From Olivibacter sp. XZL3 (GTDB taxonomy: Bacteria; Bacteroidota; Bacteroidia; Sphingobacteriales; Sphingobacteriaceae), in assembly GCF_004368405.1 (NCBI RefSeq), contig NZ_SBJH01000067.1, positions 186,001 through 250,000 on the forward strand: a stretch of DNA of 64,000 nucleotides, read 5' to 3'. Positions within the stretch are counted from its first letter, which is position 1, and the number at the start of each line of letters is the position of its first letter. The notes beneath the pieces were generated by a model, which was not told where the DNA came from, did no database searches, and worked only from the letters and a program-made list of their open reading frames with translations. Both the position numbers and the translations under genes were made by a program. Positions 1 to 64,000 of this stretch are shown one piece after another.

Positions 1-3000
1 CTACCGCACCGGCACCAACACCTTTTACCGCACCGATCCCAAAACGTATAGCACCTTGATCATTTACCGTGAACTTGTAAAAAGATTCGTTTACATCCGG
101 GCCTAACACCGTTAAGCCCATGCGCTTACACTCCTCCATAAAGAAAGATATTTGCTTAATATCGTTCATGTTATTGGACAGTACCGCCGCCATGTATTCT
201 GCAGGATAATGCGCCTTTAAGTAGGCCGTTTGATAAGCTACCCAAGCATAACAAGTAGAGTGCGACTTATTGAAAGCGTAACTGGCAAAAGCTTCCCAAT
301 CTTTCCAGATTTTCTCTAACACCTTCTCGTCGTGCCCTTTTTCAGCCGCCTGTTGAACAAACTTGGGCTTCATCTTGTCCAGCACATCTCTTTGCTTCTT
401 ACCCATGGCCTTACGCAATACGTCTGCTTCACCTTTAGTAAAGCCCGCAAGCTTTTGCGAAAGAAGCATCACCTGCTCTTGGTAAACAGTAATACCGTAA
501 GTTTCCTTCAAATATTCCTCGCAGGCGTCTAAGTCGTAGGTAATGGGTTCTTCTCCATTTTTACGCCGAATAAAACTGGGTATATACTCCAAGGGGCCAG
601 GCCTGTAAAGGGCATTCATTGCAATCAGGTCGCCAAAGACTGTCGGTTTCAATTCCTTCATGTACTTTTGCATACCGGGCGACTCATATTGAAAGATCCC
701 CACTGTTTCGCCCCGTTGGAACAGCTCGTAAGTCTTCACGTCGTCAATCGGGAAAAAGTCGGGATTCAAGTCGATACCCTTGGTATGCTTGACCAGACTA
801 ACCGTGTCCTTAATTAAGGTCAAGGTTTTTAGGCCGAGAAAGTCCATTTTCAGGAGGCCGGCACTTTCTACTACAGAGTTATCAAACTGCGTAACATAAA
901 GTTCGGAATCTTTTGCGGTCGACACAGGAACAAAATTGGTGATATCATCCGGCGTGATAATTACACCACAGGCATGAATTCCCGTATTTCTTACCGATCC
1001 CTCCAGCGCTTTTGCCTGCCTGATCGTTTCGGCGCCGAGGTCATTGCCATTTGCCAAATTAATCAGCTCGCGAACACTTTCAAGCTCTTCGGCTCGTAAG
1101 GCACTCTTCAGTGCTTGCGCATCCATATTGAACAACTTGTTCAGTTTCAGGTTCGGCACCAGTTTAGCAATTTTGTCTGCTTCAAATAGCGGTAAATCAA
1201 GCACCCGCGCGGTATCCCGTATGGAAGACTTAGCGGCCATGGTACCATAAGTAATGATTTGCGCAACCTGATTAGCACCGTACTTATTGATCACATAATC
1301 CATTACCCTACCCCTACCTTCATCGTCAAAGTCAATATCAATATCGGGCATGGAGACACGGTCGGGATTTAGAAAACGCTCAAAAAGTAAATCGTAAGCA
1401 ATCGGGTCTATGTTGGTAATTCCCAAACAGTAAGCCACAGCAGAACCTGCAGCCGATCCCCGACCCGGTCCTACGGAAACACCGATCTCCCTCGCGGCGG
1501 CAATGAAATCTTGAACGATAAGAAAATAACCAGGATAGCCGGTTTTCTCGATCGTTTGTAACTCGAAATCGAGTCGCTCTCGTATTTCCGGCGTAATGTC
1601 ACTGTAGCGTTTAGCTGCACCGACATAGGTGAGATGACGGAGATATTTATTTTCGCCTCTCTTTCCGCCGTCCACTTTATCTTCCTCCACTTGAAATTCT
1701 TCCGGAATGTCGAACTTGGGTAAGAGCACGTTGCGATAAAGCGAGTAAACCTCCACTTTATCTACAATGTCCTGTATATTGGCAATCGCTTCGGGAATGT
1801 CGGTAAAAAGCTTTTTCATCTCTTCGCCGGATTTGAAATAATACTCCTCGTTGGGTAAGCCGTACCGGAATCCCCTACCCCTGCCTTTGGGCGTAGCTAG
1901 CTTTTCTGCATCCCGAACACACAATAGAATATCATGTGAATGCGCATCTTCTTTATCAATGTAATACGTATTGTTCGTTGCAACCAACTTTACATCGTGT
2001 TTCCTTGCTAAGGCAATTAAGCTGCTATTGACCCTGTTTTCGTCCTCTTGACCATGGCGCATCAGCTCGATATAAAAGTCGACACCGAAAGTTTCCTTCC
2101 ACCACAAAAGTGCTTCTTCCGCCTGGTTCTCCCCCATATTCAGCAACTTATTTGGTATCTCTCCGTATAAATTTCCTGATAGAACAATAATGTTGTCTTT
2201 ATATTTTTCGATGATCTTGCGGTCAATACGTGGCACGTAATAGAAACCATCGGTATAGGCTATGGACGACATTTTCGCCAGATTATGGTAACCAGCTTTG
2301 TTCTTTGCCAACATCACAATTTGGTAGCCATTATCTTTCCTGGTTTTATCGGCATGATTGTCACATACGAAAAATTCACATCCTACAATGGGCTTGATGA
2401 TTACTTCGGTAGGGGCTTCTCCCTTTTCTACTGACTCTTTGTTTTTTGCTTCAGCACTCTTATTATGATTCAGCACACTGCTAACAAAGTGGAATGCTCC
2501 CATCATATTTGCATGATCGGTAATAGCTACTGCAGGCATTTTATACTTTGCTGCCGCCTTAACTAAATTCGAAACCGAGATAGTGGACTGGAGAATCGAA
2601 AATTGTGTGTGATTGTGTAGGTGAACGTAATCAACCTCTTTTAGCTCTTGCCGGTTCGCTTCGAGATCTTTATGAGAGATGCTGTCTTGTTCGGCCTTTG
2701 AACGTTTTCTGATTTCATCAGAAGCGGCTTTCAGATTAACGTGTTGCAAACCGACCGCAGCAATAGGTTCCGGATTGTTTGTTCGGAAAACCTCAAAGTA
2801 ATCCTCTTGAACTTCTAATTCTGCGGCTGTAAAAACACGCCTTTTAATAAGCTCTAAAAAACAGCGTGATGTGGCCTCCACGTCAGCAGTTGCATTATGT
2901 GCCTCAGCAAATGGCACTCCAAATAAATAATGATGAAGCTCAGTCAGGTTAGGTAGTTTAAACTTACCGCCTCTTCCACCGGGCAATTGCAATAGATTCG

Positions 3001-3406
3001 CGGTGATTTCCGTACAAGTGTCCAGTACCGCTTTCTCACCCATCGTTGTGGCAATCCCCATACGATGGAATTCGCAGCCCATAATATTAATGTCGAATCC
3101 AATATTCTGTCCGACAATAAACTTGGCTTTACTCAAAGCGGCATTGAACTTCTCCAAGGCTTCCACTAAATCAACCCCCTGTTCTTGAGCCAATTCTGTA
3201 GAAATGCCGTGAATCCGCTCAGCATCATAAGGAATATTAAAACCTGCTGGCCTGATTAGATAGTCTTGATGTTCAATCAAGCGCCCCATATCGTCATGTA
3301 ACTGCCAAGCGATCTGTATACAGCGAGGCCAATTATCAATATCGGTAATAGGAGCATCCCAACGTTTCGGTAAACCTGTCGTTTCAGTATCAAAAATCAA
3401 GTACAT
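1..3406 (-). CDS. dnaE: DNA polymerase III alpha subunit with N-terminal exonuclease domain (3' part outside window)
   Basis: Replicative DNA polymerase catalytic subunit. The reading frame starts at the ATG at 3406 and is still open at base 1, so about 1135 codons are visible and the C-terminal part lies outside. Residues 1 to about 185 form a DnaQ-type 3'-5' exonuclease: DTETTG at residues 6-11 and HNATAD near residue 170 fit the DEDDh active site. A PHP domain follows (HLHNHT near residue 260). The polymerase palm then shows GPGRGSAAGS near residue 642 and PDIDIDF near residue 687, which carries catalytic aspartates. The start is supported because the exonuclease fold begins at once (MYLIFDTETTG). 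A TAGTTTTG box at 3441-3448 resembles a Bacteroidota -7 element, but I see no matching -33 box. PolC is excluded because its exonuclease is inserted inside the PHP domain. Confidence 0.96.
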   Translation of the reverse strand, partial: MYLIFDTETTGLPKRWDAPITDIDNWPRCIQIAWQLHDDMGRLIEHQDYLIRPAGFNIPYDAERIHGISTELAQEQGVDLVEALEKFNAALSKAKFIVGQNIGFDINIMGCEFHRMGIATTMGEKAVLDTCTEITANLLQLPGGRGGKFKLPNLTELHHYLFGVPFAEAHNATADVEATSRCFLELIKRRVFTAAELEVQEDYFEVFRTNNPEPIAAVGLQHVNLKAASDEIRKRSKAEQDSISHKDLEANRQELKEVDYVHLHNHTQFSILQSTISVSNLVKAAAKYKMPAVAITDHANMMGAFHFVSSVLNHNKSAEAKNKESVEKGEAPTEVIIKPIVGCEFFVCDNHADKTRKDNGYQIVMLAKNKAGYHNLAKMSSIAYTDGFYYVPRIDRKIIEKYKDNIIVLSGNLYGEIPNKLLNMGENQAEEALLWWKETFGVDFYIELMRHGQEDENRVNSSLIALARKHDVKLVATNNTYYIDKEDAHSHDILLCVRDAEKLATPKGRGRGFRYGLPNEEYYFKSGEEMKKLFTDIPEAIANIQDIVDKVEVYSLYRNVLLPKFDIPEEFQVEEDKVDGGKRGENKYLRHLTYVGAAKRYSDITPEIRERLDFELQTIEKTGYPGYFLIVQDFIAAAREIGVSVGPGRGSAAGSAVAYCLGITNIDPIAYDLLFERFLNPDRVSMPDIDIDFDDEGRGRVMDYVINKYGANQVAQIITYGTMAAKSSIRDTARVLDLPLFEADKIAKLVPNLKLNKLFNMDAQALKSALRAEELESVRELINLANGNDLGAETIRQAKALEGSVRNTGIHACGVIITPDDITNFVPVSTAKDSELYVTQFDNSVVESAGLLKMDFLGLKTLTLIKDTVSLVKHTKGIDLNPDFFPIDDVKTYELFQRGETVGIFQYESPGMQKYMKELKPTVFGDLIAMNALYRPGPLEYIPSFIRRKNGEEPITYDLDACEEYLKETYGITVYQEQVMLLSQKLAGFTKGEADVLRKAMGKKQRDVLDKMKPKFVQQAAEKGHDEKVLEKIWKDWEAFASYAFNKSHSTCYAWVAYQTAYLKAHYPAEYMAAVLSNNMNDIKQISFFMEECKRMGLTVLGPDVNESFYKFTVNDQGAIRFGIGAVKGVGAGAV

Positions 3407-3635
3407 AGCTAATAACTTTGGATTGAGCAATAAGACGTCACAAAACTACAGAAATTTACACGTATAGCCCAGCCGTCTTTTTATAAAAGTATCTACATAA
3501 TGTTAGTAACTTGAACTCAACCCATTTGACTAGGGTTTAACGTAAAGACCATAACATCCCATTTTGGGTAAGGCGGATCTTCATTACTTTTCCTTAACAG
3601 AACACAGAGAAGTAACTTTTAGGCATGACTCTCTT

Positions 3636-4718
3636 TTATAGAAGTATACGCTTGCCTTCAGCAGCAGATTTTTTTGCAGCCTCTAAGATTTCCACGACAA
3701 TAAGATTATTACTTAAAGACGACAAATCGTCGTCGGATTGAAGCTTGCCATTTAAAATCGCTTGTAAATAGGCCAAGTGATTTTCGTAGTAATTATCAGG
3801 AAGCTGAATTTTGGATGGTTTTTGATGTGCTGGATATTTCAGCAAAGTGGTATCATCTACCGCATGCCATTGGCCTTCTGCTCCGAACACTTGCAAATCT
3901 TTTACACTGTATGGCCAAGACCAAGAAGCTTGAATCACGCCAGTGCTTCCGTCTTGATACTCTAGAACAATAGTGGCATCGTCCTCCACTTTTGAATAGA
4001 TATCGGGTTTAAGCTGTTTGGTAATAGCGGTGACAGCCTTTGGTCGTTCACCTTTCTTCAGCCAAGTCATTAAATTAGCTCCATAACAGCCAAAATCCAT
4101 TAAGGCTCCGCCTCCATTCTTGGCCGGATCCGTTAACCAGCGGAGGAAATCCTCACTACATCCAATTTCCCTAGGTCCCTGATGGCCGTCTTTCACCATC
4201 ATTTTAGTGATGGTTCCCGTCGCTTTTTCGTCAACTAACCTTTTAAGATGCTGATTACTTTTGTACCAGGTGGTTTCATAATTGGTTAGGAACAACGTGT
4301 GATGCTCGTTTGCCAATTCAGCAATACGCTTTGCCTGCTTTTTATTAATGGCCAAAGGCTTCTCAGCCATTACAGGTATTTTCAAAGGCATGCATAATTC
4401 TGCCACCTGTACATGTTCGTCTGTCGGATTATATGCTAATACTACAGCTGGCTTTACCCGTTCCAACAAATGGGAAAGATTCTCGAAAATCAAGTGATCA
4501 GGTATATGATACCGCGTTTGCATTCGCTGTACCAGCTGCGGATCTGATTCGGCGATCCCTACAATATCCACCTTCTTCTGCTCATATAAGTTTAACAGCA
4601 GATGTACATGATCATGACTGAGGCCGGCGATGGCGACTTTTAACATTTCCTGACCGAATGAAATTTTCTGTGTAAGGAGAAGAATGACTAAAGTGGCTTT
4701 AAACAATAAACGCATCAT
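3636..4718 (-). CDS. Exported Gfo/Idh/MocA family oxidoreductase
   Basis: A Gfo/Idh/MocA-type protein of 360 residues, probably a sugar or cyclitol dehydrogenase; the substrate cannot be told. I chose the ATG at 4718 because it begins directly with a hydrophobic Sec-like signal peptide ending in SFGQ; an in-frame ATG at 4763 would add 15 polar residues in front of it. After the signal comes a Rossmann start (VAIAGLSHDHVH) in which the usual GxGxxG is degenerate. The family motif EKPLA is present, and DGHQGPREIG and GGGALMDFGCYGANL mark the C-terminal alpha/beta domain. It lies downstream of a small hypothetical gene and reads toward dnaE. An exported enzyme would need a bound cofactor or Tat export, and I see no twin-arginine motif. 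Confidence 0.85.
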   Translation of the reverse strand: MMRLLFKATLVILLLTQKISFGQEMLKVAIAGLSHDHVHLLLNLYEQKKVDIVGIAESDPQLVQRMQTRYHIPDHLIFENLSHLLERVKPAVVLAYNPTDEHVQVAELCMPLKIPVMAEKPLAINKKQAKRIAELANEHHTLFLTNYETTWYKSNQHLKRLVDEKATGTITKMMVKDGHQGPREIGCSEDFLRWLTDPAKNGGGALMDFGCYGANLMTWLKKGERPKAVTAITKQLKPDIYSKVEDDATIVLEYQDGSTGVIQASWSWPYSVKDLQVFGAEGQWHAVDDTTLLKYPAHQKPSKIQLPDNYYENHLAYLQAILNGKLQSDDDLSSLSNNLIVVEILEAAKKSAAEGKRILL

Positions 4719-4784
4719 ATTAGCATGGTTAGACTGCCATACGAAGGTAGCCATTCGTTCCAATATAAAGGCATTGTATCCTAA

Positions 4785-5006
4785 TTATTGCAATTGCTCC
4801 GGCCTAACGATATTCCGCACGACCCACTCTTCCTTTCCGTCCAACTCGCTCTGTTCTAAAAATACCGTATAAGGATGCGCTACTCCTCGCTCATCTGGTA
4901 TAGTGATACTGGCTTTAAATTCAGTTTCATCGGTATCCCTATCCTCTTTTAAAAGTTGACTGATATGTGCGCAGACCCAGTCTTTAATCTCTTTATCTGT
5001 GTGCAT
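4785..5006 (-). CDS. Small hypothetical protein, 73 residues
   Basis: I do not recognise this protein. It is acidic and soluble, with no signal peptide or membrane segment. The composition looks like a real protein: an amphipathic N-terminal helix (KEIKDWVCAHISQLLKED) followed by a probable beta sheet region that includes HPYTVFLEQSE and EEWVVRNIV. It lies 66 bases upstream of the likely oxidoreductase start on the same strand and could be co-transcribed with it. No function is proposed. Confidence 0.6.
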   Translation of the reverse strand: MHTDKEIKDWVCAHISQLLKEDRDTDETEFKASITIPDERGVAHPYTVFLEQSELDGKEEWVVRNIVRPEQLQ

Positions 5007-5175
5007 ATTAAAACTATTTGTATCTATAATACAATCTAGAGAAGCCTTTGTTATTTAAATATTAGAAGAAAGCGCTGATCAAGCTAAACCTTTTCCTTAT
5101 TGTGGTGTTTACATAAAAAAAAGTACAAGCGGTATAGAGACTTTAAGGTTAACCGTTGGCGAATTTATAAGGGAG

Positions 5176-5358
5176 ATGGTTCAAAGTGACAAAAACAGCA
5201 GTAAAACGCAGGTTGAGGAGGATTATATTGCTAACAAAGAGAATCCAGGACCCGCGCCAGAAGCATTTGAAAAAACTGATAAAAGTGCAGGCTGGCTTTT
5301 ATTCTGGGTGCTGACCTTAATAGTTGTCGTCCTAACTGTTGTGTGGCTGCTTACCTAA
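5176..5358 (+). CDS. Small single-pass membrane protein, 60 residues
   Basis: The protein is hydrophilic over residues 1-38 and rich in Glu, Lys and Asn. It ends in one strongly hydrophobic segment (residues 39-60, starting SAGWLLFWVL), so it would be anchored by its C-terminus. A GGGAG run ends directly at the ATG, which is too close for a normal Shine-Dalgarno element. It is divergent from the 73-residue gene and precedes tamB by 282 bases. Between them I see only a direct repeat of AGTCGATA near 5428-5443 and a TACCTTTG box (5488-5495) that could be the -7 element of a tamB promoter. It could be a chance frame, but the clean membrane anchor favours a real gene. Confidence 0.5.
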   Translation: MVQSDKNSSKTQVEEDYIANKENPGPAPEAFEKTDKSAGWLLFWVLTLIVVVLTVVWLLT

Positions 5359-5640
5359 CTGTGATTGTAACATAAAAACCGTACATGTTGGAGCAAAAGA
5401 TACATAAAAGCAGCTAAAGCAATAAAGAGTCGATAATAGTCGATATAGAACGTACGTTATATTAAAACGTTTTTTACTAAAGTTTAATACCTTTGTTTTT
5501 GTTTTTTCGAACATTTAATGCCCGTGAATGAAGGGATATCTATATCAGACGGACAATTGACAATACAGAAAAGGAACACATTTTGTCAAAGGCATTAAAA
5601 AAACATACTAATTTGAAAACACTTTTAAGCATATAGCATT

Positions 5641-8600
5641 TTGAATAAGGTTGGAAGAATTGCACTCAAGACTGTCTTATGGATTATTGGCAGTATTATT
5701 GGTTTAGTACTACTCATCTTCATTTTAATTCGTATTCCCGCTGTTCAAAATTTTTTAGTACAACAGGTTGTATCGTATCTAGAGAAAAAGATCGAGACGC
5801 CTGTCAAAATTGAACGGGTTTCCCTGGACTTACCTAAATTACTAGTGCTTGAGGGCGTCTATTTTGAAGACCAAAAACAGGATACACTGCTTGCTGGTGA
5901 TCAATTAAAAGTTGATATCAGCCTACTTAAGCTTCTAAATAACAAGGTAGAAATAAACGAAATAGACTTAAGGGGCATTACCGCTAAAATTGATCGAACG
6001 CTGCCCGACAGTAGTTTTAACTTTGATTACATTGTGCGTGCGTTTGTAAGTGAAGAGCAAACGGAGCCTAAACCGGAAGACACGACTTCGGCCATGGAGT
6101 TTTCCATTGACCGTATCAACTTAGATCGCATTCGTCTTGTCTATCAAGACGATGTAATCGGTACAAGCGCCGATTTCAATTTAGGGCATTTCGATACAAG
6201 GATCAAGACCTTCGATTTAAACAATATGCGCTTTGAGATTCCAAAGATCAACGTAAAAGGAATCAATACTGCTGTCAAACAATGGGCCGTTGCCGACTCG
6301 TCAGATGCGCCTTCCACGGATGACCTTGGTGTAGAACAGGCTGTAGGAGAAGAAGCGCCCCTTCCGGATATTCAACTTGGTAGTGTAAACTTCGAGGACA
6401 TTAAAGCGCAATACATAGACGAAGTGAGCGCGCTAAATGCCAGCATTCTTTTCAATCGCCTTTTGGTTGATTTCAACCGTATCGACTTGAACGGCGAGCG
6501 AATAGACATCAAACAAATCGTATTGGACGATAACACGGCAAAAATTGCATTCGGAAAAATACAAAAGCAAGCCTCTAGCCCCTCTACAGCCGACACCATA
6601 CAAACCGCGCCTATGAATTGGCAGGTAAATATAGGAGACTTGATTGTTGGAAAAAATAGACTGGCTTATTTCGACGCGAATCAACCCCGAATTGCGAAGG
6701 GAATGGATTATGGAAACCTCGATGTGACAAACGTGGACCTGAAGATGTCCAATTTTTTCTTTTCGATCGACTCAATAAGCGGCCAGCTGAAGCAGCTCAA
6801 CTTCAAAGACAGAAGTGGCTTTGCAATCAATAAAGCGGAAGCCGACTTCGTTTATACGGAAAAGGGTGCTACTGCAGAAAACCTGTACATTGAAACGCCT
6901 AATACACTTATCAGAAATCACGCGAGCGTAAGTTATCCTTCCTTGGAGCAGATTACCGATCGCCTCGGCGAAATCCAACTGGACATAAATATCCAAAAGA
7001 GTAAATTAGGTATGAAAGATGTCGTCCTGCTGGTGCCCAGCCTCGACACCATGGAGATAATGAGCCCCCTCCTTGCACATACCTTCTTTATCCATGGACA
7101 AATAAAAGGCCGCGTAGATAATCTTCAAATTCCAAATGTTGAATTTAGCACATTAGACCAAACGCGCCTGCAGGCCAGCGCGTCTGTGAGAGGACTGCCC
7201 GATGTAGATAGGCTTTATGCCGACTTAAACCTAAAAAACCTGCAAACCAGTAAAAGGGATCTCGATCGTCTAATAGCAAAAAGTATGCTTCCCGACAGTA
7301 TTGAATTGCCAAGGGAGCTGCGTTTGAATGGTTTGTTCAAAGGCGGACTCAATCAATTTGCTACTAATATGCATCTTCAATCCACTATTGGAAGTGCCGA
7401 TTTGCGAGCAAATTATGCCGCACACAGAGATACCAGTTACGATGCAGATATTAATATACGTGACGTGAATGTAGGCCATTTAATGAAGATGGATTCAACC
7501 TTGGGCAAAATATCGTTTGCTGCGCAAATCAATGGAAAAGGCCTTGATCCGTCGAAGCTGGTGGCCGATGTGAAAGCAAAGCTGATCAGTGCTGAAGCGA
7601 TGGGATACACATATACCGATATCAATTTAGGGGCTAAAGCGGATAACGGCGATGTAGAAGCTACTCTTAGCAGCACAGATCCGAACATAAGCATGGAAAT
7701 GCAGGCATTTGCCGACTTAAAAGAGAAATATCCGAAGTTTAATTTGGATTTGCTGGTGGACAGCATCAATACAAAAAACTTGAAACTCACCAACGATAAT
7801 ATCCGATTCCATGGTAATTTGACCGCCAATTTCGATTCAGCGGATCCGGACTACCTAAATGGACGCCTGGATTTAGCGAAGGCGATTATCGCTTATAATA
7901 CCGATCGATATGTCTTGGATACCATCAGCGTAATCGCACAATCGGATAGCAGCCAACATCTTGTGCAGTTGCGTTCTGAATTTCTTACCGCACACATGAT
8001 CGGGTCATACAGCTTAAGTTCGCTCTCATACGCCTTCCAGGATGTGCTTAATGCTTACTATAATCCCAACCCTAGCGTCGATAAAAAAACGGGATTGCCG
8101 GATACCGTCCCCGCTTATGATCCAGCCCAAATTGAATTCGGAGCTACCTTCAGAAGATCGCCACTTATTATTCGCGTAATGCCGGAATTGACAGAGATGC
8201 AGCCAGTCACCCTAGACGGAAATTTCAACAGCGAAACGAAATCAATTAACATCAAAGGCGTTGCCCCAAAAGCCGTATACGGTGGAACCGAAATACAAAA
8301 CGTAAGTTTTGATGTCAACACCTTGGACAGTACCCTCTATTATGCCGCATTAATTAATAGCATCAAGCTGTCGAGTATCGAAATAAACAACACCTTGTTA
8401 AGCGGTACCATAAAAGACAGCGCTATCGATGCCGGCTTGTGGATCAAAGATAAAAGCGGCAAAGAACAATATCATTTAGGCGCTAACTTAAAAGCGCTTG
8501 CCAAAGATTTCGTATTCTCTCTAAAAGAGGGCGGATTAATGTTAAACTATGACCAATGGTCTGTCAACCCGCAAAACTCCATTAGTTTTGGCAAAAGCGG

Positions 8601-10926
8601 GTTGCTGGCCTCTCATTTTGATTTGAGCCAGAACGGAAAAGAACTGATGATATCCTCCCAAGACTCCGTCCCAAATTCGCCTTTGGCAGTCAACTTTAAA
8701 GACTTCCGTATAGAAACCTTCGCGAATATGGTTGAGAGTGCAAATCTCGACTTAGGAGGGGGAATCAACGGCAGTGCCTTAGTCGACCGTCTCGATGGTT
8801 ATCCGGTCTTTACATCTGATATAACAATCAACGATTTCTATTTCGGCAATGACACCATAGGAGATATTGGCTTGCAAGTCAATAATGCAAAAGAGAACAC
8901 TTATAATGCAAACATTACCATTCAGGGAGGTGGAAACGATATTCGGTTAAGCGGCGACTATATCACCCCATTGGATGCTGAATCGACGATGGATTTTGAC
9001 TTGGTAGTCAACAACCTCAAAATGAGTACAATAGAAGCCTTCAGCTTTGGCAATCTCCGTCGTACATCAGGCGGTATTTCCGGAAAGCTGGATATAACGG
9101 GCAGCATGGATGCTCCGGCAATTAATGGGGATTTGGTCTTTAACCAAGCGAAAATGAATATCTCTATGTTGAATGCCACGTTCAGCATGGATCAGCAACG
9201 GATAAATTTTAATAACCAGGGCTTAAGCTTTAGACAATTCACTTTAACAGACAGTATAGGAAATAAGGCTGTTATCAATGGGAGTGTCAGAACAAGCACC
9301 TATACCGACTTTGCGCTCGGCATGGACATTAAAGCGAACGACTTCCAGGTTTTAAATTCGACTGAAGTAGACAATAACCTGTTCTATGGAAAACTCAACA
9401 TCGACACCGATTTACGTATTCGTGGTGCAGCTGCAAGTCCTACTGTCAATGGGACGTTAAGAGTAAACGAAAACACCGACATGACGCTGACAATGCCGGA
9501 AACGGACCCTGGATTGGTAGAACGGGAGGGAATTGTAGAATTCACGAGTCTGGGCGCGCAAGACAGCGCGGAGCTATTAGCTGTTTATGACACCGTTGAG
9601 ACGAAAAGCAGTGCCATTACCGGAATGGACATATCGCTAAATATCGATGTAGACAAAGATGCGGCATTTACGGTGATCGTTGATCCGGGAACGGGAGATC
9701 AGTTATTCGTTAAAGGCCAAGCTTTACTCAATTTCGGCATCAATCCAGGCGGCGACATGACCCTGGCCGGAACCTATGAGATCGAAGAAGGTAATTATGC
9801 CCTGTCCTTTAATATGATTAAGCGGAGGTTCGATTTCAAAAAAGGAAGCACAATTACTTGGGGCGGCGATGTAATGGATGCAGACCTCAATATGACGGCT
9901 ATCTACACCTTACAGGCACAACCCATCGATTTGGTACAAAACCAAGTTGCGGGTACACAAGCGAATTATTACAGGCAACGACTTCCTTTTAATGTTAATC
10001 TGCATATTGGCGGAAAAATGCTAAAACCTGAGATATCTTTTGATATTGATTTAGGAACCGGAGGAAATGCGAGCACCGTTTCGCAGGACGTCACGCAAAC
10101 TGTAGAATCCAAGCTCGCACAGCTGAGAGACAATCCGTCGGAAATGAATAAACAGACCTTTGCACTCATTGTACTAGGCAGGTTTATAGCAGAAAATCCT
10201 TTCTCTAGCGCTGGGGGATCTAGCACGGAAACGATGGTTCGGTCGAGTGTTAGTAGCTTGCTGACGAGTCAGCTAAACAAGCTAGCGGGCGATCTCATTG
10301 CCGGGGTTGAATTAAATTTCGATCTTCAATCTACGGCGGATGATTATAGTACTGGTCAGGCGCAAACGCGAACCGATTTGAATGTGGGTGTTTCCAAAAG
10401 AATGTTGGATAACCGATTAAAAGTTACCGTTGGCTCGAATTTTGAGTTAGAAGGTGCTACCCAGCCGGGGCAAAAAGCGACCAATATTGCAGGTGATATC
10501 TCGGTAGAATATCAATTATCAAGAGATGGACGGTATATAGCGCGGGTCTACCGAAAGAACCAATACCAGGTGACGCTTCAAGGTCAATTTATCGAAACCG
10601 GACTAGGCTTCATCATCAACATGAATTACGATGAGTTTAGGGAATTGTTTATGAGTGCAAAGCGTCTTCAAAAGCTCAACCACGAAAGAGCAGAAGAGCT
10701 GAAGGAGCATTTTGATAAGAATGATGAGGAAGAAAAGAGTAATCAGGACAGCATAAAACGTCGTCAAGACAATCAAACTAACAACGAAGTTGAGGATAAC
10801 GAATTACCTCAGGACAAAAAGCAACGTCCGACTGAGACAGATTATCCTGAAAATTTGAACAAAGCCTATCGGAATGATGAAGAATTCACAGAGCAAAAAC
10901 AAGAACAAAGCAGCGATGAGTGGTAG
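5641..10926 (+). CDS. tamB: TamB-like translocation/assembly module protein
   Basis: A very large AsmA/TamB-type protein of 1761 residues, anchored in the inner membrane and spanning the periplasm. It probably forms a hydrophobic groove for lipid transport or outer-membrane protein assembly together with the downstream TamL. An N-terminal membrane helix (residues about 8-32) is followed by long repetitive beta structure. A TamB/DUF490 C-terminal domain (roughly residues 1350-1680) precedes a charged, disordered tail rich in Glu, Lys and Gln. The start is TTG at 5641: an in-frame TAA lies at 5626-5628 and no ATG comes before the membrane helix, so a non-ATG start is required. Its stop overlaps the start of the next gene by 11 bases, implying translational coupling. 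The length is greater than that of E. coli TamB (about 1260). Confidence 0.92.
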   Translation: MNKVGRIALKTVLWIIGSIIGLVLLIFILIRIPAVQNFLVQQVVSYLEKKIETPVKIERVSLDLPKLLVLEGVYFEDQKQDTLLAGDQLKVDISLLKLLNNKVEINEIDLRGITAKIDRTLPDSSFNFDYIVRAFVSEEQTEPKPEDTTSAMEFSIDRINLDRIRLVYQDDVIGTSADFNLGHFDTRIKTFDLNNMRFEIPKINVKGINTAVKQWAVADSSDAPSTDDLGVEQAVGEEAPLPDIQLGSVNFEDIKAQYIDEVSALNASILFNRLLVDFNRIDLNGERIDIKQIVLDDNTAKIAFGKIQKQASSPSTADTIQTAPMNWQVNIGDLIVGKNRLAYFDANQPRIAKGMDYGNLDVTNVDLKMSNFFFSIDSISGQLKQLNFKDRSGFAINKAEADFVYTEKGATAENLYIETPNTLIRNHASVSYPSLEQITDRLGEIQLDINIQKSKLGMKDVVLLVPSLDTMEIMSPLLAHTFFIHGQIKGRVDNLQIPNVEFSTLDQTRLQASASVRGLPDVDRLYADLNLKNLQTSKRDLDRLIAKSMLPDSIELPRELRLNGLFKGGLNQFATNMHLQSTIGSADLRANYAAHRDTSYDADINIRDVNVGHLMKMDSTLGKISFAAQINGKGLDPSKLVADVKAKLISAEAMGYTYTDINLGAKADNGDVEATLSSTDPNISMEMQAFADLKEKYPKFNLDLLVDSINTKNLKLTNDNIRFHGNLTANFDSADPDYLNGRLDLAKAIIAYNTDRYVLDTISVIAQSDSSQHLVQLRSEFLTAHMIGSYSLSSLSYAFQDVLNAYYNPNPSVDKKTGLPDTVPAYDPAQIEFGATFRRSPLIIRVMPELTEMQPVTLDGNFNSETKSINIKGVAPKAVYGGTEIQNVSFDVNTLDSTLYYAALINSIKLSSIEINNTLLSGTIKDSAIDAGLWIKDKSGKEQYHLGANLKALAKDFVFSLKEGGLMLNYDQWSVNPQNSISFGKSGLLASHFDLSQNGKELMISSQDSVPNSPLAVNFKDFRIETFANMVESANLDLGGGINGSALVDRLDGYPVFTSDITINDFYFGNDTIGDIGLQVNNAKENTYNANITIQGGGNDIRLSGDYITPLDAESTMDFDLVVNNLKMSTIEAFSFGNLRRTSGGISGKLDITGSMDAPAINGDLVFNQAKMNISMLNATFSMDQQRINFNNQGLSFRQFTLTDSIGNKAVINGSVRTSTYTDFALGMDIKANDFQVLNSTEVDNNLFYGKLNIDTDLRIRGAAASPTVNGTLRVNENTDMTLTMPETDPGLVEREGIVEFTSLGAQDSAELLAVYDTVETKSSAITGMDISLNIDVDKDAAFTVIVDPGTGDQLFVKGQALLNFGINPGGDMTLAGTYEIEEGNYALSFNMIKRRFDFKKGSTITWGGDVMDADLNMTAIYTLQAQPIDLVQNQVAGTQANYYRQRLPFNVNLHIGGKMLKPEISFDIDLGTGGNASTVSQDVTQTVESKLAQLRDNPSEMNKQTFALIVLGRFIAENPFSSAGGSSTETMVRSSVSSLLTSQLNKLAGDLIAGVELNFDLQSTADDYSTGQAQTRTDLNVGVSKRMLDNRLKVTVGSNFELEGATQPGQKATNIAGDISVEYQLSRDGRYIARVYRKNQYQVTLQGQFIETGLGFIINMNYDEFRELFMSAKRLQKLNHERAEELKEHFDKNDEEEKSNQDSIKRRQDNQTNNEVEDNELPQDKKQRPTETDYPENLNKAYRNDEEFTEQKQEQSSDEW

Positions 10927-13216
10927 AATTTATATATACATAGCTATTTTAATACTTTTTGCTTCCTGTAGTAATGTTAAATACCTGAAGGAAGGTGAGA
11001 ACCTTTATGTAAAAGGTGAGGTAGAGCTAAATAACGATTCAATTCCCGATCGGTTTAGAGGCCCGTTAACTGAACAGCTGGAAGGGGTACTCAGGCCCCG
11101 CCCCAATAAGTCCATTTTAGGCATGCGTCCAAAGCTCTATTTTTACAACATCGCTGGTGAACCTACGAAAAACAAAGGTTTTAAACATTGGCTCAAAACG
11201 AAGGTGGGTGAACCACCGGTGTTATTGCAGGATGTCAATGTTGCCTATAACGAAAATCTTGTCAGAAACAGACTTGAGAACATCGGCTTCTTTAATGCTT
11301 ACGTGACTGCAGACACCTCTATCGAAAACAGAAAGGCAACGCTAAACTACGTAGCCACAACCAATCAGATTTATCGCATTAATAAGGTTACCTATGAGGC
11401 CGATACAAACACGCAGATAGGAAAGGTATTAAAACAGGCCCAAAAAGAATCCTTACTTCAGCCTGGCCGACCTTATAACCTGGACCGAATCATAGCTGAA
11501 CGGGAGCGGATAGACAATGTCCTTAAAGAAAAGGGATATTATTTCTTCAGTCCTGACCACATTTTGGTACAAGTGGATAGCATGATCGGCGACCACATGG
11601 TTGACATGAACGTCAAACTGAAGAAGGAGACGCCGGAAAACGCCAAGCAACCGTATACTATCAATAACGTTTTTATATATCCCGAATATTCACTAACGCA
11701 GGGTAATTATGAAATTGCGACACCGGAAGAATCCGAAGAGTATAAAGGGTACTATTTTATAGACCCAAACCGCACTTTCCGCAAGTTTGCCCTTGCCCGC
11801 ACGATGTCCTTTCACAAAGGCGATCTTTACAATCGGGATCAACAGAACCAAACAATCAGTCAGCTTGTTGGTATGGGAACTTTTCGATTCGTAAAGAACA
11901 ATTTCATTCCCGTTGACCGCGGAACGACCAATAAACTGGACGTTCATTATTATTTAACGCCTCAACAAAAGAAAGCAGTACGGGTCGAATTATTGGGTAA
12001 AACGGCAGCAGTATATAACGGCTCGGAAGTCAATGTAAGCTGGAGCCACCGGAATGCTTTTAAAGGGGCTGAGCTATTGCGTCTGACTGCATACGGAGGT
12101 TACGAAGTACAATCTGGTGGAGGCGTCAATATAAATTCGAATTTCTATCGGTATGGATTAGAGGCCGCACTTACTTGGCCGCGTATCATTGCACCCTTCG
12201 GTTGGGAACCGACCCGCCGATTTGTACCTCATACAACGACCTTAGTGGGATATGAGTTCCTGAATAGACGACAGGCATACCGTTTGAATTCCTTACGATT
12301 TGCTTGGGGATACAATTGGCAGGAATCGGCTAAAAAAACGCACCAACTAAACATTTTGGATATAGCATATGTACAACCCGTTAACGTTACAAGTTTTTAT
12401 GATAGCTTAGCAACCGAGTTTCCCTATTTACAACGGGCCATCGATAGGCAGTTTACGTTTGGTCCGAATTATAAATTCACCTACACGAACACAATGGAAA
12501 CCGATAGGACGCACACTTCCTATTTTTCGGGGGGATTGGACTTATCCGCAAATACGGTCGGCTTAATTTTGGGATCAAATGTACGTAAAGGCAGGCAAGA
12601 TAGTATTTTCAATGCGGCCTTCTCCCAATATATTAAGACGGAGCTCGAATACCGCCACTACATGAAGCTAGGCCAAAACAAGCAACTCGCCGCGCGTGCA
12701 TTATTCGGTTATGGCTATTCATATGGGAATTCGACGCGATTACCCTACGCTAAACAGTTCTTTGCTGGTGGCCCCAACAGCTTGCGTGCCTTTCGGGCCA
12801 GAGCTATCGGACCGGGATCTTATAATCCGGAACGCTTCGGAAATGATAACTTCGTTCCGGACATGACGGGTGACATCCGTATGGAATTTAACTTAGAATA
12901 TCGAGCGAAAATTGTCAGTATCCTAGATTGGGCAGCATTCGTTGACGTCGGAAATATTTGGCTTCAAAATGCGGACACTGTATTTCAGGGGGGTAAGTTC
13001 TCTAAGGATTTTTATAAAGAATTTGCGGTAGGTGGAGGATTAGGCCTACGCTTTGATCTGACTTTCTTAATTCTAAGAACCGATCTGGCCATTCCTTTTC
13101 GCATCCCTTACCTACCCGACGGCCAACGTTGGGTATTGAATAAAATCAATTTCCGAGACCCCGATTGGCGCCGTGACAATTTAGTCTTCAATTTGGCAAT
13201 AGGTTATCCTTTTTAG
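10916..13216 (+). CDS. tamL: TamL: lipidated TamA/BamA-family outer-membrane barrel
   Basis: An Omp85-family protein of 766 residues. I chose the ATG at 10916 (which overlaps tamB) over the ATG at 10874 because it starts right at a lipoprotein signal, MSGRIYIYIAILILFASC, with Cys18 as the lipidated residue. POTRA-type segments follow (for example VRNRLENIGFFNAYV and IDNVLKEKGYYFFSPD), then a C-terminal 16-strand barrel. The barrel carries the conserved FAGGPNSLRAF motif near strand 11 and ends in a terminal phenylalanine (AIGYPF), the usual BAM recognition signal. Lipidated TamA homologues next to tamB are known in Bacteroidota as TamL. BamA itself is less likely because of the lipobox and the TamB neighbour. 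Confidence 0.9.
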   Translation: MSGRIYIYIAILILFASCSNVKYLKEGENLYVKGEVELNNDSIPDRFRGPLTEQLEGVLRPRPNKSILGMRPKLYFYNIAGEPTKNKGFKHWLKTKVGEPPVLLQDVNVAYNENLVRNRLENIGFFNAYVTADTSIENRKATLNYVATTNQIYRINKVTYEADTNTQIGKVLKQAQKESLLQPGRPYNLDRIIAERERIDNVLKEKGYYFFSPDHILVQVDSMIGDHMVDMNVKLKKETPENAKQPYTINNVFIYPEYSLTQGNYEIATPEESEEYKGYYFIDPNRTFRKFALARTMSFHKGDLYNRDQQNQTISQLVGMGTFRFVKNNFIPVDRGTTNKLDVHYYLTPQQKKAVRVELLGKTAAVYNGSEVNVSWSHRNAFKGAELLRLTAYGGYEVQSGGGVNINSNFYRYGLEAALTWPRIIAPFGWEPTRRFVPHTTTLVGYEFLNRRQAYRLNSLRFAWGYNWQESAKKTHQLNILDIAYVQPVNVTSFYDSLATEFPYLQRAIDRQFTFGPNYKFTYTNTMETDRTHTSYFSGGLDLSANTVGLILGSNVRKGRQDSIFNAAFSQYIKTELEYRHYMKLGQNKQLAARALFGYGYSYGNSTRLPYAKQFFAGGPNSLRAFRARAIGPGSYNPERFGNDNFVPDMTGDIRMEFNLEYRAKIVSILDWAAFVDVGNIWLQNADTVFQGGKFSKDFYKEFAVGGGLGLRFDLTFLILRTDLAIPFRIPYLPDGQRWVLNKINFRDPDWRRDNLVFNLAIGYPF

Positions 13217-13222
13217 TTATAT

Positions 13223-13299
13223 GTGATAAGTTTTTGGTTTTAAGTATTTGAGTAAGCAGCGGCAGCAGCGCAGGCTCCTGCTTACTTAAAACTTATCAC
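13223..13299. repeat. Long imperfect palindrome downstream of tamL
   Basis: GTGATAAGTTTT (13223-13234) is the inverted copy of AAAACTTATCAC (13288-13299), and AGTAAGCAG (13251-13259) pairs with CTGCTTACT (13278-13286). The left arm carries about 16 extra bases between the two pairing blocks. A GC-rich loop separates the arms. There is no T run after it, so it is not a standard terminator, although it could still mark the 3' end of the tamB-tamL transcript. The rest of 13300-13452 holds nothing I can name. Confidence 0.55.
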
Positions 13300-13452
13300 C
13301 GACTTAACTTATTGGTCTATCGTGATAACTAAAAGCCGTCGACCACGTAACTGACAACTCGACTTGCCATTGCCGATCCTTTTTGTTATTTTACCGACGT
13401 GCGGAACTGAGGTAAAAACAATAGTTTAAAGCATTATTTAATCCATAAAGTT

Positions 13453-14391
13453 ATGAAAATAACCATCATTGGCGCCGGTGCTGTTGGCGCAACCGCTGCA
13501 GACAACATCACTAGAAAGGAACTTGCGGAAGAAGTGATACTCCTTGACATAAAAGACGGAGTGGCCGAAGGCAAGGCCCAAGACATTAGTCAGACTGCGG
13601 CCCTTTTGGGATTCGACACAAAGATTACTGGAGTGACGAATGATTATGAAAAAACCGCAGGATCAACTGTCGCTGTTATCACTTCAGGTATACCACGTAA
13701 GCCGGGTATGACTCGTGAGGAACTAATCGGGACCAATGCAGATATTGTCAAAACGGTTGCCGAAAACTTATTAAAATATTCGCCAGAGGTCATTATTCTA
13801 GTTGTTTCTAATCCGATGGACACCATGACCTATCTCACACTCAAAGCTACGGGCTTACCAAAAAATAGGGTAATTGGCATGGGAGGCGCTTTAGATTCTG
13901 CCCGATTTAAATATCAGATCAGTCAACAAACCGGCGCATCGCCTTCGGACTTAAACGCAATTGTCATCGGTGGACATGGAGACACCACAATGATCCCACT
14001 CGTAAAGCACGCCACCTGGAATAGTATACCTGTTACCCAGTTTCTATCAAAGGAACAGCAAGAGCAAATTGTAAGTGACACCATGGTTGGTGGAGCTACC
14101 TTAACCAAGCTCATTGGTACTTCCGCTTGGTACGCACCCGGAGCTGCTATCGCTTCGATGGTGGAAAGTATCATAAGAGATCAGAAAAAGCTGTTTACTG
14201 CATCGGTATATTTGGATGGCGACTATGAGGAGCGTGATATCACCCTCGGTGTTCCGGTTATCATCGGCAAAAACGGCGCTGAAAAAATAATAACACTCCA
14301 GTTGGACGAAGAAGAAAAAGCTAAATTCAAACAAAGCGCCGAGGCTGTAAGGAGTATGAACAATGTACTTTCAGAAAGTAAGATCATCTAA
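13453..14391 (+). CDS. mdh: Malate dehydrogenase, LDH-like type
   Basis: Catalyses the NAD-dependent interconversion of malate and oxaloacetate in the TCA cycle. Length 312, usual for the type III (LDH-like) MDHs. The NAD-binding motif GAGAVG is at residues 7-12, and Asp32 after LL gives NAD rather than NADP preference. The substrate-binding arginines are Arg82 and Arg88 in PRKPGMTREE, which identifies malate rather than lactate dehydrogenase, together with Arg151. The catalytic His is His175 in GGHGD, paired with an Asp in SNPMD/ALDSAR. It starts at an ATG about 230 bases after tamL, with its own upstream region, and is followed 13 bases later by the retropepsin-like gene. Confidence 0.97.
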   Translation: MKITIIGAGAVGATAADNITRKELAEEVILLDIKDGVAEGKAQDISQTAALLGFDTKITGVTNDYEKTAGSTVAVITSGIPRKPGMTREELIGTNADIVKTVAENLLKYSPEVIILVVSNPMDTMTYLTLKATGLPKNRVIGMGGALDSARFKYQISQQTGASPSDLNAIVIGGHGDTTMIPLVKHATWNSIPVTQFLSKEQQEQIVSDTMVGGATLTKLIGTSAWYAPGAAIASMVESIIRDQKKLFTASVYLDGDYEERDITLGVPVIIGKNGAEKIITLQLDEEEKAKFKQSAEAVRSMNNVLSESKII

Positions 14392-14404
14392 AATTAATAT
14401 CTTA

Positions 14405-14842
14405 ATGATTAAAATACCACTAGCATTATTAAATCTGCAAGACGATGGCTTCCACTTATTAGTGGAAGTTGTTGTTTTCGGACAAAATTTTAAAGCCGTA
14501 TTAGACACTGGGGCTTCAAAAACCGTATTTGATAAAACTATCGTAGAACGCCATATCGGCACTCAACGGCTCAAAAGCAGTGATCGGGTCTCAACAGGAC
14601 TGGGTACAACCAGTATGGAGAGCTTTACCTGGCAGCTTCCAGACATTCAAATAGGCGCTTTTCATTTGAAAAATTTCGAAGTCGCCGTGCTGGATCTGTC
14701 ATCTATTAATTTTGCTTACGAAAACCTCTCTGTTGATCCGGTGATCGGCGTAATCGGAGGCGACATATTGACGCAATATCGAGGTGTCATAGATTACGGC
14801 AAAATGACGCTAACGCTCAAAAAAACAAAGAAAAGTCCATAA
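14405..14842 (+). CDS. Retropepsin-like aspartic protease family protein
   Basis: A small cytoplasmic protein of 145 residues with the single-chain retropepsin fold. VLDTGASKTVFD near residues 35-46 is the DTG active-site motif, and VIGVIGGDILTQYRGVIDY near the C-terminus is the matching hydrophobic-G element. Such proteins act as homodimers if they are proteases. I chose the ATG at 14405: it lies just after the mdh stop, and an upstream ATG at 14363 would overlap mdh by 29 bases and add 14 unrelated residues. It is probably co-transcribed with mdh, because there is no gap for a promoter and a hairpin terminator follows. Proteolytic activity and substrate are unknown. Confidence 0.8.
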   Translation: MIKIPLALLNLQDDGFHLLVEVVVFGQNFKAVLDTGASKTVFDKTIVERHIGTQRLKSSDRVSTGLGTTSMESFTWQLPDIQIGAFHLKNFEVAVLDLSSINFAYENLSVDPVIGVIGGDILTQYRGVIDYGKMTLTLKKTKKSP

Positions 14843-14845
14843 AAA

Positions 14846-14871
14846 AAAGGCACGCTTCGCAGCGAGCCTTT
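14846..14871 (+). terminator. Hairpin terminator after the mdh / retropepsin-like pair
   Basis: AAAGGC-a-CGCT pairs with AGCG-a-GCCTTT around a TCGC loop, directly after the stop codon. It is flanked by an A run on the left and a broken T run on the right. The remaining bases to 15093 are AT-rich with no further structure seen. Confidence 0.7.
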
Positions 14872-15093
14872 CCCAATTTTAACCAAACCTAATTTACATG
14901 AATCAATTACTATTTAACTCTGATACAAATCTACAGCACCTGCATTAACACTATTTTAAAAAAGCATTACGCCTTTGTGAAAAAAACGAGCTCGTTAAAA
15001 GAATATCTTCCATCATATGATGAATTCATAACAATTGATTAATGTTGTCATTAATTTAAACACCTAGCTTTATAGATATACCGAATATAGGCT

Positions 15094-16269
15094 ATGTCAA
15101 AAATTAAAGTAGCGTTCTTCGCTGAAATCTTACATGAGGATAAAGACGGTGCATCCAGAACCATGTTTCAGCTAATTAAAAGAATCCCAACGGATCGCTT
15201 CGAGTTTATATTCATTTACGGTGATGGTCCTAACCGACTATTACACTTTGAATCCGTAAAAGTTCCAACCATCAAAATTCCTTCAAACCGGAATTACTCT
15301 CTGTCGATTCCTTCTTTCGTTAAACGGCGGTTAACACGCCGGCTTGATGATTTTACTCCTGATATCATACATATCGCTACACCGTCACTCCTGGGGCATT
15401 TCGCGGCCGCTTATGCGGGCAAACGGCATATTCCAGTCATTACGATTTACCATACGCACTTTATCTCCTATATCGACTACTATTTAAAGCATATACCTTT
15501 TCTTATAGGTCCAGCGAAAAAATTCGTTTCGCTTACAAAAAAACTGTTTTATAATCAGTGCGACTATATTTATGTTCCGACAAGAAGCATCAAACAGGAG
15601 CTGATCGGTCACGGCGTTCACGCATCTAGGATGCAAATATGGGAAAGGGGAATTGATAGTAATTTATTTAATCCACAAAAACAGGATCTGACAAAACTCC
15701 AAAAAATAACCGGAAACGAGCTTCCTACCTTACTATTCGTCAGCCGTTTAGTATGGGAGAAAAACTTAGAAATGCTTTTTTGTATATTTCGTTTAATTAA
15801 GCAGCGGAGAATTAAGTGCAACTTTTTGGTTGTGGGCGACGGTTCAGCTCGAAAAGCGTGCGAACATCAGATGATGGGAGCTATTTTCTTAGGACATGTT
15901 GACCATGAAGAATTAGCTACGCTTTATGCCTCCAGCACCATATTTATATTTCCTTCTGTTAGTGAAGCGTATGGTAATGTGATATTGGAAGCGCAGGCTT
16001 CGGGTTTACCATGCATTATTGCGAACGGTGGAGGATCCAGAGATTTAATAGAGAACGGTGTGACCGGTTTTACCTGTGATCCTAATAACGGGGATGAGTT
16101 TGTTGACCGCATAGAAATACTGCTGAATACACAAACTGTTTATCAAGCGTTTAAAGAACTTGGATTGAAGGAAAGTGCAAAACGTGACTGGAATAGCTTA
16201 GCGGCCATTTACTTCCATGACATAGAACAATTGGGAAAAATCCCAAATATTTACAAACTAACGTCTTGA
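15094..16269 (+). CDS. Glycosyltransferase family 4, MgtA/SQD2-like
   Basis: A retaining GT-B glycosyltransferase of 391 residues. The N-terminal acceptor domain begins with VAFFAEILHEDKDGASRT, a loop typical of GT4 enzymes. The donor domain carries LLFVSRLVWEKNL, VVGDGS and the EX7E motif in SEAYGNVILEAQASG. The closest families I know are the mannosyl- and sulfoquinovosyl-type glycolipid transferases; donor and acceptor are not known here. It is the first of three tightly packed genes (gaps of 6 bases) with a membrane protein and a second GT4, suggesting assembly of a membrane-bound glycolipid or other glycan. It starts at the ATG about 250 bases after the previous terminator. Confidence 0.87.
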   Translation: MSKIKVAFFAEILHEDKDGASRTMFQLIKRIPTDRFEFIFIYGDGPNRLLHFESVKVPTIKIPSNRNYSLSIPSFVKRRLTRRLDDFTPDIIHIATPSLLGHFAAAYAGKRHIPVITIYHTHFISYIDYYLKHIPFLIGPAKKFVSLTKKLFYNQCDYIYVPTRSIKQELIGHGVHASRMQIWERGIDSNLFNPQKQDLTKLQKITGNELPTLLFVSRLVWEKNLEMLFCIFRLIKQRRIKCNFLVVGDGSARKACEHQMMGAIFLGHVDHEELATLYASSTIFIFPSVSEAYGNVILEAQASGLPCIIANGGGSRDLIENGVTGFTCDPNNGDEFVDRIEILLNTQTVYQAFKELGLKESAKRDWNSLAAIYFHDIEQLGKIPNIYKLTS

Positions 16270-16275
16270 CGCCGA

Positions 16276-17259
16276 ATGCTGCGAGTTCTTAAGGTCATAT
16301 TATTTTTGTCTGTCGGGATATCATTAGCACTTTACGCGCGCCACTTTGACAGTGAACAATTATTTCAATCCGTCAAGCTAGTCGGCTGGAATTTCTGCTG
16401 GATCTTAGTACTTACATCGCTAGCATATTTATTCGGCACGATTGCTTGGGCTTATTGCCTGGGTCAACAGCGAAAGCAAATTACCATTTACCGATTATTC
16501 TGGGTCAGACTGATTGGCGAAACGGTGAGCCTGTTTAACCCCGGCAGCATTATAGGCGGCGATTTCCTGAAAATCGAACTATTAAAACCTTACAGAATCG
16601 AAAGAACGGTTGTTATTAAATCGGTGGTGGTCTCTCGCTTTCTAATGATAGTCTCCCAGCTTCTTTTATCGGCCCTGGCTCTCCCCTTTCTCCTATACCG
16701 CGGTGACGAAGATTCGGGTGAGCCGACAAGGCTACTCTATACCTACCTGACCGTAGCCTTATCTCTCGCTGGATTATTGCTTGTCTTCTTCTTTTGTTTG
16801 ATCAAACCCGGCTGGGCAAAATATTCTACATTCTCTAATAAATACCTTGATCCCTTCCATTTAACGTTAAACAACACAATATATGAAACAAGGAAGTATT
16901 ATCGCCTTGAAAAAAAGGCGTTATTGTTATCCTTTTTGTTCTTTATTCTTCACTGGCTAACCGGCTCATTGGAGTTTTTACTCATTCTTCAGTTTTTAAA
17001 TATCGACGTCCATGTTGCCGAAAGTTTAGCAATGGATATGGGCGTCATCTTTTTTAAGTCGGCAGGCGCTATTATTCCGGGCCAAATAGGCGTTGAAGAA
17101 TATGGCAACCAATTTATGCTAAGACTTGTGGGTATCACCGGCAGCATATGGCTTAGCGTATCTGTCCTGCGAAGGGTTCGTCAATTCATCTGGTTATTTT
17201 TAGGCGGTATAAGTTATTTAGTTTATCACAAGGGAAGCGCCAATTTTCAAGCACTATAA
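16276..17259 (+). CDS. Flippase-like integral membrane protein (UPF0104, LPG synthase TM family)
   Basis: A polytopic inner-membrane protein of 327 residues with about eight hydrophobic segments. Conserved features of the lysylphosphatidylglycerol-synthase membrane domain / AglD-like family are visible: NPGSIIGGDFLKIELLK in the second quarter, and FFKSAGAIIPGQIGVEEYG with LRRVRQFIWLFLGG near the end. Members are proposed lipid or lipid-linked sugar flippases, or associates of glycosyltransferases. It sits between two GT4 genes with 6-base gaps on each side, which supports a role in moving the product of those enzymes. The soluble aminoacyl-transfer domain of MprF is absent, so it is not a lysyl-PG synthase. 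Confidence 0.85.
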   Translation: MLRVLKVILFLSVGISLALYARHFDSEQLFQSVKLVGWNFCWILVLTSLAYLFGTIAWAYCLGQQRKQITIYRLFWVRLIGETVSLFNPGSIIGGDFLKIELLKPYRIERTVVIKSVVVSRFLMIVSQLLLSALALPFLLYRGDEDSGEPTRLLYTYLTVALSLAGLLLVFFFCLIKPGWAKYSTFSNKYLDPFHLTLNNTIYETRKYYRLEKKALLLSFLFFILHWLTGSLEFLLILQFLNIDVHVAESLAMDMGVIFFKSAGAIIPGQIGVEEYGNQFMLRLVGITGSIWLSVSVLRRVRQFIWLFLGGISYLVYHKGSANFQAL

Positions 17260-17265
17260 TCACTT

Positions 17266-18432
17266 ATGGAGGTTCTTTTCGTCAGTCACAAGCATCCTCC
17301 CGCCACAGGCGGTATGGAAAAACATAGTTTTGAACTCATAGTGGGTATGAAAAGGTTATGCATCGCACACGATTTAATTTATAAAGGAATAGGGAGCAGA
17401 CTCCACTTTTTTCTAACGCTTGGACGCAACATTAGACGCTACCTTAACGAATATCCAACCATTCGAATTATCCACTTTAACGACGCGTTGATTGCATCTT
17501 ATTATCTGTTGTGTTGTAGGTTTAATAGATGCGTTAAGCATACGGTTACAATCCATGGCTTGGATGTGGTTTTTCCGAGCTATTTATATAAAAAATTTGT
17601 TCTTCCCAGGATGAACCGTTTTGATCTTATATTGGCGGTGAGTAAAGCCACCGCCAGTATAGCACGTGCCGTCGGCATTCAGGATGAAAAGTTACGGGTG
17701 ATTCCGAACGGGGTAGACGAGAAAATCCTTACATATAAATTCTCGCTGAGTTTTTATGACGATTTTCAGTCGAGATACCACCTTGATATACGGGGAAAAC
17801 AATTGCTGGTAGCCATGGGCAGACCCGTTAAAAGGAAAGGTTTTTCTTGGTTTATAGAGCATGTTATACCGCATTTGCAGCACGATTATCTCCTGTTGTT
17901 TATCGGGCCATTTCACTGGAAACCTACAAAACAGGAGCGCTTTTTGAGGTTACTACCTCCCTTTATCCGAAACAGGATCGGCTTGTTTCTCGGAGCTCCC
18001 ACAGACGAGCCGAAGCTGCGTCAATTGTTAAACAAAGTAGAAATACGGAAAAGAGTGAAGCACTTGGGTAGACTCCCCTTTGACGAGATCTTAAACATAT
18101 TACATCATTCCAACTTATTTATTATGCCAAATATTGAGGTAAAAGGCGACATGGAAGGTTTTGGACTGGTTTGTTTGGAAGCGGCATTATGCGGAACGAC
18201 GGTATTTGCTGCCCGCACCGGAGGCATTCCTGATGCCATTAAAAACAATAAAAACGGTATTCTGTTAAAAAGCGGGCACGCAGAAGAGTGGATTCAAAAA
18301 CTAAACGAATTCATGGGACAGCCTTTGTCAGAAGAAAAAATAGCGGCATCCGTCAATTATACAAAAAGGAACTATGGTTGGAAAAAAATGGCCAAAGCAT
18401 ACTATAAAGAATTTTTAAAGTTGCATAATTAA
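17266..18432 (+). CDS. Glycosyltransferase family 4
   Basis: A GT-B enzyme of 388 residues, the last gene of the GT4 operon. The N-terminal loop is VSHKHPPATGGMEKH; GGME/H loops bind the donor phosphate in GT4. ILAVSKATASIARAVG and VIPNGVDEK are the usual linker motifs. The donor domain has VAMGRPVKRKGF and the EX7E motif in EGFGLVCLEA. An unusual insertion (about residues 215-265, around KPTKQERFLRLLPPFIRN) lengthens the domain between the GRP motif and the LGRLP strand. It ends 4 bases from the convergent stop of the phosphodiesterase gene, so no terminator fits between them. Confidence 0.88.
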   Translation: MEVLFVSHKHPPATGGMEKHSFELIVGMKRLCIAHDLIYKGIGSRLHFFLTLGRNIRRYLNEYPTIRIIHFNDALIASYYLLCCRFNRCVKHTVTIHGLDVVFPSYLYKKFVLPRMNRFDLILAVSKATASIARAVGIQDEKLRVIPNGVDEKILTYKFSLSFYDDFQSRYHLDIRGKQLLVAMGRPVKRKGFSWFIEHVIPHLQHDYLLLFIGPFHWKPTKQERFLRLLPPFIRNRIGLFLGAPTDEPKLRQLLNKVEIRKRVKHLGRLPFDEILNILHHSNLFIMPNIEVKGDMEGFGLVCLEAALCGTTVFAARTGGIPDAIKNNKNGILLKSGHAEEWIQKLNEFMGQPLSEEKIAASVNYTKRNYGWKKMAKAYYKEFLKLHN

Positions 18433-18436
18433 GTCC

Positions 18437-19417
18437 TCACTGTAATTGTCTCCAACCGAACGACAAACTAACAGGACAGTGGTCGGACAGTGGGATACCG
18501 TCCTTGGTGTTAAACTTCTCGTTTTCCAAGCGGTACGCCTTGGGGGTAAGTAGCAATTCCGCACTACTTCGGTAAAGTATTTTGTCAATAGACTCGCAGT
18601 CATCATTCAGCTTTAGAATGTCTTCCTTTACAAATTCTCTAAAAGTTGGAAAACAATCGTTCCCTTTCAGGTATATCCAAGCATCTTTCAATTGATTCTG
18701 CGAAAGCAGATCGCGAATATTGTCGTGTTCATAGCAAAAATGAGCGTTTAAATCGCCCATCACAATAACGGCTCGATCGCCGGAGTGTTCTTTAATATAA
18801 TTTGACAATTGAATCATATTCTTTCGTCGGGCTGCTGCAGCAGCAGGATCGTCTGCAGCATTGGCATGCACATTATAAAAATCGATATACACCCCTTTAC
18901 CTACTTCTATCTTACTGAAAGTAAAACCTTTTGGCGTTAAGCAATCGGCGCCTGTACAATTATTCCAAGGGATCCTTCGTATTTCTGTTATACGATATTT
19001 CGAAAGTGTATTAAGACCGTCTCCGAAAGGGACCGCCCCTTTAGTTTTCGTTTTGAAAGGATGCTCATTTCCGCCGTAATATAAGTAGCTGTTGTAGTTA
19101 AAATCCTCCTGAACGTGAACAATATCGTAATCATTTAGACGCCGACCAATTTCGGCAATGCTGGAAGAGCGTTCGGTAACCGCACTGGAGATGATCTGAG
19201 GTAACCCTGCTATGTTATAGGTAATTACCGAGAACTCACCTTCATAGTTAGCTGGCAACTCCCAATCGACATGAGACGCCACACTGATTAATGCGCTGCT
19301 CTGCATTGGTACGCGGCAGATCTGGAAATACCGCTTTACCGCTAAAAACAAAAGACAGGTTATAAAAAAGAGGTTCATCCATTTGCTGCTTAGTTTACCA
19401 CGGAGAATAAGATCCAT
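18437..19417 (-). CDS. Endonuclease/exonuclease/phosphatase (EEP) family protein, membrane-anchored or exported
   Basis: A metal-dependent phosphodiesterase fold of 326 residues. EEP motifs occur in order: TYNIAG (Asn), VQED (metal-binding Glu), FYNVHANA (His), VMGDLNAHF (Asp/Asn) and LSDHCPVSL (catalytic Asp-His). A hydrophobic segment at residues about 15-33 (FFITCLLFLAVK) forms a membrane anchor or uncleaved signal, so the enzyme acts at or beyond the inner membrane. The family includes neutral sphingomyelinases, inositol phosphatases and nucleases. The cysteines in NNCTGADCLTP and the extracellular placement fit a lipid phosphodiesterase at least as well as a nuclease. The substrate is not determined. 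Confidence 0.8.
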   Translation of the reverse strand: MDLILRGKLSSKWMNLFFITCLLFLAVKRYFQICRVPMQSSALISVASHVDWELPANYEGEFSVITYNIAGLPQIISSAVTERSSSIAEIGRRLNDYDIVHVQEDFNYNSYLYYGGNEHPFKTKTKGAVPFGDGLNTLSKYRITEIRRIPWNNCTGADCLTPKGFTFSKIEVGKGVYIDFYNVHANAADDPAAAAARRKNMIQLSNYIKEHSGDRAVIVMGDLNAHFCYEHDNIRDLLSQNQLKDAWIYLKGNDCFPTFREFVKEDILKLNDDCESIDKILYRSSAELLLTPKAYRLENEKFNTKDGIPLSDHCPVSLSFGWRQLQ

Positions 19418-19550
19418 AAAAATAAGCTTTCTTTCTATAAAATTAGAATGGGACGGTAAACAGAAAGTCGTGTAATTGTTAAAGGATTGTTATTTTTTCG
19501 CGATTAACAACAGCGCTAATAGTTGCGACGTTACATAGCAAGGCAATAAT

Positions 19551-19580
19551 AAAAAAAGCCATTGCAACGCATGCAATGGC
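19551..19580 (-). terminator. Intrinsic terminator after the sugar isomerase gene
   Basis: Reading leftward, GCCATTGCA and TGCAATGGC (19558-19566 and 19572-19580) form a 9-bp stem with a 5-base loop, followed by seven T residues. It lies about 50 bases past the stop of the sugar isomerase gene. The neighbouring 19418-19550 region shows nothing else. Confidence 0.85.
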
Positions 19581-19629
19581 CTTTATATTGTTAGTTTAAG
19601 GCACTTTGACCTTAAAAATTCCGTTCAAT

Positions 19630-20487
19630 CTATTTCAGCTCTTTGACGAACGTTCTAAAGTTCTCGGCGCTGACAGCTATATCAGCAGAGTTGGCTAACC
19701 AATTATACTCATACTCGGCGGAAAGCATGCCTTTGAACTTCTGCTTTTTCAGCTCTTGCATGACGCCCTTTATGTTTCCTACGCCAGTGCCCCAATGTAC
19801 ATCATGGGCATCTCTTGATTTTTCATTTAAATCCTTAAAGTGCAAGTGATTAATATGCCCTTTGTACTTCTGTAGACATTCGATAGGATCCAAGCCCGAA
19901 CGTACCCAGTGACCGATATCTGCGCATGCACCCACATATTTGCTATTTGCTAGCTGAATGGCGTTTAACACGATCTCTGGACTCCAGTAATGAGTTGGGT
20001 TAGGATGATTGTGAATAGATACTTTTATTTTAAACTCGTTAGCCAATTTGCCGATTAAAGGCAGGTCCTCTTGTTTTGGCTCCGTATTGATGTTTTTAAT
20101 GCCCATTGCCTTGGCAAATTCGAAAAGCTGACGCCATTCTTCAGCTGAATTGGCGTTTACTACACCGAAAGCCACTAATGTGAGCCCTTTATCCTTCAAC
20201 AACTGTAGCACCTCCGCCCTTTTGTCCGGACTCATGGTGAAGTCCATCTTACCTTCTATACCGCCGCCAATAGTCTGTCCCGGATAGGCCTCAACATACT
20301 TCAATTTACAACTGTCAATTTTCGCAAGCGCCTCTGCGAAGGTAAATCGATTAAAACTATAGGCTTGCGCCCCTAGTTTCCATCCTAATTTCTCTTCCGG
20401 CCGATCCTGTGCCTTTAATCCACTGGCTGTAAAAACGATGGCCATTAAAGCCATCAAGCCTCTGCGTACATGTTTTTTATAGTTCAT
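19630..20487 (-). CDS. Exported sugar phosphate isomerase/epimerase (xylose isomerase-like TIM barrel)
   Basis: A TIM-barrel protein of 285 residues in the AP endonuclease 2 / xylose isomerase-like family. An N-terminal Sec signal (about 26 residues, ending GLKAQ) places it in the periplasm. Conserved metal or substrate motifs are VEAYPGQ, VSIHNHP, GACADIGHW, HLHFKDL and LSAEYEYNW. Such exported proteins occur in Bacteroidota loci for uncommon sugars; the reaction is not known. It lies 29 bases downstream of an aldo/keto reductase gene on the same strand, so the two are probably co-transcribed. The start is the first ATG upstream of the signal peptide. Confidence 0.85.
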   Translation of the reverse strand: MNYKKHVRRGLMALMAIVFTASGLKAQDRPEEKLGWKLGAQAYSFNRFTFAEALAKIDSCKLKYVEAYPGQTIGGGIEGKMDFTMSPDKRAEVLQLLKDKGLTLVAFGVVNANSAEEWRQLFEFAKAMGIKNINTEPKQEDLPLIGKLANEFKIKVSIHNHPNPTHYWSPEIVLNAIQLANSKYVGACADIGHWVRSGLDPIECLQKYKGHINHLHFKDLNEKSRDAHDVHWGTGVGNIKGVMQELKKQKFKGMLSAEYEYNWLANSADIAVSAENFRTFVKELK

Positions 20488-20516
20488 CTTGATTTTATTT
20501 GGTTTGTGAGTTTATC

Positions 20517-21413
20517 TTATCTATGACTATCGTAAGCAAAGCTTCGAACTTGCGCCTTCAGCTCCCGCAATTCATCCGACGATAACTGCGGTCTATTTTT
20601 CAAAATATTCAAGCCCTCGTCTAGCTGCTCTTCCGTGCGAAAGCCAGTTACTGCCGTTGCTATTGCGGGATTTTCAAGCACATAGGCCAAGGCTACCGTA
20701 GCATTGCGCACTCCGCGTTTGATCGCTATTCTTTGAACGGCTTTCGCAGCCTTGGCCACTTCGCTCGAAGTGAATTGCAAGTAATCCCCTTCTTTCTTTC
20801 CGAGTAATCTACCTTGCGCTAAGGCACCTCTACTGATTACACTGATATCATGATCGGCCAACAAGTTCAACACCGCCTCTTCCGGGCGATGATCTAACAG
20901 ACTGTATTGCATCATAACCGATACGATGTTAGACCGCTTTACGTATTCGCGAATAACGTTTGGCCGAATAGAAGATATTCCATACCACCTGATTTTCCCT
21001 TGTTGCTTCAACAGCTCGAAGGCTTCTACTGTCTCGTCTATCGGGTCGTCTATGGTACCACCGTGCAGTTGATACAAATCGATATAATCGGTCTGCAATC
21101 GACGGAGGCTTTGTTCCACCGCCTTTAGAATGTATTCTTTCGTAGGATTCCAGTCCCAGGAACTTCCGTCAGACCGCCATTGATTTCCCACTTTTGTAGC
21201 GATAACGACCTCTTTCCGTATCGATTTTAGTGCCTCGCCAACATAGGTTTCGTTCAAACCCTTGTCATATAGATCGGCCGTATCGAAAAAGTTGATGCCA
21301 TTATCAAAAGCTTTGCGTAGCAAGTGGCTTGCATGCGATTGGTTTTCTCCTAAAGACATACAGCCAAAGCTTATTTCACTGACCAGTAAATCGGATTTGC
21401 CCAGTACATTCAT
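20517..21413 (-). CDS. Aldo/keto reductase
   Basis: An NADP-dependent oxidoreductase of 298 residues, YajO/YcsN-type. The catalytic tetrad is complete: Asp44 and Tyr49 in FDTADLYDKG, Lys74 in IATKVG and His117 in LYQLHGG. NADP-binding motifs are GISSIRP and GFRTEEQLDEGL near the C-terminus. It is cytoplasmic, without a signal peptide. It is separated by 6 bases from the FKBP gene upstream and 29 bases from the sugar isomerase downstream, so the three look like one leftward transcript, although their functions are not obviously linked. The substrate is unknown. Confidence 0.92.
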   Translation of the reverse strand: MNVLGKSDLLVSEISFGCMSLGENQSHASHLLRKAFDNGINFFDTADLYDKGLNETYVGEALKSIRKEVVIATKVGNQWRSDGSSWDWNPTKEYILKAVEQSLRRLQTDYIDLYQLHGGTIDDPIDETVEAFELLKQQGKIRWYGISSIRPNVIREYVKRSNIVSVMMQYSLLDHRPEEAVLNLLADHDISVISRGALAQGRLLGKKEGDYLQFTSSEVAKAAKAVQRIAIKRGVRNATVALAYVLENPAIATAVTGFRTEEQLDEGLNILKNRPQLSSDELRELKAQVRSFAYDSHR

Positions 21414-21419
21414 AGGTTG

Positions 21420-22133
21420 TTAGCCTCCTATTTTAAGTAGCTCAACATCGAATATCAAAACACTGAATGGAGGAATATCGTTTCCGGCCCCGCGTTCACC
21501 ATACCCCAACTGATAGGGTATATAAAAACGATAATGTGATCCGACAGGCATTAGTTGCAGCCCTTCTTGCCATCCCTGAATAACACGATTTAATTGGAAA
21601 GAGATAGGTTCTCCGCGATCATACGAGCTATCAAATACTTTTCCGCTTAAGAGCGCTCCTTTATAATTTACGGTTACCGAATCCGTTTCGGAAGGTTTCG
21701 GCCCGTCCGCATTCCTAACAACTTCATATTGTAAGCCACTAGCAGTCGTATGCACACCCGGCTTTGCTTTATTTTGTAGTAAAAAGGAATCACCGGCTGC
21801 TGTCTGCTCTTTTTTCAGGTCCTCTGCTGCTGCAGTTAACACTTCACTAATGGCTTGATACTCCTCCTCTTCCTTTATACGGAGCGGATTCGCTGAAAAA
21901 TAGTCGTCAATTGCCTGCGCGACTAATTTGCCGTTTAGATTCTTTAATCCTCTCTTCTTCAAATCTCTGGCCATGCTTAAGCCAAATGCATAAGAGGCGG
22001 AGTCGATTTTGCTTTCGAACATAGGGGTTGTTTTATTTTGCTTGGATATTACTTTCTCTTTCGTTTTTTGCTGTGCGAATGCAGGTAATGTGGATATCGC
22101 TACTAGACCTATAATAGTTAATGCTTTGATCAT
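21420..22133 (-). CDS. FKBP-type peptidyl-prolyl cis-trans isomerase, periplasmic (FkpA/Mip-like)
   Basis: A periplasmic folding helper of 237 residues. I place the start at the ATG at 22133, which opens directly with a Sec signal (MIKALTIIGLVAISTLPAFA) whose cleavage site is followed by Gln; an upstream ATG at 22169 would add 12 residues. An N-terminal helical dimerisation domain (residues about 35-125, including SYAFGLSMARDLKKRGL) is followed by a complete FKBP domain: VNYKGALLSGKVFDSSYDRG, PISFQLNRVIQGWQEGLQLM, GSHYRFYIPYQLGYGERG and FDVELLKIG. The layout is that of FkpA and Mip. The 120 bases to the next gene show no clear structure. Confidence 0.92.
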   Translation of the reverse strand: MIKALTIIGLVAISTLPAFAQQKTKEKVISKQNKTTPMFESKIDSASYAFGLSMARDLKKRGLKNLNGKLVAQAIDDYFSANPLRIKEEEEYQAISEVLTAAAEDLKKEQTAAGDSFLLQNKAKPGVHTTASGLQYEVVRNADGPKPSETDSVTVNYKGALLSGKVFDSSYDRGEPISFQLNRVIQGWQEGLQLMPVGSHYRFYIPYQLGYGERGAGNDIPPFSVLIFDVELLKIGG

Positions 22134-22252
22134 GATAAGCAAACATAAAAAAATTATTTGAATCGGCAACCGGTCTTCGGCTATCAGAAATCAGCCGTCA
22201 GCTGCACAAGCTTTACTTCAGTTATTTGCGACGGTGTCCGTGTTACAACTAC

Positions 22253-23590
22253 TCACCTAGGTCGCAGCCATTCGCTATACCATTTCCCGCTTTCTTTTAC
22301 GATACGTTTTTGTGTCTCAAAGTCGACATATACCAAGCCGAATCTTGGATAATACCCTTCCGCCCATTCGAAGTTGTCGGTAAAGGTCCATACGAAATAT
22401 CCGCGTACGTCGACACCTTCTTCTTTCGCACGCAATACCTGCTGAATATGGTCTTGAAGATACTTCTTACGCTCTAAATCGTAAACTTGGTTGTCGCTTA
22501 ACTCATCCGTAAACGCCGCTCCATTTTCGGTAATAATGATAGGTGGCATGTTAGGGTAGCTTTGAAATCTTTTAAGCGCTTGGTATATGGAAGGAGGATA
22601 GATCTCCCAATCCATGGCTGTTGTATGCTTTACCCCTCGTTTGCGTGGTTCAACGATATTGGCCCATACGTATGGCATCAGCATGGAAAATTGGATCACC
22701 TCGCGCGTATAAGTCTGCAGCCCGATAAAGTCGAAATCAAAACGCATGTTCGCCTCATCGCCGGGAAGTATATATTTTCTAAGGTTCTTAAGTGCTTTAA
22801 CGGCATCTACGGGATAGCCCATACCTAAGATGGGTTCCAAAAACAAGCGATTCATGACAGCATCTGCCCTTTTAAGTGCCTGTATATGTATGGTTTTAAG
22901 TGCTATTGGTTCTAACACTGAATGCGAAAAGGTGGTGCCTACCACAGCTGTTGGATAGCGTTCCTTAATGACCTTGGCCCCTCGAACCATGCTTAAGGTA
23001 GCATGATGTACAGCTGGCAAAAAATAGCGCAAGCCCCACCGCCCCGGAGCATGCTTTCCAAAGAAATAACCTGCACCGACAAATGCCACCGGTTCGTTCA
23101 TAACCATCCAGCGTTTTACACGATCACCGAAAGAATCAACACAGATACGGACATACTCCTCAAACCAGTCGACTATTGCACGGTTCGTCCAGCCTCCTCT
23201 GTCCTCTAAGGCCTGTGGCAGATCCCAGTGGTACAGTGTTACCCAAGGTGTTATTCCTTGCTCGATACAGGTGTTAATAACGCCGTTATAAAAATCTATT
23301 CCATCCTGATTCACCTCCCCTATTCCAACAGGCAAAATACGCGCCCAAGCGATAGAAAAGCGAAAATGTGGAATATTCAACTGTTTCATCAATAGGATAT
23401 CCTCGACATAGCGATTATAAAAGTCGCACGCCACTTTAGCATGATGCCCGTTGCGAATCCTCCCTTTCTTTTGACTAAAAACATCCCAGATCGAAAGTCC
23501 TTTGCCGCCCATATTATGTCCTCCCTCAATCTGGTAAGCGGCCGTAGACACGCCCCATATGAAATCCTCACCAAACAAATCGCGCTTCAT
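22253..23590 (-). CDS. GH1 beta-glucosidase (6-phospho- or beta-glucosidase family)
   Basis: A retaining beta-glycosidase of 445 residues, the usual GH1 length, cytoplasmic with no signal peptide. The acid/base is Glu166 in VMNEP and the nucleophile is Glu355 in IIITENG. The family N-terminal signature FIWGVSTAAYQIEGG is intact, as are RFSIAWARI, WVTLYHWDLPQAL and VRGYFVWTFTDNFEWAEGY. The WAEGY and FEWAEG region favours a non-phosphorylated glucoside over 6-phosphoglucosides. The gene starts inside the last codons of the glycosyltransferase upstream (ATGA, 4-base overlap), implying translational coupling and a shared task in a glucoside or glycolipid cycle. Confidence 0.95.
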   Translation of the reverse strand: MKRDLFGEDFIWGVSTAAYQIEGGHNMGGKGLSIWDVFSQKKGRIRNGHHAKVACDFYNRYVEDILLMKQLNIPHFRFSIAWARILPVGIGEVNQDGIDFYNGVINTCIEQGITPWVTLYHWDLPQALEDRGGWTNRAIVDWFEEYVRICVDSFGDRVKRWMVMNEPVAFVGAGYFFGKHAPGRWGLRYFLPAVHHATLSMVRGAKVIKERYPTAVVGTTFSHSVLEPIALKTIHIQALKRADAVMNRLFLEPILGMGYPVDAVKALKNLRKYILPGDEANMRFDFDFIGLQTYTREVIQFSMLMPYVWANIVEPRKRGVKHTTAMDWEIYPPSIYQALKRFQSYPNMPPIIITENGAAFTDELSDNQVYDLERKKYLQDHIQQVLRAKEEGVDVRGYFVWTFTDNFEWAEGYYPRFGLVYVDFETQKRIVKESGKWYSEWLRPR

Positions 23591-24579
23591 ATACTAAGAT
23601 GGATGCTTAAAATTTTATCTACAATATCTTGGGTATTGTCGGGGTAAGCCACCTTTACCCGCTCGTCCGCCTCTATCCAATTACGAATGCTCTCGTCATT
23701 TTTCGATTTTAAATTTTTGATAACGGGTACGCCCATTTGCTTCAGTGCTGCCGCATTCAAATGCTGCTCGTATTGATTTTTCATCGGAATGACCATCAGC
23801 TTTTTACCCAAAAAGAGGGCTTCGGCCGGTGTTTCGAAGCCCGCACCACATAAAATACCGTGGCAGGAGGCCATACTTTGCACGAACTTTTGGTTGTTAA
23901 TAGGTTGAACATTTACATTCTTTATTGAAAACGGCACGCGATTATGTTTTGAAAAAACATCCCATTGAACGTGGTCGAATCGCAACAGGCTTTTCAATAA
24001 ACGAGCGTCGTCGTACGCTGGCAAATATACCGTGTAATGCCCTTTATCACTAATCTCTTGCTCTCTAATTTGTTTTCTAATCACCGGCGTAAATATGGAA
24101 GGACTGTAAGGCTGAAAATGGAAGCCATAACTTACATCAACGGGTGCATAATGCTTTAAAATCAGCTTACCCATCATGTCTACTTCCTCTGGTTTCGGCG
24201 ATTTTGGATCTAGAACAGCTGATTGATGACTCATTCCCACACAGGGATGCTCTCGTAAATAGCAGGCCCAAGCCGTGACCGGTTCAAAATCGTTTATCAC
24301 CAGGTCGTAATCTTCTACAGGCGTTTCATTCACTTCCTTTACAATATCGCGAACCTTATTACTCATAAAAGTCCGCCAAAGATCCACCCCCCCCGCTTTT
24401 CCAAATATAAAGCTAAGCCCATGCTTACGGTATTTGACGTCAAAAGGTAATTCCAAATCAGCCTGAATACCGCTTACGAGAATGTCTACATCTGCTCTCT
24501 TTTTCAAACAGGGGATAACATCCATCGCTCTACTCAAATGTCCATTACCCGTCCCTTGAACCGCATACAATATCTTCAT
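23587..24579 (-). CDS. Glycosyltransferase family protein (Glyco_trans_1_3 / MGT-like)
   Basis: A GT-B protein of 330 residues with the N-terminal motif YAVQGTGNGHLSRAMDV, characteristic of MurG/MGT-like transferases in which the GHxxR loop binds the acceptor. The C-terminal domain has GILCGAGFETPAEALFLGKKLMVIPMKNQYEQHLNAAAL, the donor nucleotide-binding region. It is cytoplasmic or peripheral, with no signal peptide or membrane segment. Its stop overlaps the GH1 start by 4 bases. The upstream 190 bases (24580-24770) hold an imperfect AGGCATC / GATGCCT inverted repeat near 24666-24695 and no recognised promoter. The acceptor and donor are not known. Confidence 0.85.
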   Translation of the reverse strand: MKILYAVQGTGNGHLSRAMDVIPCLKKRADVDILVSGIQADLELPFDVKYRKHGLSFIFGKAGGVDLWRTFMSNKVRDIVKEVNETPVEDYDLVINDFEPVTAWACYLREHPCVGMSHQSAVLDPKSPKPEEVDMMGKLILKHYAPVDVSYGFHFQPYSPSIFTPVIRKQIREQEISDKGHYTVYLPAYDDARLLKSLLRFDHVQWDVFSKHNRVPFSIKNVNVQPINNQKFVQSMASCHGILCGAGFETPAEALFLGKKLMVIPMKNQYEQHLNAAALKQMGVPVIKNLKSKNDESIRNWIEADERVKVAYPDNTQDIVDKILSIHLSI

Positions 24580-24770
24580 TTGATAATGATAACTACTCTA
24601 CTTAATATTTTGGTTAGGTTAAAGTTAATTATTTGTGAACAAAAATCGGTTTCTTTAGGGGACATAGGCATCAGGCCTCAAGTATCAGGATGCCTTGCCT
24701 GAACGGCTTATCGTTTAAAGCTTACAAGGCACTGCACATAGCTTAAGTCCTACGCCGTAATACCTCAAAA

Positions 24771-25298
24771 CTAGTAAGGTATTCCTAATTTCTTAAAAAT
24801 AAAATGCCACAACCAGATGGGCGCAATCAGAAGAAATTTGACATCAATTAAAAACGATGCTTTTTTACCTTCAACCTTGTGTCCGACAAATTGTGCAATC
24901 CAAGCTATGATAAAAATGATTAGGCATACCAACCAGGGTGCTGGGCCACCGGCTTTTTCCCAATATTCCAATTGTACAATGATATAGCTAAAAACACCAA
25001 AGCTAAAAAGCATAGCGTAAGATAAGGCAGGCGCCAAACGCAGGTAATAGTAAACCACAAGTGCCATTGCGATGGTAAACCAGTTGATAAAACCGTTATA
25101 TCTGCCCAGAAAATTGAGTTCAGGAAAAGGAATGAACCAAACCAATCCAGAAATACTAAAGGCAATTAGCGGAACGCATATCCAATGAATCAACTTATTT
25201 ACCCGGTGCTGGTGATGTTCCGCATATTGCTCGAAATAAAGATCTATCGGGCGCTTTGTAACTTGGGCTTGCTTCGTCGATTTAACCTGTACTGACAT
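24771..25298 (-). CDS. Mpo1-like (DUF962, YGL010w) integral membrane protein
   Basis: A small membrane protein of 175 residues related to yeast Mpo1, a dioxygenase for 2-hydroxy fatty acids or phytosphingosine breakdown. I place the start at the ATG at 25298 (MSVQVKST), because upstream codons to an ATG at 25445 read through a GC-rich palindrome and look non-coding. The family motif FEQYAEHHQHRVNKLIHWICVPL (positions about 23-45) carries conserved histidines. Another conserved block is AQFVGHKVEGKKAS, and three to four hydrophobic segments lie between. Catalytic function in bacteria is not known; a link to sphingolipids is possible in this phylum but is only inference. Confidence 0.88.
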   Translation of the reverse strand: MSVQVKSTKQAQVTKRPIDLYFEQYAEHHQHRVNKLIHWICVPLIAFSISGLVWFIPFPELNFLGRYNGFINWFTIAMALVVYYYLRLAPALSYAMLFSFGVFSYIIVQLEYWEKAGGPAPWLVCLIIFIIAWIAQFVGHKVEGKKASFLIDVKFLLIAPIWLWHFIFKKLGIPY

Positions 25299-25355
25299 AA
25301 AATTCTTGTTTGATACTGAAGCGAAATATATTCCTTCCGAGAAAACATATGAAGC

Positions 25356-25412
25356 CGAGCGATCAGTATGCCTGCCGGCGGTATGGGCAGTTAAACTATT
25401 GATGATCGCTCG
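25356..25412. repeat. Palindrome downstream of rny, upstream of the Mpo1-like gene
   Basis: CGAGCGATCA (25356-25365) and TGATCGCTCG (25403-25412) are perfect inverted copies separated by 37 bases. Inside are TGCC / GGCA and a GCCGGC palindrome. A smaller stem, CGCAA / TTGCG (25441-25458), lies directly after the rny stop. Neither has a T run. They may act at the 3' end of the rny message or be a degenerate mobile repeat. Confidence 0.5.
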
Positions 25413-25464
25413 ACTCAGGCCGAATAGGTGATGCTTTCCCCGCAACCGCGGTATTGCGACCTAC

Positions 25465-27018
25465 CTATTTCGCAAAGGAAACTGATCGAGTTTCCCGGAT
25501 AACAGTAACCTTAATCTGTCCTGGATAAGTCATTTCAGTTTGTATGCGGTTTGATATATCTGCCGCCAATATTTCAGCCTGTGCGTCCGTCACCTTTTCA
25601 CTTTCCACCACAACCCGTAACTCTCTACCCGCTTGAATTGCAAAGGTTTTCTCCACACCTGGATACGAAAGGGCCAGTTCTTCGAGCTCTTTAAGACGTT
25701 TGATATAACTTTCTACCACCTCTCTTCTAGCGCCGGGGCGGGCACCGGAAATAGCATCACAAGCCTGAACAATCGGAGATATGAGCGATGTCATTTCAAT
25801 TTCATCGTGGTGAGCACCAATGGCATTACATACTTCCGGATGTTCTTTGTATTTCTCGGCAAGCTGCATACCTAAAATAGCATGCGGTAACTCGGGATTA
25901 TCATCAGGCACCTTACCGATATCATGCAGCAAACCGGCACGTTTTGCAAGCTTTACATTTAAGCCCAACTCTGCGGCCATTGTTGCGCAGAAATTGGCTA
26001 CTTCGCGCGAGTGTTGCAGTAGATTTTGCCCGTAGGACGATCGGTAGCGCATTCTTCCTACCATGCGGATCAATTCGGGATGTAGACCATGAATACCCAG
26101 ATCAATGACCGTACGTTCGCCTATTTCGACAATCTCGTCTTCTATTTGTTTCTTCGTTTTAGCCACCACCTCCTCAATACGGGCCGGATGAATACGTCCG
26201 TCGGTAACCAGCCGATGTAATGCCAGTCGTGCTATCTCACGTCTAACCGGGTCGAAGCCCGATAAGATAATAGCTTCGGGCGTATCATCTACAATAATTT
26301 CAACGCCGGTAGCCGCTTCAAGTGCTCGGATATTCCGCCCTTCACGACCAATAACGCGTCCTTTAATTTCGTCATTCTCTATATTGAATATAGAAACTGT
26401 ATTTTCTATGGCACTCTCCGTGGCTGTTCTTTGGATAGTTTGGATAACCACCTTCTTTGCTTCTTTGCTGGCTGTAAGTTTAGCTTCATCGACAATATCC
26501 TTTATTTGGATCATTGCTTTTGAGCGCGCTTCTTCCCGCAAATTGTTCACCAGCTGCTCTTTTGCTTCTTCCGCTGACAGGCCCGCTATCGTTTCCAGTT
26601 GTTTGATGTGTTGCATTTTCAAATGCTCCACTTCGTCTTGTTTTTTGTTATTAAGCTCAATCTGACGTTCCAGGTTCTTTTTGATATTATCCAGTTCCTG
26701 CTTCTCGCGATTAACCTGCTCTAATTTGGAATTAAGTGATTGTTCTTTCTGGCGGAGCGAGTTCTCCTTTTGGTTAATCGTATTATTTTTTTGGTTAACT
26801 TCACGTTCATGTTCGGCTTTTAAGTGTAGAAATTTTTCCTTCGCTTCCAACAAACGATTTTTCTTTAGCATTTCTGCTTCTTGTTCAGCCTCTTTTAGGA
26901 TACGTTTAACCTTATTCTGCGCTGCAATTTCTTGCTTCTTAAGTAGGCTACGAAGTAAAAAGCGTCCGATTAATACGCCGATAGCCAAACCTAATAACAC
27001 ATAAATTACTATTTCCAT
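25465..27018 (-). CDS. rny: Ribonuclease Y
   Basis: A membrane-anchored endoribonuclease of 517 residues involved in mRNA decay. Residues 1-24 form the membrane helix ([18 protein letters not shown] start). Residues about 30-200 are coiled coil rich in Lys, Glu and Gln. A KH domain follows ([15 protein letters not shown] near residues 220-235), then an HD domain with HDIGKVPDD that gives metal-dependent cleavage. C-terminal segments such as RELRVVVES complete the family length. It sits downstream of zapA with a 337-base non-coding spacer that contains the 6S-like RNA and a leader hairpin. Confidence 0.96.
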
Positions 27019-27045
27019 GTTGTTTATATATATATTTAGTTGATA

Positions 27046-27080
27046 CTAGAATCGGGAGATAACGTCATCTCCGCTTCTAG
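27046..27080 (-). promoter_or_regulatory. Hairpin in the rny leader
   Basis: CTAGAA (27046-27051) pairs with TTCTAG (27075-27080), and GGAGAT (27055-27060) pairs with ATCTCC (27067-27072), around a short loop. The structure ends about 27 bases before the rny start codon. It could protect the leader, or serve as an autoregulatory cleavage site for the nuclease. The function is inference. Confidence 0.5.
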
Positions 27081-27151
27081 AACCCATAATTGCTCCAAAC
27101 CATCCTCTAGCTCGCATCTCTTCTTTACAAAGAAAGTCCTAAAGGTTTACG

Positions 27152-27322
27152 CAAAAAAAAACCGCAGTCAAAAATAGGTTTCAATTATTTTAAACTTCTA
27201 TATACAGGCTTAGCGTACTAACTGTCTCCAGATGGCAAAAGCAAAATGGAGTATGTCTATTTACGCTTCTTTATATTGAAGTGTTAAGTTTAAAAATAGT
27301 GAAACCCGAATGAACTGCGGTT
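27152..27322 (-). ncRNA. ssrS: Probable 6S RNA between zapA and rny
   Basis: Reading leftward, the region folds into one long rod. The outer stem AACCGCAGT / ACTGCGGTT (27314-27322 with 27160-27168) is followed by nine T residues, as in an intrinsic terminator. Going inward: an 8-bp stem (27300-27307 with 27176-27183, one G-U), a 10-bp stem (27286-27295 with 27188-27197), then a large open bubble (18 and 14 bases), a 6-bp stem AGCGTA / TACGCT (27262-27267 with 27212-27217) and an apical stem CTCCA / TGGAG. Closing stem, central bubble and terminal stem-loop over about 170 nt are the hallmark of 6S RNA. The neighbourhood of zapA is also typical of 6S genes in other bacteria. I see no strong promoter; it may be processed from the zapA transcript. 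Confidence 0.72.
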
Positions 27323-27355
27323 ATTCTTTATAGCTCTATATTTCAAAAGAACGAA

Positions 27356-27646
27356 TCAATCCTTAAAAAACTCCGATAGCAATTGATCTAACTGGTAAAC
27401 CTTATCAGATACGCTTGTATCCTCATCCCTTACCCGCTTTTCTGCCTTCAAAGCTGCAGTAGCATAATGCAATACAGCCATTGAAAGCAAATCTTGCTTA
27501 TCCCTTACCGCATAATTCTCTTGTAGATCTTTAATACGGTCGTTAATTAATTTCGCTGCATGACGGATAATCTCTTCTTCCTCCATCTCTATCCGTAAAG
27601 GATATATCCGATCTGCAATATTTATTTTTATGGAAATATCTCCCAT
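27356..27646 (-). CDS. zapA: Cell division protein ZapA
   Basis: A small FtsZ-associated protein of 96 residues that promotes Z-ring bundling. The start is the ATG at 27646 (MGDISIKINIADRIYPLRI), which gives the standard N-terminal beta strands of ZapA; a start at 27664 would add six residues. A long C-terminal helix follows: EEEIIRHAAKLINDRIKDLQE, then AVRDKQDLLSMAVLHYA (ZapA family motif). It lies 36 bases downstream of a coiled-coil gene and 337 bases upstream of rny, in a leftward pheT - coiled coil - zapA - rny series. Confidence 0.92.
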   Translation of the reverse strand: MGDISIKINIADRIYPLRIEMEEEEIIRHAAKLINDRIKDLQENYAVRDKQDLLSMAVLHYATAALKAEKRVRDEDTSVSDKVYQLDQLLSEFFKD

Positions 27647-27682
27647 AGAATGAGCTTGATTCACTATATAACCTGGGTTACT

Positions 27683-27991
27683 CTATTTCAGTAACTCAAT
27701 ACATTTATCTATTTCCCGCACAAAATCGTTAATTTTTTGCTTGATGTCAAGAGTTTTTTCACTTAAAACTTCACTTTTTACCGCAGTACCTTCCAAGGAA
27801 CGTGCAACTGTCAATGCTTTAAGCTTCTCTTCCAGGTCTTTATTTTTGTCTTTACAAGTCTCGAACGCCACCTTAATCGACTGGTTCTCTAACTTAAGCA
27901 TATCGTTTTCTTCCTGTAAAGATAAACATAATTCAATCAGTTTTGCCGTTTTCTCGACCACATTATCTAATTGCGCTGAAACTGTTGACAT
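27683..27991 (-). CDS. Coiled-coil protein, possible ZapB-like partner of ZapA
   Basis: A 102-residue protein that is mostly coiled coil, with heptads in VVEKTAKLIELCLSLQEENDMLKLENQ and again in EEKLKALTVAR, followed by a short helical C-terminus. There is no signal or membrane segment. It lies between pheT (25-base gap) and zapA (36-base gap) on the same strand, so co-expression with ZapA is likely. A role as a division coiled-coil partner is inference from size and position; sequence identity to ZapB cannot be claimed. Confidence 0.75.
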   Translation of the reverse strand: MSTVSAQLDNVVEKTAKLIELCLSLQEENDMLKLENQSIKVAFETCKDKNKDLEEKLKALTVARSLEGTAVKSEVLSEKTLDIKQKINDFVREIDKCIELLK

Positions 27992-28016
27992 CTCTATCTA
28001 GCGTTTTAATAAGCTC

Positions 28017-30416
28017 TTAACCCTTTCTGATCTCGGCACCTACTTCTTTTTCAAAGTTAAGTATTAATTTTTGTATCACCGAATCAATTTGTTTATCTGT
28101 TAAGGTTTTTCCTTCATCTTGCAGTTCAAAGCTTAGCGCATAAGATTTCTTATTTGGCGGCAATTTATCGCCTACATAAACGTCAAAAACATTGACAGAT
28201 TTTAACAGTTTGCGTTCTGTCCGCTCCGCTATATTTTTTAAGGTAGCGAAAGAGACCTGCTGATCGATCAACAATGACAAGTCGCGTTTCACGGCAGGAA
28301 ACTTGGCGACTTCCTTGTAAGTGATCTTATTTTTTCTGATAGCTTTTAATAATACGTCCCAACTGAACACAGCGTAATATACGCTACCGTTTACGTCTGC
28401 CTTCTTCAACGCGTCCGTTGAAACCGCACCGAATTTCACAAAAACTTTCTGTCCTTTAACATATTGCAGTCCATATGAAAAGTGACTTCCTTCCACTTCT
28501 TCCATTTTAAGATCGCGGATATTTAACCGCTTGACCAAGGCATCCACCGCGGCTTTTATATGATAAAATGAAACCGGCTGAGCGTTTTGATTCCATTGGG
28601 GAGCTTGCTGCGCCCCGGTTATCGCTAAACTCAGCTGCTGTTCTTCTTCATATACGCCGTCTATAATATGGTACGTTTTACCAAACTCGAACAACTTCAA
28701 GTTGGCATTCCTACGTTTTTGGTTGTACGCTACTGCCTCTAAGGCCGAAAACAATAAATTTTGCCGCATCACATCTAAATCGCTGCTCAAAGGGTTCAAT
28801 ATTTTAACAGCTGTATTCTCATTATTGACGTAATCGAGCTTAGTTAGCGAATTGGATAAAACCTCAATGAAACCATTCGCTATCAACATTTCTGCCACTA
28901 GGTTCTGAATAACTTCTTTGTCGGGTTTGGCGGACGTATTTAACGAAGCCTTAATTTGCTGCTTCATCTCAATATTGTTATAGCCGTAAATCCGCAAAAC
29001 TTCTTCAATGATATCGACCTCGCGCGTCACATCTACTCTGTAGGGCGGCACTGCTACCTGCCATACACCTGATCCTTTCTCTTGTACATGGATGCCTAAA
29101 GCTTTTATAATATCGATAATTTCCTCATCCGAGATATCCTTACCGATCAAGCGTCTAACGTTAGACGTGTTTATCTCAAAAACAAAAGGTTTTACCGGCT
29201 CCGGATAAAGATCTGATATTTCAGAAGATATTTGTCCCCCTGCCACTTCGAGAATCAGCAAAGCAGCACGTTTAAGAGCGTATACCGTGATATCGGGATC
29301 GGTGCCACGTTCAAATCGGAAAGACGCATCTGTTTTCAGATTGTGTCGCTTCGACGATTTCCTAACCGATACAGCGTCAAAATAAGCGCTTTCTAAAAAT
29401 ACATTAACCGTTGTCTCCGTAACGCCCGAATTCAGTCCTCCAAACACGCCCGCTATACACAACGGCTTTTCTTCGTCGCAGATCATTAGGTCTTGTGCGG
29501 AAAGCTTACGCTCTACCTCATCCAGGGTCACGAAAGGCTCACCTTCCTGCGCATTGCGAACAATAATGTGATTGCCTTTGATTGTATCAGCATCGAACGC
29601 GTGCAAGGGCTGCCCTAACTCATGGAGAACGTAATTCGTAACGTCAACAATATTGTTAATGGGTCTCACACCAATCGCCTTCAACTTCTCTTGCAACCAC
29701 TCAGGGGAGGCAGCAACTTTTACTCCACTAATACTTAGCGACGAATAGCGTTTGCACGCATCTTTATTATCAACGGTAACAGACACCAGTTGTCCTGCGC
29801 CTTCCACAAACGAGCCGACATTGGGGATTAGGATTTCTTGTCTGAGATAAGCAGCAAGGTCTCTAGCGACTCCTAAGTGCGAAGCGGCATCCGCTCGGTT
29901 TGGTGTTAAGCCGATTTCGAGGCAGTAGTCTTCTTTTATCTGAAAGAAATCTTTAGCCGATGCACCGATGGGCGCCTCTGCTGGCAGTACCATAATGCCC
30001 TCGTGGGAAGTACCCAGACCTATTTCGTCTTCTGCACAGATCATCCCTTCCGAAACCTCGCCTCTGATTTTCGATTTATTAATCTTAAAAGGCGCACCTT
30101 TTAAGGGATAAACCGTAGTACCGACAGTAGCTACTACCACTTTTTGTCCGCCAGCGACGTTAGGAGCGCCACAAACTATCTGCAATAAGTCTACGCTTCC
30201 AACGTCAACCGTTGTAACGCGCAGCCGATCGGCGTTAGGATGTTGTTCACAAGTCTTCACTTCTCCTATCACCAAACCTTCCAAACCTCCGGGCACACTT
30301 TGGATTTCTTCGATTCCCTCGACCTCCAGACCGATATCGGTCAATATTTGCGAGAGCTCGTTCGGATTTTTATCGGTAGATATAAATTGTTTAAGCCAGC
30401 TGTAAGATATCTTCAT
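28017..30416 (-). CDS. pheT: Phenylalanyl-tRNA synthetase beta subunit
   Basis: The tetramer subunit that binds tRNA-Phe and edits mischarged Tyr; 799 residues, full length. Domains in order: an N-terminal tRNA-binding (EMAP-like) domain at about 40-150, with VIGEVKTCEQHPNADRLRV and QIVCGAPNV; a B3/4 editing domain at about 210-390, with NNIVDVTNYVLHELGQPLHAFD; a B5 domain near 400-480; a catalytic-like core at about 490-690; and an FDX-ACB anticodon-binding domain at about 705-799, with KFPAVKRDLSLLID and FDVYVGDKLPPNKKSYAL. The start at 30416 gives MKISYSWLKQFI, the standard N-terminus. pheS is not adjacent, which is common in Bacteroidota. Confidence 0.97.
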   Translation of the reverse strand: MKISYSWLKQFISTDKNPNELSQILTDIGLEVEGIEEIQSVPGGLEGLVIGEVKTCEQHPNADRLRVTTVDVGSVDLLQIVCGAPNVAGGQKVVVATVGTTVYPLKGAPFKINKSKIRGEVSEGMICAEDEIGLGTSHEGIMVLPAEAPIGASAKDFFQIKEDYCLEIGLTPNRADAASHLGVARDLAAYLRQEILIPNVGSFVEGAGQLVSVTVDNKDACKRYSSLSISGVKVAASPEWLQEKLKAIGVRPINNIVDVTNYVLHELGQPLHAFDADTIKGNHIIVRNAQEGEPFVTLDEVERKLSAQDLMICDEEKPLCIAGVFGGLNSGVTETTVNVFLESAYFDAVSVRKSSKRHNLKTDASFRFERGTDPDITVYALKRAALLILEVAGGQISSEISDLYPEPVKPFVFEINTSNVRRLIGKDISDEEIIDIIKALGIHVQEKGSGVWQVAVPPYRVDVTREVDIIEEVLRIYGYNNIEMKQQIKASLNTSAKPDKEVIQNLVAEMLIANGFIEVLSNSLTKLDYVNNENTAVKILNPLSSDLDVMRQNLLFSALEAVAYNQKRRNANLKLFEFGKTYHIIDGVYEEEQQLSLAITGAQQAPQWNQNAQPVSFYHIKAAVDALVKRLNIRDLKMEEVEGSHFSYGLQYVKGQKVFVKFGAVSTDALKKADVNGSVYYAVFSWDVLLKAIRKNKITYKEVAKFPAVKRDLSLLIDQQVSFATLKNIAERTERKLLKSVNVFDVYVGDKLPPNKKSYALSFELQDEGKTLTDKQIDSVIQKLILNFEKEVGAEIRKG

Positions 30417-30514
30417 GCAAATAGTCTATATTCTTCGTCTTCTAGTTTTTAAACGTTACCGCTTCGCTTATTACAACAGATAGACTTGTACAGCAGAAAA
30501 CAATACCAGGCCAT

Positions 30515-30563
30515 TTTGCAACATCACTCAAGCTAAAACCGCAACGTTAAAAATTGTTGCAAA
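30515..30563. promoter_or_regulatory. Inverted repeat upstream of pheT
   Basis: TTTGCAACA (30515-30523) and TGTTGCAAA (30555-30563) are perfect inverted copies 31 bases apart. A further GCAAC lies at 30541-30545. The repeat sits about 100 bases upstream of pheT and 55 bases downstream of radC. It could be an operator pair or a leader stem; no T run follows. Confidence 0.35.
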
Positions 30564-30617
30564 CTTAGCATATTTTTTATTTTTATTGTAGTTTGAAATG
30601 AGATAGATCACAAAATA

Positions 30618-31319
30618 TCAAATATCTCCATGATCTAAAAAGCTGTAATATCCCTCATCTGAAATGATTAGATGGTCCAGCACCCTGACATCAAGCAGCT
30701 TCCCTCCCTCAACAATCTTCTCTGTTAAGTTCTTATCTGCCATACTGGGTTTTAAAGAACCGGAAGGGTGATTATGACTTAAAATGAGGCCCGTTGCCTT
30801 CGCTTGCAACACGGATTGAAAAACTCCCTTCGCATCCACAGCCACCACCCCACTCCCTCCTTTACTTATCAGTTCCTTTCCTATTACCCGGTTATTCGTA
30901 CTCAACAAGAGAATCCAGAACTCTTCATGCCCTAAATCGGCGTAAACCGGCTGTAATAACTTATAAGCGTCTTCACTACTCAGTATTTGAGGTTTTACTA
31001 CCAATGTATCCACCTTTCTCCGCCGCCCTAATTCTAATGCAGCGATGATGGCGATCGCCTTCGCCTCTCCGATTCCCTTATAGTTACACAAATCCGCAAG
31101 TGTCAATCGCGCTAAATCGCTTAAATTATTTCCTACATCATTTAAAATTCGTTTACTGAGCTCAACGGCAGTTTCCTCGTTTGACCCGCTGCCAATTAAT
31201 ATGGCAATCAATTCCGCATCAGTCAGTAAACGACGCCCATTTAACAACAACTTCTCTCTTGGCCTATCCTGTTGTGCCCACTGTTTTAGACGCATTCTTT
31301 TGGTGTAGGTTTCTTGCAT
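30618..31319 (-). CDS. radC: RadC family protein (JAMM/MPN+ domain)
   Basis: A RadC/YicR-type protein of 233 residues. An N-terminal helix-hairpin-helix region (RLTLADLCNYKGIGEAKAIAI, around residues 74-94) is followed by the MPN+ domain. Its JAMM metal site is ILSHNHPSGSLKPSMAD with an upstream Glu in GHEEFWILLL. The C-terminus has LDHLIISDEGYYSFLDHG. Despite the name, a role in DNA repair is not proven for this family. It starts 370 bases from the divergent DUF1080 lipoprotein gene. Confidence 0.94.
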   Translation of the reverse strand: MQETYTKRMRLKQWAQQDRPREKLLLNGRRLLTDAELIAILIGSGSNEETAVELSKRILNDVGNNLSDLARLTLADLCNYKGIGEAKAIAIIAALELGRRRKVDTLVVKPQILSSEDAYKLLQPVYADLGHEEFWILLLSTNNRVIGKELISKGGSGVVAVDAKGVFQSVLQAKATGLILSHNHPSGSLKPSMADKNLTEKIVEGGKLLDVRVLDHLIISDEGYYSFLDHGDI

Positions 31320-31689
31320 AATTTCAACTTTTATGGTAAAAAAGAATTTGAGGTTCAGTGAATTTACACTCCTAATATACTAAATTTCAGCCAGAATTTC
31401 CACGATTTTAGGAATTTTGCCTTTAGAAAAGGAAAGTTTTGCTGGCATGAACGGTACGAGCAGCTGCAGTGGCACAGGCGCTTATTACAACTTATATACT
31501 TAAAACTACCCCTCTGCCGCGAATCCTTTCCTGCGTCCGGCAGCACTCGACGTTCGGATATCGGCTTTCAGTTCCATAAAACGAACATAAAGCCAATAGC
31601 TGACCGCCGGTGGCTAAAACTTAAATCTTGTAGTAGCAAATTCGCCCTAAATTTACTATTTTAGGCCTTAATTTACACAATTATAGGCA
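31320..31689. other. 370-base intergenic region between radC and the DUF1080 gene
   Basis: This divergent spacer must contain the promoters of radC and the lipoprotein gene, but I find no full -33/-7 pair. CCTAAA / TTTTAGG just upstream of the lipoprotein gene (31648-31666) forms a weak stem. A frame of 60 codons on the minus strand at 31364-31546 has low-complexity, Cys-rich composition and is judged non-coding. The GC-rich part (31505-31615) carries words such as ATCGGCTTTCAG that also appear in degenerate form near 22177-22203. Confidence 0.5.
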
Positions 31690-32556
31690 ATGAACAAACT
31701 ACTACAACTAGGGATGTGTGCATTGATAGGAGGATCTTTATCAGCATGCCAATCCACTCAATCAAAAGAAACCAAAGTAGAAGCCCCGTCTTGGGTTGAA
31801 TTATTTAACGGAAAAGATTTAAACGATTGGACTATCAAAATAGCCAAACACGAGGTAGGCGAGAACTTTGCCAACACTTTTCGGGTCGAAGACAGCGTTA
31901 TTAAAGTAGGCTACGAAGGCTACGAGCAGTTTGACCAACAATATGGACACATTTTTTATAACAAGCCCTATTCTTATTACCTCTTGAGGGTTGAATATAG
32001 ATTTGTAGGCGAACAAGCCAGAGGTGGTGAAGGTTGGGCCTGGAGAAATAGTGGGATTATGCTACATGGGCAGGAACCGCACACGATGTTAAAAGACCAA
32101 GACTTTCCCATTTCCCTCGAAGCTCAACTTCTTGGCGGAAACGAAAAAGAAGAAAGGAGTACCGGAAATTTATGTACACCAGGCACGGAGGTGGTTTATA
32201 AAGATGAACAGTTCACCCCACATTGTTTAAATTCAAATTCTAAGACTTATGCCGGAGATCAATGGGTTACTGCAGACGTGTTGGTACTTGGCGATTCCAT
32301 CATTAAGCATATCATAAATCGCGACACCGTGATGGTTTACACCAAACCAACCATAAATGGCGGCGGGGTAAGCAATTACGACCCTCAGGTAAAACAAGAC
32401 GGAAAATTGTTAAGTAGCGGCTACTTCTCGCTTCAAAGTGAAAGTCACCCCGTAGAGTTTAGAAAAGTTGCTATTATCGACCTAGCATCCTATGCAAAAG
32501 ATCCAAAAAAATTGGACGGCGTATTAAGGGAAATTCGTGACAGAGACACGAAATAA
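31690..32556 (+). CDS. DUF1080 (3-keto-disaccharide hydrolase-like) lipoprotein
   Basis: A secreted lipoprotein of 288 residues. The signal peptide MNKLLQLGMCALIGGSLSAC gives lipidation at Cys20. The rest is a concanavalin-like jelly roll of the DUF1080 / 3-keto-glucoside hydrolase family: ELFNGKDLNDW at residues about 37-47, YSYYLLRVEYRFVGEQ, GWAWRNSGIMLHGQEP, SLEAQLLGG and GYFSLQSESHPVEFRKVAI. These motifs (FNGKDL...W and the GIMLHGQ metal/substrate loop) are well conserved. The substrate is inferred to be a plant-type glycoside or oxidised sugar. It stands alone, ending at a shared terminator with rpsT. Confidence 0.9.
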   Translation: MNKLLQLGMCALIGGSLSACQSTQSKETKVEAPSWVELFNGKDLNDWTIKIAKHEVGENFANTFRVEDSVIKVGYEGYEQFDQQYGHIFYNKPYSYYLLRVEYRFVGEQARGGEGWAWRNSGIMLHGQEPHTMLKDQDFPISLEAQLLGGNEKEERSTGNLCTPGTEVVYKDEQFTPHCLNSNSKTYAGDQWVTADVLVLGDSIIKHIINRDTVMVYTKPTINGGGVSNYDPQVKQDGKLLSSGYFSLQSESHPVEFRKVAIIDLASYAKDPKKLDGVLREIRDRDTK

Positions 32557-32561
32557 CAAAA

Positions 32562-32587
32562 GGGGTTGTGGAAAAAACCTCAACCCC
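32562..32587. terminator. Terminator hairpin between the DUF1080 gene and rpsT
   Basis: GGGGTTG (32562-32568) and CAACCCC (32581-32587) form a 7-bp stem, extended by GG/CC, around an A-rich loop. Leftward it is followed by TTTT, which fits rpsT; for the rightward lipoprotein gene it follows the stop directly. It probably serves both converging transcripts. Confidence 0.78.
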
Positions 32588-32611
32588 AAAATATCTTAAA
32601 CTAATATATTA

Positions 32612-32866
32612 CTAAGCCAAACCGTTGACGAACTTCGTAAGCTTAGCCTTATTATTAGATGCTTTGTTTTTATGAATTACGTTCTTCTTTGCTAAACGGT
32701 CTAACATAGATACCACACGGGGCAATAAAGTAGCAGCTTCTTCTTTTGAAGTTGTTGCACGTAATTTTTTAATAGCGTTACGGGTTGTTTTTGCTTGGTA
32801 ACGATTTCTTAAGCGCTTCGCAGCGTTAGCTCTAATTCTTTTAATTGAAGATTTATGGTTTGCCAT
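32612..32866 (-). CDS. rpsT: 30S ribosomal protein S20
   Basis: Primary 16S rRNA-binding protein of 84 residues, the usual length. The sequence starts with [20 protein letters not shown], the S20 N-terminal signature, and is strongly basic and helical; [20 protein letters not shown] at the end is the conserved C-terminal helix. It is monocistronic, with its own promoter (32904-32935) and a terminator downstream. Confidence 0.97.
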
Positions 32867-32903
32867 TTTTTAGCCTTTTATCCTTAATGTTTTTTTCGGA
32901 CTG

Positions 32904-32935
32904 CAAATATAGAATTAAGATTTGGATATTACAAA
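32904..32935 (-). promoter_or_regulatory. Bacteroidota-type promoter of rpsT
   Basis: Reading leftward, TTTG (32932-32935) and TATATTTG (32904-32911) are separated by exactly 20 bases, matching the known -33/-7 consensus TTTG-n19/20-TAnnTTTG of the Bacteroidota primary sigma factor. The -7 box lies 37 bases from the rpsT start codon. The element also overlaps codons upstream of 32970 on the plus strand, supporting the later start of the next gene. Confidence 0.75.
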
Positions 32936-32969
32936 AATTTTAAAAAAAGGCTTCAAAACGAATCTTATA

Positions 32970-33920
32970 ATGAATCGTATCATATGGTTTTTGTTAGCTT
33001 GTGCAGCGATATCTGTCTTTTGTTCCTGGGGCTTCTATGCCCACAAAGAAATTAATCGTTTAGCTGTGGCTACGTTGCCCGGGCAATTGGCCCCCTTCTA
33101 TAAAAAGCACCTTTTATATTTAAGTGAACATGCAGTAGATGCCGACAAAAGAAGGTATGCCAACGAATATGAAGCCCCGCGGCACTATATTGATATAGAC
33201 GCTTACGAAAGCCATTTTTTGGACAGTTTACCCAAATTCTGGAACGACGCTGTATTGAAGTACACGGAGGATACGCTTTATAAGCGCGGTATTGTCCCGT
33301 GGCAAATCAACCGCACCTACCGTCTTTTGACCGATGCGTTTGCTGAAAGAGCGCTTCTGAAAATTTTAAGGTACTCTGCGGATTTAGGGCATTATGTAGC
33401 CGATGCCCATGTGCCGCTCCATACAACGCAGAATTATAATGGGCAGCTTACGAATCAGGTAGGAATACATGCCTTTTGGGAAAGCAGGCTTCCCGAATTG
33501 TTTGCCACAGAGTACGACTTTATCGTGGGACCTGCCCGATATATCTCAGACCCCCTGGAGGAAGCTTGGAAAATAGTCAAGGAGAGCTTTTCCTTAGTTG
33601 ACAGTGTACTGGCAATGGAATCGGCACTGAACGATCAACACCCGCCCTATAAGAAATACACGTATGAAAGCCGTTTACGCACATTTGATAGAGTATACAC
33701 ACGCTCCTATGCTAGCGCCTACCATCAATTGTTGAATGGAATGGTTGAAAAACAAATGAGAAAATCAATCTTAATGACCGGCAGCCTATGGTATTCCGCT
33801 TGGGTAGATGCTGGACAACCTCCTCTGGACCGTCTAATTAAAGCGACTCCTATGGTCGAGTTGAAGACAGATAGCGTCCCAGATAATGGAAAAACACTGG
33901 GCAGAGAAGAATGGCATTAA
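32970..33920 (+). CDS. S1/P1 nuclease-like zinc-dependent enzyme (zinc-dependent phospholipase C family)
   Basis: An exported zinc enzyme of 316 residues. I use the ATG at 32970 (MNRIIWFLLACAAISVFCSW), which gives a signal peptide; an upstream ATG at 32922 would add 16 basic residues and lie in the rpsT promoter. The mature protein probably starts at the Trp of SWGFYAHKEIN, because in this family the N-terminal Trp amino group and the following His bind zinc. The central motif GHYVADAHVPLH and the HAFWE block supply further zinc ligands. The family includes nuclease S1/P1 and phospholipase C; the substrate here cannot be told. It precedes a TonB-dependent receptor on the same strand by 91 bases. 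Confidence 0.85.
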   Translation: MNRIIWFLLACAAISVFCSWGFYAHKEINRLAVATLPGQLAPFYKKHLLYLSEHAVDADKRRYANEYEAPRHYIDIDAYESHFLDSLPKFWNDAVLKYTEDTLYKRGIVPWQINRTYRLLTDAFAERALLKILRYSADLGHYVADAHVPLHTTQNYNGQLTNQVGIHAFWESRLPELFATEYDFIVGPARYISDPLEEAWKIVKESFSLVDSVLAMESALNDQHPPYKKYTYESRLRTFDRVYTRSYASAYHQLLNGMVEKQMRKSILMTGSLWYSAWVDAGQPPLDRLIKATPMVELKTDSVPDNGKTLGREEWH

Positions 33921-33924
33921 AATA

Positions 33925-33955
33925 GCCGGACTACCTTTAATCTTTAAACCGGACT
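33925..33955. repeat. Direct repeat CCGGACTA
   Basis: CCGGACTA occurs at 33925-33932 and again at 33948-33955, followed by the related words CCTTTAA and TCTAAAC. It lies between the stop of the zinc enzyme gene and the TonB-dependent receptor gene. It may be a protein-binding site, but the evidence is only the repetition. Confidence 0.35.
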
Positions 33956-34011
33956 ATCTAAACTAATTTTATAGCTGTTTATTTTGCATCAATTTCTAAA
34001 CAGTTAAAGCT

Positions 34012-35925
34012 ATGCGAAATATTTACAACACAAAATATCCAGCTATAATAAGCGTTTTCACGCTTTCCATCTTTTATTTTTTCACTTGCCGTTCCGTCTT
34101 TGCCCAATTGTCGGCTTCTTCCTTACCACAAGACTCATTAATCACATCATTAAATGAAGTGATTGTCAGTGAAAATCGTCTGCAAACTCCCTTTTCGGAA
34201 CAAAATAGAAATATAAATATACTAACAAAAGAACAGATAAGAAACTTACCCGCTAAATCCGTGAGCGAATTACTCAGCTTTATTCCCGGTGTAGACGTTC
34301 GGCAGCGGGGCCCGTGGGGAACACAGGCTGATGTTAGCATTGATGGCGGCACCTTCGAGCAGACAATGATTCTTGTGAACGGCATCAAAGTCAACGATCC
34401 GCAAACCGCCCATCATTCTATGAATATTCCTATCCCAATTGCTGCTATAGAACGGATAGAAGTCATCCGAGGACCTGCCGCCCGTATTTACGGCATCAAC
34501 AGCTTAACGGGTGCTATTAATATCGTAACGCGAACGCCCAACACTAATTTTTATGAAGGGAGCGCACAAGTGTCTTCGAGTTTTAAAGACAAAGAAGACG
34601 GAAATGGCGTATACAACGGTCGTAGTTTACAATTAGGCGCTGGAATAACCGCCGGCGTATCCACGCATCTGTTATACGGAAGTCATGATGCCGGTAACGG
34701 ATACCGTTATAATACGGCATATAACAACAGTAAGCTCTTCTATCAAGGAAAAATAAAGAATAATCATGAAGGACTTTGGAATTTAATGGGGGGCTACACC
34801 TACAATAGATTCGGCGCCAACGCTTATTATGCACCGCCAAATGATAAAGAAGCGAAGGAAATTGTGCAGACCGCCCTTTTTTCACTCGGTTTCACTGGCA
34901 ACGGCACTGGCAGTTGGACGTTCGCGCCCCGTGTGAGTTATCGGTATAACTATGACGATTATCGCTACAATCAATATGACCTCAGCCTATTCCGGAACCT
35001 GCATCACTCCCATGTGCTTAACACCGAACTGAATACGACTTACAATACCGGCAAGGGGCTGCTGGGGTTAGGGCTGGAGTTAAGAAACGAGTTTTTGATC
35101 AGTACCAATATGGGCGATCGACAAAGAAACAACTATGGTATGTATGCGGAATATAAGATGGACTTTTCAGATCGGTTGACGGCTAATATGGGTGCTTACG
35201 CGAATTACAATTCGCATTTCGGCTGGCAGGTATATCCCGGCTTCGATCTGGGGTACAAAATGACATCTCAGTGGCGATTTTATATCAATACCGGCTCGGG
35301 ACAGCGGATACCTTCTTTTACCGATCTATATACCAGTGGTGGAGGAAATATAGGAAATCCCGATTTGACTGCGGAGAATGCATGGTACGCTGAAGGCGGA
35401 CTGAAATACAACAGTGAACGAAGCTTCGTAAGCGCCAGTTATTTTTACAGAAAAATCAATGATTTTATTGATTGGACCAGAGGGAATACCGAGGAGAGCT
35501 GGCGTCCTAGCAACTTCATGCAAAACCAAGTACACGGCATAAATGTAACCGCTAACTGGCAGCTTAACGATTCTGAGAGCAGGCATTGGTATCTAAACGT
35601 GGCTTATAACTACCTCAATCCTAAGGTGACGAGTTCTCGTCAGGATAATGTCTTATCCAAATATGCAATTGAAAGCCTAAGACATCAGCTAGCAACGCAG
35701 CTTAGCTTTAACATAAAATCTATATCGTTCAGCATATCAGAGCGTTTTGTAGAAAGAATAAACTATAGAAATTACTTCCTGACGGACGCAAAAATGTCTT
35801 ATAAGTGGAAAGATTACCGATTGTTCTTAGACGCTAATAATATTTTCGACATTACCTACGTTGAGGCGTCTGCTATACCGCTACCCGGCCGGTGGTTTAA
35901 TCTCGGTTTTAATTGCAGCATTTAA
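34012..35925 (+). CDS. TonB-dependent outer-membrane receptor (BtuB/FecA-like, no CTD)
   Basis: An outer-membrane active-transport channel of 637 residues. An N-terminal signal (about 31 residues, ending SVFAQ) is followed by a short linker and a TonB-box-like region (LNEVIVSENR). A plug domain spans residues about 55-165: NINILTKEQIRNLPAKSVSE, IPGVDVRQRG, VNGIKVNDPQ and the GPAARIYG...GAINI motif. The beta barrel fills the rest and ends NLGFNCSI. It lacks the carboxypeptidase-regulatory N-terminal extension of SusC proteins and has no SusD partner. The substrate may be a vitamin or metal complex, but no cobalamin riboswitch is seen in the 91-base spacer. Confidence 0.9.
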   Translation: MRNIYNTKYPAIISVFTLSIFYFFTCRSVFAQLSASSLPQDSLITSLNEVIVSENRLQTPFSEQNRNINILTKEQIRNLPAKSVSELLSFIPGVDVRQRGPWGTQADVSIDGGTFEQTMILVNGIKVNDPQTAHHSMNIPIPIAAIERIEVIRGPAARIYGINSLTGAINIVTRTPNTNFYEGSAQVSSSFKDKEDGNGVYNGRSLQLGAGITAGVSTHLLYGSHDAGNGYRYNTAYNNSKLFYQGKIKNNHEGLWNLMGGYTYNRFGANAYYAPPNDKEAKEIVQTALFSLGFTGNGTGSWTFAPRVSYRYNYDDYRYNQYDLSLFRNLHHSHVLNTELNTTYNTGKGLLGLGLELRNEFLISTNMGDRQRNNYGMYAEYKMDFSDRLTANMGAYANYNSHFGWQVYPGFDLGYKMTSQWRFYINTGSGQRIPSFTDLYTSGGGNIGNPDLTAENAWYAEGGLKYNSERSFVSASYFYRKINDFIDWTRGNTEESWRPSNFMQNQVHGINVTANWQLNDSESRHWYLNVAYNYLNPKVTSSRQDNVLSKYAIESLRHQLATQLSFNIKSISFSISERFVERINYRNYFLTDAKMSYKWKDYRLFLDANNIFDITYVEASAIPLPGRWFNLGFNCSI

Positions 35926-35939
35926 TCAAATATTAATAA

Positions 35940-35964
35940 GATACGGGCAATTCAGGCCCGTATC
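35940..35964. terminator. Bidirectional terminator hairpin
   Basis: GATACGGGC (35940-35948) and GCCCGTATC (35956-35964) form a perfect 9-bp stem with a 7-base loop. It stands between the converging ends of the TonB-dependent receptor gene and the sugar isomerase/epimerase gene. Leftward it is followed by a T/A-rich tract. Confidence 0.8.
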
Positions 35965-35971
35965 TCGCCAA

Positions 35972-37024
35972 CTAGATTCCCAGTATCTCTTTGTTCAGTT
36001 TTTCGTTAACGCCTGTAGAAGCAAAATCATCAAACGTCTTATCGGTTACGCGGATGATATGTTCGCTGATAAACTTAGCTCCTTCCTTTGCGCCGTCTTC
36101 AGGATGTTTTAAAGCACATTCCCATTCCATTACGGCCCATCCACTGAAATCGTAGGCGGTAAGTTTACTAAAAACAGACTTGAAGTCCACCTGCCCATCT
36201 CCTAAGGACCTAAACCGCCCAGCACGTTCCACCCATCCTTGATATCCGCCGTAAACACCTTGCTTACCCGTTGGATTAAATTCTGCATCTTTTACATGGA
36301 ACATTTTAATGCGCTCATGGTAGTGGTCTATATACGCTAAATAATCTAAGCATTGAAGTACAAAGTGAGATGGATCGTATAAAAGACATGCTCTTACATG
36401 GTTATCTACCTTATCAAGAAACATCTCATAGCTAATCCCATCGTGTAGATCTTCACCGGGATGTATTTCGTAACATAAGTCTACGCCCGCTTCATCAAAG
36501 GCATTTAGTATCGGCAACCAGCGGTTAGCCAACTCTTTAAATCCCTCTTCTACCAAACCGGCCGGCCGTTGGGGCCAAGGATACACCGTATGCCATAAGA
36601 GGGCACCGCTAAACGTGGCATGTTCAGTAAGTCCCAGATGTTGGGAAGCCTTTGCTGCATATTTAAGTTGCTGAATAGCCCATTCCGTACGGGCCTTCGG
36701 ATTGTTGTGATATCTTTCGGGCGCAAAACCATCAAACAGTTTATCGTACGCTGGATTTACAGCTACTAGCTGACCTTGCAAGTGTGTAGAAAGTTCTGTA
36801 ATTTCCAACCCATGACTGTTTACCAGTCCCTTTATATCGTCGGCGTAGGTTTTACTCTCTGCCGCCTTCTGCAAATCAAAATAAGAGCTTGCCCAGGTTG
36901 GAATCTGTATCCCTTTGAAACCTAAATCTTTTGCCCATTTACAAATGGCATCTAGTGTATTAAACGGAGGGTTTTCGCCTATAAACTGTGCTAAAAAAAT
37001 ACCGGGTCCTTTGATTGTTTTCAT
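35972..37024 (-). CDS. Sugar phosphate isomerase/epimerase, TIM barrel
   Basis: A cytoplasmic enzyme of 350 residues in the xylose isomerase-like TIM-barrel family, without a signal peptide. Metal-binding motifs are CYEIHPGEDLHDG (Glu, His), LLYDPSHFVLQ (Asp, His), MFHVKDAEF (His) and VMEWECAL (Glu), all intact. It is the distal gene of the leftward xylose series xylB-xylA-this gene, separated from xylA by 150 bases that contain a long hairpin. It probably converts another pentose or a keto-sugar intermediate. Its exact reaction is not known. Confidence 0.88.
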   Translation of the reverse strand: MKTIKGPGIFLAQFIGENPPFNTLDAICKWAKDLGFKGIQIPTWASSYFDLQKAAESKTYADDIKGLVNSHGLEITELSTHLQGQLVAVNPAYDKLFDGFAPERYHNNPKARTEWAIQQLKYAAKASQHLGLTEHATFSGALLWHTVYPWPQRPAGLVEEGFKELANRWLPILNAFDEAGVDLCYEIHPGEDLHDGISYEMFLDKVDNHVRACLLYDPSHFVLQCLDYLAYIDHYHERIKMFHVKDAEFNPTGKQGVYGGYQGWVERAGRFRSLGDGQVDFKSVFSKLTAYDFSGWAVMEWECALKHPEDGAKEGAKFISEHIIRVTDKTFDDFASTGVNEKLNKEILGI

Positions 37025-37064
37025 TCGTGATTTCGTTTTTACTTATTCGATCTTATTGGCTTTT

Positions 37065-37103
37065 CCTGTAAACGAACACCTGAAAAAGGTGTCCGTTTAC
37101 AGG
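37065..37103 (-). repeat. Long intercistronic hairpin between xylA and the isomerase/epimerase gene
   Basis: CCTGTAAACG-a-ACACCT pairs with AGGTGT-c-CGTTTACAGG around GAAAA, 16 base pairs with one mismatch. It starts 72 bases after the xylA stop and ends 41 bases before the next start. There is no T run, so it is more likely to stabilise the xylA message or set different levels for the two genes than to terminate fully. Confidence 0.75.
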
Positions 37104-37174
37104 CTGAATATATCACAAATTCTTGAACTGACCAAAGAGCGGGCGAAAAGAGCAACTTTTTTCGACCGCTTTGA

Positions 37175-38503
37175 CTAAATATAGCGATTGATCAGATTTT
37201 CTAAAAATTCTTGTTTTCCACTGATTGCCTTCGGTTCGCCAAGAGAAACCGCTAAATCCCGGAGGTCGGTTAACCCTAACTTTCCTTCTTCATAAGCCTT
37301 ACCATCTCCATTGTCGAACGATGCATAGCGCTCTTCTCTTATCTTCTTATAATCGGAAACTTCCAAAATTTTATCTGCAGCCAACAGTGCCCGCGCAAAA
37401 GTGTCGGCACCACCGATGTGTGCATAAAATAAATCAGCCGGATCGGTCGAGTTTCTTCTAATTTTGGCGTCAAAGTTGATACCTCCGCCGCCGAACCCTC
37501 CTGCTTCAAGAATGATCAACAACGATTCCACCAATTCATTTACATTGTTCGGAAATTGATCGGTATCCCAGCCGTTTTGGTAGTCACCGCGATTAGCGTC
37601 AATGGAGCCCAGCAAACCGGCGTCCACCGCAACTTGAAGCTCATGTTGAAACGTATGGCCCGCTAAAGTAGCATGATTTACCTCGAGGTTTAATTTAAAA
37701 TCATTGAGCAAATCGTATTGGCGTAAAAATCCGATAACCGTCGCAGCATCGTAATCGTATTGATGCTTAGTAGGCTCACAGGGCTTAGGCTCTATAAAGA
37801 AAGAACCCGTAAAACCTTGCGATCGAGCATAATCCTTAGAAATGTGTAACATCTTAGCCAAGTGCTCCTGCTCTCTTTTCATATCCGTATTTAGCAAGGT
37901 CATATATCCTTCTCTTCCTCCCCAAAACACATAGTTTTCTCCTCCCAAAGCAATGGTAGCATCGAGTGCAGCTTTAATTTGTGCGCCGGCGTGTGCCACT
38001 ACATGAAAGTCGGGATTTGTTGCCGCTCCGTTCATGTAGCGTTTATGGCTAAAGAGGTTAGCTGTTCCCCAAAGCAGCTTTACGCCGCTAGCCTGCTGCT
38101 TCTCCTTAGCATAAGCTACTAACGTTTGTAGGCGATTTTCGTTTTCCACCACATCGTCGCCATAGTCCACCACGTCTACATCATGAAAGCAATAGTATGG
38201 CATATCGATCTTGGTAAAGAATTCAAATGCAGCATCCATCTTATCTTTCGCTCGTTGAATCACATCACCACTTTCGTCCCACGGAAAGTAGTGCGTTGGC
38301 CCGCCGAATGGATCTGAGCCTGTTCCATTAAATGAATGCCAGTAGGCTACTGCAAAACGAAGATGCTCCTTCATGGTTTTACCTCTTACTAGCCTATTCG
38401 GGTCGTACCAACGATAAGCTAAGGGGTTGTCGCTCTCGGGACCTTCATATTCGATCCGTCCAATTCCTTTAAAATACTCGTGTTCTCCAATAATAATTGA
38501 CAT
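37175..38503 (-). CDS. xylA: Xylose isomerase
   Basis: Interconverts D-xylose and D-xylulose; 442 residues, class II length. Characteristic segments: [19 protein letters not shown] near the N-terminus, [11 protein letters not shown] (catalytic His and Asp pair), [40 protein letters not shown] (metal Glu and Lys), [17 protein letters not shown] and [20 protein letters not shown] (metal-binding Asp residues). All catalytic and both metal sites are present. It is followed by a hairpin and preceded by xylB with a 36-base gap, in one leftward transcript. Confidence 0.98.
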
Positions 38504-38539
38504 ACGTTATTTATTTATAAATTAGTAAACTATAGAATT

Positions 38540-40021
38540 TTATTTCAACTGATTATTCAGCAACTCCAGCCACTGTGCGTACGCATCCCCATAGGCAACA
38601 CCTGAAATAGGCTCGATCACTTTAAGGACTTTGACGTACTGAAAAGCTTCTTCCGGCGTCTTGAAAATACCGGCTCCAATTCCTGCTCCAAGCGCCGCTC
38701 CCACACTTCCGTCGTTATTATAAAGTTCAACGGGAACACCCGTTAGATCCACGAAAACCTGAGTAAACAACTCGCTTAGAAATAAATTAGTCTTACCTGC
38801 CCGTATAACAGACGGCGACATACCATTCTCGCGCATAATATCGAGCCCGTACCGAAAGGCGAACGCTATTCCCTCTTGGCTTGCACGAAATATATGTTGG
38901 CGATGGTGCTTATTGAAGTCCAGATTGGCGATCTGTGCACCTAATAGGCGATTTTCCAGCATGCGCTCTGCACCATTTCCAAACGGCAGTATATTAAGCC
39001 CTTCACTTCCTAAAGGAACAGTTGATGCTAATCTGTTCATCTCTTCATAATCAAGCCCTTTTCCGAATTGTTCTTTAACCCATCGGTTTAAAATCCCCGT
39101 ACCATTGATACAAAGTAGAACACCAAGTTTTGGATCATCGACCGTGTAATTAACATGTGCAAAGGTATTTACTCTCGACAAGTGATCATAAACAAGCTGA
39201 TCGCTGACACCATAAATCACTCCGGAGGTACCGGCAGTGGCCGCTACTTCCCCAGGTTTTAGAACATTCAGAGACAAGGCATTGTTGGGCTGGTCGCCAG
39301 CCTTATAGCTAACGGGTATATCCGAACTAAGCCCCAATTTATCTGCTATTTCTTTACGCAAACGGCCATGCTCCTGAAACAAGGGCTTTATCTCGGGAAT
39401 TAAATCATCCCGAAAACCGAAATAGTTCAACAGCTCTGTGGAAACCCGATTATGTTGAAAATCCCAGAATATTCCTTCAGACAGCGCAGAAATGCTGGTC
39501 GTAATAGATCCCGTAAGCTTCATAGCGATATAATCTCCAGGAAGCATCACTTTATATATTCGTTCATATACTCCTGGCTCATTTTCTTTTATCCATGCCA
39601 ACTTTGACGCTGTAAAATTACCGGGGGAGTTCAATAAGGTTCGGAGAGCGGTCTCCTCTCCCAAGCTCTTAAAGGCTTTCTCGCCTATTGGTACCGCCCG
39701 GCTATCACACCAAATTATGGAGTTACGAAGGTTATTGAATGCCTCATCCACCATCACAAGTCCGTGCATCTGGTAAGCGATACCAATGGCTTTAATGTCG
39801 CGGGGATTATATTTCTTTTTACTATTCAACGCAAGAACAGCTTGTTGCACATGTTCCCACCACATGTCAGGCGATTGTTCTGCCCACCCAACTTGAGGAG
39901 CTAGAATTGCTGTTTCTTCCTCTTCCGGGTATCGAAAAGAGGCCAGACACCGTTGATCATTTGCATCTACTACCGACACTTTAATAGCAGATGTCCCAAT
40001 ATCTATTCCTAATAATAACAT
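38540..40021 (-). CDS. xylB: Xylulokinase
   Basis: Phosphorylates D-xylulose with ATP to feed the pentose phosphate pathway; 493 residues, FGGY kinase length. The N-terminal ATPase-fold motif is LLGIDIGTSAIKVSVVD; YQMHGLVMVD is the substrate-binding loop; YKAGDQPNNALSLNVL carries the catalytic Asp; AATAGTSGVIYGV and RAGKTNLFLSELFTQVF fit the second ATP-binding part (the usual GGG is here RAGKTN). It is first in the leftward xylB-xylA series and lies directly downstream of a promoter with a palindromic operator. Confidence 0.96.
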   Translation of the reverse strand: MLLLGIDIGTSAIKVSVVDANDQRCLASFRYPEEEETAILAPQVGWAEQSPDMWWEHVQQAVLALNSKKKYNPRDIKAIGIAYQMHGLVMVDEAFNNLRNSIIWCDSRAVPIGEKAFKSLGEETALRTLLNSPGNFTASKLAWIKENEPGVYERIYKVMLPGDYIAMKLTGSITTSISALSEGIFWDFQHNRVSTELLNYFGFRDDLIPEIKPLFQEHGRLRKEIADKLGLSSDIPVSYKAGDQPNNALSLNVLKPGEVAATAGTSGVIYGVSDQLVYDHLSRVNTFAHVNYTVDDPKLGVLLCINGTGILNRWVKEQFGKGLDYEEMNRLASTVPLGSEGLNILPFGNGAERMLENRLLGAQIANLDFNKHHRQHIFRASQEGIAFAFRYGLDIMRENGMSPSVIRAGKTNLFLSELFTQVFVDLTGVPVELYNNDGSVGAALGAGIGAGIFKTPEEAFQYVKVLKVIEPISGVAYGDAYAQWLELLNNQLK

Positions 40022-40043
40022 TGAATCTCCAGTTTACTTTGGT

Positions 40044-40090
40044 TATGCTAACGTTGGCATAAAAATAAAACTTAGGGGTGATAATTGCAA
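40044..40090 (-). promoter_or_regulatory. xylB promoter with LacI-type operator
   Basis: Reading leftward, TTG (40088-40090) and TATTTTTA (40060-40067) are 20 bases apart, close to the Bacteroidota -33/-7 consensus. The word TATGCTAACGTTGGCATA (40044-40061) is palindromic in 16 of 18 positions about a central AACGTT, as in LacI-family operators. It overlaps the end of the -7 box and the expected start point, 23 bases before the xylB start. Binding of the divergently encoded regulator would block the promoter. Confidence 0.75.
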
Positions 40091-40250
40091 TAGGCATCTG
40101 CTGTTATTACCATATTTTTTATGGATTTTTTGCTTATTTTTCTATGTTTGGTAAATTATCTTGCGAATCTACCGAAGGGAATAATAACGAACGAGCCTTT
40201 CACCTGTTGAAATCCATTTCACTGCGCGCTGATTTAAGACATTATACCGA

Positions 40251-41276
40251 ATGAAGAAAGTTACAATATTGGATATTGCCAAGGAACTAAACATCACTTT
40301 TTCCACGGTTGCACGGGCCTTAAACGATCATCCGGCAATTAGTAAGTCTACAAAGGAAGCAGTGAAAAAGACTGCAGAAAGACTGGGATATCGGAAGAAT
40401 AAAATAGCTTCTTCGCTCCGCTCGGGTAAAAGCAATATTGTGGGTGTGCTGGTTCCTTCTTTAGACGTTAGCTTTTTCAGTTCGGTTGTCCATGGCATCG
40501 AATCGGTCATGAACCAACATGGATACTCAATCCTCTTATATCAGTCACAAGAATCAAACAGGAAAGAAGACAAAGGTATCGAAACCTTGCTCAACTCGCG
40601 TGTTGACGGCATTATCGTCTCTATCGCCATTAATCGCGACGACAATACGATATTCGAAGAGATCATTTCAAAAAACATTCCGCTAACCTTTTTCGATCGC
40701 GCCTTACATGAATTAAATGCCCCCTCGGTAACTATAGATGATTACAGAGGCGGCTATATGGCAACCGAACACCTGATTCAGGCAGGATACCGAAGAATCG
40801 TACATATTACAGAAACCAGAAAGCTCTCAAATTTCAAAGAGCGCTTAAGAGGCTATATGGACGCCTTAAAGGCCCACAATATCCCTTTTAATGAAGATTT
40901 AGTCCTAAAAGGAAATCTTTCTCTCGATTTCGGTAAAGATTGCGTTAAAGACCTGACGAGCCGCGGCGTTCTTTTTGATGCTATTTTTGCCTTAGAGGAC
41001 TTTACCGCCATGGGAGTAATTCAGCAATTAAAAGCACAACAGATAAAAATACCGGAAGAAGTGGGGGTAATTGGCTTTGCCAACGAAGCCTTTGGTAGTC
41101 TGGTCACTCCCTCGCTCTCGACCATCGATCAGCAAACCCATCTAATGGGACAAGAAACAGCTAAGCTGTTTTTGGCTATGCTTCAAGAAGGAAGTTTTTA
41201 TAAAACAGCTCCGAAGAAAATCACATTAGATCCCTTGTTAATTATTCGGGCTAGTTCTAAAGGACCAAAACTCTAA
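40251..41276 (+). CDS. xylR: LacI-family transcriptional regulator, probable xylose regulator
   Basis: A repressor of 341 residues. The N-terminal helix-turn-helix is VTILDIAKELNITFSTVARA with a following hinge helix (RLGYRKNKIASSLRSGKSN, including the minor-groove-inserting helix). The periplasmic-binding-protein-like effector domain contains GVLVPSLDVSFFSSVVHGIE, VDGIIVSIAINRD, VTIDDYRGGYMATEHL and the C-terminal VGVIGFANEAFG. It is divergent from xylB with a 229-base spacer that holds the operator. Xylose or a xylose derivative as ligand is inferred from context. The symbol xylR is by position only. Confidence 0.88.
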   Translation: MKKVTILDIAKELNITFSTVARALNDHPAISKSTKEAVKKTAERLGYRKNKIASSLRSGKSNIVGVLVPSLDVSFFSSVVHGIESVMNQHGYSILLYQSQESNRKEDKGIETLLNSRVDGIIVSIAINRDDNTIFEEIISKNIPLTFFDRALHELNAPSVTIDDYRGGYMATEHLIQAGYRRIVHITETRKLSNFKERLRGYMDALKAHNIPFNEDLVLKGNLSLDFGKDCVKDLTSRGVLFDAIFALEDFTAMGVIQQLKAQQIKIPEEVGVIGFANEAFGSLVTPSLSTIDQQTHLMGQETAKLFLAMLQEGSFYKTAPKKITLDPLLIIRASSKGPKL

Positions 41277-41347
41277 TCTAACTCTAATACACTTATAAAG
41301 TATTCCTAATTAGCTCCGGCACACCTTTGCAACGTTATAAAAACAAG

Positions 41348-42640
41348 ATGATTGCAAAGACACTTATTCTTTTTCTTATTTTTTCGGCCGTTTTCGTTTT
41401 CGGTTCATCTGCGCAAACGGAAACGGACACCCTGCGACTGCTTCCGAAAGAAGCAGAACAGATTTTCCTAGAAAACAACTTATCATTAATAGCTGCACGA
41501 CTGAATATTGAGCAAGCGGATGCGTTGATATTACAAGCCAAGGCATGGCCCAATCCCAATTTAGGTATTGATGAAGTCAATCTGAACCGCAATTCAACAT
41601 CGGAAGCTATCCCCCCCATATTCGGAAATTTTGCCCGGAATCAACAGTTTACCGTCCAACTTGAGCAACTTATCTTAACAGCGAAAAAGAGAAAAAGAAA
41701 TATAAATCTTGAAGTAAGCAACAAGCAATTGGCAGAAAGCGCGTTTATTGATTTCTTACAATCATTAAAAGTCGAGTTCAGAACCCTATTAGCGCAAGTA
41801 TTGTATAATCAGGAAACCTTCTCCGACTTAGCGCGACAAGTGCAGATTATTAGCCGACTGGTAAAAGCGCAAGAAGCACAGCTGCAGACAGGAAACACTT
41901 CACAAGCGAGTTACCTTCGCCTTAAAGCCCTTCAGATTGAACTTTTCAACGAACTGAAGGAAGCGCAAGAAGAGCATAATCAGCTAGAGTCGAATTTAAA
42001 AACACTGATGGCTGTTCCCGGACCGGTATTCGTTGTGCTGAACGACACGAATCAAACACCGGAAACGATCCGTAAATGGGCTAAGCTATCCTTTACGCGA
42101 CTTGTTCAACTGATAGATCTCAACAACAGTCAACTTAAAGTTGCCGATAATTTGAAGGAAGTTTCGGTATCTGCATTGGCGGTGGAAAAAGCAAAGAGAA
42201 TTCCAGACCTGACCTTCAATCTAAACTACGACCGTAACGGGTCGACCATGTTCAATTTCTTTGGTGCCGGTTTATCGTTCGATTTGCCCATATTCGACAG
42301 AAACAAAGGCAATATCAAACAAGCCTCTTTGGAAGTTAAAAAGCACGAATATCTAGTAGAAGAAAAGAAAAGCGCTCTATACAATCAACTAGAGGAAGCT
42401 TACAAAAACATCAACCAAAGCATCGAACTTTACAAAAGCTTTGACCCTGGCTACCTCGCGCAGTTGGAAAACATGCAATCCTCTATCGCAAATAACCTAA
42501 TTAAACGCAACCTCAGTTTACTCGAATTTATTGACCTTTTTGATTCGTTCAAAAAAAGTAAATCGTTGTATTTCAAGGTTAAAAGGGACATTCAATTGAA
42601 AGAATGCGAACTAAGCTATTTAGTTGGACAAGATTTTTAA
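41348..42640 (+). CDS. TolC-like outer-membrane efflux protein
   Basis: The outer-membrane channel of a tripartite pump, 430 residues. The start at 41348 (MIAKTLILFLIFSAVFVFG) gives a signal peptide ending SSAQ; an upstream TTG at 41327 would only add seven polar residues. The two-fold repeat of long helices with heptads is visible in LPKEAEQIFLENNLSLIAARLNIEQADALILQAKAWPNPNLG, and again in LVQLIDLNNSQLKVADNLKE and FNFFGAGLSFDLPIFDRNKG. It is the first gene of an operon with the adaptor (gap 25 bases) and permease. CusC/CzcC type is inferred. Confidence 0.9.
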   Translation: MIAKTLILFLIFSAVFVFGSSAQTETDTLRLLPKEAEQIFLENNLSLIAARLNIEQADALILQAKAWPNPNLGIDEVNLNRNSTSEAIPPIFGNFARNQQFTVQLEQLILTAKKRKRNINLEVSNKQLAESAFIDFLQSLKVEFRTLLAQVLYNQETFSDLARQVQIISRLVKAQEAQLQTGNTSQASYLRLKALQIELFNELKEAQEEHNQLESNLKTLMAVPGPVFVVLNDTNQTPETIRKWAKLSFTRLVQLIDLNNSQLKVADNLKEVSVSALAVEKAKRIPDLTFNLNYDRNGSTMFNFFGAGLSFDLPIFDRNKGNIKQASLEVKKHEYLVEEKKSALYNQLEEAYKNINQSIELYKSFDPGYLAQLENMQSSIANNLIKRNLSLLEFIDLFDSFKKSKSLYFKVKRDIQLKECELSYLVGQDF

Positions 42641-42665
42641 AGGCACACACTCAGTATTCATTCAA

Positions 42666-43766
42666 ATGAAAAAAAAACTACTCTTTATTTCGCTCGCCGC
42701 CTTAGGCTTCGCTTCATGCCAATCGAACAAGAAGGAAAATCCGAAAGCAAGCGATTTGAAAAATGTCTGCTTAGACGACAATGTTAAAAAGATCATTAGC
42801 ACGGATACCATTCGCGCAAGCATGGAAAACAAAGAAACACTGAAACTTACCGGAAGCGTCAGTTACAACGAAGATCAGGTTTACAAGTTTGTGCCGCTTT
42901 TGAGCGGCGTGGTGCAACATGTCGGATTTACGCTTGGCGATTACGTAAAAAAAGGTCAAGTACTATTGGAGATAAGTAGTACCGACCTGAACGGCATGGT
43001 GGCAGCTTTAAATGAAGCAGAATTAAAATTAAAAATCGCCCAACGGCAGTTAAGCGCGACCCAGAATTTATATGCCGATGGCGTGGCATCAGATAAAGAA
43101 ATTTTAGAAGCCCAAGCCGATGTCAGTTATGCCCAAGCTGAAATCAAGAAGATAAAAGCAAGCTTAAGTATTTTGGGAGGCAATATTGAAAAAGGCTTAC
43201 TGGTTATTCGCTCAAAACAAGAAGGTTATATTGTCGAGAAGAATATAGTTGACGCGCAGCAAATTGAAACCGGCGGAGAACCGTTATTTGTGATAGGCGA
43301 TTTAAGTAAGGTCTGGGTGAAGGCCAATGTATATACCGGAAATATTAGTAAAATAAAAAAAGGTCAATCGGTAAGCATTGAAACAACGGCATATCCCAAC
43401 AAACGTTTTCAGGGAATTATCAATCGCCTTTCTAATGTGCTAGATCCGAATGAACGTGTTCTGAAAGCCGTTATCGAGCTTGATAACCGAGAGCTTCTGC
43501 TTAGGCCAGAAATGATGGCAACCATCGATGTACGCCTTGACCGTCAAATTAATAGTATTGCGATCCCTCATAAATCCGTCATATTTGATAATGAAGCCTA
43601 TCACCTCATTAAATACAAAGACGACTGTAATTTGGAGGTAGTGGATTTCACGCCGATTTATGAAGACAATAAGTACTATTACGCTGTAGACGACCACCTT
43701 ATTGACGGTGACCGCATTATTACTACGAACAGCTTATTGATCTATAACAAGTTAATTGAAAGATAA
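42666..43766 (+). CDS. RND efflux periplasmic adaptor, lipoprotein
   Basis: The membrane-fusion component, 366 residues. I choose the ATG at 42666 because MKKKLLFISLAALGFASC is a lipoprotein signal with Cys18; a start at 42624 would add 14 residues and overlap the upstream gene. The barrel-sandwich (lipoyl) domain appears in PLLSGVVQHVGFTLGDYVKKGQVL and LVIRSKQEGYIVEKNI. A helical hairpin lies between (NEAELKLKIAQRQL...EILEAQADVSYAQAEI), and the beta-barrel domain in LSKVWVKANVYTGNISKIKKGQ. CusB/CzcB-type metal adaptors share this architecture. There is no N-terminal heavy-metal-binding extension. The permease follows after 45 bases. Confidence 0.9.
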   Translation: MKKKLLFISLAALGFASCQSNKKENPKASDLKNVCLDDNVKKIISTDTIRASMENKETLKLTGSVSYNEDQVYKFVPLLSGVVQHVGFTLGDYVKKGQVLLEISSTDLNGMVAALNEAELKLKIAQRQLSATQNLYADGVASDKEILEAQADVSYAQAEIKKIKASLSILGGNIEKGLLVIRSKQEGYIVEKNIVDAQQIETGGEPLFVIGDLSKVWVKANVYTGNISKIKKGQSVSIETTAYPNKRFQGIINRLSNVLDPNERVLKAVIELDNRELLLRPEMMATIDVRLDRQINSIAIPHKSVIFDNEAYHLIKYKDDCNLEVVDFTPIYEDNKYYYAVDDHLIDGDRIITTNSLLIYNKLIER

Positions 43767-43811
43767 GGATTTGCTTTTTCTAAGCGTCTTCCCAAAACCC
43801 ACTTATTTAAA

Positions 43812-46800
43812 ATGATTAAACTAGTAGAAAAAGTAGTTGGCTTTTCGTTAAAAAACCATCTAATTATTTTCTTTTTTGTGGCTTTATTAATCGCAGCCGG
43901 GCTGTACGCCTATAAGCGAACTCCTATAGAAGCTTTTCCAGACGTCACAAACACCCGCGCGCGTATAATCACACAATGGCCTGGAAGAAGTGCCGAAGAA
44001 ATAGAGAAGTTCGTGACTTTGCCAATAAGCAAAGAGATGAACACAATACCTGGCAAGACAGAGGTGCGCTCCATTTCGCTTTTCGGCCTGTCGGTTATCA
44101 CGGTAAATTTTAAAGATGAAATTGACGATTTTTATGCGCAGCAATATGCAGCAAACCGGTTACATGCGGTAAACCTCCCAGACGGAGCTGAAGCCGAAAT
44201 AGAACCGCCTTACGGTGCCACGGGAGAAATTTTTCGATACGTAATCAAAAGCGAAAAGGAAATCCCCATAAGAGAATTAGCGGCTCTACAAAGCTGGATT
44301 ATCGAACGGGAATTGTTATCAGTAGATGGCGTAGCCGATATCGTGAGCTTTGGAGGCGAAGAAAAAATTTTTGAAATCCGGGTGAATCCTGCTGAGCTAG
44401 CAAACTACAACTTAACTGCATTGGACGTTTACGATGCTGTTGAAAAAAGCAATATTAACGTAGGAGGCGATGTTATCCAACGAGGCGATCAAGCTTATGT
44501 AGTGCGCGGTGTTGGCCTGCTCGATAAGGTAAGTGATATCGCGGATATTTTAATTAAAAATATACACGGCGTTCCTATATTGGTTAAAAATGTCGCAGAT
44601 GTAGAAATAAGTAGTAAACCCAGATTAGGTCAAGCCGGATTAAATGAAAAGGATGATCTTATTGAAGGCATTGTTGTCATGTTACGGGACGAGAACCCAA
44701 GCGAAGTTATTGACCGATTAAAAGGCCGCATTCACGATTTGAATGAACGGATACTACCAAAAGGGATTAAAATAGAAGCGTTTCATGACCGCACAGACCT
44801 TGTTGAAAAGACAGTAAACACCGTTACACACAATTTAATTGAGGGCGTTGTATTGGTGTCTGTTGTCATATTTCTCTTTTTATTCAATTGGCGCACAACG
44901 CTGATCGTCGCCTCCGTTATTCCATTGGCTTTTTTATTTGCCATCCTCATGTTAAGAATACAAAGTTTACCTGCTAATCTGATTTCTATCGGCGCCATTG
45001 ATTTTGGTTTACTTTTAGAAGGGACTATGGTTATTGTAGAGCACGTATATGTCAGCCTCGACAACAAAGCACGGTCGCTTGGGATAGATCGTTTTAACAA
45101 CATTGCTAAAGGTGGCATCATCAGGAGGAATGCTAAGGGAGTGGCTAAATCCATACTCTTTGCTCAGATAATATTAATCGTTGCGTTAATGCCGATCTTC
45201 ACTTTCCAGAAAGTTGAAGGCAAAATGTTCGCCCCGCTGGCTTTTACCTTGGGCTATGCCCTGTTGGGTTCGCTCTTACTGAGCCTTACTTATGTTCCGG
45301 CGATGTGCAAGCTCTTATTAAACACAAATGTAGTAGACAAACATAACCCTGTTTCCGAATTTTTTCGAAAAAAAATCTTCCGTTTACATCAATTTGCACA
45401 TCGACACATCAAGGCCACCTTATTTCTTTTTATTGCGTTGTTAACCATTTGCTGTGTAGGTTTTTCAAGAATAGGCACCGAATTTATACCAGAATTGAAC
45501 GAAGGAGCCATTTACATACGCGCTACACTGCCAAACAGCATTAATTTAGACGAGTCGGTGAGACTAACCAAAGAAATGAAACAAAAACTAAGAAAATTTC
45601 AGGAAGTGAAGTTTGTGCTAACCCAAACGGGAAGGCCTAATGACGGCACTGATCCTACCGGTTTTTTCAATATTGAATTTCATGTTCAGCTAAAAGATGA
45701 AGAGGAATGGCGAAAAAACGTCACAAAAGAAAGACTTTTAGAAGAAATAGAGGCTGAACTGAACGTATATCCCGGTATCAATTTTGGTTTCAGTCAACCC
45801 ATAATGGACAACGTGGAAGAATACGTCGCCGGCGTTAAGAGTTCTTTGGTCGCTAAAGTGTATGGAAACGACTTGTATAAATTAGAAGAAATTGCCGACA
45901 GCATTGCAATGACCTTAAATCAGGTAGAAGGCATCGAAGACCTTTTGGTTTTTAGAAATATCGGCCTGCCGGAATTACGCATCAGACTCAGTGAAGCAAA
46001 AATGGCACGCTATGGTGTCTCGATGCGCGATGCGCAGGCCGTTGTGGAAATGGCTATCGGCGGTAAAGCGGCGTCTACCTATTACGATGGGGAGAAAATG
46101 TTTGATATTCGCATACGCTACGACAAGCCCTTCCGGGATACAGAAGAACAGATCAGAAACATTCTGGTCCCATCTATCGATAATGCCAAAATTCCGCTTT
46201 ATGAAATAGCAGATATAGGCTACCATTCAGGACCTGCTTTTATCTATAGGCAAGGTAATTCCCGGTATATTGCGATTGGCTTTTCAGTCCGAGGCCGCGA
46301 TCTCGGCGGAGCGATCAAGGAAGCACAAACAAAGGTGGCAGAACGGATTACTTTACCGTCATCGTACCAATTGGAGTGGGCCGGCGACTTTGAAAATCAG
46401 CAACGAGCATTAAGCAGATTAGCCGTGATTGTCCCCGTTTCTTTGTTGCTTATTGCCTTTCTTTTATACCTTAACTTTGGAAATTTAAAAGACACGCTCA
46501 TTTCCTTAATAACCATCCCTTTTGCTTTCATTGGTGGATTTGTCTCGCTGTGGCTTACGGGAACCATCTTCGGTATTTCCGCAGGAATAGGCTTCATCAT
46601 TTTGTTTGGTGTAGGAACAATTGACGGAATTATTCTTATTTCGGTTATGAAAGGTAATTTGATTAAAGGTAAAGATTTGCCTGCAGCCATTTCAGAGGGG
46701 GTTTACGCGCGGATCAGGCCCGTTTTTATGATTGCCGTCATGGGATCTCTAGGCCTTTTACCAGCGGCGCTTTCCCAAGGTATGGGTTCTGAAATACAAA

Positions 46801-46904
46801 AACCGCTAGCTATCATGATTGTTGGAGGTTTGCTCGTCTGCATGCTGTTGAGCCTCGTTGTTTTACCTGAAATTTTTTATCTTGCGTATAGGAAGCGCAA
46901 ATAA
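43812..46904 (+). CDS. CzcA/CusA-family heavy-metal RND permease
   Basis: The inner-membrane proton-driven pump, 1030 residues. It belongs to the HME-RND family: the N-terminus has PIEAFPDVTNTRARIITQWPG and GLSVITVNFKD, and TM segments are near 15-35, 342-360 and others. The central TM4 proton-relay motif is DFGLLLEGTMVIVEH with Asp397, Glu403 and Glu410. In CzcA/CusA the second position is Asp and the motif ends in EN; here both differ. The porter domain has TELRSIS- and GVKSSLVAKVYGNDL-type regions. The substrate metal cannot be told: a methionine ladder as in CusA is not evident. It completes the efflux operon and ends 78 bases from the convergent mgtE stop. Confidence 0.92.
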   Translation: MIKLVEKVVGFSLKNHLIIFFFVALLIAAGLYAYKRTPIEAFPDVTNTRARIITQWPGRSAEEIEKFVTLPISKEMNTIPGKTEVRSISLFGLSVITVNFKDEIDDFYAQQYAANRLHAVNLPDGAEAEIEPPYGATGEIFRYVIKSEKEIPIRELAALQSWIIERELLSVDGVADIVSFGGEEKIFEIRVNPAELANYNLTALDVYDAVEKSNINVGGDVIQRGDQAYVVRGVGLLDKVSDIADILIKNIHGVPILVKNVADVEISSKPRLGQAGLNEKDDLIEGIVVMLRDENPSEVIDRLKGRIHDLNERILPKGIKIEAFHDRTDLVEKTVNTVTHNLIEGVVLVSVVIFLFLFNWRTTLIVASVIPLAFLFAILMLRIQSLPANLISIGAIDFGLLLEGTMVIVEHVYVSLDNKARSLGIDRFNNIAKGGIIRRNAKGVAKSILFAQIILIVALMPIFTFQKVEGKMFAPLAFTLGYALLGSLLLSLTYVPAMCKLLLNTNVVDKHNPVSEFFRKKIFRLHQFAHRHIKATLFLFIALLTICCVGFSRIGTEFIPELNEGAIYIRATLPNSINLDESVRLTKEMKQKLRKFQEVKFVLTQTGRPNDGTDPTGFFNIEFHVQLKDEEEWRKNVTKERLLEEIEAELNVYPGINFGFSQPIMDNVEEYVAGVKSSLVAKVYGNDLYKLEEIADSIAMTLNQVEGIEDLLVFRNIGLPELRIRLSEAKMARYGVSMRDAQAVVEMAIGGKAASTYYDGEKMFDIRIRYDKPFRDTEEQIRNILVPSIDNAKIPLYEIADIGYHSGPAFIYRQGNSRYIAIGFSVRGRDLGGAIKEAQTKVAERITLPSSYQLEWAGDFENQQRALSRLAVIVPVSLLLIAFLLYLNFGNLKDTLISLITIPFAFIGGFVSLWLTGTIFGISAGIGFIILFGVGTIDGIILISVMKGNLIKGKDLPAAISEGVYARIRPVFMIAVMGSLGLLPAALSQGMGSEIQKPLAIMIVGGLLVCMLLSLVVLPEIFYLAYRKRK

Positions 46905-46982
46905 AAATCTTTTACCCCTACCTATACTTTATATCTAATGCCGCAGGCTTACCGCTTATTGCTTAACGCTTTCGCCTGGAAC

Positions 46983-48362
46983 TCAAAGCAGGGTTCCTTT
47001 TAAGATGGATGTCGCGACGGTAAAATAGATCACCAAGCCCGTTACATCAACTAAAGTGGCAACAAATGGAGCTGACGATGTAGCGGGGTCGGCTCCCAGC
47101 TTTCTTAAAATAAAGGGTAACATCGAACCTACCAGCGATCCCCACAAAATGACTCCTACTAAGGACAGCCCTACCACCATACTGATCAAGAACCAGTCCT
47201 GTCCGTATTCGCCAAAAAGGTGATAACCGAAAATGCGTAAGAGTCCTAGCATCCCCAGTATAACCCCCAAGATCATACCTGATACCAGCTCCCTTTTAAA
47301 AACCCTAAACCAGTCTGAAAGATTAACTTCTCCCATTGCCATCGCCTGTATGATTAAAGCCGAAGCTTGGGATCCAGTATTACCACCGCTTGAGGTGATC
47401 AGTGGAACGAAAGTCATCAGTACCACGGCCGTTGCCAATTGTACTTCATATCTTTCAATAACGGTAGCCGTAAACAGCTGACCGATGAACAAAACCATTA
47501 ACCATGGAGCGCGCTTTTTTACCAGATGCCAGATCGACACATCCAAGTAAGGTTCATCCAACGCTTCCGATCCTCCCATTCGTTGAATATCTTCCGTATA
47601 CTCTTCGTTTGCTATCCACAGAACGTCATCGACCGTTACAATACCTAGCATGATACCCTGTTTGTCGGTAACAGGTAAAGCGACCCGGTTATTCATCCTA
47701 AAGATATTAATCGCTTCTTCCTGTGGGTCAAAAGCATTGAGCGCTATGAGCCGATTATCCATTAAATCAGCAACTTTGACATCTGGAGCGGACAAAAGTA
47801 TTTCACGAATTCGAATATCATCTAACAGCACACCTTTATCGTCGATCACGTATATAACGTCAATCGTCTCAGAGTCTTTTCCATACCTACGGATGTGATC
47901 AAGGGCCTGTGCTACGGTAAAGTCTTGTTTAACGGTTACATAATCCGGCGTCATCAGCCGCCCCACGCTATCCTCCGGATAACCTAATAAAGTTAAGGCC
48001 TCCTTTCTGTCTTCCGGAGGCATCAAAATGATCATTTTTTTTACTGCGTCACCATGGAGTTCTCCGAAAAAAGCGGTCCTATCATCGGGCGGCAGTTCAT
48101 TGATCAATTCGGTTATTTTTGGGCCAGATAATTTCTTAATGATGCGCTCTTGCGTGGGAAAGTCCAGGATTCGAAAAACATTGACTGCTCTATTGATGCT
48201 TAGCGTCTCAATAAATGTAGAACCATATTCGGGTAATTCGTCGATTAAATCTTCAACCTCAGATATATTCAGGCTATCTAAATACTCATGTAACTGTTCC
48301 TTATCACCTTCAGCAATCAATAATTCTACTTGTTCTACTAAAGTGTCTAAGTTATTCTCCAT
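46983..48362 (-). CDS. mgtE: Magnesium transporter MgtE
   Basis: A Mg2+-gated channel of 459 residues. An N-terminal acidic superhelical domain (residues about 15-130, with LNISEVEDLIDELPEYG and ELINELPPDDRTAFFGELHG) precedes two CBS domains (about 135-255, with PEDSVGRLMTPDYVTVKQDFTVAQAL and VALPVTDKQGIMLGIVTVDDV). The C-terminal part has five membrane helices (from about residue 285) with the pore region around GNTGSQASALIIQAMAMGE and a C-terminal ATSSAPFVATLVDVTGLVIYF. The conserved NTGSQ and the TLVDVTG segments mark the family. It converges with the RND operon. The 456 bases upstream show no Mg2+ riboswitch that I can recognise. Confidence 0.96.
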   Translation of the reverse strand: MENNLDTLVEQVELLIAEGDKEQLHEYLDSLNISEVEDLIDELPEYGSTFIETLSINRAVNVFRILDFPTQERIIKKLSGPKITELINELPPDDRTAFFGELHGDAVKKMIILMPPEDRKEALTLLGYPEDSVGRLMTPDYVTVKQDFTVAQALDHIRRYGKDSETIDVIYVIDDKGVLLDDIRIREILLSAPDVKVADLMDNRLIALNAFDPQEEAINIFRMNNRVALPVTDKQGIMLGIVTVDDVLWIANEEYTEDIQRMGGSEALDEPYLDVSIWHLVKKRAPWLMVLFIGQLFTATVIERYEVQLATAVVLMTFVPLITSSGGNTGSQASALIIQAMAMGEVNLSDWFRVFKRELVSGMILGVILGMLGLLRIFGYHLFGEYGQDWFLISMVVGLSLVGVILWGSLVGSMLPFILRKLGADPATSSAPFVATLVDVTGLVIYFTVATSILKGTLL

Positions 48363-48818
48363 ACAAACTACCCTTAAGTAATGTTTTTACATAAAAATCT
48401 GTTTGCAGCAAAAGTCGCCTTTTTTATTGAATAATCTGAAGGTAATTATGATTTTCGTTCATAAATATTCTCAGCTGGGCAATAGCGCTTATCGTATCCA
48501 AAAGTGGCTGTCATATTACAACTTACCTTTGCCTGCACTGAGAAACAGATACCTGCACTGAGAAACAAACTTCTTTTTACAAACCGTAATAATGCTTACG
48601 TTATTTATTTTCTGGCAATCTTATTCCAACTGAAAAAGCTTGCTGATTTGACAGTCTTAAAGCGTCCTTTAACACAAACCGTACTGCTGCCAATTGATCT
48701 CTCCGTGTCTCTTGCCTTTGTCTAACTTTCGTAATTTTTTTATTGAAGGAAACACTAAACATTTGTTTTTTGTTTATTTTAGTAACGGCATTATAGTACA
48801 CCGCTTATTGCAGAACGC
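48363..48818. other. 456-base non-coding region between mgtE and the small secreted protein gene
   Basis: The region should hold the mgtE promoter on the left and the promoter of the following gene on the right. I note TACCTTTG (48524-48531) as a -7-like box without a partner, a tandem 20-base repeat (48532-48567) and a T-rich stretch near 48735-48780. A frame of 73 codons starting with GTG at 48504 contains the repeat and has no recognisable domain, so it is judged non-coding. Confidence 0.5.
48532..48567. repeat. Tandem repeat, 16-base unit with a 20-base period
   Basis: CCTGCACTGAGAAACA occurs at 48532-48547 and again at 48552-48567, with GATA between the copies. The two 16-base units are identical. 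It could be a recent slippage duplication, or a paired regulator site for the gene to the right. Confidence 0.65.
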
Positions 48819-49154
48819 ATGAGAACAAAAAAGGTCAGAAAAGTATACAGTGCTCTTTTTCTTTCCATTTTCTTTTTGAAAATGGCAATCTCTGTAGCGC
48901 CTATATATGCCTCTTTCTATGACAGTAAACATGTAATTGCAGCCATTTTGCAGCTGGAAATTGAAAATCATTCCAGCAAATCCAATTGTGGAGACAATGC
49001 CGAAAATTTCACAAAAGAGTTTGCGACGACAATCAACTGGGATATTTTCATTGCCCCTTCCCGCTTTTTAGCTGTTAAGCAATACCTCACAGACGATGAT
49101 ATAAGTGTAAAGTCCTTTTACCCTTCTGTACCCACGCCACCGCCTAATTGCTAG
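48819..49154 (+). CDS. Small exported hypothetical protein, 111 residues
   Basis: I do not recognise this protein. A basic N-terminus (MRTKKVRKVY) is followed by a hydrophobic segment (residues about 11-30, SALFLSIFFLKMAISVAPIY), so it is exported or anchored. The rest is soluble and rich in Asn, Lys and Asp, and ends in a proline-rich tail with a terminal Cys (PSVPTPPPNC). One Cys also occurs in SNCGDNAENF. It is on the same strand as the SulP-carbonic anhydrase pair, 189 bases upstream. A role there is inference. Confidence 0.6.
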   Translation: MRTKKVRKVYSALFLSIFFLKMAISVAPIYASFYDSKHVIAAILQLEIENHSSKSNCGDNAENFTKEFATTINWDIFIAPSRFLAVKQYLTDDDISVKSFYPSVPTPPPNC

Positions 49155-49343
49155 CAACCTTCCCAGTAATTTTTCTGAAGATATAACACCATTATCGGGT
49201 ATTTGGCTTAACACCAGCTATTATTCTCCAACCGGAGTTTGCTAATGTATAGCCACCAATAGAATAGACGCTATATCATTTAGAAGAATACCCCGTGCTT
49301 CAATTTAACAAACAACTGTCACTATCTAACACAATTAGAATCT

Positions 49344-50969
49344 ATGCTAGGCACACGTTTTTCAACATTTTTAAAAGTTGCCAATAAAGACTTAAAATAT
49401 AACTTACCATCGAGCGTGGTTGTCTTTCTTGTTGCCTTGCCGCTTTGCTTAGGAATTGCGATGGCATCAGGGGCCCCTCTATTTGCAGGTTTACTAACCG
49501 GCATCATCGGGGGGATCGTGGTAGCTTCGATAAGCGGTTCCCCGTTAAGTGTAAGCGGCCCGGCTGCCGGTTTAACGGTTATTGTTTTTGGCGCCATACA
49601 ATCCCTCGGCTCTTACGATGTATTTTTATTAGCGGTGGTATTAGCAGGCGTCCTTCAGCTAATTCTCGGCATGATTAAAGCAGGAACTATTGGCAATTAC
49701 TTTCCTTCTGCAGTGATAGAAGGCATGTTGGCCGCCATCGGTATTACAATTATACTTAAGCAATTACCTCATGCTTTGGGATATGATACGGATTTCTTTG
49801 GTGATGAAAGCTTCAAACAATTAGACGGCGAAAACACGCTCTTAGCAATTAAAGCAGCTTTAGGAGCGGTCCATTTAGGGGCTTTTTTAGTGACAGCGCT
49901 ATCTTTGCTCATATTAATCTATTGGCCGAGACTTAAAAGGGTGAGCTTAGTACCGGCTCCGCTCATTGTAGTGGTACTGGGAGTTGCTCTTAATATCGCT
50001 TTTAGAGGTAGCCCCCTGGAAATAAACCCGAAGCATTTGGTTGAAATCCCGGTAGTGAGCTCGTTTAGCGAATTTTTAGGGTTGTTTAGGTTCCCCGACT
50101 TTGCAGCGGTCGTTAACTATGACGTGTGGATTGTAGCCTTCACAATTGCTATTGTAGCCAGTTTGGAAACATTGCTCAGTATCGAAGCCATTGATAAACT
50201 GGATCCCTACAAAAGAGTGTCTCCCACTAATAGAGAATTAATCGCTCAAGGGATCGGCAACATGAGCAGCGGCATGCTTGGCGGCTTACCGATGACTTCG
50301 GTTATCGTCCGGTCGTCGGCGAATGCCAATTCCGGTGGAAAAAGCAGGCAAAGTGCTATCTTACACGGTGTATGGCTACTTATGGCTCTGCTGATTATTC
50401 CTTCCATCATCAATATGATACCACTCGCATGTTTAGCCGCTATTCTATTGGTCACCGGCTATAAACTAGCTAAAATATCGCTATTTACACAGATGTATCG
50501 AAGAGGGCTTGATCAATTCATTCCCTTCATTGTTACTATATTGGCAGTGGTGTTTACCGACTTACTAAAAGGCGTGGGAATTGGCATGGTAGTAGCTATA
50601 TTTTACATATTGCGTAATAATATGCGCAACCCTTTCGGATATGACTTCGAGGAAAGCAATGGAAATAAAAAGATAAAGTTGTATTTATCTGAAGAAGTTT
50701 CCTTTTTAAATAAGGCGGCAATCCAACAGTCATTATATAATTTGCCGAAAGATGTAAGCCATATCATCGTAGATGGTTCTGGCAGCCGCTTTATCGATAA
50801 AGATGTTGTTCAGGTAATCAAAGAGTTTGAGCAGCATGCACTCGGTTCAGGAAAGCGCGTTGAGCTTATCGACGTATATGATAAAAGAGAGGCACCGAAC
50901 ATACATCATTTATTTAAGAAAACAACAACGAAAACGAGAAAAAAAAAGAATAAATTAAAACAGATTTAA
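49344..50969 (+). CDS. SulP-family anion transporter (probable bicarbonate transporter)
   Basis: An inner-membrane transporter of 541 residues. The transmembrane domain (residues about 20-425, about 12-14 segments) contains the SulP signature region SVVVFLVALPLCLGIAMASGAPLFAGLLTGIIGG, the SGPAAGLTVIVFG substrate loop and GNMSSGMLGGLPMTSVIVRSSANANSGGKSRQ. A cytoplasmic STAS domain follows (about 445-525, including VSHIIVDGSGSRFIDKDVVQVI). The C-terminus is a basic tail. It is translationally packed with a beta carbonic anhydrase (1 base gap), which supports bicarbonate as substrate, as in BicA-like SulP proteins. Sulfate remains possible. Confidence 0.92.
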   Translation: MLGTRFSTFLKVANKDLKYNLPSSVVVFLVALPLCLGIAMASGAPLFAGLLTGIIGGIVVASISGSPLSVSGPAAGLTVIVFGAIQSLGSYDVFLLAVVLAGVLQLILGMIKAGTIGNYFPSAVIEGMLAAIGITIILKQLPHALGYDTDFFGDESFKQLDGENTLLAIKAALGAVHLGAFLVTALSLLILIYWPRLKRVSLVPAPLIVVVLGVALNIAFRGSPLEINPKHLVEIPVVSSFSEFLGLFRFPDFAAVVNYDVWIVAFTIAIVASLETLLSIEAIDKLDPYKRVSPTNRELIAQGIGNMSSGMLGGLPMTSVIVRSSANANSGGKSRQSAILHGVWLLMALLIIPSIINMIPLACLAAILLVTGYKLAKISLFTQMYRRGLDQFIPFIVTILAVVFTDLLKGVGIGMVVAIFYILRNNMRNPFGYDFEESNGNKKIKLYLSEEVSFLNKAAIQQSLYNLPKDVSHIIVDGSGSRFIDKDVVQVIKEFEQHALGSGKRVELIDVYDKREAPNIHHLFKKTTTKTRKKKNKLKQI

Positions 50970-50970
50970 T

Positions 50971-51633
50971 ATGTCGAACAAACCTTTTAAAAATCCCATA
51001 CTAACAGAAACGTTTAACAAAATTAAAGCGGGAAATGAAGCCTGGGTAAACGAAGTAGCAGCAGATACGACAGGCTTATTTAGAGAGTTGGCTAAAGGCC
51101 AAAGTCCGGAGATCTTATGGATAGGATGCGCTGACAGTCGGGTTCCAGCGAACCAAATCACGCACACGCGGCCGGGAGATGTCTTTGTTCATCGAAATAT
51201 AGCAAATATGTGCATACACTCTGATATGAACATGCTTAGTGTACTGGACTATGCGGTAAACGTGCTTAAAGTAAAACATGTCATTGTCGCGGGCCATTAC
51301 GGTTGCGGCGGTGTAGCAGCAGCGCTCAGTAAAAAGCAGTTCGGGTTAATTGACAATTGGCTTTGCCATATTAAAGACGTATATCGTTTACATAAGGAAG
51401 AGATCGATACGATAACTGATTCTACTGCAAAGGTGAACCGTTTAGTAGAATTGAATGTAGCGGAACAGGTATTTAATCTTTGCACATCAACTATCATTCA
51501 AAATGCGTGGAAAGAAAGAGACGACTTAGCAGTGCACGGTATGGTCATTGAGCTGGAGACCGGTAAGTTAATAGATCTCGACTTAACGTTCACTGAAAGC
51601 ACTCAGTTGGACGAGGGCTTTGCCTATCAATAG
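50971..51633 (+). CDS. can: Beta-class carbonic anhydrase
   Basis: Interconverts CO2 and bicarbonate; 220 residues, standard for the class. Zinc ligands are Cys53, His109 and Cys112, in IGCADSRVPANQI and VAGHYGCGGV. Asp55 and Arg57 form the activating dyad. Also conserved are RPGDVFVHRNIANM and the C-terminal VHGMVIELETGKL. It begins 1 base after the SulP stop, so both probably share one transcript, and an intrinsic terminator follows its stop. The pair likely supplies bicarbonate for carboxylases. Confidence 0.97.
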   Translation: MSNKPFKNPILTETFNKIKAGNEAWVNEVAADTTGLFRELAKGQSPEILWIGCADSRVPANQITHTRPGDVFVHRNIANMCIHSDMNMLSVLDYAVNVLKVKHVIVAGHYGCGGVAAALSKKQFGLIDNWLCHIKDVYRLHKEEIDTITDSTAKVNRLVELNVAEQVFNLCTSTIIQNAWKERDDLAVHGMVIELETGKLIDLDLTFTESTQLDEGFAYQ

Positions 51634-51659
51634 ATCTTAAGTAGCGCCATAAATAAATT

Positions 51660-51690
51660 AAGGCCGATAGAGGAACACTCTATCGGCCTT
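51660..51690. terminator. Perfect terminator hairpin after carbonic anhydrase
   Basis: AAGGCCGATAGAG (51660-51672) and CTCTATCGGCCTT (51678-51690) form a 13-bp perfect stem with a 5-base loop, followed by TTTT on the plus side. It also lies just past the convergent bestrophin stop, so it may serve both. Confidence 0.9.
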
Positions 51691-51715
51691 TTAAATGGAG
51701 GTTAGATTGAATTAA

Positions 51716-52642
51716 TTAAAGTATGTAAAACATTTTTGTATCAACATTTTTGCCTTCTTCCCGTTGATCTTCCGTCCTATGATCGAGCCACATCTGCATT
51801 AAATCGCGTTCTATTTTTGCCGAAATAGTGGACATCGGTGTATCAGTCGGCTTATTCTCGAAAGGGTCTTGCAGATGTACGGCCATCTTTTCGACTAACA
51901 GGAATAAAGTGCCTATTGCAATAACCAAAGGAATGGAGATATATCCAAATAATCCAAAAAGACTGAAGGGTAGTACCGCAATAAACAGATAGATAGCTAA
52001 ACGTATATACAATGTGTAAGTTTCGGGAAAGACCGTACTCTTTATCCGTTCACATTTCCCCATCGAATCGGTAAATTTCATTAAGGTTCTTTCCATCTCA
52101 ATTTGCTGAAACTGATTTAAAAGTCCCTCATTCGTTGCTCGGCTGATATCCATACCCTGCAGTTTAAGTAGGGCATTAGGCACATTATCATAGGCCTTTA
52201 CAAACTCGAAATCAGAATCAGACAACAGCCTTTTAATATCCTTGTAAGGATCTTGTTTTCGTAAAGATTTTGTCAATGCATAATTCCAAGCGATTTGACG
52301 TTTGATCATTCGTTCTTTCAATTCTCCGCTGCTGCCCGCATCATAGAGATTTCCTATGAAGGTAATGACCTGCCGTGTGAAGCTTCTGGAATCGTTTACG
52401 ATCGCTCCCCATATAATACGGGCTTCCCACCAACGATCATACGCTTGATTCGAACGGAAAGCCAGTAGTAGCGAGATTACGGTACCAAGTATTGCGGGAA
52501 CGCCCCCTATCGGAATGTCAAAGTTGAATATCTTCAGTTGATGCGAAACCGTGATGACAATGGCATATGCTGCCACCAGCGCACTATCATATTTTACTTT
52601 CCCAAGGACGTATCCTATCGGAATATTGTTTTTCAATAGCAT
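51716..52642 (-). CDS. Bestrophin-family (UPF0187) anion channel
   Basis: A membrane protein of 308 residues in the bestrophin family. The family signature FRSNQAYDRWWEAR with WGAIVNDSRSF is at residues about 63-90. Four hydrophobic segments: about 20-40, 45-62, 212-232 and 236-260. The neck motif IPIGGVPAILGTVISLLLAF precedes the signature. A C-terminal region contains EKMAVHLQDPFENKPTDTPM, typical of bacterial bestrophins. It probably conducts anions such as chloride or bicarbonate. The neighbouring Usp-like gene is 29 bases upstream on the same strand. Confidence 0.92.
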   Translation of the reverse strand: MLLKNNIPIGYVLGKVKYDSALVAAYAIVITVSHQLKIFNFDIPIGGVPAILGTVISLLLAFRSNQAYDRWWEARIIWGAIVNDSRSFTRQVITFIGNLYDAGSSGELKERMIKRQIAWNYALTKSLRKQDPYKDIKRLLSDSDFEFVKAYDNVPNALLKLQGMDISRATNEGLLNQFQQIEMERTLMKFTDSMGKCERIKSTVFPETYTLYIRLAIYLFIAVLPFSLFGLFGYISIPLVIAIGTLFLLVEKMAVHLQDPFENKPTDTPMSTISAKIERDLMQMWLDHRTEDQREEGKNVDTKMFYIL

Positions 52643-52671
52643 AAATAAATTTTGTAAAGTTTAACAAAACG

Positions 52672-53166
52672 CTATAAGAACACTCTCTCTAATTGTTTCG
52701 CGTAAATGTCTTTTTCTTCGTCGGTCAGTTTACTGCCGCTCCTCTCCGGTGATGGAGTCCACTTATTCCATTTACACCTTTCGATCATTTCAATAGGATC
52801 GGAACTGGCTTTCGTAATCCGTTTTAATTCGATAGAGGGGTTGTAAACGATCTCATGAATGCGGTTTGCATCCAGGAAATTCTTAAAAAGCGCTATGGTA
52901 TTGCCATAAAAGTACTCAAACCGTACCTCTTTAATTCTTATAAATTCTTTTTGAACACATTTGCAGTAGTTTTCAAATGATTTCGGAATCAACTCTATTT
53001 CTTTTGTCCTTTTTGACAATAGCAACAGGTCTGTTATTGAATCTGAAAGCTTCACTACGCTAAAGAACAAAACAGAAACCTGCTCTTCATTGCATGACAA
53101 AAGATAATCAGTGAGAACGTCCAGTGATTGACCGGAAAAATCAGTTGGAATAAGAATTCGCTTCAT
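52672..53166 (-). CDS. Divergent universal stress protein-like
   Basis: A cytoplasmic protein of 164 residues. The N-terminal strand MKRILIPTDFS is the UspA start motif, and LSVLFFSVVK-type second strand is recognisable. I do not see the usual C-terminal GxxGxxxG nucleotide-binding loop; the C-terminus is instead Trp- and Lys-rich (CKWNKWTPSPERSGSKLT). It may therefore be a degenerate Usp that does not bind ATP, or another HUP-fold member. It lies directly upstream of the bestrophin gene and is likely co-transcribed with it. Confidence 0.6.
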   Translation of the reverse strand: MKRILIPTDFSGQSLDVLTDYLLSCNEEQVSVLFFSVVKLSDSITDLLLLSKRTKEIELIPKSFENYCKCVQKEFIRIKEVRFEYFYGNTIALFKNFLDANRIHEIVYNPSIELKRITKASSDPIEMIERCKWNKWTPSPERSGSKLTDEEKDIYAKQLERVFL

Positions 53167-53336
53167 AAATCGTCTTCTTTAGCCTGAAAATTAACAACTT
53201 AAGAACATTGCTTAAAATACGCGCAAACAATTGCTCATTTTATCTAACTTTACAAAGAAATACGAAAGGCATTAAAGAGATTTAAAAATAAAGTTAAAAT
53301 GAGATTAGAATATCATCGGTAATAAAGAACTATCAG

Positions 53337-54710
53337 CTATTTGTGATTGGCAACACTGGGCAATAATACCGTTATGTCGGTTCCTGAATTCACCTTCGTT
53401 CTAATATCAATTGTACCGCGATGCAAACGTATTATTTTCAGCGCTAAAGGCAGGCCAACTCCATGGCCTTCATAAAAGTGGGTATTAGACGCCCGAAAAA
53501 ATGGTTCGAATATATACTTTTTCTCCTGTTCAGGAATACCTATTCCTTCGTCCAACACGCTAATGACGATATGCTTATTAGACGTCTTTAAATAAATTCT
53601 GACAGGTTTGTTATCGGAATACTTACACGCATTTGTGATAATGTTAGAAAGTGCCAGCTGCAATAGATGTTCATATCCCATTACTGTGAGTTCGTCTTCG
53701 TCTTCTGGCAGGCGATCGAAACCGAGTCTCAACTCGCAATTGGGATTAACTTGATCTGTAATCTTTTTAATGTTCATTAAAAGCTGGTCCATGCGTACCT
53801 TTTCTTTTGGCTGCTTACTTTTATCCGAAGAAGTCTTTGCCAAATAAAGTAGGCCACTAATGATTTCCTGCAGCTTATCGGCTTCACTAATGATGACGGA
53901 TAAAGACTGTTTCTGCGATTCGGGCAGCTGCGGATTATTCATTGACAACTCAGCCTCTCCAGATATAATACTGATGGGTGTTCGCAGTTCATGAGAGGCG
54001 TTGCTGATAAAGTTGCTCTGCGTTTCAAATGCTGTTTCCAGACGGTCCAGCATATCATTAAAGGTTGTTGTGATTTCGGCCAATTCATCCGTCCCTTTCC
54101 GCGCTGGCAGCCGTAAGTGCAGGTTATCAGCAGTTATTTCCTGCACTTTTCTGATAATCTGAGAGAAGGGTTTAAAAATCTGTTGAGAAAAGACCTTTCC
54201 AATCAAGTAAACGACTAAAATAGATATGAAAAACCCTATGATGAGTATTCTTTGAAGCATAGCGAGTTCCCTGAAACCGGAAGGGTCTTTAGCATAAACG
54301 ACCACAATAAAGTCGCCCTTCTCAGATTGAAAGAACTTACCGGCAAAAAAGTCGTTATGGTCTTTGTATCGGCTACTGCCCTTCTTTAGTATGTCAGCAA
54401 AAAAACTATCCGGCAAGGGCGGGCCACCTTTCTTGCGGATTACCCTACCATTTTCAACCCGAAAGAAAAAATCGCTTTCCGCTGGAAGTCGCTCGAGATA
54501 CCGATCTCTTATCCTTCTATAATAAAAGATACTCCGCTCGTCTTCCTGCCTATAAATTTCAGCTCCGATGTTTACTCTTGCCTCTAAGCGCTTATAAAAG
54601 TCCTCAAATGCATAACGCTGCGTAAAAAAGAAAATGGCTCCCATTAAAATCGATATCGATCCGACAGCAAAAGAAAAGAAAAGAACTACAAACTTACTTT
54701 GAATTTTCAT
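53337..54710 (-). CDS. Two-component sensor histidine kinase
   Basis: A membrane sensor of 457 residues. TM1 is about 8-30; the periplasmic domain is about 31-153, containing the CHASE-like part rich in aromatic and charged residues; TM2 is about 154-176; and a HAMP linker follows (about 178-230, ending ETAFETQSNF). The HisKA helix is NASHELRTPISIISGEAEL with His240. The ATPase domain has the N box NIITNACKYSD (about 356-366), G1 box DEGIGIP (387-393) and G2 box GHGVGLPLAL (415-424). The response regulator is upstream at 54780-55469 with a 69-base spacer. The stimulus is unknown. Confidence 0.95.
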   Translation of the reverse strand: MKIQSKFVVLFFSFAVGSISILMGAIFFFTQRYAFEDFYKRLEARVNIGAEIYRQEDERSIFYYRRIRDRYLERLPAESDFFFRVENGRVIRKKGGPPLPDSFFADILKKGSSRYKDHNDFFAGKFFQSEKGDFIVVVYAKDPSGFRELAMLQRILIIGFFISILVVYLIGKVFSQQIFKPFSQIIRKVQEITADNLHLRLPARKGTDELAEITTTFNDMLDRLETAFETQSNFISNASHELRTPISIISGEAELSMNNPQLPESQKQSLSVIISEADKLQEIISGLLYLAKTSSDKSKQPKEKVRMDQLLMNIKKITDQVNPNCELRLGFDRLPEDEDELTVMGYEHLLQLALSNIITNACKYSDNKPVRIYLKTSNKHIVISVLDEGIGIPEQEKKYIFEPFFRASNTHFYEGHGVGLPLALKIIRLHRGTIDIRTKVNSGTDITVLLPSVANHK

Positions 54711-54779
54711 CTAGCCGTGCGATTATCTTTCTATTTTTGGAGAACCCGATGTCTGCTGTCTGCCTACTGAACCTGTTTA

Positions 54780-55469
54780 TCAGACTTCCTTAATGGAGTA
54801 GCCAACCCCAATCATCGTATGGATCAATTTAACGTCAAAGCCTTTATCTACCTTCCTCCTGAGATAATTCACATAGACATCTACCACATTGGTTCCCATA
54901 TTAAAATTGATGTCCCATACATGTTCTAAAATCTCAATTCGGGTAAGTACTTTATTCTTATTTTTCATCATGAATTCCAATAGACGATATTCTGTAGCTG
55001 TCAAGGATATTTCCTTCCCTCCTCTTGTTGCAGTACGCGCGTCCATATCTAATACTAAATCCATAATACGGATAGTCGATGAAGGTTGTTTGACCGGTAT
55101 TCCGTTCGCTCTTCTGACCAAGGTCCTAATCCTGGCCTTTAGCTCCTCAAATTTAAAGGGCTTTACCATGTAATCATCGGCGCCCGAATCGAGACCGGTC
55201 ACCACATTATTAGTTGCATTCAAGGCTGTAAGCATCAAAATCGGAACAGGATTATTCTCTTTACGTAGTAACTGGCAAACTTCGATACCGCTAATACCTG
55301 GCAACATTAAATCGAGGATAATAAGATCATATGCGTTATGATATATCATATCTAAACCGAGTTCACCATCGGAGGCGATCCGAACCTCGTAACCATCTGC
55401 ACTGAGCCCTCTTTGAATTAAAGAAGCTAATTTTGATTGATCCTCAATAACTAAGATTTTACTAGCCAT
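54780..55469 (-). CDS. OmpR/PhoB-family response regulator
   Basis: A response regulator of 229 residues. I place the start at the ATG at 55469 (MASKILVIEDQSKL), which gives the normal receiver N-terminus; an ATG at 55514 would add 15 hydrophobic residues with no role. The receiver domain has the acidic pair in IED, the phosphorylation site Asp53 in IILDLMLPGISG, Thr in MLTALN and Lys in DDYMVKPFKFEEL. The C-terminal winged helix is IRIMDLVLDMDARTATRGGKEISLTATEYRLLEFMM with NVVDVYVNYLRRKVD. It is paired with the kinase downstream. Target genes cannot be identified here. Confidence 0.95.
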   Translation of the reverse strand: MASKILVIEDQSKLASLIQRGLSADGYEVRIASDGELGLDMIYHNAYDLIILDLMLPGISGIEVCQLLRKENNPVPILMLTALNATNNVVTGLDSGADDYMVKPFKFEELKARIRTLVRRANGIPVKQPSSTIRIMDLVLDMDARTATRGGKEISLTATEYRLLEFMMKNKNKVLTRIEILEHVWDINFNMGTNVVDVYVNYLRRKVDKGFDVKLIHTMIGVGYSIKEV

Positions 55470-55547
55470 ACTATTTACTAAAAATAAAAAAGCGTTAATT
55501 GCTAAAATACACAATTTGTAGCGTACATCATGTTATTAAACGAAAAA

Positions 55548-55571
55548 AGCGAGGGTGTTTTACCCTCGCTT
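55548..55571 (-). terminator. Intrinsic terminator after rpsJ
   Basis: Reading leftward, AAGCGAGGGT and ACCCTCGCTT (55548-55557 with 55562-55571) form a 10-bp stem with a 4-base loop followed by six T residues. It closes the rpsL operon right after rpsJ. Confidence 0.9.
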
Positions 55572-55597
55572 CAAATTCTAAAGAAATATTAAAATCA

Positions 55598-55903
55598 TTA
55601 AACCTTAATTTCAACTTCTACGCCGCTAGGCAGTTCAAGTTTCATCAAAGCATCAACTGTTTTAGAGTTAGAGCTATAAATATCCAGCAACCTTTTGTAC
55701 GAGCACAACTGGAATTGCTCGCGTGCTTTCTTATTCACGTGTGGTGAACGTAGAACGGTGTAGATTTTCTTTTCGGTAGGTAATGGAATTGGACCACTTA
55801 CTACGGCGCCCGTAGGCTTTACAGTTTTCACGATCTTCTCAGCTGATTTATCAACCAAGTTGTAATCGTACGATTTTAATTTGATTCTGATTCTTTGGCT
55901 CAT
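55598..55903 (-). CDS. rpsJ: 30S ribosomal protein S10
   Basis: Ribosomal head protein and NusE-type transcription factor; 101 residues, full length. [52 protein letters not shown] and the C-terminal [17 protein letters not shown] are highly conserved. It is the last gene of the rpsL-rpsG-fusA-rpsJ transcript and is followed by a strong terminator. The usual S10-operon successor rplC is not downstream; a response regulator gene is. Confidence 0.98.
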
Positions 55904-55921
55904 TATCTGTTTTATTAGTGA

Positions 55922-55951
55922 TGTTCCGTTAGAGCTATTTATAACGGAACA
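55922..55951 (-). repeat. Hairpin between fusA and rpsJ
   Basis: TGTTCCGTTA (55922-55931) and TAACGGAACA (55942-55951) form a perfect 10-bp stem with a 10-base loop in the 62-base spacer between fusA and rpsJ. There is no T run, so it is probably a processing or message-stability element. Confidence 0.7.
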
Positions 55952-55965
55952 CCAGATTTAAAAAA

Positions 55966-58074
55966 TTACGCTTTAACCTTACCCTTTGTTTTAGCAATCA
56001 CATCTTCCTGAACGTTTTTAGGCGCTTCAGCATAGTGATCAAACTCCATGGTAGAAGTGGCACGTCCAGAGGTAATAGTTCTCAACTGTGTCACATAACC
56101 GAACATCTCAGAAAGAGGCACAAGTGCTTTAATTACCTGCGATCCGTTACGCGTGTCCATACCTTGCAATTGTCCACGACGACGGTTCAAGTCACCCATA
56201 ACGTCACCCATATTCTCTTCCGGAGTCAATACTTCGATTTTCATGATAGGCTCCATCAACACAGGGCGACATTTTGGTAATGCTTCGCGGAAAGCTGTCC
56301 GAGCAGCAATTTCAAAAGATAAGGCATCTGAATCGACCGCGTGGAAAGATCCGTCAACCAATCGAACTTTCATATCGGTTACAGGGAAGCCGGCTAATAC
56401 ACCGTTGACCATCGCTGCTTCAAAACCTTTCTGAACCGAAGGGATAAATTCACGAGGAATTGCACCACCTACAATCTCGTTTACGAATTGTAAACCACCT
56501 TTTTCGTAATCCTTATCGATCGGTGAGATAATCACCTGAATATCGGCGAATTTACCGCGACCACCTGTTTGCTTTTTATAGACCTCACGGTGAGCAGCTT
56601 CAGCAGTGATTGCCTCCTTATAAGCTACTTGAGGCGCACCTTGGTTTACTTCCACTTTAAACTCGCGTTTCAAACGGTCGATAAGAATATCCAAGTGTAA
56701 CTCGCCCATACCCTTAATAACAGTTTGCCCGGTTTCCTCGTCACTTTGTACCACAAAAGTAGGATCCTCTTCGGCCAACTTACCTAAAGCAACGCCTAAT
56801 TTATCAACGTCTGCTTGTGTTTTAGGCTCAATCGCCAAACCGATAACCGGCTCAGGGAAAGTCATTGATTCTAAAATAATCGGGTTCTTCTCATCGCAAA
56901 GTGTATCACCTGTTTTGATGTCTTTGAAACCAACTACAGCACCGATATCTCCTGCACCGATGTTTGGTATAGGATTTTGCTTATTTGCGTGCATTTGGAA
57001 AATGCGCGATATACGTTCTTTATTTCCCGATCGCGTATTATACACATAAGATCCGGCTTCCAATAAGCCAGAATAAACGCGGATAAAGCACAAACGGCCT
57101 ACGAAAGGATCGGTAGCAATCTTAAAGCCTAATGCTGCGAATGGCTCGCTTGTAGAAGGCTTACGAACAATTTCTGCATCTGTGCGTGGATCTGTCCCTT
57201 TTACAGCTTCTTGATCCATCGGCGAAGGCAATAATTCCATTACCAAATCCAGCATGGTTTGTACACCTTTGTTTTTGAAAGATGATCCACAAACCATAGG
57301 AACAATGGCGTTATCGATTACCGCTTTACGAAGCGCTGTTAAAATTTCACGTTCAGAAATAGAGTTAGGATCTTCAAAGAACTTCTCCATTAATGACTCA
57401 TCGTAGCCTGCAACCGATTCCAATAATTTTTCTCTCCATTCGGCCACTTCCTCAACCATGTCGTCCGGAATAGGTACTTCAGTAAAGGTCATACCTTTAT
57501 CTTCTTCATTCCAAACAATACCACGGTTATTGATCAAATCAACAACGCCTTTGAAATTGTCTTCCGCACCGATAGGTAATTGCAAAGGAATCGCATCAGC
57601 GCCTAACATATCTTTTACCTGCTTAACAACCTTCAAGAAGTCAGCGCCTGAACGGTCCATTTTATTAACGAAGCCAATGCGTGACACTTTATAGTTGTCG
57701 GCCAAGCGCCAGTTTGTTTCAGACTGAGGTTCTACCCCGTCTACAGCAGAAAATAAAAAGACCAGACCATCCAATACACGCAATGAACGATTTACCTCAA
57801 CGGTAAAGTCAACGTGCCCGGGGGTATCAATAATATTTACTTGATATTTACTTCCACGATAGTTCCAAAACACGGTGGTGGCAGCAGAAGTGATGGTTAT
57901 ACCACGCTCAGCTTCTTGTACCATCCAGTCCATGGTAGAAGCACCTTCGTGCACTTCACCTATCTTGTGGTTAACTCCAGCGTAATATAAAATACGCTCG
58001 GTAGTTGTGGTTTTACCAGCATCGATGTGTGCGGCAATTCCAATATTCCTTGTGAATTTTAAGTCTCTTGACAT
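55966..58074 (-). CDS. fusA: Elongation factor G
   Basis: Ribosomal translocase GTPase; 702 residues, standard length. The GTP-binding motifs G1 ([14 protein letters not shown]), G3 ([10 protein letters not shown]) and G4 ([11 protein letters not shown]) are intact, and the effector loop contains [19 protein letters not shown]. Domains II to V follow, with domain IV carrying the conserved [26 protein letters not shown]. The C-terminus [23 protein letters not shown] is normal. The start gives [18 protein letters not shown]. It is preceded by a poly-U hairpin after rpsG and followed by a hairpin before rpsJ. Confidence 0.98.
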
Positions 58075-58153
58075 TTCTTTTAATATTCCCTAAAGGTTTA
58101 AACTCTTATAATGACGGATACTTAATTTAAATACCCTTGTCTGTTGTGCCTTA

Positions 58154-58229
58154 GCAAAAAAACAGCACAGATTAAACCGGTCCACACCAGTTGGTTAAAG
58201 CCTACTGTGTCATCCAATCTAATCTGTGC
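58154..58229 (-). terminator. Poly-U hairpin between rpsG and fusA (attenuator-like)
   Basis: Reading leftward, GCACAGATTA (58220-58229) pairs perfectly with TAATCTGTGC (58165-58174), enclosing about 45 bases with further AACC/GGTT pairing, and is followed by TG and seven T residues. This looks like an intrinsic terminator placed inside the rpsL operon, so it may partly stop or regulate transcription into fusA. Whether it is conditional cannot be seen. Confidence 0.6.
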
Positions 58230-58241
58230 CATCATCATCAA

Positions 58242-58709
58242 TTAGAACCTAAAGTGAGAGAAAGCTTTATTCGCTTCTGCCATCTTATGGGTATCTTCTT
58301 TTTTCTTAACAGCTGCACCTTCACCTTTAGACGCCGAAATGATTTCGCCAGCCAATTTTTCGTACATGGTTTTTTCACCACGTTTACGCGCATAGCTAAT
58401 TAACCATTTCATACCTAAAGCGATTTTACGTTCTGGACGAACTTCTGTAGGCACCTGGAAGTTGGCACCACCTACACGACGTGATTTTACTTCAACAGCA
58501 GGCATCACATTGTTTAGTGCTTTTTTCCATGTTTCTAAACCGTTTTCACTAGTTTTTTGTTCAACTAAATCAACAGCATTATAAAAAATTGAGTAAGCAA
58601 TGGATTTCTTTCCATCGTACATCATGTTATTTACAAAACGTGTAACCTGAACATCGTTAAACTTTGGATCAGGTAAAATGATTCTTTTCTTTGGTTTTGA
58701 CTTTCTCAT
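58242..58709 (-). CDS. rpsG: 30S ribosomal protein S7
   Basis: Initiates assembly of the 30S head; 155 residues. The N-terminus [17 protein letters not shown] and the conserved blocks [43 protein letters not shown] and [22 protein letters not shown] identify it. C-terminal [15 protein letters not shown] is standard. It lies 19 bases after the rpsL stop, and is separated from fusA by a 167-base spacer with a poly-U hairpin. Confidence 0.98.
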
Positions 58710-58728
58710 CTTAATTTCCTCCGTTTAA

Positions 58729-59142
58729 CTATTTCTTTTTGCCTTTTGCAGGAGCTGCAGCAGCTTGCCCTGGTTTAGGACGTTTTGTTCCATACTTAGA
58801 GCGACGTTGATTACGACCAGCAACACCAGAAGTATCTAGTGCACCACGGATGATGTGGTAACGCACACCTGGTAAGTCCTTCACACGACCACCACGAATC
58901 AATACGATCGAGTGTTCCTGCAAGTTGTGGCCTTCACCTGGAATGTATGCGTTAACCTCTTTTCCATTGGTTAAGCGTACGCGCGCAACTTTACGCATGG
59001 CTGAGTTTGGTTTTTTAGGGGTAGTGGTATACACACGTGTGCATACACCTCTTCGCTGTGGACAGCTGTCCAACGCTGGTGACTTACTCTTGTCAACCAG
59101 AGCTACTCTACCTTTTCTAACTAATTGTTGAATAGTAGGCAT
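58729..59142 (-). CDS. rpsL: 30S ribosomal protein S12
   Basis: Decoding-centre protein; 137 residues, slightly long because of an Ala/Lys-rich tail ([10 protein letters not shown]). The conserved N-terminus [12 protein letters not shown] and the motif [12 protein letters not shown] carry the lysines targeted by streptomycin resistance (Lys42/43), present here as the wild-type Lys; [17 protein letters not shown] carries the second site. It is the first gene of the operon, 50 bases downstream of a clear promoter. Confidence 0.98.
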
Positions 59143-59188
59143 TTACTGTTTTTTAATTTGCTTTTTGTCCTATTTCTATTAAAGTCCG

Positions 59189-59219
59189 CAAAAATAGGAA
59201 AAAGAATTTGATAATCAAA
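59189..59219 (-). promoter_or_regulatory. Bacteroidota-type promoter of the rpsL operon
   Basis: Reading leftward, TTTG (59216-59219) and TATTTTTG (59189-59196) are separated by 19 bases, a full match to the TTTG-n19-TAnnTTTG consensus. The -7 box lies 46 bases from the rpsL start. No terminator is visible between this and the upstream gene end at 59257. Confidence 0.8.
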
Positions 59220-59256
59220 GCATAATCGATCACAAAAGCCTTATTGATACAGGTGC

Positions 59257-60186
59257 TTAAAGTGTTTGTCCGACTTTGCTTTTCTTTTTACCTTCCTTTG
59301 GCTCTCTTTTCAGTTGGTGCTTCTTCTCTAAAAACTCGATGATACTATTGGCAATATCCTTCCCGGTAACTTTTTCAATACCTTCTAAGCCTGGAGAGGA
59401 ATTCACTTCCAAAACAAGCGGCCCTCTATCCGCTTGCAACATATCAACACCACAAACGGTTAAACCAAGTTCCGAGGCCGCTCTCAATGCCGTATCCTTT
59501 TCTGCTTTTGTCAATTTAATAACGGTAGCCGACCCGCCACGATGAAGGTTGGATCTGAACTCTCCTTCTTTAGCGGTTCGCTTCATGGCGCCTACCACTT
59601 TGCCGTTCACAATCAGCGCCCTGATATCTGCTCCTCTCGACTCTTTGATATACTCTTGTATCAAAATATTATTCCCAAGTCCATAGAAGGCTTCGATGAC
59701 TGAGCTGGCCGCCTTTCTTGTTTCAGCAAGCACTACGCCGATGCCCTGCGTGCCTTCCAAAAGTTTAATCACGAGCGGCGCTCCCCCTACCATTTTTATT
59801 AAATCGTCCACATCGTTTGTTTGCCGTGCAAATCCAGTGATTGGCATACCGATACCGGCGCCGGAAAGTATTTGCATACATCGCAATTTATCTCGTGATC
59901 GGGTTATCGCCTGACTCGGGTTGGCAGAGACTACCCCCATGATCTCAAACTGCCTAACAATTGCCGAACCGTAAAAAGTAACCGATGCTCCGATTCGAGG
60001 TATTATCGCGTCAATATTAGACACGTCCTGCCCCTTGTAATGAATACTCGGTTCGCCCTGTTTGATTCCTACATAACACTGTCGGTGGTCTAACACGACA
60101 CATTCATGCCCTCTTTTGAGAGCTGCTTCTACCAAACGCTTGGTGGAATACAAATTTTTATTAGTTGACAGTACAGCAATCTTCAC
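59257..60186 (-). CDS. rimK: RimK-family alpha-L-glutamate ligase
   Basis: An ATP-grasp enzyme of 309 residues that adds glutamate (to ribosomal protein S6 in E. coli) or makes related amide bonds. The N-terminus [22 protein letters not shown] is the RimK preATP-grasp start. The ATP-grasp motifs are [35 protein letters not shown] and the metal-binding [24 protein letters not shown]. The C-terminus is basic. The upstream gene is a RimK-associated protease-like protein (gap 106 bases), a usual partnership. The modified target here is unknown. Confidence 0.93.
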
Positions 60187-60292
60187 AATATGTTAGAATA
60201 AAAATACAAAGCTATGATAAAACATGAATTTCAACAGCACTGTTCACGTTTTGTTTTGGGATGTAGGTTGTGGTTCTGTTATAATTAGGTTA

Positions 60293-60724
60293 TTATTTCG
60301 TTTTGGTTTCTTTTCGGGATAAATTCGACTTAGAAACATCTACCAAAAACTTTTTACGGATAAAACTTCTTCCAAGTAGCATCGGAAACTCCATTCCCGA
60401 TCGATCGCGAAGCGAAATTTCAATTTCGTGCTTCTCGTTAAATATAGAGATGGTCGTCTTTACAATAAATCTATTTTCTTCATTTCCGAACGAATTTTTA
60501 ACTTTTCGCTCTGTATGATAAGGAAGAATATGAACAGTTCCATATCCTTCAAAATTTTCATCTAAAGGTATAAAACGAACAAAATTCTTGCGCTTTACTT
60601 TGACGAGTTCTATGAACTCACAATGCAGCACCGACGTTTTTGCTCCTGTATCTATTTTAGCTGGAACATTATAAAGCCTAAAATCAATAAAATCGACATG
60701 CTCCTTCCAGCCGATAGTTTTCAT
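60293..60724 (-). CDS. RimK-associated retropepsin-like protein (ATP-dependent zinc protease family)
   Basis: A small protein of 143 residues from the DUF785 / ATP-dependent zinc protease family, with retropepsin fold. VPAKIDTGAKTSVLHCE carries the active-site-like DTGA motif (near residues 21-37), and LRDRSGMEFPMLLGRSFIRKKFLVD is the family C-terminal motif. The start gives MKTIGWKEHVDF. It lies directly upstream of rimK on the same strand and probably acts with it, either removing added glutamates or modulating the ligase; this is from context and family knowledge. Confidence 0.85.
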   Translation of the reverse strand: MKTIGWKEHVDFIDFRLYNVPAKIDTGAKTSVLHCEFIELVKVKRKNFVRFIPLDENFEGYGTVHILPYHTERKVKNSFGNEENRFIVKTTISIFNEKHEIEISLRDRSGMEFPMLLGRSFIRKKFLVDVSKSNLSRKETKTK

Positions 60725-60760
60725 AAAAGTTAATTTCAGCTTATAACGACCACTTCCAAT

Positions 60761-61936
60761 TTAAGAATAAACAAATTCCCCGAACTCAGATCGAACGGTA
60801 ACCTTTTTCTGCTCGCTACTTTCAACTCTTCCAATAACTTTTGCACCGATATCGAACTTTTCGGCAATATGAATAAGGTCAGCCGCTATCGCTTCAGGCA
60901 CATATAACTCCATCCTATGCCCCATATTAAACACTTTATACATCTCTTGCCAGGCGGTTTGAGATTCAGCCTGAATAAGCTTAAACAAAGGCGGTACAGC
61001 AAAGAGATCGTCTTTAATCACATGTGCGTTATCAATAAAGTGCAACACTTTAGTTTGTGCACCGCCACTGCAATGAACCATCCCGTGTATACTTCCACGA
61101 TACTGATCCAAGATCTCCTTAATTACCGGCGCGTAGGTTCGCGTTGGAGAAAGAACTAACTTTCCGACTGTCATATCCTCACCGTTAACCGCAATTGTAT
61201 CGGTAAGCGCCTTACTTCCTGAAAACACTAAGTCATATGGAATAGCGGGATCATAACTTTCTTTATATTTTTCGGCTACTGATTTATTAAACACGTCGTG
61301 CCTCGCGGATGTCAATCCATTCGATCCCATCCCACCATTGTACTCCTTTTCATAGCTTGCTTTTCCATAGGAAGAAAGTCCAACAATCACATCGCCGGCC
61401 TGTATCTTGTGATTGGAAATAACATCCGAACGCTTCATTCGACAGGTAACGGTGCTATCAACAATGATAGTTCTAACCAAATCACCGACATCGGCTGTTT
61501 CTCCGCCCGTAGAATAAATCCCAATGCCGAGGTCACTCAACTCTTGTAATATCTGTTCCGTCCCGTTAATAATTTCAGCAATTACTTCCCCCGGAATCAA
61601 ATTTTTATTCCGTCCTATTGTTGAAGAAATTAATATATTGTCCAAAGCACCCACGCAAAGCAGGTCGTCAATATTCATTACAATCGCGTCCTGCGCGATT
61701 CCTCTCCATACTGACAAATCACCCGTTTCCTTCCAGTAAACATACGCCAGCGACGATTTTGTCCCAGCGCCATCGGCATGCATGATGTTGCACCAATCAG
61801 GATCTCCTCCTAAAATGTCGGGAATTATTTTACAAAACGCCTTCGGAAACAATCCTTTGTCTATATGCTTAATGGCATTATGCACATCTTCTTTACCGGC
61901 CGAAACGCCGCGTTGGTTATACTTTAAATCTGACAT
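60761..61936 (-). CDS. purM: Phosphoribosylformylglycinamidine cyclo-ligase (AIR synthetase), Bacteroidota type
   Basis: Makes AIR from FGAM in purine synthesis; 391 residues, longer than the approximately 345 of enterobacteria but usual here. The start is the ATG at 61936 (MSDLKYNQRGVSAGKEDV), preferred over an ATG three codons upstream. AIRS-fold motifs: HADGAGTKSSLAYVYWKETG, IAQDAIVMNIDDLLCVGA, GIGIYSTGGETADVGD and GMVHCSGGAQTKVLHF. The first part (KYNQRGV) covers the conserved formylglycinamide-binding lip. It lies between the protease-like gene (36-base gap) and the glutamine synthetase terminator. Confidence 0.94.
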   Translation of the reverse strand: MSDLKYNQRGVSAGKEDVHNAIKHIDKGLFPKAFCKIIPDILGGDPDWCNIMHADGAGTKSSLAYVYWKETGDLSVWRGIAQDAIVMNIDDLLCVGALDNILISSTIGRNKNLIPGEVIAEIINGTEQILQELSDLGIGIYSTGGETADVGDLVRTIIVDSTVTCRMKRSDVISNHKIQAGDVIVGLSSYGKASYEKEYNGGMGSNGLTSARHDVFNKSVAEKYKESYDPAIPYDLVFSGSKALTDTIAVNGEDMTVGKLVLSPTRTYAPVIKEILDQYRGSIHGMVHCSGGAQTKVLHFIDNAHVIKDDLFAVPPLFKLIQAESQTAWQEMYKVFNMGHRMELYVPEAIAADLIHIAEKFDIGAKVIGRVESSEQKKVTVRSEFGEFVYS

Positions 61937-62008
61937 ACGGCGCAAAAGTAACTAATCCCACTGATATTTTAACCACCTTAATATAAATATAACGTGATCG
62001 CACAGAAT

Positions 62009-62040
62009 AAAAAAATCCCTGAAGGAAAACCTCCAGGGAT
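62009..62040 (-). terminator. Intrinsic terminator after glutamine synthetase III
   Basis: Reading leftward, ATCCCTG-GAGG pairs with CCTTCAGGGAT (with one mismatch) around TTTT, followed by seven T residues. It lies 24 bases past the glutamine synthetase stop and shields purM from read-through. Confidence 0.88.
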
Positions 62041-62063
62041 GTATTTTCACAAAAATGAACCTT

Positions 62064-64000
62064 TTATCTTACAAAAAGAAGTTCTCTTAATTTTGGAAGC
62101 GGCCATTGGCGATCATCAATGATCTGCTCAAGCTTATTGATATGATAACGGATTTTATCAAAATATGGCTTCACATTCTCATCATAAGCAATTGCTTTTT
62201 CACGAACGTCTTCCAGTACATTTGCTTTCTTGCGTTCCTGTCTCATCGCTTCAGCCTCCTCGAGTATCACGTTGATATGCTCGCCTATACGCTCCAACAG
62301 CTCAGACTGCGATTTGTATGCGGACTCTTTTATACCGAGCTCCTTTAATCCTTTCACATTCTCAATCAACTCGTTTTGATACGTAATTGCGGCCGGAACG
62401 ATAGAGCTGTTTACAATCTCCCCTATTACGCGAGCTTCAATTTGAATTTTCTTAAAGTAATTCTCTAATAAAATTTCGTGACGGGCCTCTCCTTCGCGTT
62501 TTGTCATGATTCCTAAAGATTCGAACATCTTTTCGGTTTTTTCACTTACGTAAACGTCTAAAGCTTTCGGCGTAGTCTTGATGTTGGATAAACCGCGTTT
62601 TGCTGCTTCTTCCTCCCACTCCTTACTGTATCCATTACCTTCGAAACGAATAGCTTTCGATTCTTTAATATATTTACGTACTACATTTAGAATCGCTAAA
62701 TCTTTCTTAGTTCCTTTTTTAATCTGCTTGTCAACTTCCACTTTGAACTTCGCCAACTGTTCTGCGACGATAGCGTTCAGTACCGTCATTGGGCTCGCAG
62801 AGTTTGCGGAAGATCCAACTGCACGGAATTCAAACTTATTTCCGGTAAAGGCAAATGGAGAGGTACGGTTACGATCGGTATTATCTAATTGCAAGGTAGG
62901 AATTTTAGGAATACCGTGCCACAACTGGCTGTCTGCTTTCACTTTCTTGGCAACACGCGCAGTTTCAACTTCGTCCAGTACAGCATTTAATTGGCTACCC
63001 AAGAAAATAGAAATGATAGCTGGAGGTGCTTCATTTGCACCTAAACGGTGATCGTTGCTAGCTGTGGCGATAGAAGCTCTTAATAAATCAGAATGTTCGT
63101 ATACCGCACGGATAACATTCACAAAGAAGGTTAAGAACATCAAGTTATTCTTAGGAGTCTTCCCTGGAGACAATAAATTGATGCCCGTGTTAGTAATTAA
63201 CGACCAGTTATTGTGCTTACCCGAGCCATTGATGTCGGCATACGGCTTTTCGTGCAGAAGAACTTTAAAATTGTGGCGGATAGCTACTTGCTCCATCAAA
63301 TTCATCAACAGTTGATTATGATCAATTGCCAGGTTGATCTCCTCAAACATAGGAGCACATTCGAACTGTGAAGGGGCTACTTCATTGTGCCGTGTTTTTA
63401 ATGGAATGCCCAATTTCAGTGCTTCTTGTTCTAGGTCGACCATAAAAGCCAGAACGCGCTCAGGAATCGCACCGAAGTAATGATCTTCTAGTTGTTGGCC
63501 TTTGGCAGACATATGGCCAAATAGTGTCCTTCCGGTCAATTGTAAATCAGGACGGCCATTGAACAAGGCTAAATCAACCAAAAAATATTCCTGCTCAATC
63601 CCTAAAGAAGGGAAAACCTTCTCAACGCCTTTGTCAAAATACTGTGCAACATCTACCGCAGCTTTGTCCAATGCATTTAAAGTTTTAAGCAAAGGTGCTT
63701 TATAGTCTAATGCTTCTCCGGTATATGACAGAAAAACTGTGGGAATACAAAGCGTTTTACTTCCTCCGGTTTCATAAATAAAGGCAGGTGAAGAAGGATC
63801 CCAGCCGGTATATCCCCTTGCTTCAAAGGTGTTGCGGATACCACCATTGGGGAAGCTGGAAGCGTCTGGTTCTTGTTGTACTAATGCGTCAGCTGTAAAT
63901 TTCTCAATAGCCACACCATCACCGCCAGGCTCAAAGAAAGCGTCGTGCTTTTCAGCGGTTGCGCCTGTTAAAGGCTGAAACCAGTGTGTATAATGACTCA
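62064..64000 (-). CDS. glnN: Glutamine synthetase type III (N-terminal part outside window)
   Basis: Ammonia-assimilating ligase making glutamine from glutamate and ATP. The frame is open at the right edge, so the visible 645 codons are the main and C-terminal part; an internal GTG at 63914 is not the start, because upstream codons read HWFQPLTGATAEKHDAFFEP, conserved in GSIII. The family-specific block KTRHNEVAPSQFECAP is present, with HNNWSLITNTGINLLSPG, SNDHRLGANEAPPAIISIFLG and NRTSPFAFTGNKFEFRAVG. A long helical C-terminal region (about 460-640) is normal for the approximately 730-residue type III enzymes. The regulatory adenylylation site of type I is not expected. Confidence 0.97.
   Translation of the reverse strand, partial: SHYTHWFQPLTGATAEKHDAFFEPGGDGVAIEKFTADALVQQEPDASSFPNGGIRNTFEARGYTGWDPSSPAFIYETGGSKTLCIPTVFLSYTGEALDYKAPLLKTLNALDKAAVDVAQYFDKGVEKVFPSLGIEQEYFLVDLALFNGRPDLQLTGRTLFGHMSAKGQQLEDHYFGAIPERVLAFMVDLEQEALKLGIPLKTRHNEVAPSQFECAPMFEEINLAIDHNQLLMNLMEQVAIRHNFKVLLHEKPYADINGSGKHNNWSLITNTGINLLSPGKTPKNNLMFLTFFVNVIRAVYEHSDLLRASIATASNDHRLGANEAPPAIISIFLGSQLNAVLDEVETARVAKKVKADSQLWHGIPKIPTLQLDNTDRNRTSPFAFTGNKFEFRAVGSSANSASPMTVLNAIVAEQLAKFKVEVDKQIKKGTKKDLAILNVVRKYIKESKAIRFEGNGYSKEWEEEAAKRGLSNIKTTPKALDVYVSEKTEKMFESLGIMTKREGEARHEILLENYFKKIQIEARVIGEIVNSSIVPAAITYQNELIENVKGLKELGIKESAYKSQSELLERIGEHINVILEEAEAMRQERKKANVLEDVREKAIAYDENVKPYFDKIRYHINKLEQIIDDRQWPLPKLRELLFVR

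Follow-up and report, generated by a model that had tools for sequence, protein, structure and literature searches.

A probable 6S RNA gene between zapA and rny in Olivibacter sp. XZL3, orthologous to 6S-Flavo and out of reach of the Rfam model

Background

The window analysed here is a stretch of 64,000 nucleotides from Olivibacter sp. XZL3 (contig NZ_SBJH01000067.1, positions 186,001 to 250,000). Within it a gap of 337 bases (27019-27355) separates zapA (27356-27664, minus strand) from rny (25465-27018, minus strand), as a first-pass annotation had stated and the gene coordinates bear out. The same annotation proposed that the minus strand of this gap encodes a 6S-like RNA. Does it, and if so, how is this RNA related to 6S-Flavo, the 6S RNA of other Bacteroidota? 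6S RNA is thought to restrain RNA polymerase as growth slows. A survey of 6S RNAs by Wehner et al. in 2014 may already include candidates from Sphingobacteriaceae. Characterised 6S RNAs mimic an open promoter, sequester the polymerase and are released via product-RNA synthesis (PMC8876501, PMC8414754). A 6S RNA with product RNAs was reported in B. thetaiotaomicron (PMC7366714), and a 6S RNA was reported as expressed in F. psychrophilum (PMC9723704). The Rfam family RF01685 (6S-Flavo) was created because Bacteroidota 6S RNAs escape the general model RF00013 (PMC2864571). We find that the spacer very probably holds the 6S RNA gene of this Sphingobacteriaceae bacterium, orthologous to 6S-Flavo, transcribed toward rny and ending at a U-run. 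The kind of RNA is already known, and this member lies out of the Rfam model's reach.

Locus and fold of the RNA

The RNA and its two neighbouring genes are co-directional, all on the minus strand:

27356-27664, minus: zapA, the upstream neighbour, adjoining the RNA in 30 of 30 loci checked
27154-27323, minus: probable 6S RNA (6S-Flavo type) of about 170 nt, assigned from its fold, from covariation and from a full-length match of 163 bits to R1, a covariance model built from this family (Sphingobacteriaceae) alone, whose training set included this very sequence
25465-27018, minus: rny (RNase Y), the downstream neighbour

R1 found a single locus in the genome itself; the match on the plus strand there mirrors the rod. 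The RNA was assigned to the minus strand because the U-run was found on that strand only. No ORF of at least 20 amino acids lies within the RNA on the minus strand. A sigma-70-type scan, which is unsuited to Bacteroidota, found no promoter.

Folding of the minus strand of 27152-27322 gave -48.1 kcal/mol, against -26.5 +/- 3.5 kcal/mol in 200 dinucleotide shuffles, none of which was as good (z -6.26).

Two further elements of the spacer were observed. Right behind the zapA stop codon (27325-27355, minus), a GTTCTTT followed by AGAGC is conserved, and GUUCU/AGAGC may form a small hairpin. RF01685 loci have the GTTCTTT as well. Its spacing from the stem of the RNA ranges from 26 to 41 nt, which is too variable for a -33 box, and that reading was rejected. 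Between the 6S terminator and rny there is a hairpin at 27045-27085, minus strand (UUCUAGAAGCGGAGAU...AUCUCCCGAUUCUAG); its bases are changed and its fold is similar in four genomes of the genus, and it was not seen in a fifth (L005).

Conservation and covariation across Sphingobacteriaceae

The spacer DNA matched 31 of 100 genomes searched, namely its own and 30 others, all of the same family. Most of these matches are confined to the RNA and what precedes it, and leave out the last 110 bases before rny. In all 30 loci fetched, zapA and rny flank the RNA on the same strand. The distance from the terminator to rny ranges from about 10 to more than 200 nt. Of 61 genomes of the family, 41 were matched strongly by R1 (88-179 bits) and four weakly. 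When 84,980 genomes were scanned for an exact pattern, the matches listed included Pedobacter, Mucilaginibacter, Parapedobacter, Arcticibacter, Olivibacter and Desertivirga, as well as Bacteroidota bins.

A structure of 38 pairs was scored on an alignment (A2) of 31 distinct sequences, and 92.7% of its cells (one pair in one sequence) were found to be standard pairs. Two-sided changes occur in 17 of the 38 pairs, in 81 cells compared with 28.7 in shuffles, and none of 500 shuffles reached this number. When the partner strand was slid, pairing fell to 35-46%; the structure was drawn partly from the same 31 sequences, which favours it in this slide control and does not explain the two-sided changes. 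The parts of the RNA, all on the minus strand, are:

27314-27321, minus: closing stem P1, 5′ strand; pairs with 27161-27168, 97% of cells paired, three pairs with two-sided changes
27161-27168, minus: closing stem P1, 3′ strand; covariation
27153-27160, minus: U-run after the closing stem, the intrinsic terminator of the RNA; seen in the sequence, with a U-run in all 31 relatives
27301-27308, minus: stem P2, 5′ strand; pairs with 27175-27182, 92% paired, three pairs with two-sided changes
27175-27182, minus: stem P2, 3′ strand; covariation
27286-27298, minus: stem P3, 5′ strand, UAUU (27295-27298) and AAACUU (27286-27291); 98-100% paired
27186-27197, minus: stem P3, 3′ strand, AAGUUU (27192-27197) and AAUA (27186-27189); covariation
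27268-27285, minus: central bubble, 5′ strand, AACACUUCAAUAUAAAGA; conserved sequence with no conserved partner, presumed product-RNA template region
27198-27211, minus: central bubble, 3′ strand; variable, no consistent pairing
27263-27267, minus: distal stem P4, 5′ strand; pairs with 27212-27216, three pairs with two-sided changes
27212-27216, minus: distal stem P4, 3′ strand; covariation
27226-27251, minus: apical hairpin; 27247-27251 with 27226-27230, and GC at 27241-27242 with 27235-27236

The middle pair of P4 is C-G in 12 of the 31 sequences, A-U in 10 and G-C in four, and in the outer part of the apical hairpin four of five pairs have two-sided changes. The rod drawn in the first-pass annotation is thus upheld by its folding energy and by the comparison of the 31 sequences, and the compensatory changes that it suggested looking for in zapA-rny spacers are abundant. 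Its 18/14 bubble, 8-bp stem, U-run and apical hairpin stand as described; the closing stem is reduced from 9 bp to eight conserved pairs, the 10-bp stem is made of 4 + 6 bp, and the distal stem has 5 bp and not 6.

Central bubble

The minimum-energy fold pairs bases within the bubble. This pairing was rejected as it is not kept across relatives: such pairs are found in only 67% of cells. The open bubble is taken as the consensus because these pairs are not conserved. A helix between the two bubble strands was likewise rejected, the best one scoring 10.1 against 9.7 +/- 0.26 in partner shuffles, 15 of 300 of which scored as high. AACRCUUCAAUAU of the 5′ bubble strand is nearly invariant in the 31 sequences and the opposite strand varies. 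The comparison therefore points to a central bubble that is probably open and has a conserved 5′ strand. It lies between a closing stem (helices 1-4) and a loop-capped apical arm (helices 5-7), the other two features expected of a 6S RNA.

Rfam models

With Rfam release 15 at gathering scores, no match was found in the window. At E 10 over 701 bases around the RNA, and at E 1 in 11 relatives, no 6S match appeared. RF00013 had no match in the genome itself at E <= 1, while the same search found its matches in E. coli, B. subtilis and four other control genomes. RF01685, a model of 108 positions with a gathering cut-off of 85 bits, did not match the window either, and the best score in the family was 34.2 bits. 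The search with RF00013 and RF01685 that the first-pass annotation proposed therefore failed for both models. It had counted the lack of a covariance-model hit, together with a lack of pairing-preserving substitutions, against the 6S reading; the Rfam hit is indeed lacking, but the substitutions are plentiful.

Bona fide zapA-rny loci of the Flavobacteriaceae type also score below 85 bits, and the RF01685 cut-off is thus narrower than the family. With the model in its present form, the RNA would fall outside RF01685; our claim is orthology with RF01685 members. The 6S-Flavo model misses the 6S RNA across the whole family, including Pedobacter, Mucilaginibacter, Parapedobacter, Olivibacter and others, and the alignment from this family offers a means to mend the gap.

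Relationship to 6S-Flavo and other 6S RNAs

A search of 120 relatives with RF01685 gave sub-threshold matches only. Among the 10 matches listed, five sit in a zapA-rny spacer, namely the four best (G081 at 49.3 bits, G072, G069 and G105) and number six in rank, G040 at 26.7 bits; the other five are located elsewhere and look like chance. G105 and G040 belong to the same family as Olivibacter, and their matches sit on the RNA described here. Over 247 genomes of the phylum, all 12 RF01685 matches above the cut-off lie between zapA and rny. At E <= 0.01 there were 30 matches, 29 of them in this spacer.

The reverse search gave the same picture. Outside the family, RF01685 marks 31 loci in the zapA-rny spacer. 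R1 recovered 29 of these at E <= 0.01, with 26.6-40.4 bits, and one more at E 0.09, each end to end and on the same strand, and it found none of six RF01685 matches located elsewhere. In 198 genomes of the phylum its only hits outside the family were G241 and G292, both RF01685 loci. A 9-base core, AAACUYAAC, whose AAACUU stands in the 5′ strand of P3 here, was found in 30 of 31 spacers of the family and in 29 of 31 at RF01685 loci. From shuffled spacers, core plus 3′ partner would be expected in 0.02-0.06 spacers per set. The same core is present in spacers from L240, L249, L253 and L259, which belong to further families.

Both the orthologous locus and the homologous sequence and structure thus place the RNA with 6S-Flavo. 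The first-pass annotation held that such membership could not be shown from sequence alone; Rfam is silent, yet the locus and the R1 matches do show it. The two RNAs are alike in zapA-rny locus, strand, rod, U-run terminator and reciprocal model matches (RF01685; Weinberg et al. 2010, PMC2864571), and in the AAACUYAAC 5′ core with its GAGUUU/AAGUUU partner. They differ in the sequences of closing stem and arm, and the core reads AAACUU here and AAACUC in 6S-Flavo.

6S-like RNAs below the RF01685 cut-off were also seen in the zapA-rny spacers of other Bacteroidota families (L240, L249, L252, L253, L256, L259), several with closing stems like CCCGCAU...AUGCGGG.

Canonical 6S RNA (RF00013; E. coli ssrS, B. 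subtilis 6S-1) is similar in size and shares the closing stem, the bubble with a conserved 5′ strand and the apical arm with small internal loops. Unlike it, the RNA here has no RF00013 match, and no hairpin was seen opposite the 5′ bubble strand. In E. coli K-12, ssrS follows zapA directly, 41 nt downstream on the same strand, in agreement with the earlier remark that 6S genes neighbour zapA in other bacteria. This shared order suggests an old linkage. Covariation, locus, reciprocal model matches and the E. coli gene order all support the proposal of a 6S-like RNA.

Putative mechanism

By analogy with characterised 6S RNAs, the rod would mimic an open promoter and bind RNA polymerase carrying the housekeeping sigma factor when growth slows. 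The polymerase would then copy a short product RNA off the 5′ bubble strand (AACRCUUC), and the RNA would be released. Release may involve a predicted switch: a GAAG that is otherwise paired in P3 would be captured by CUUC of the bubble. CUUC and the ACUU of P3 compete for this one GAAG, and the alternative helix is possible in 98% of the alignment cells, in columns that barely vary, so that covariation says little on it. With an assumed product-RNA site blocked, 17 of 31 folds contained this helix. The predicted switch resembles the collapse helix of Bacillus 6S-1.

Alternative explanations

The RNA is co-directional with rny, lies upstream of it and ends in an intrinsic terminator. It might instead act in cis on rny as a leader or attenuator. 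A structured 5′ region of this sort would stop transcription coming from zapA before it enters rny and thereby control RNase Y, and some lineages of the family with eroded spacers (see below) retain only a terminator-like hairpin there. However, the distance from the terminator to rny varies widely, the unpaired conserved bubble core is common to 6S-Flavo, and a plain terminator has no need of a covarying apical arm. We consider this explanation very improbable.

Descent from 6S RNA with a change of role, for example binding of another protein or of core polymerase, is a similarly improbable alternative. The Ms1 RNA of actinobacteria has a 6S-like shape (PMC9130861) but binds core polymerase and belongs to another phylum. 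Such a change would accord with the missing Rfam match, with the putative nature of polymerase binding here and with the loss of the bubble in some lineages, but Sphingobacteriaceae and the RF01685 families have retained the bubble core, both arms and the locus, and the B. thetaiotaomicron 6S RNA was reported with product RNAs (PMC7366714). AT-rich spacers often have inverted repeats, and a functionless chance repeat or decayed mobile element could be imagined; against the z of -6.26, the covariation observed across relatives and the conservation at a single locus over many genera, it is vanishingly improbable. A 6S RNA orthologous to 6S-Flavo is the reading that we adopt.

Erosion within the family

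Where R1 has no strong match in a genome of the family, the zapA-rny spacer in most cases contains a shortened hairpin of 79-150 nt. These eroded hairpins (L220-L237, in spacers upstream of rny) keep the outer stem and the U-run and have lost the bubble core; the spacer of L233 shows no such RNA. On an RNase Y tree the eroded spacers appear at about six positions, and outgroups and sister genera have intact RNAs. We lean slightly towards repeated loss of the 6S RNA in this one family, with either 6S control abandoned more than once or another role taken on by the short hairpins; a diverged 6S gene elsewhere in the genomes of these lineages may have escaped R1. Because several lineages have lost the core, the RNA is not indispensable in the group. 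The repeated erosion offers natural knock-outs in which the need for 6S RNA can be studied.
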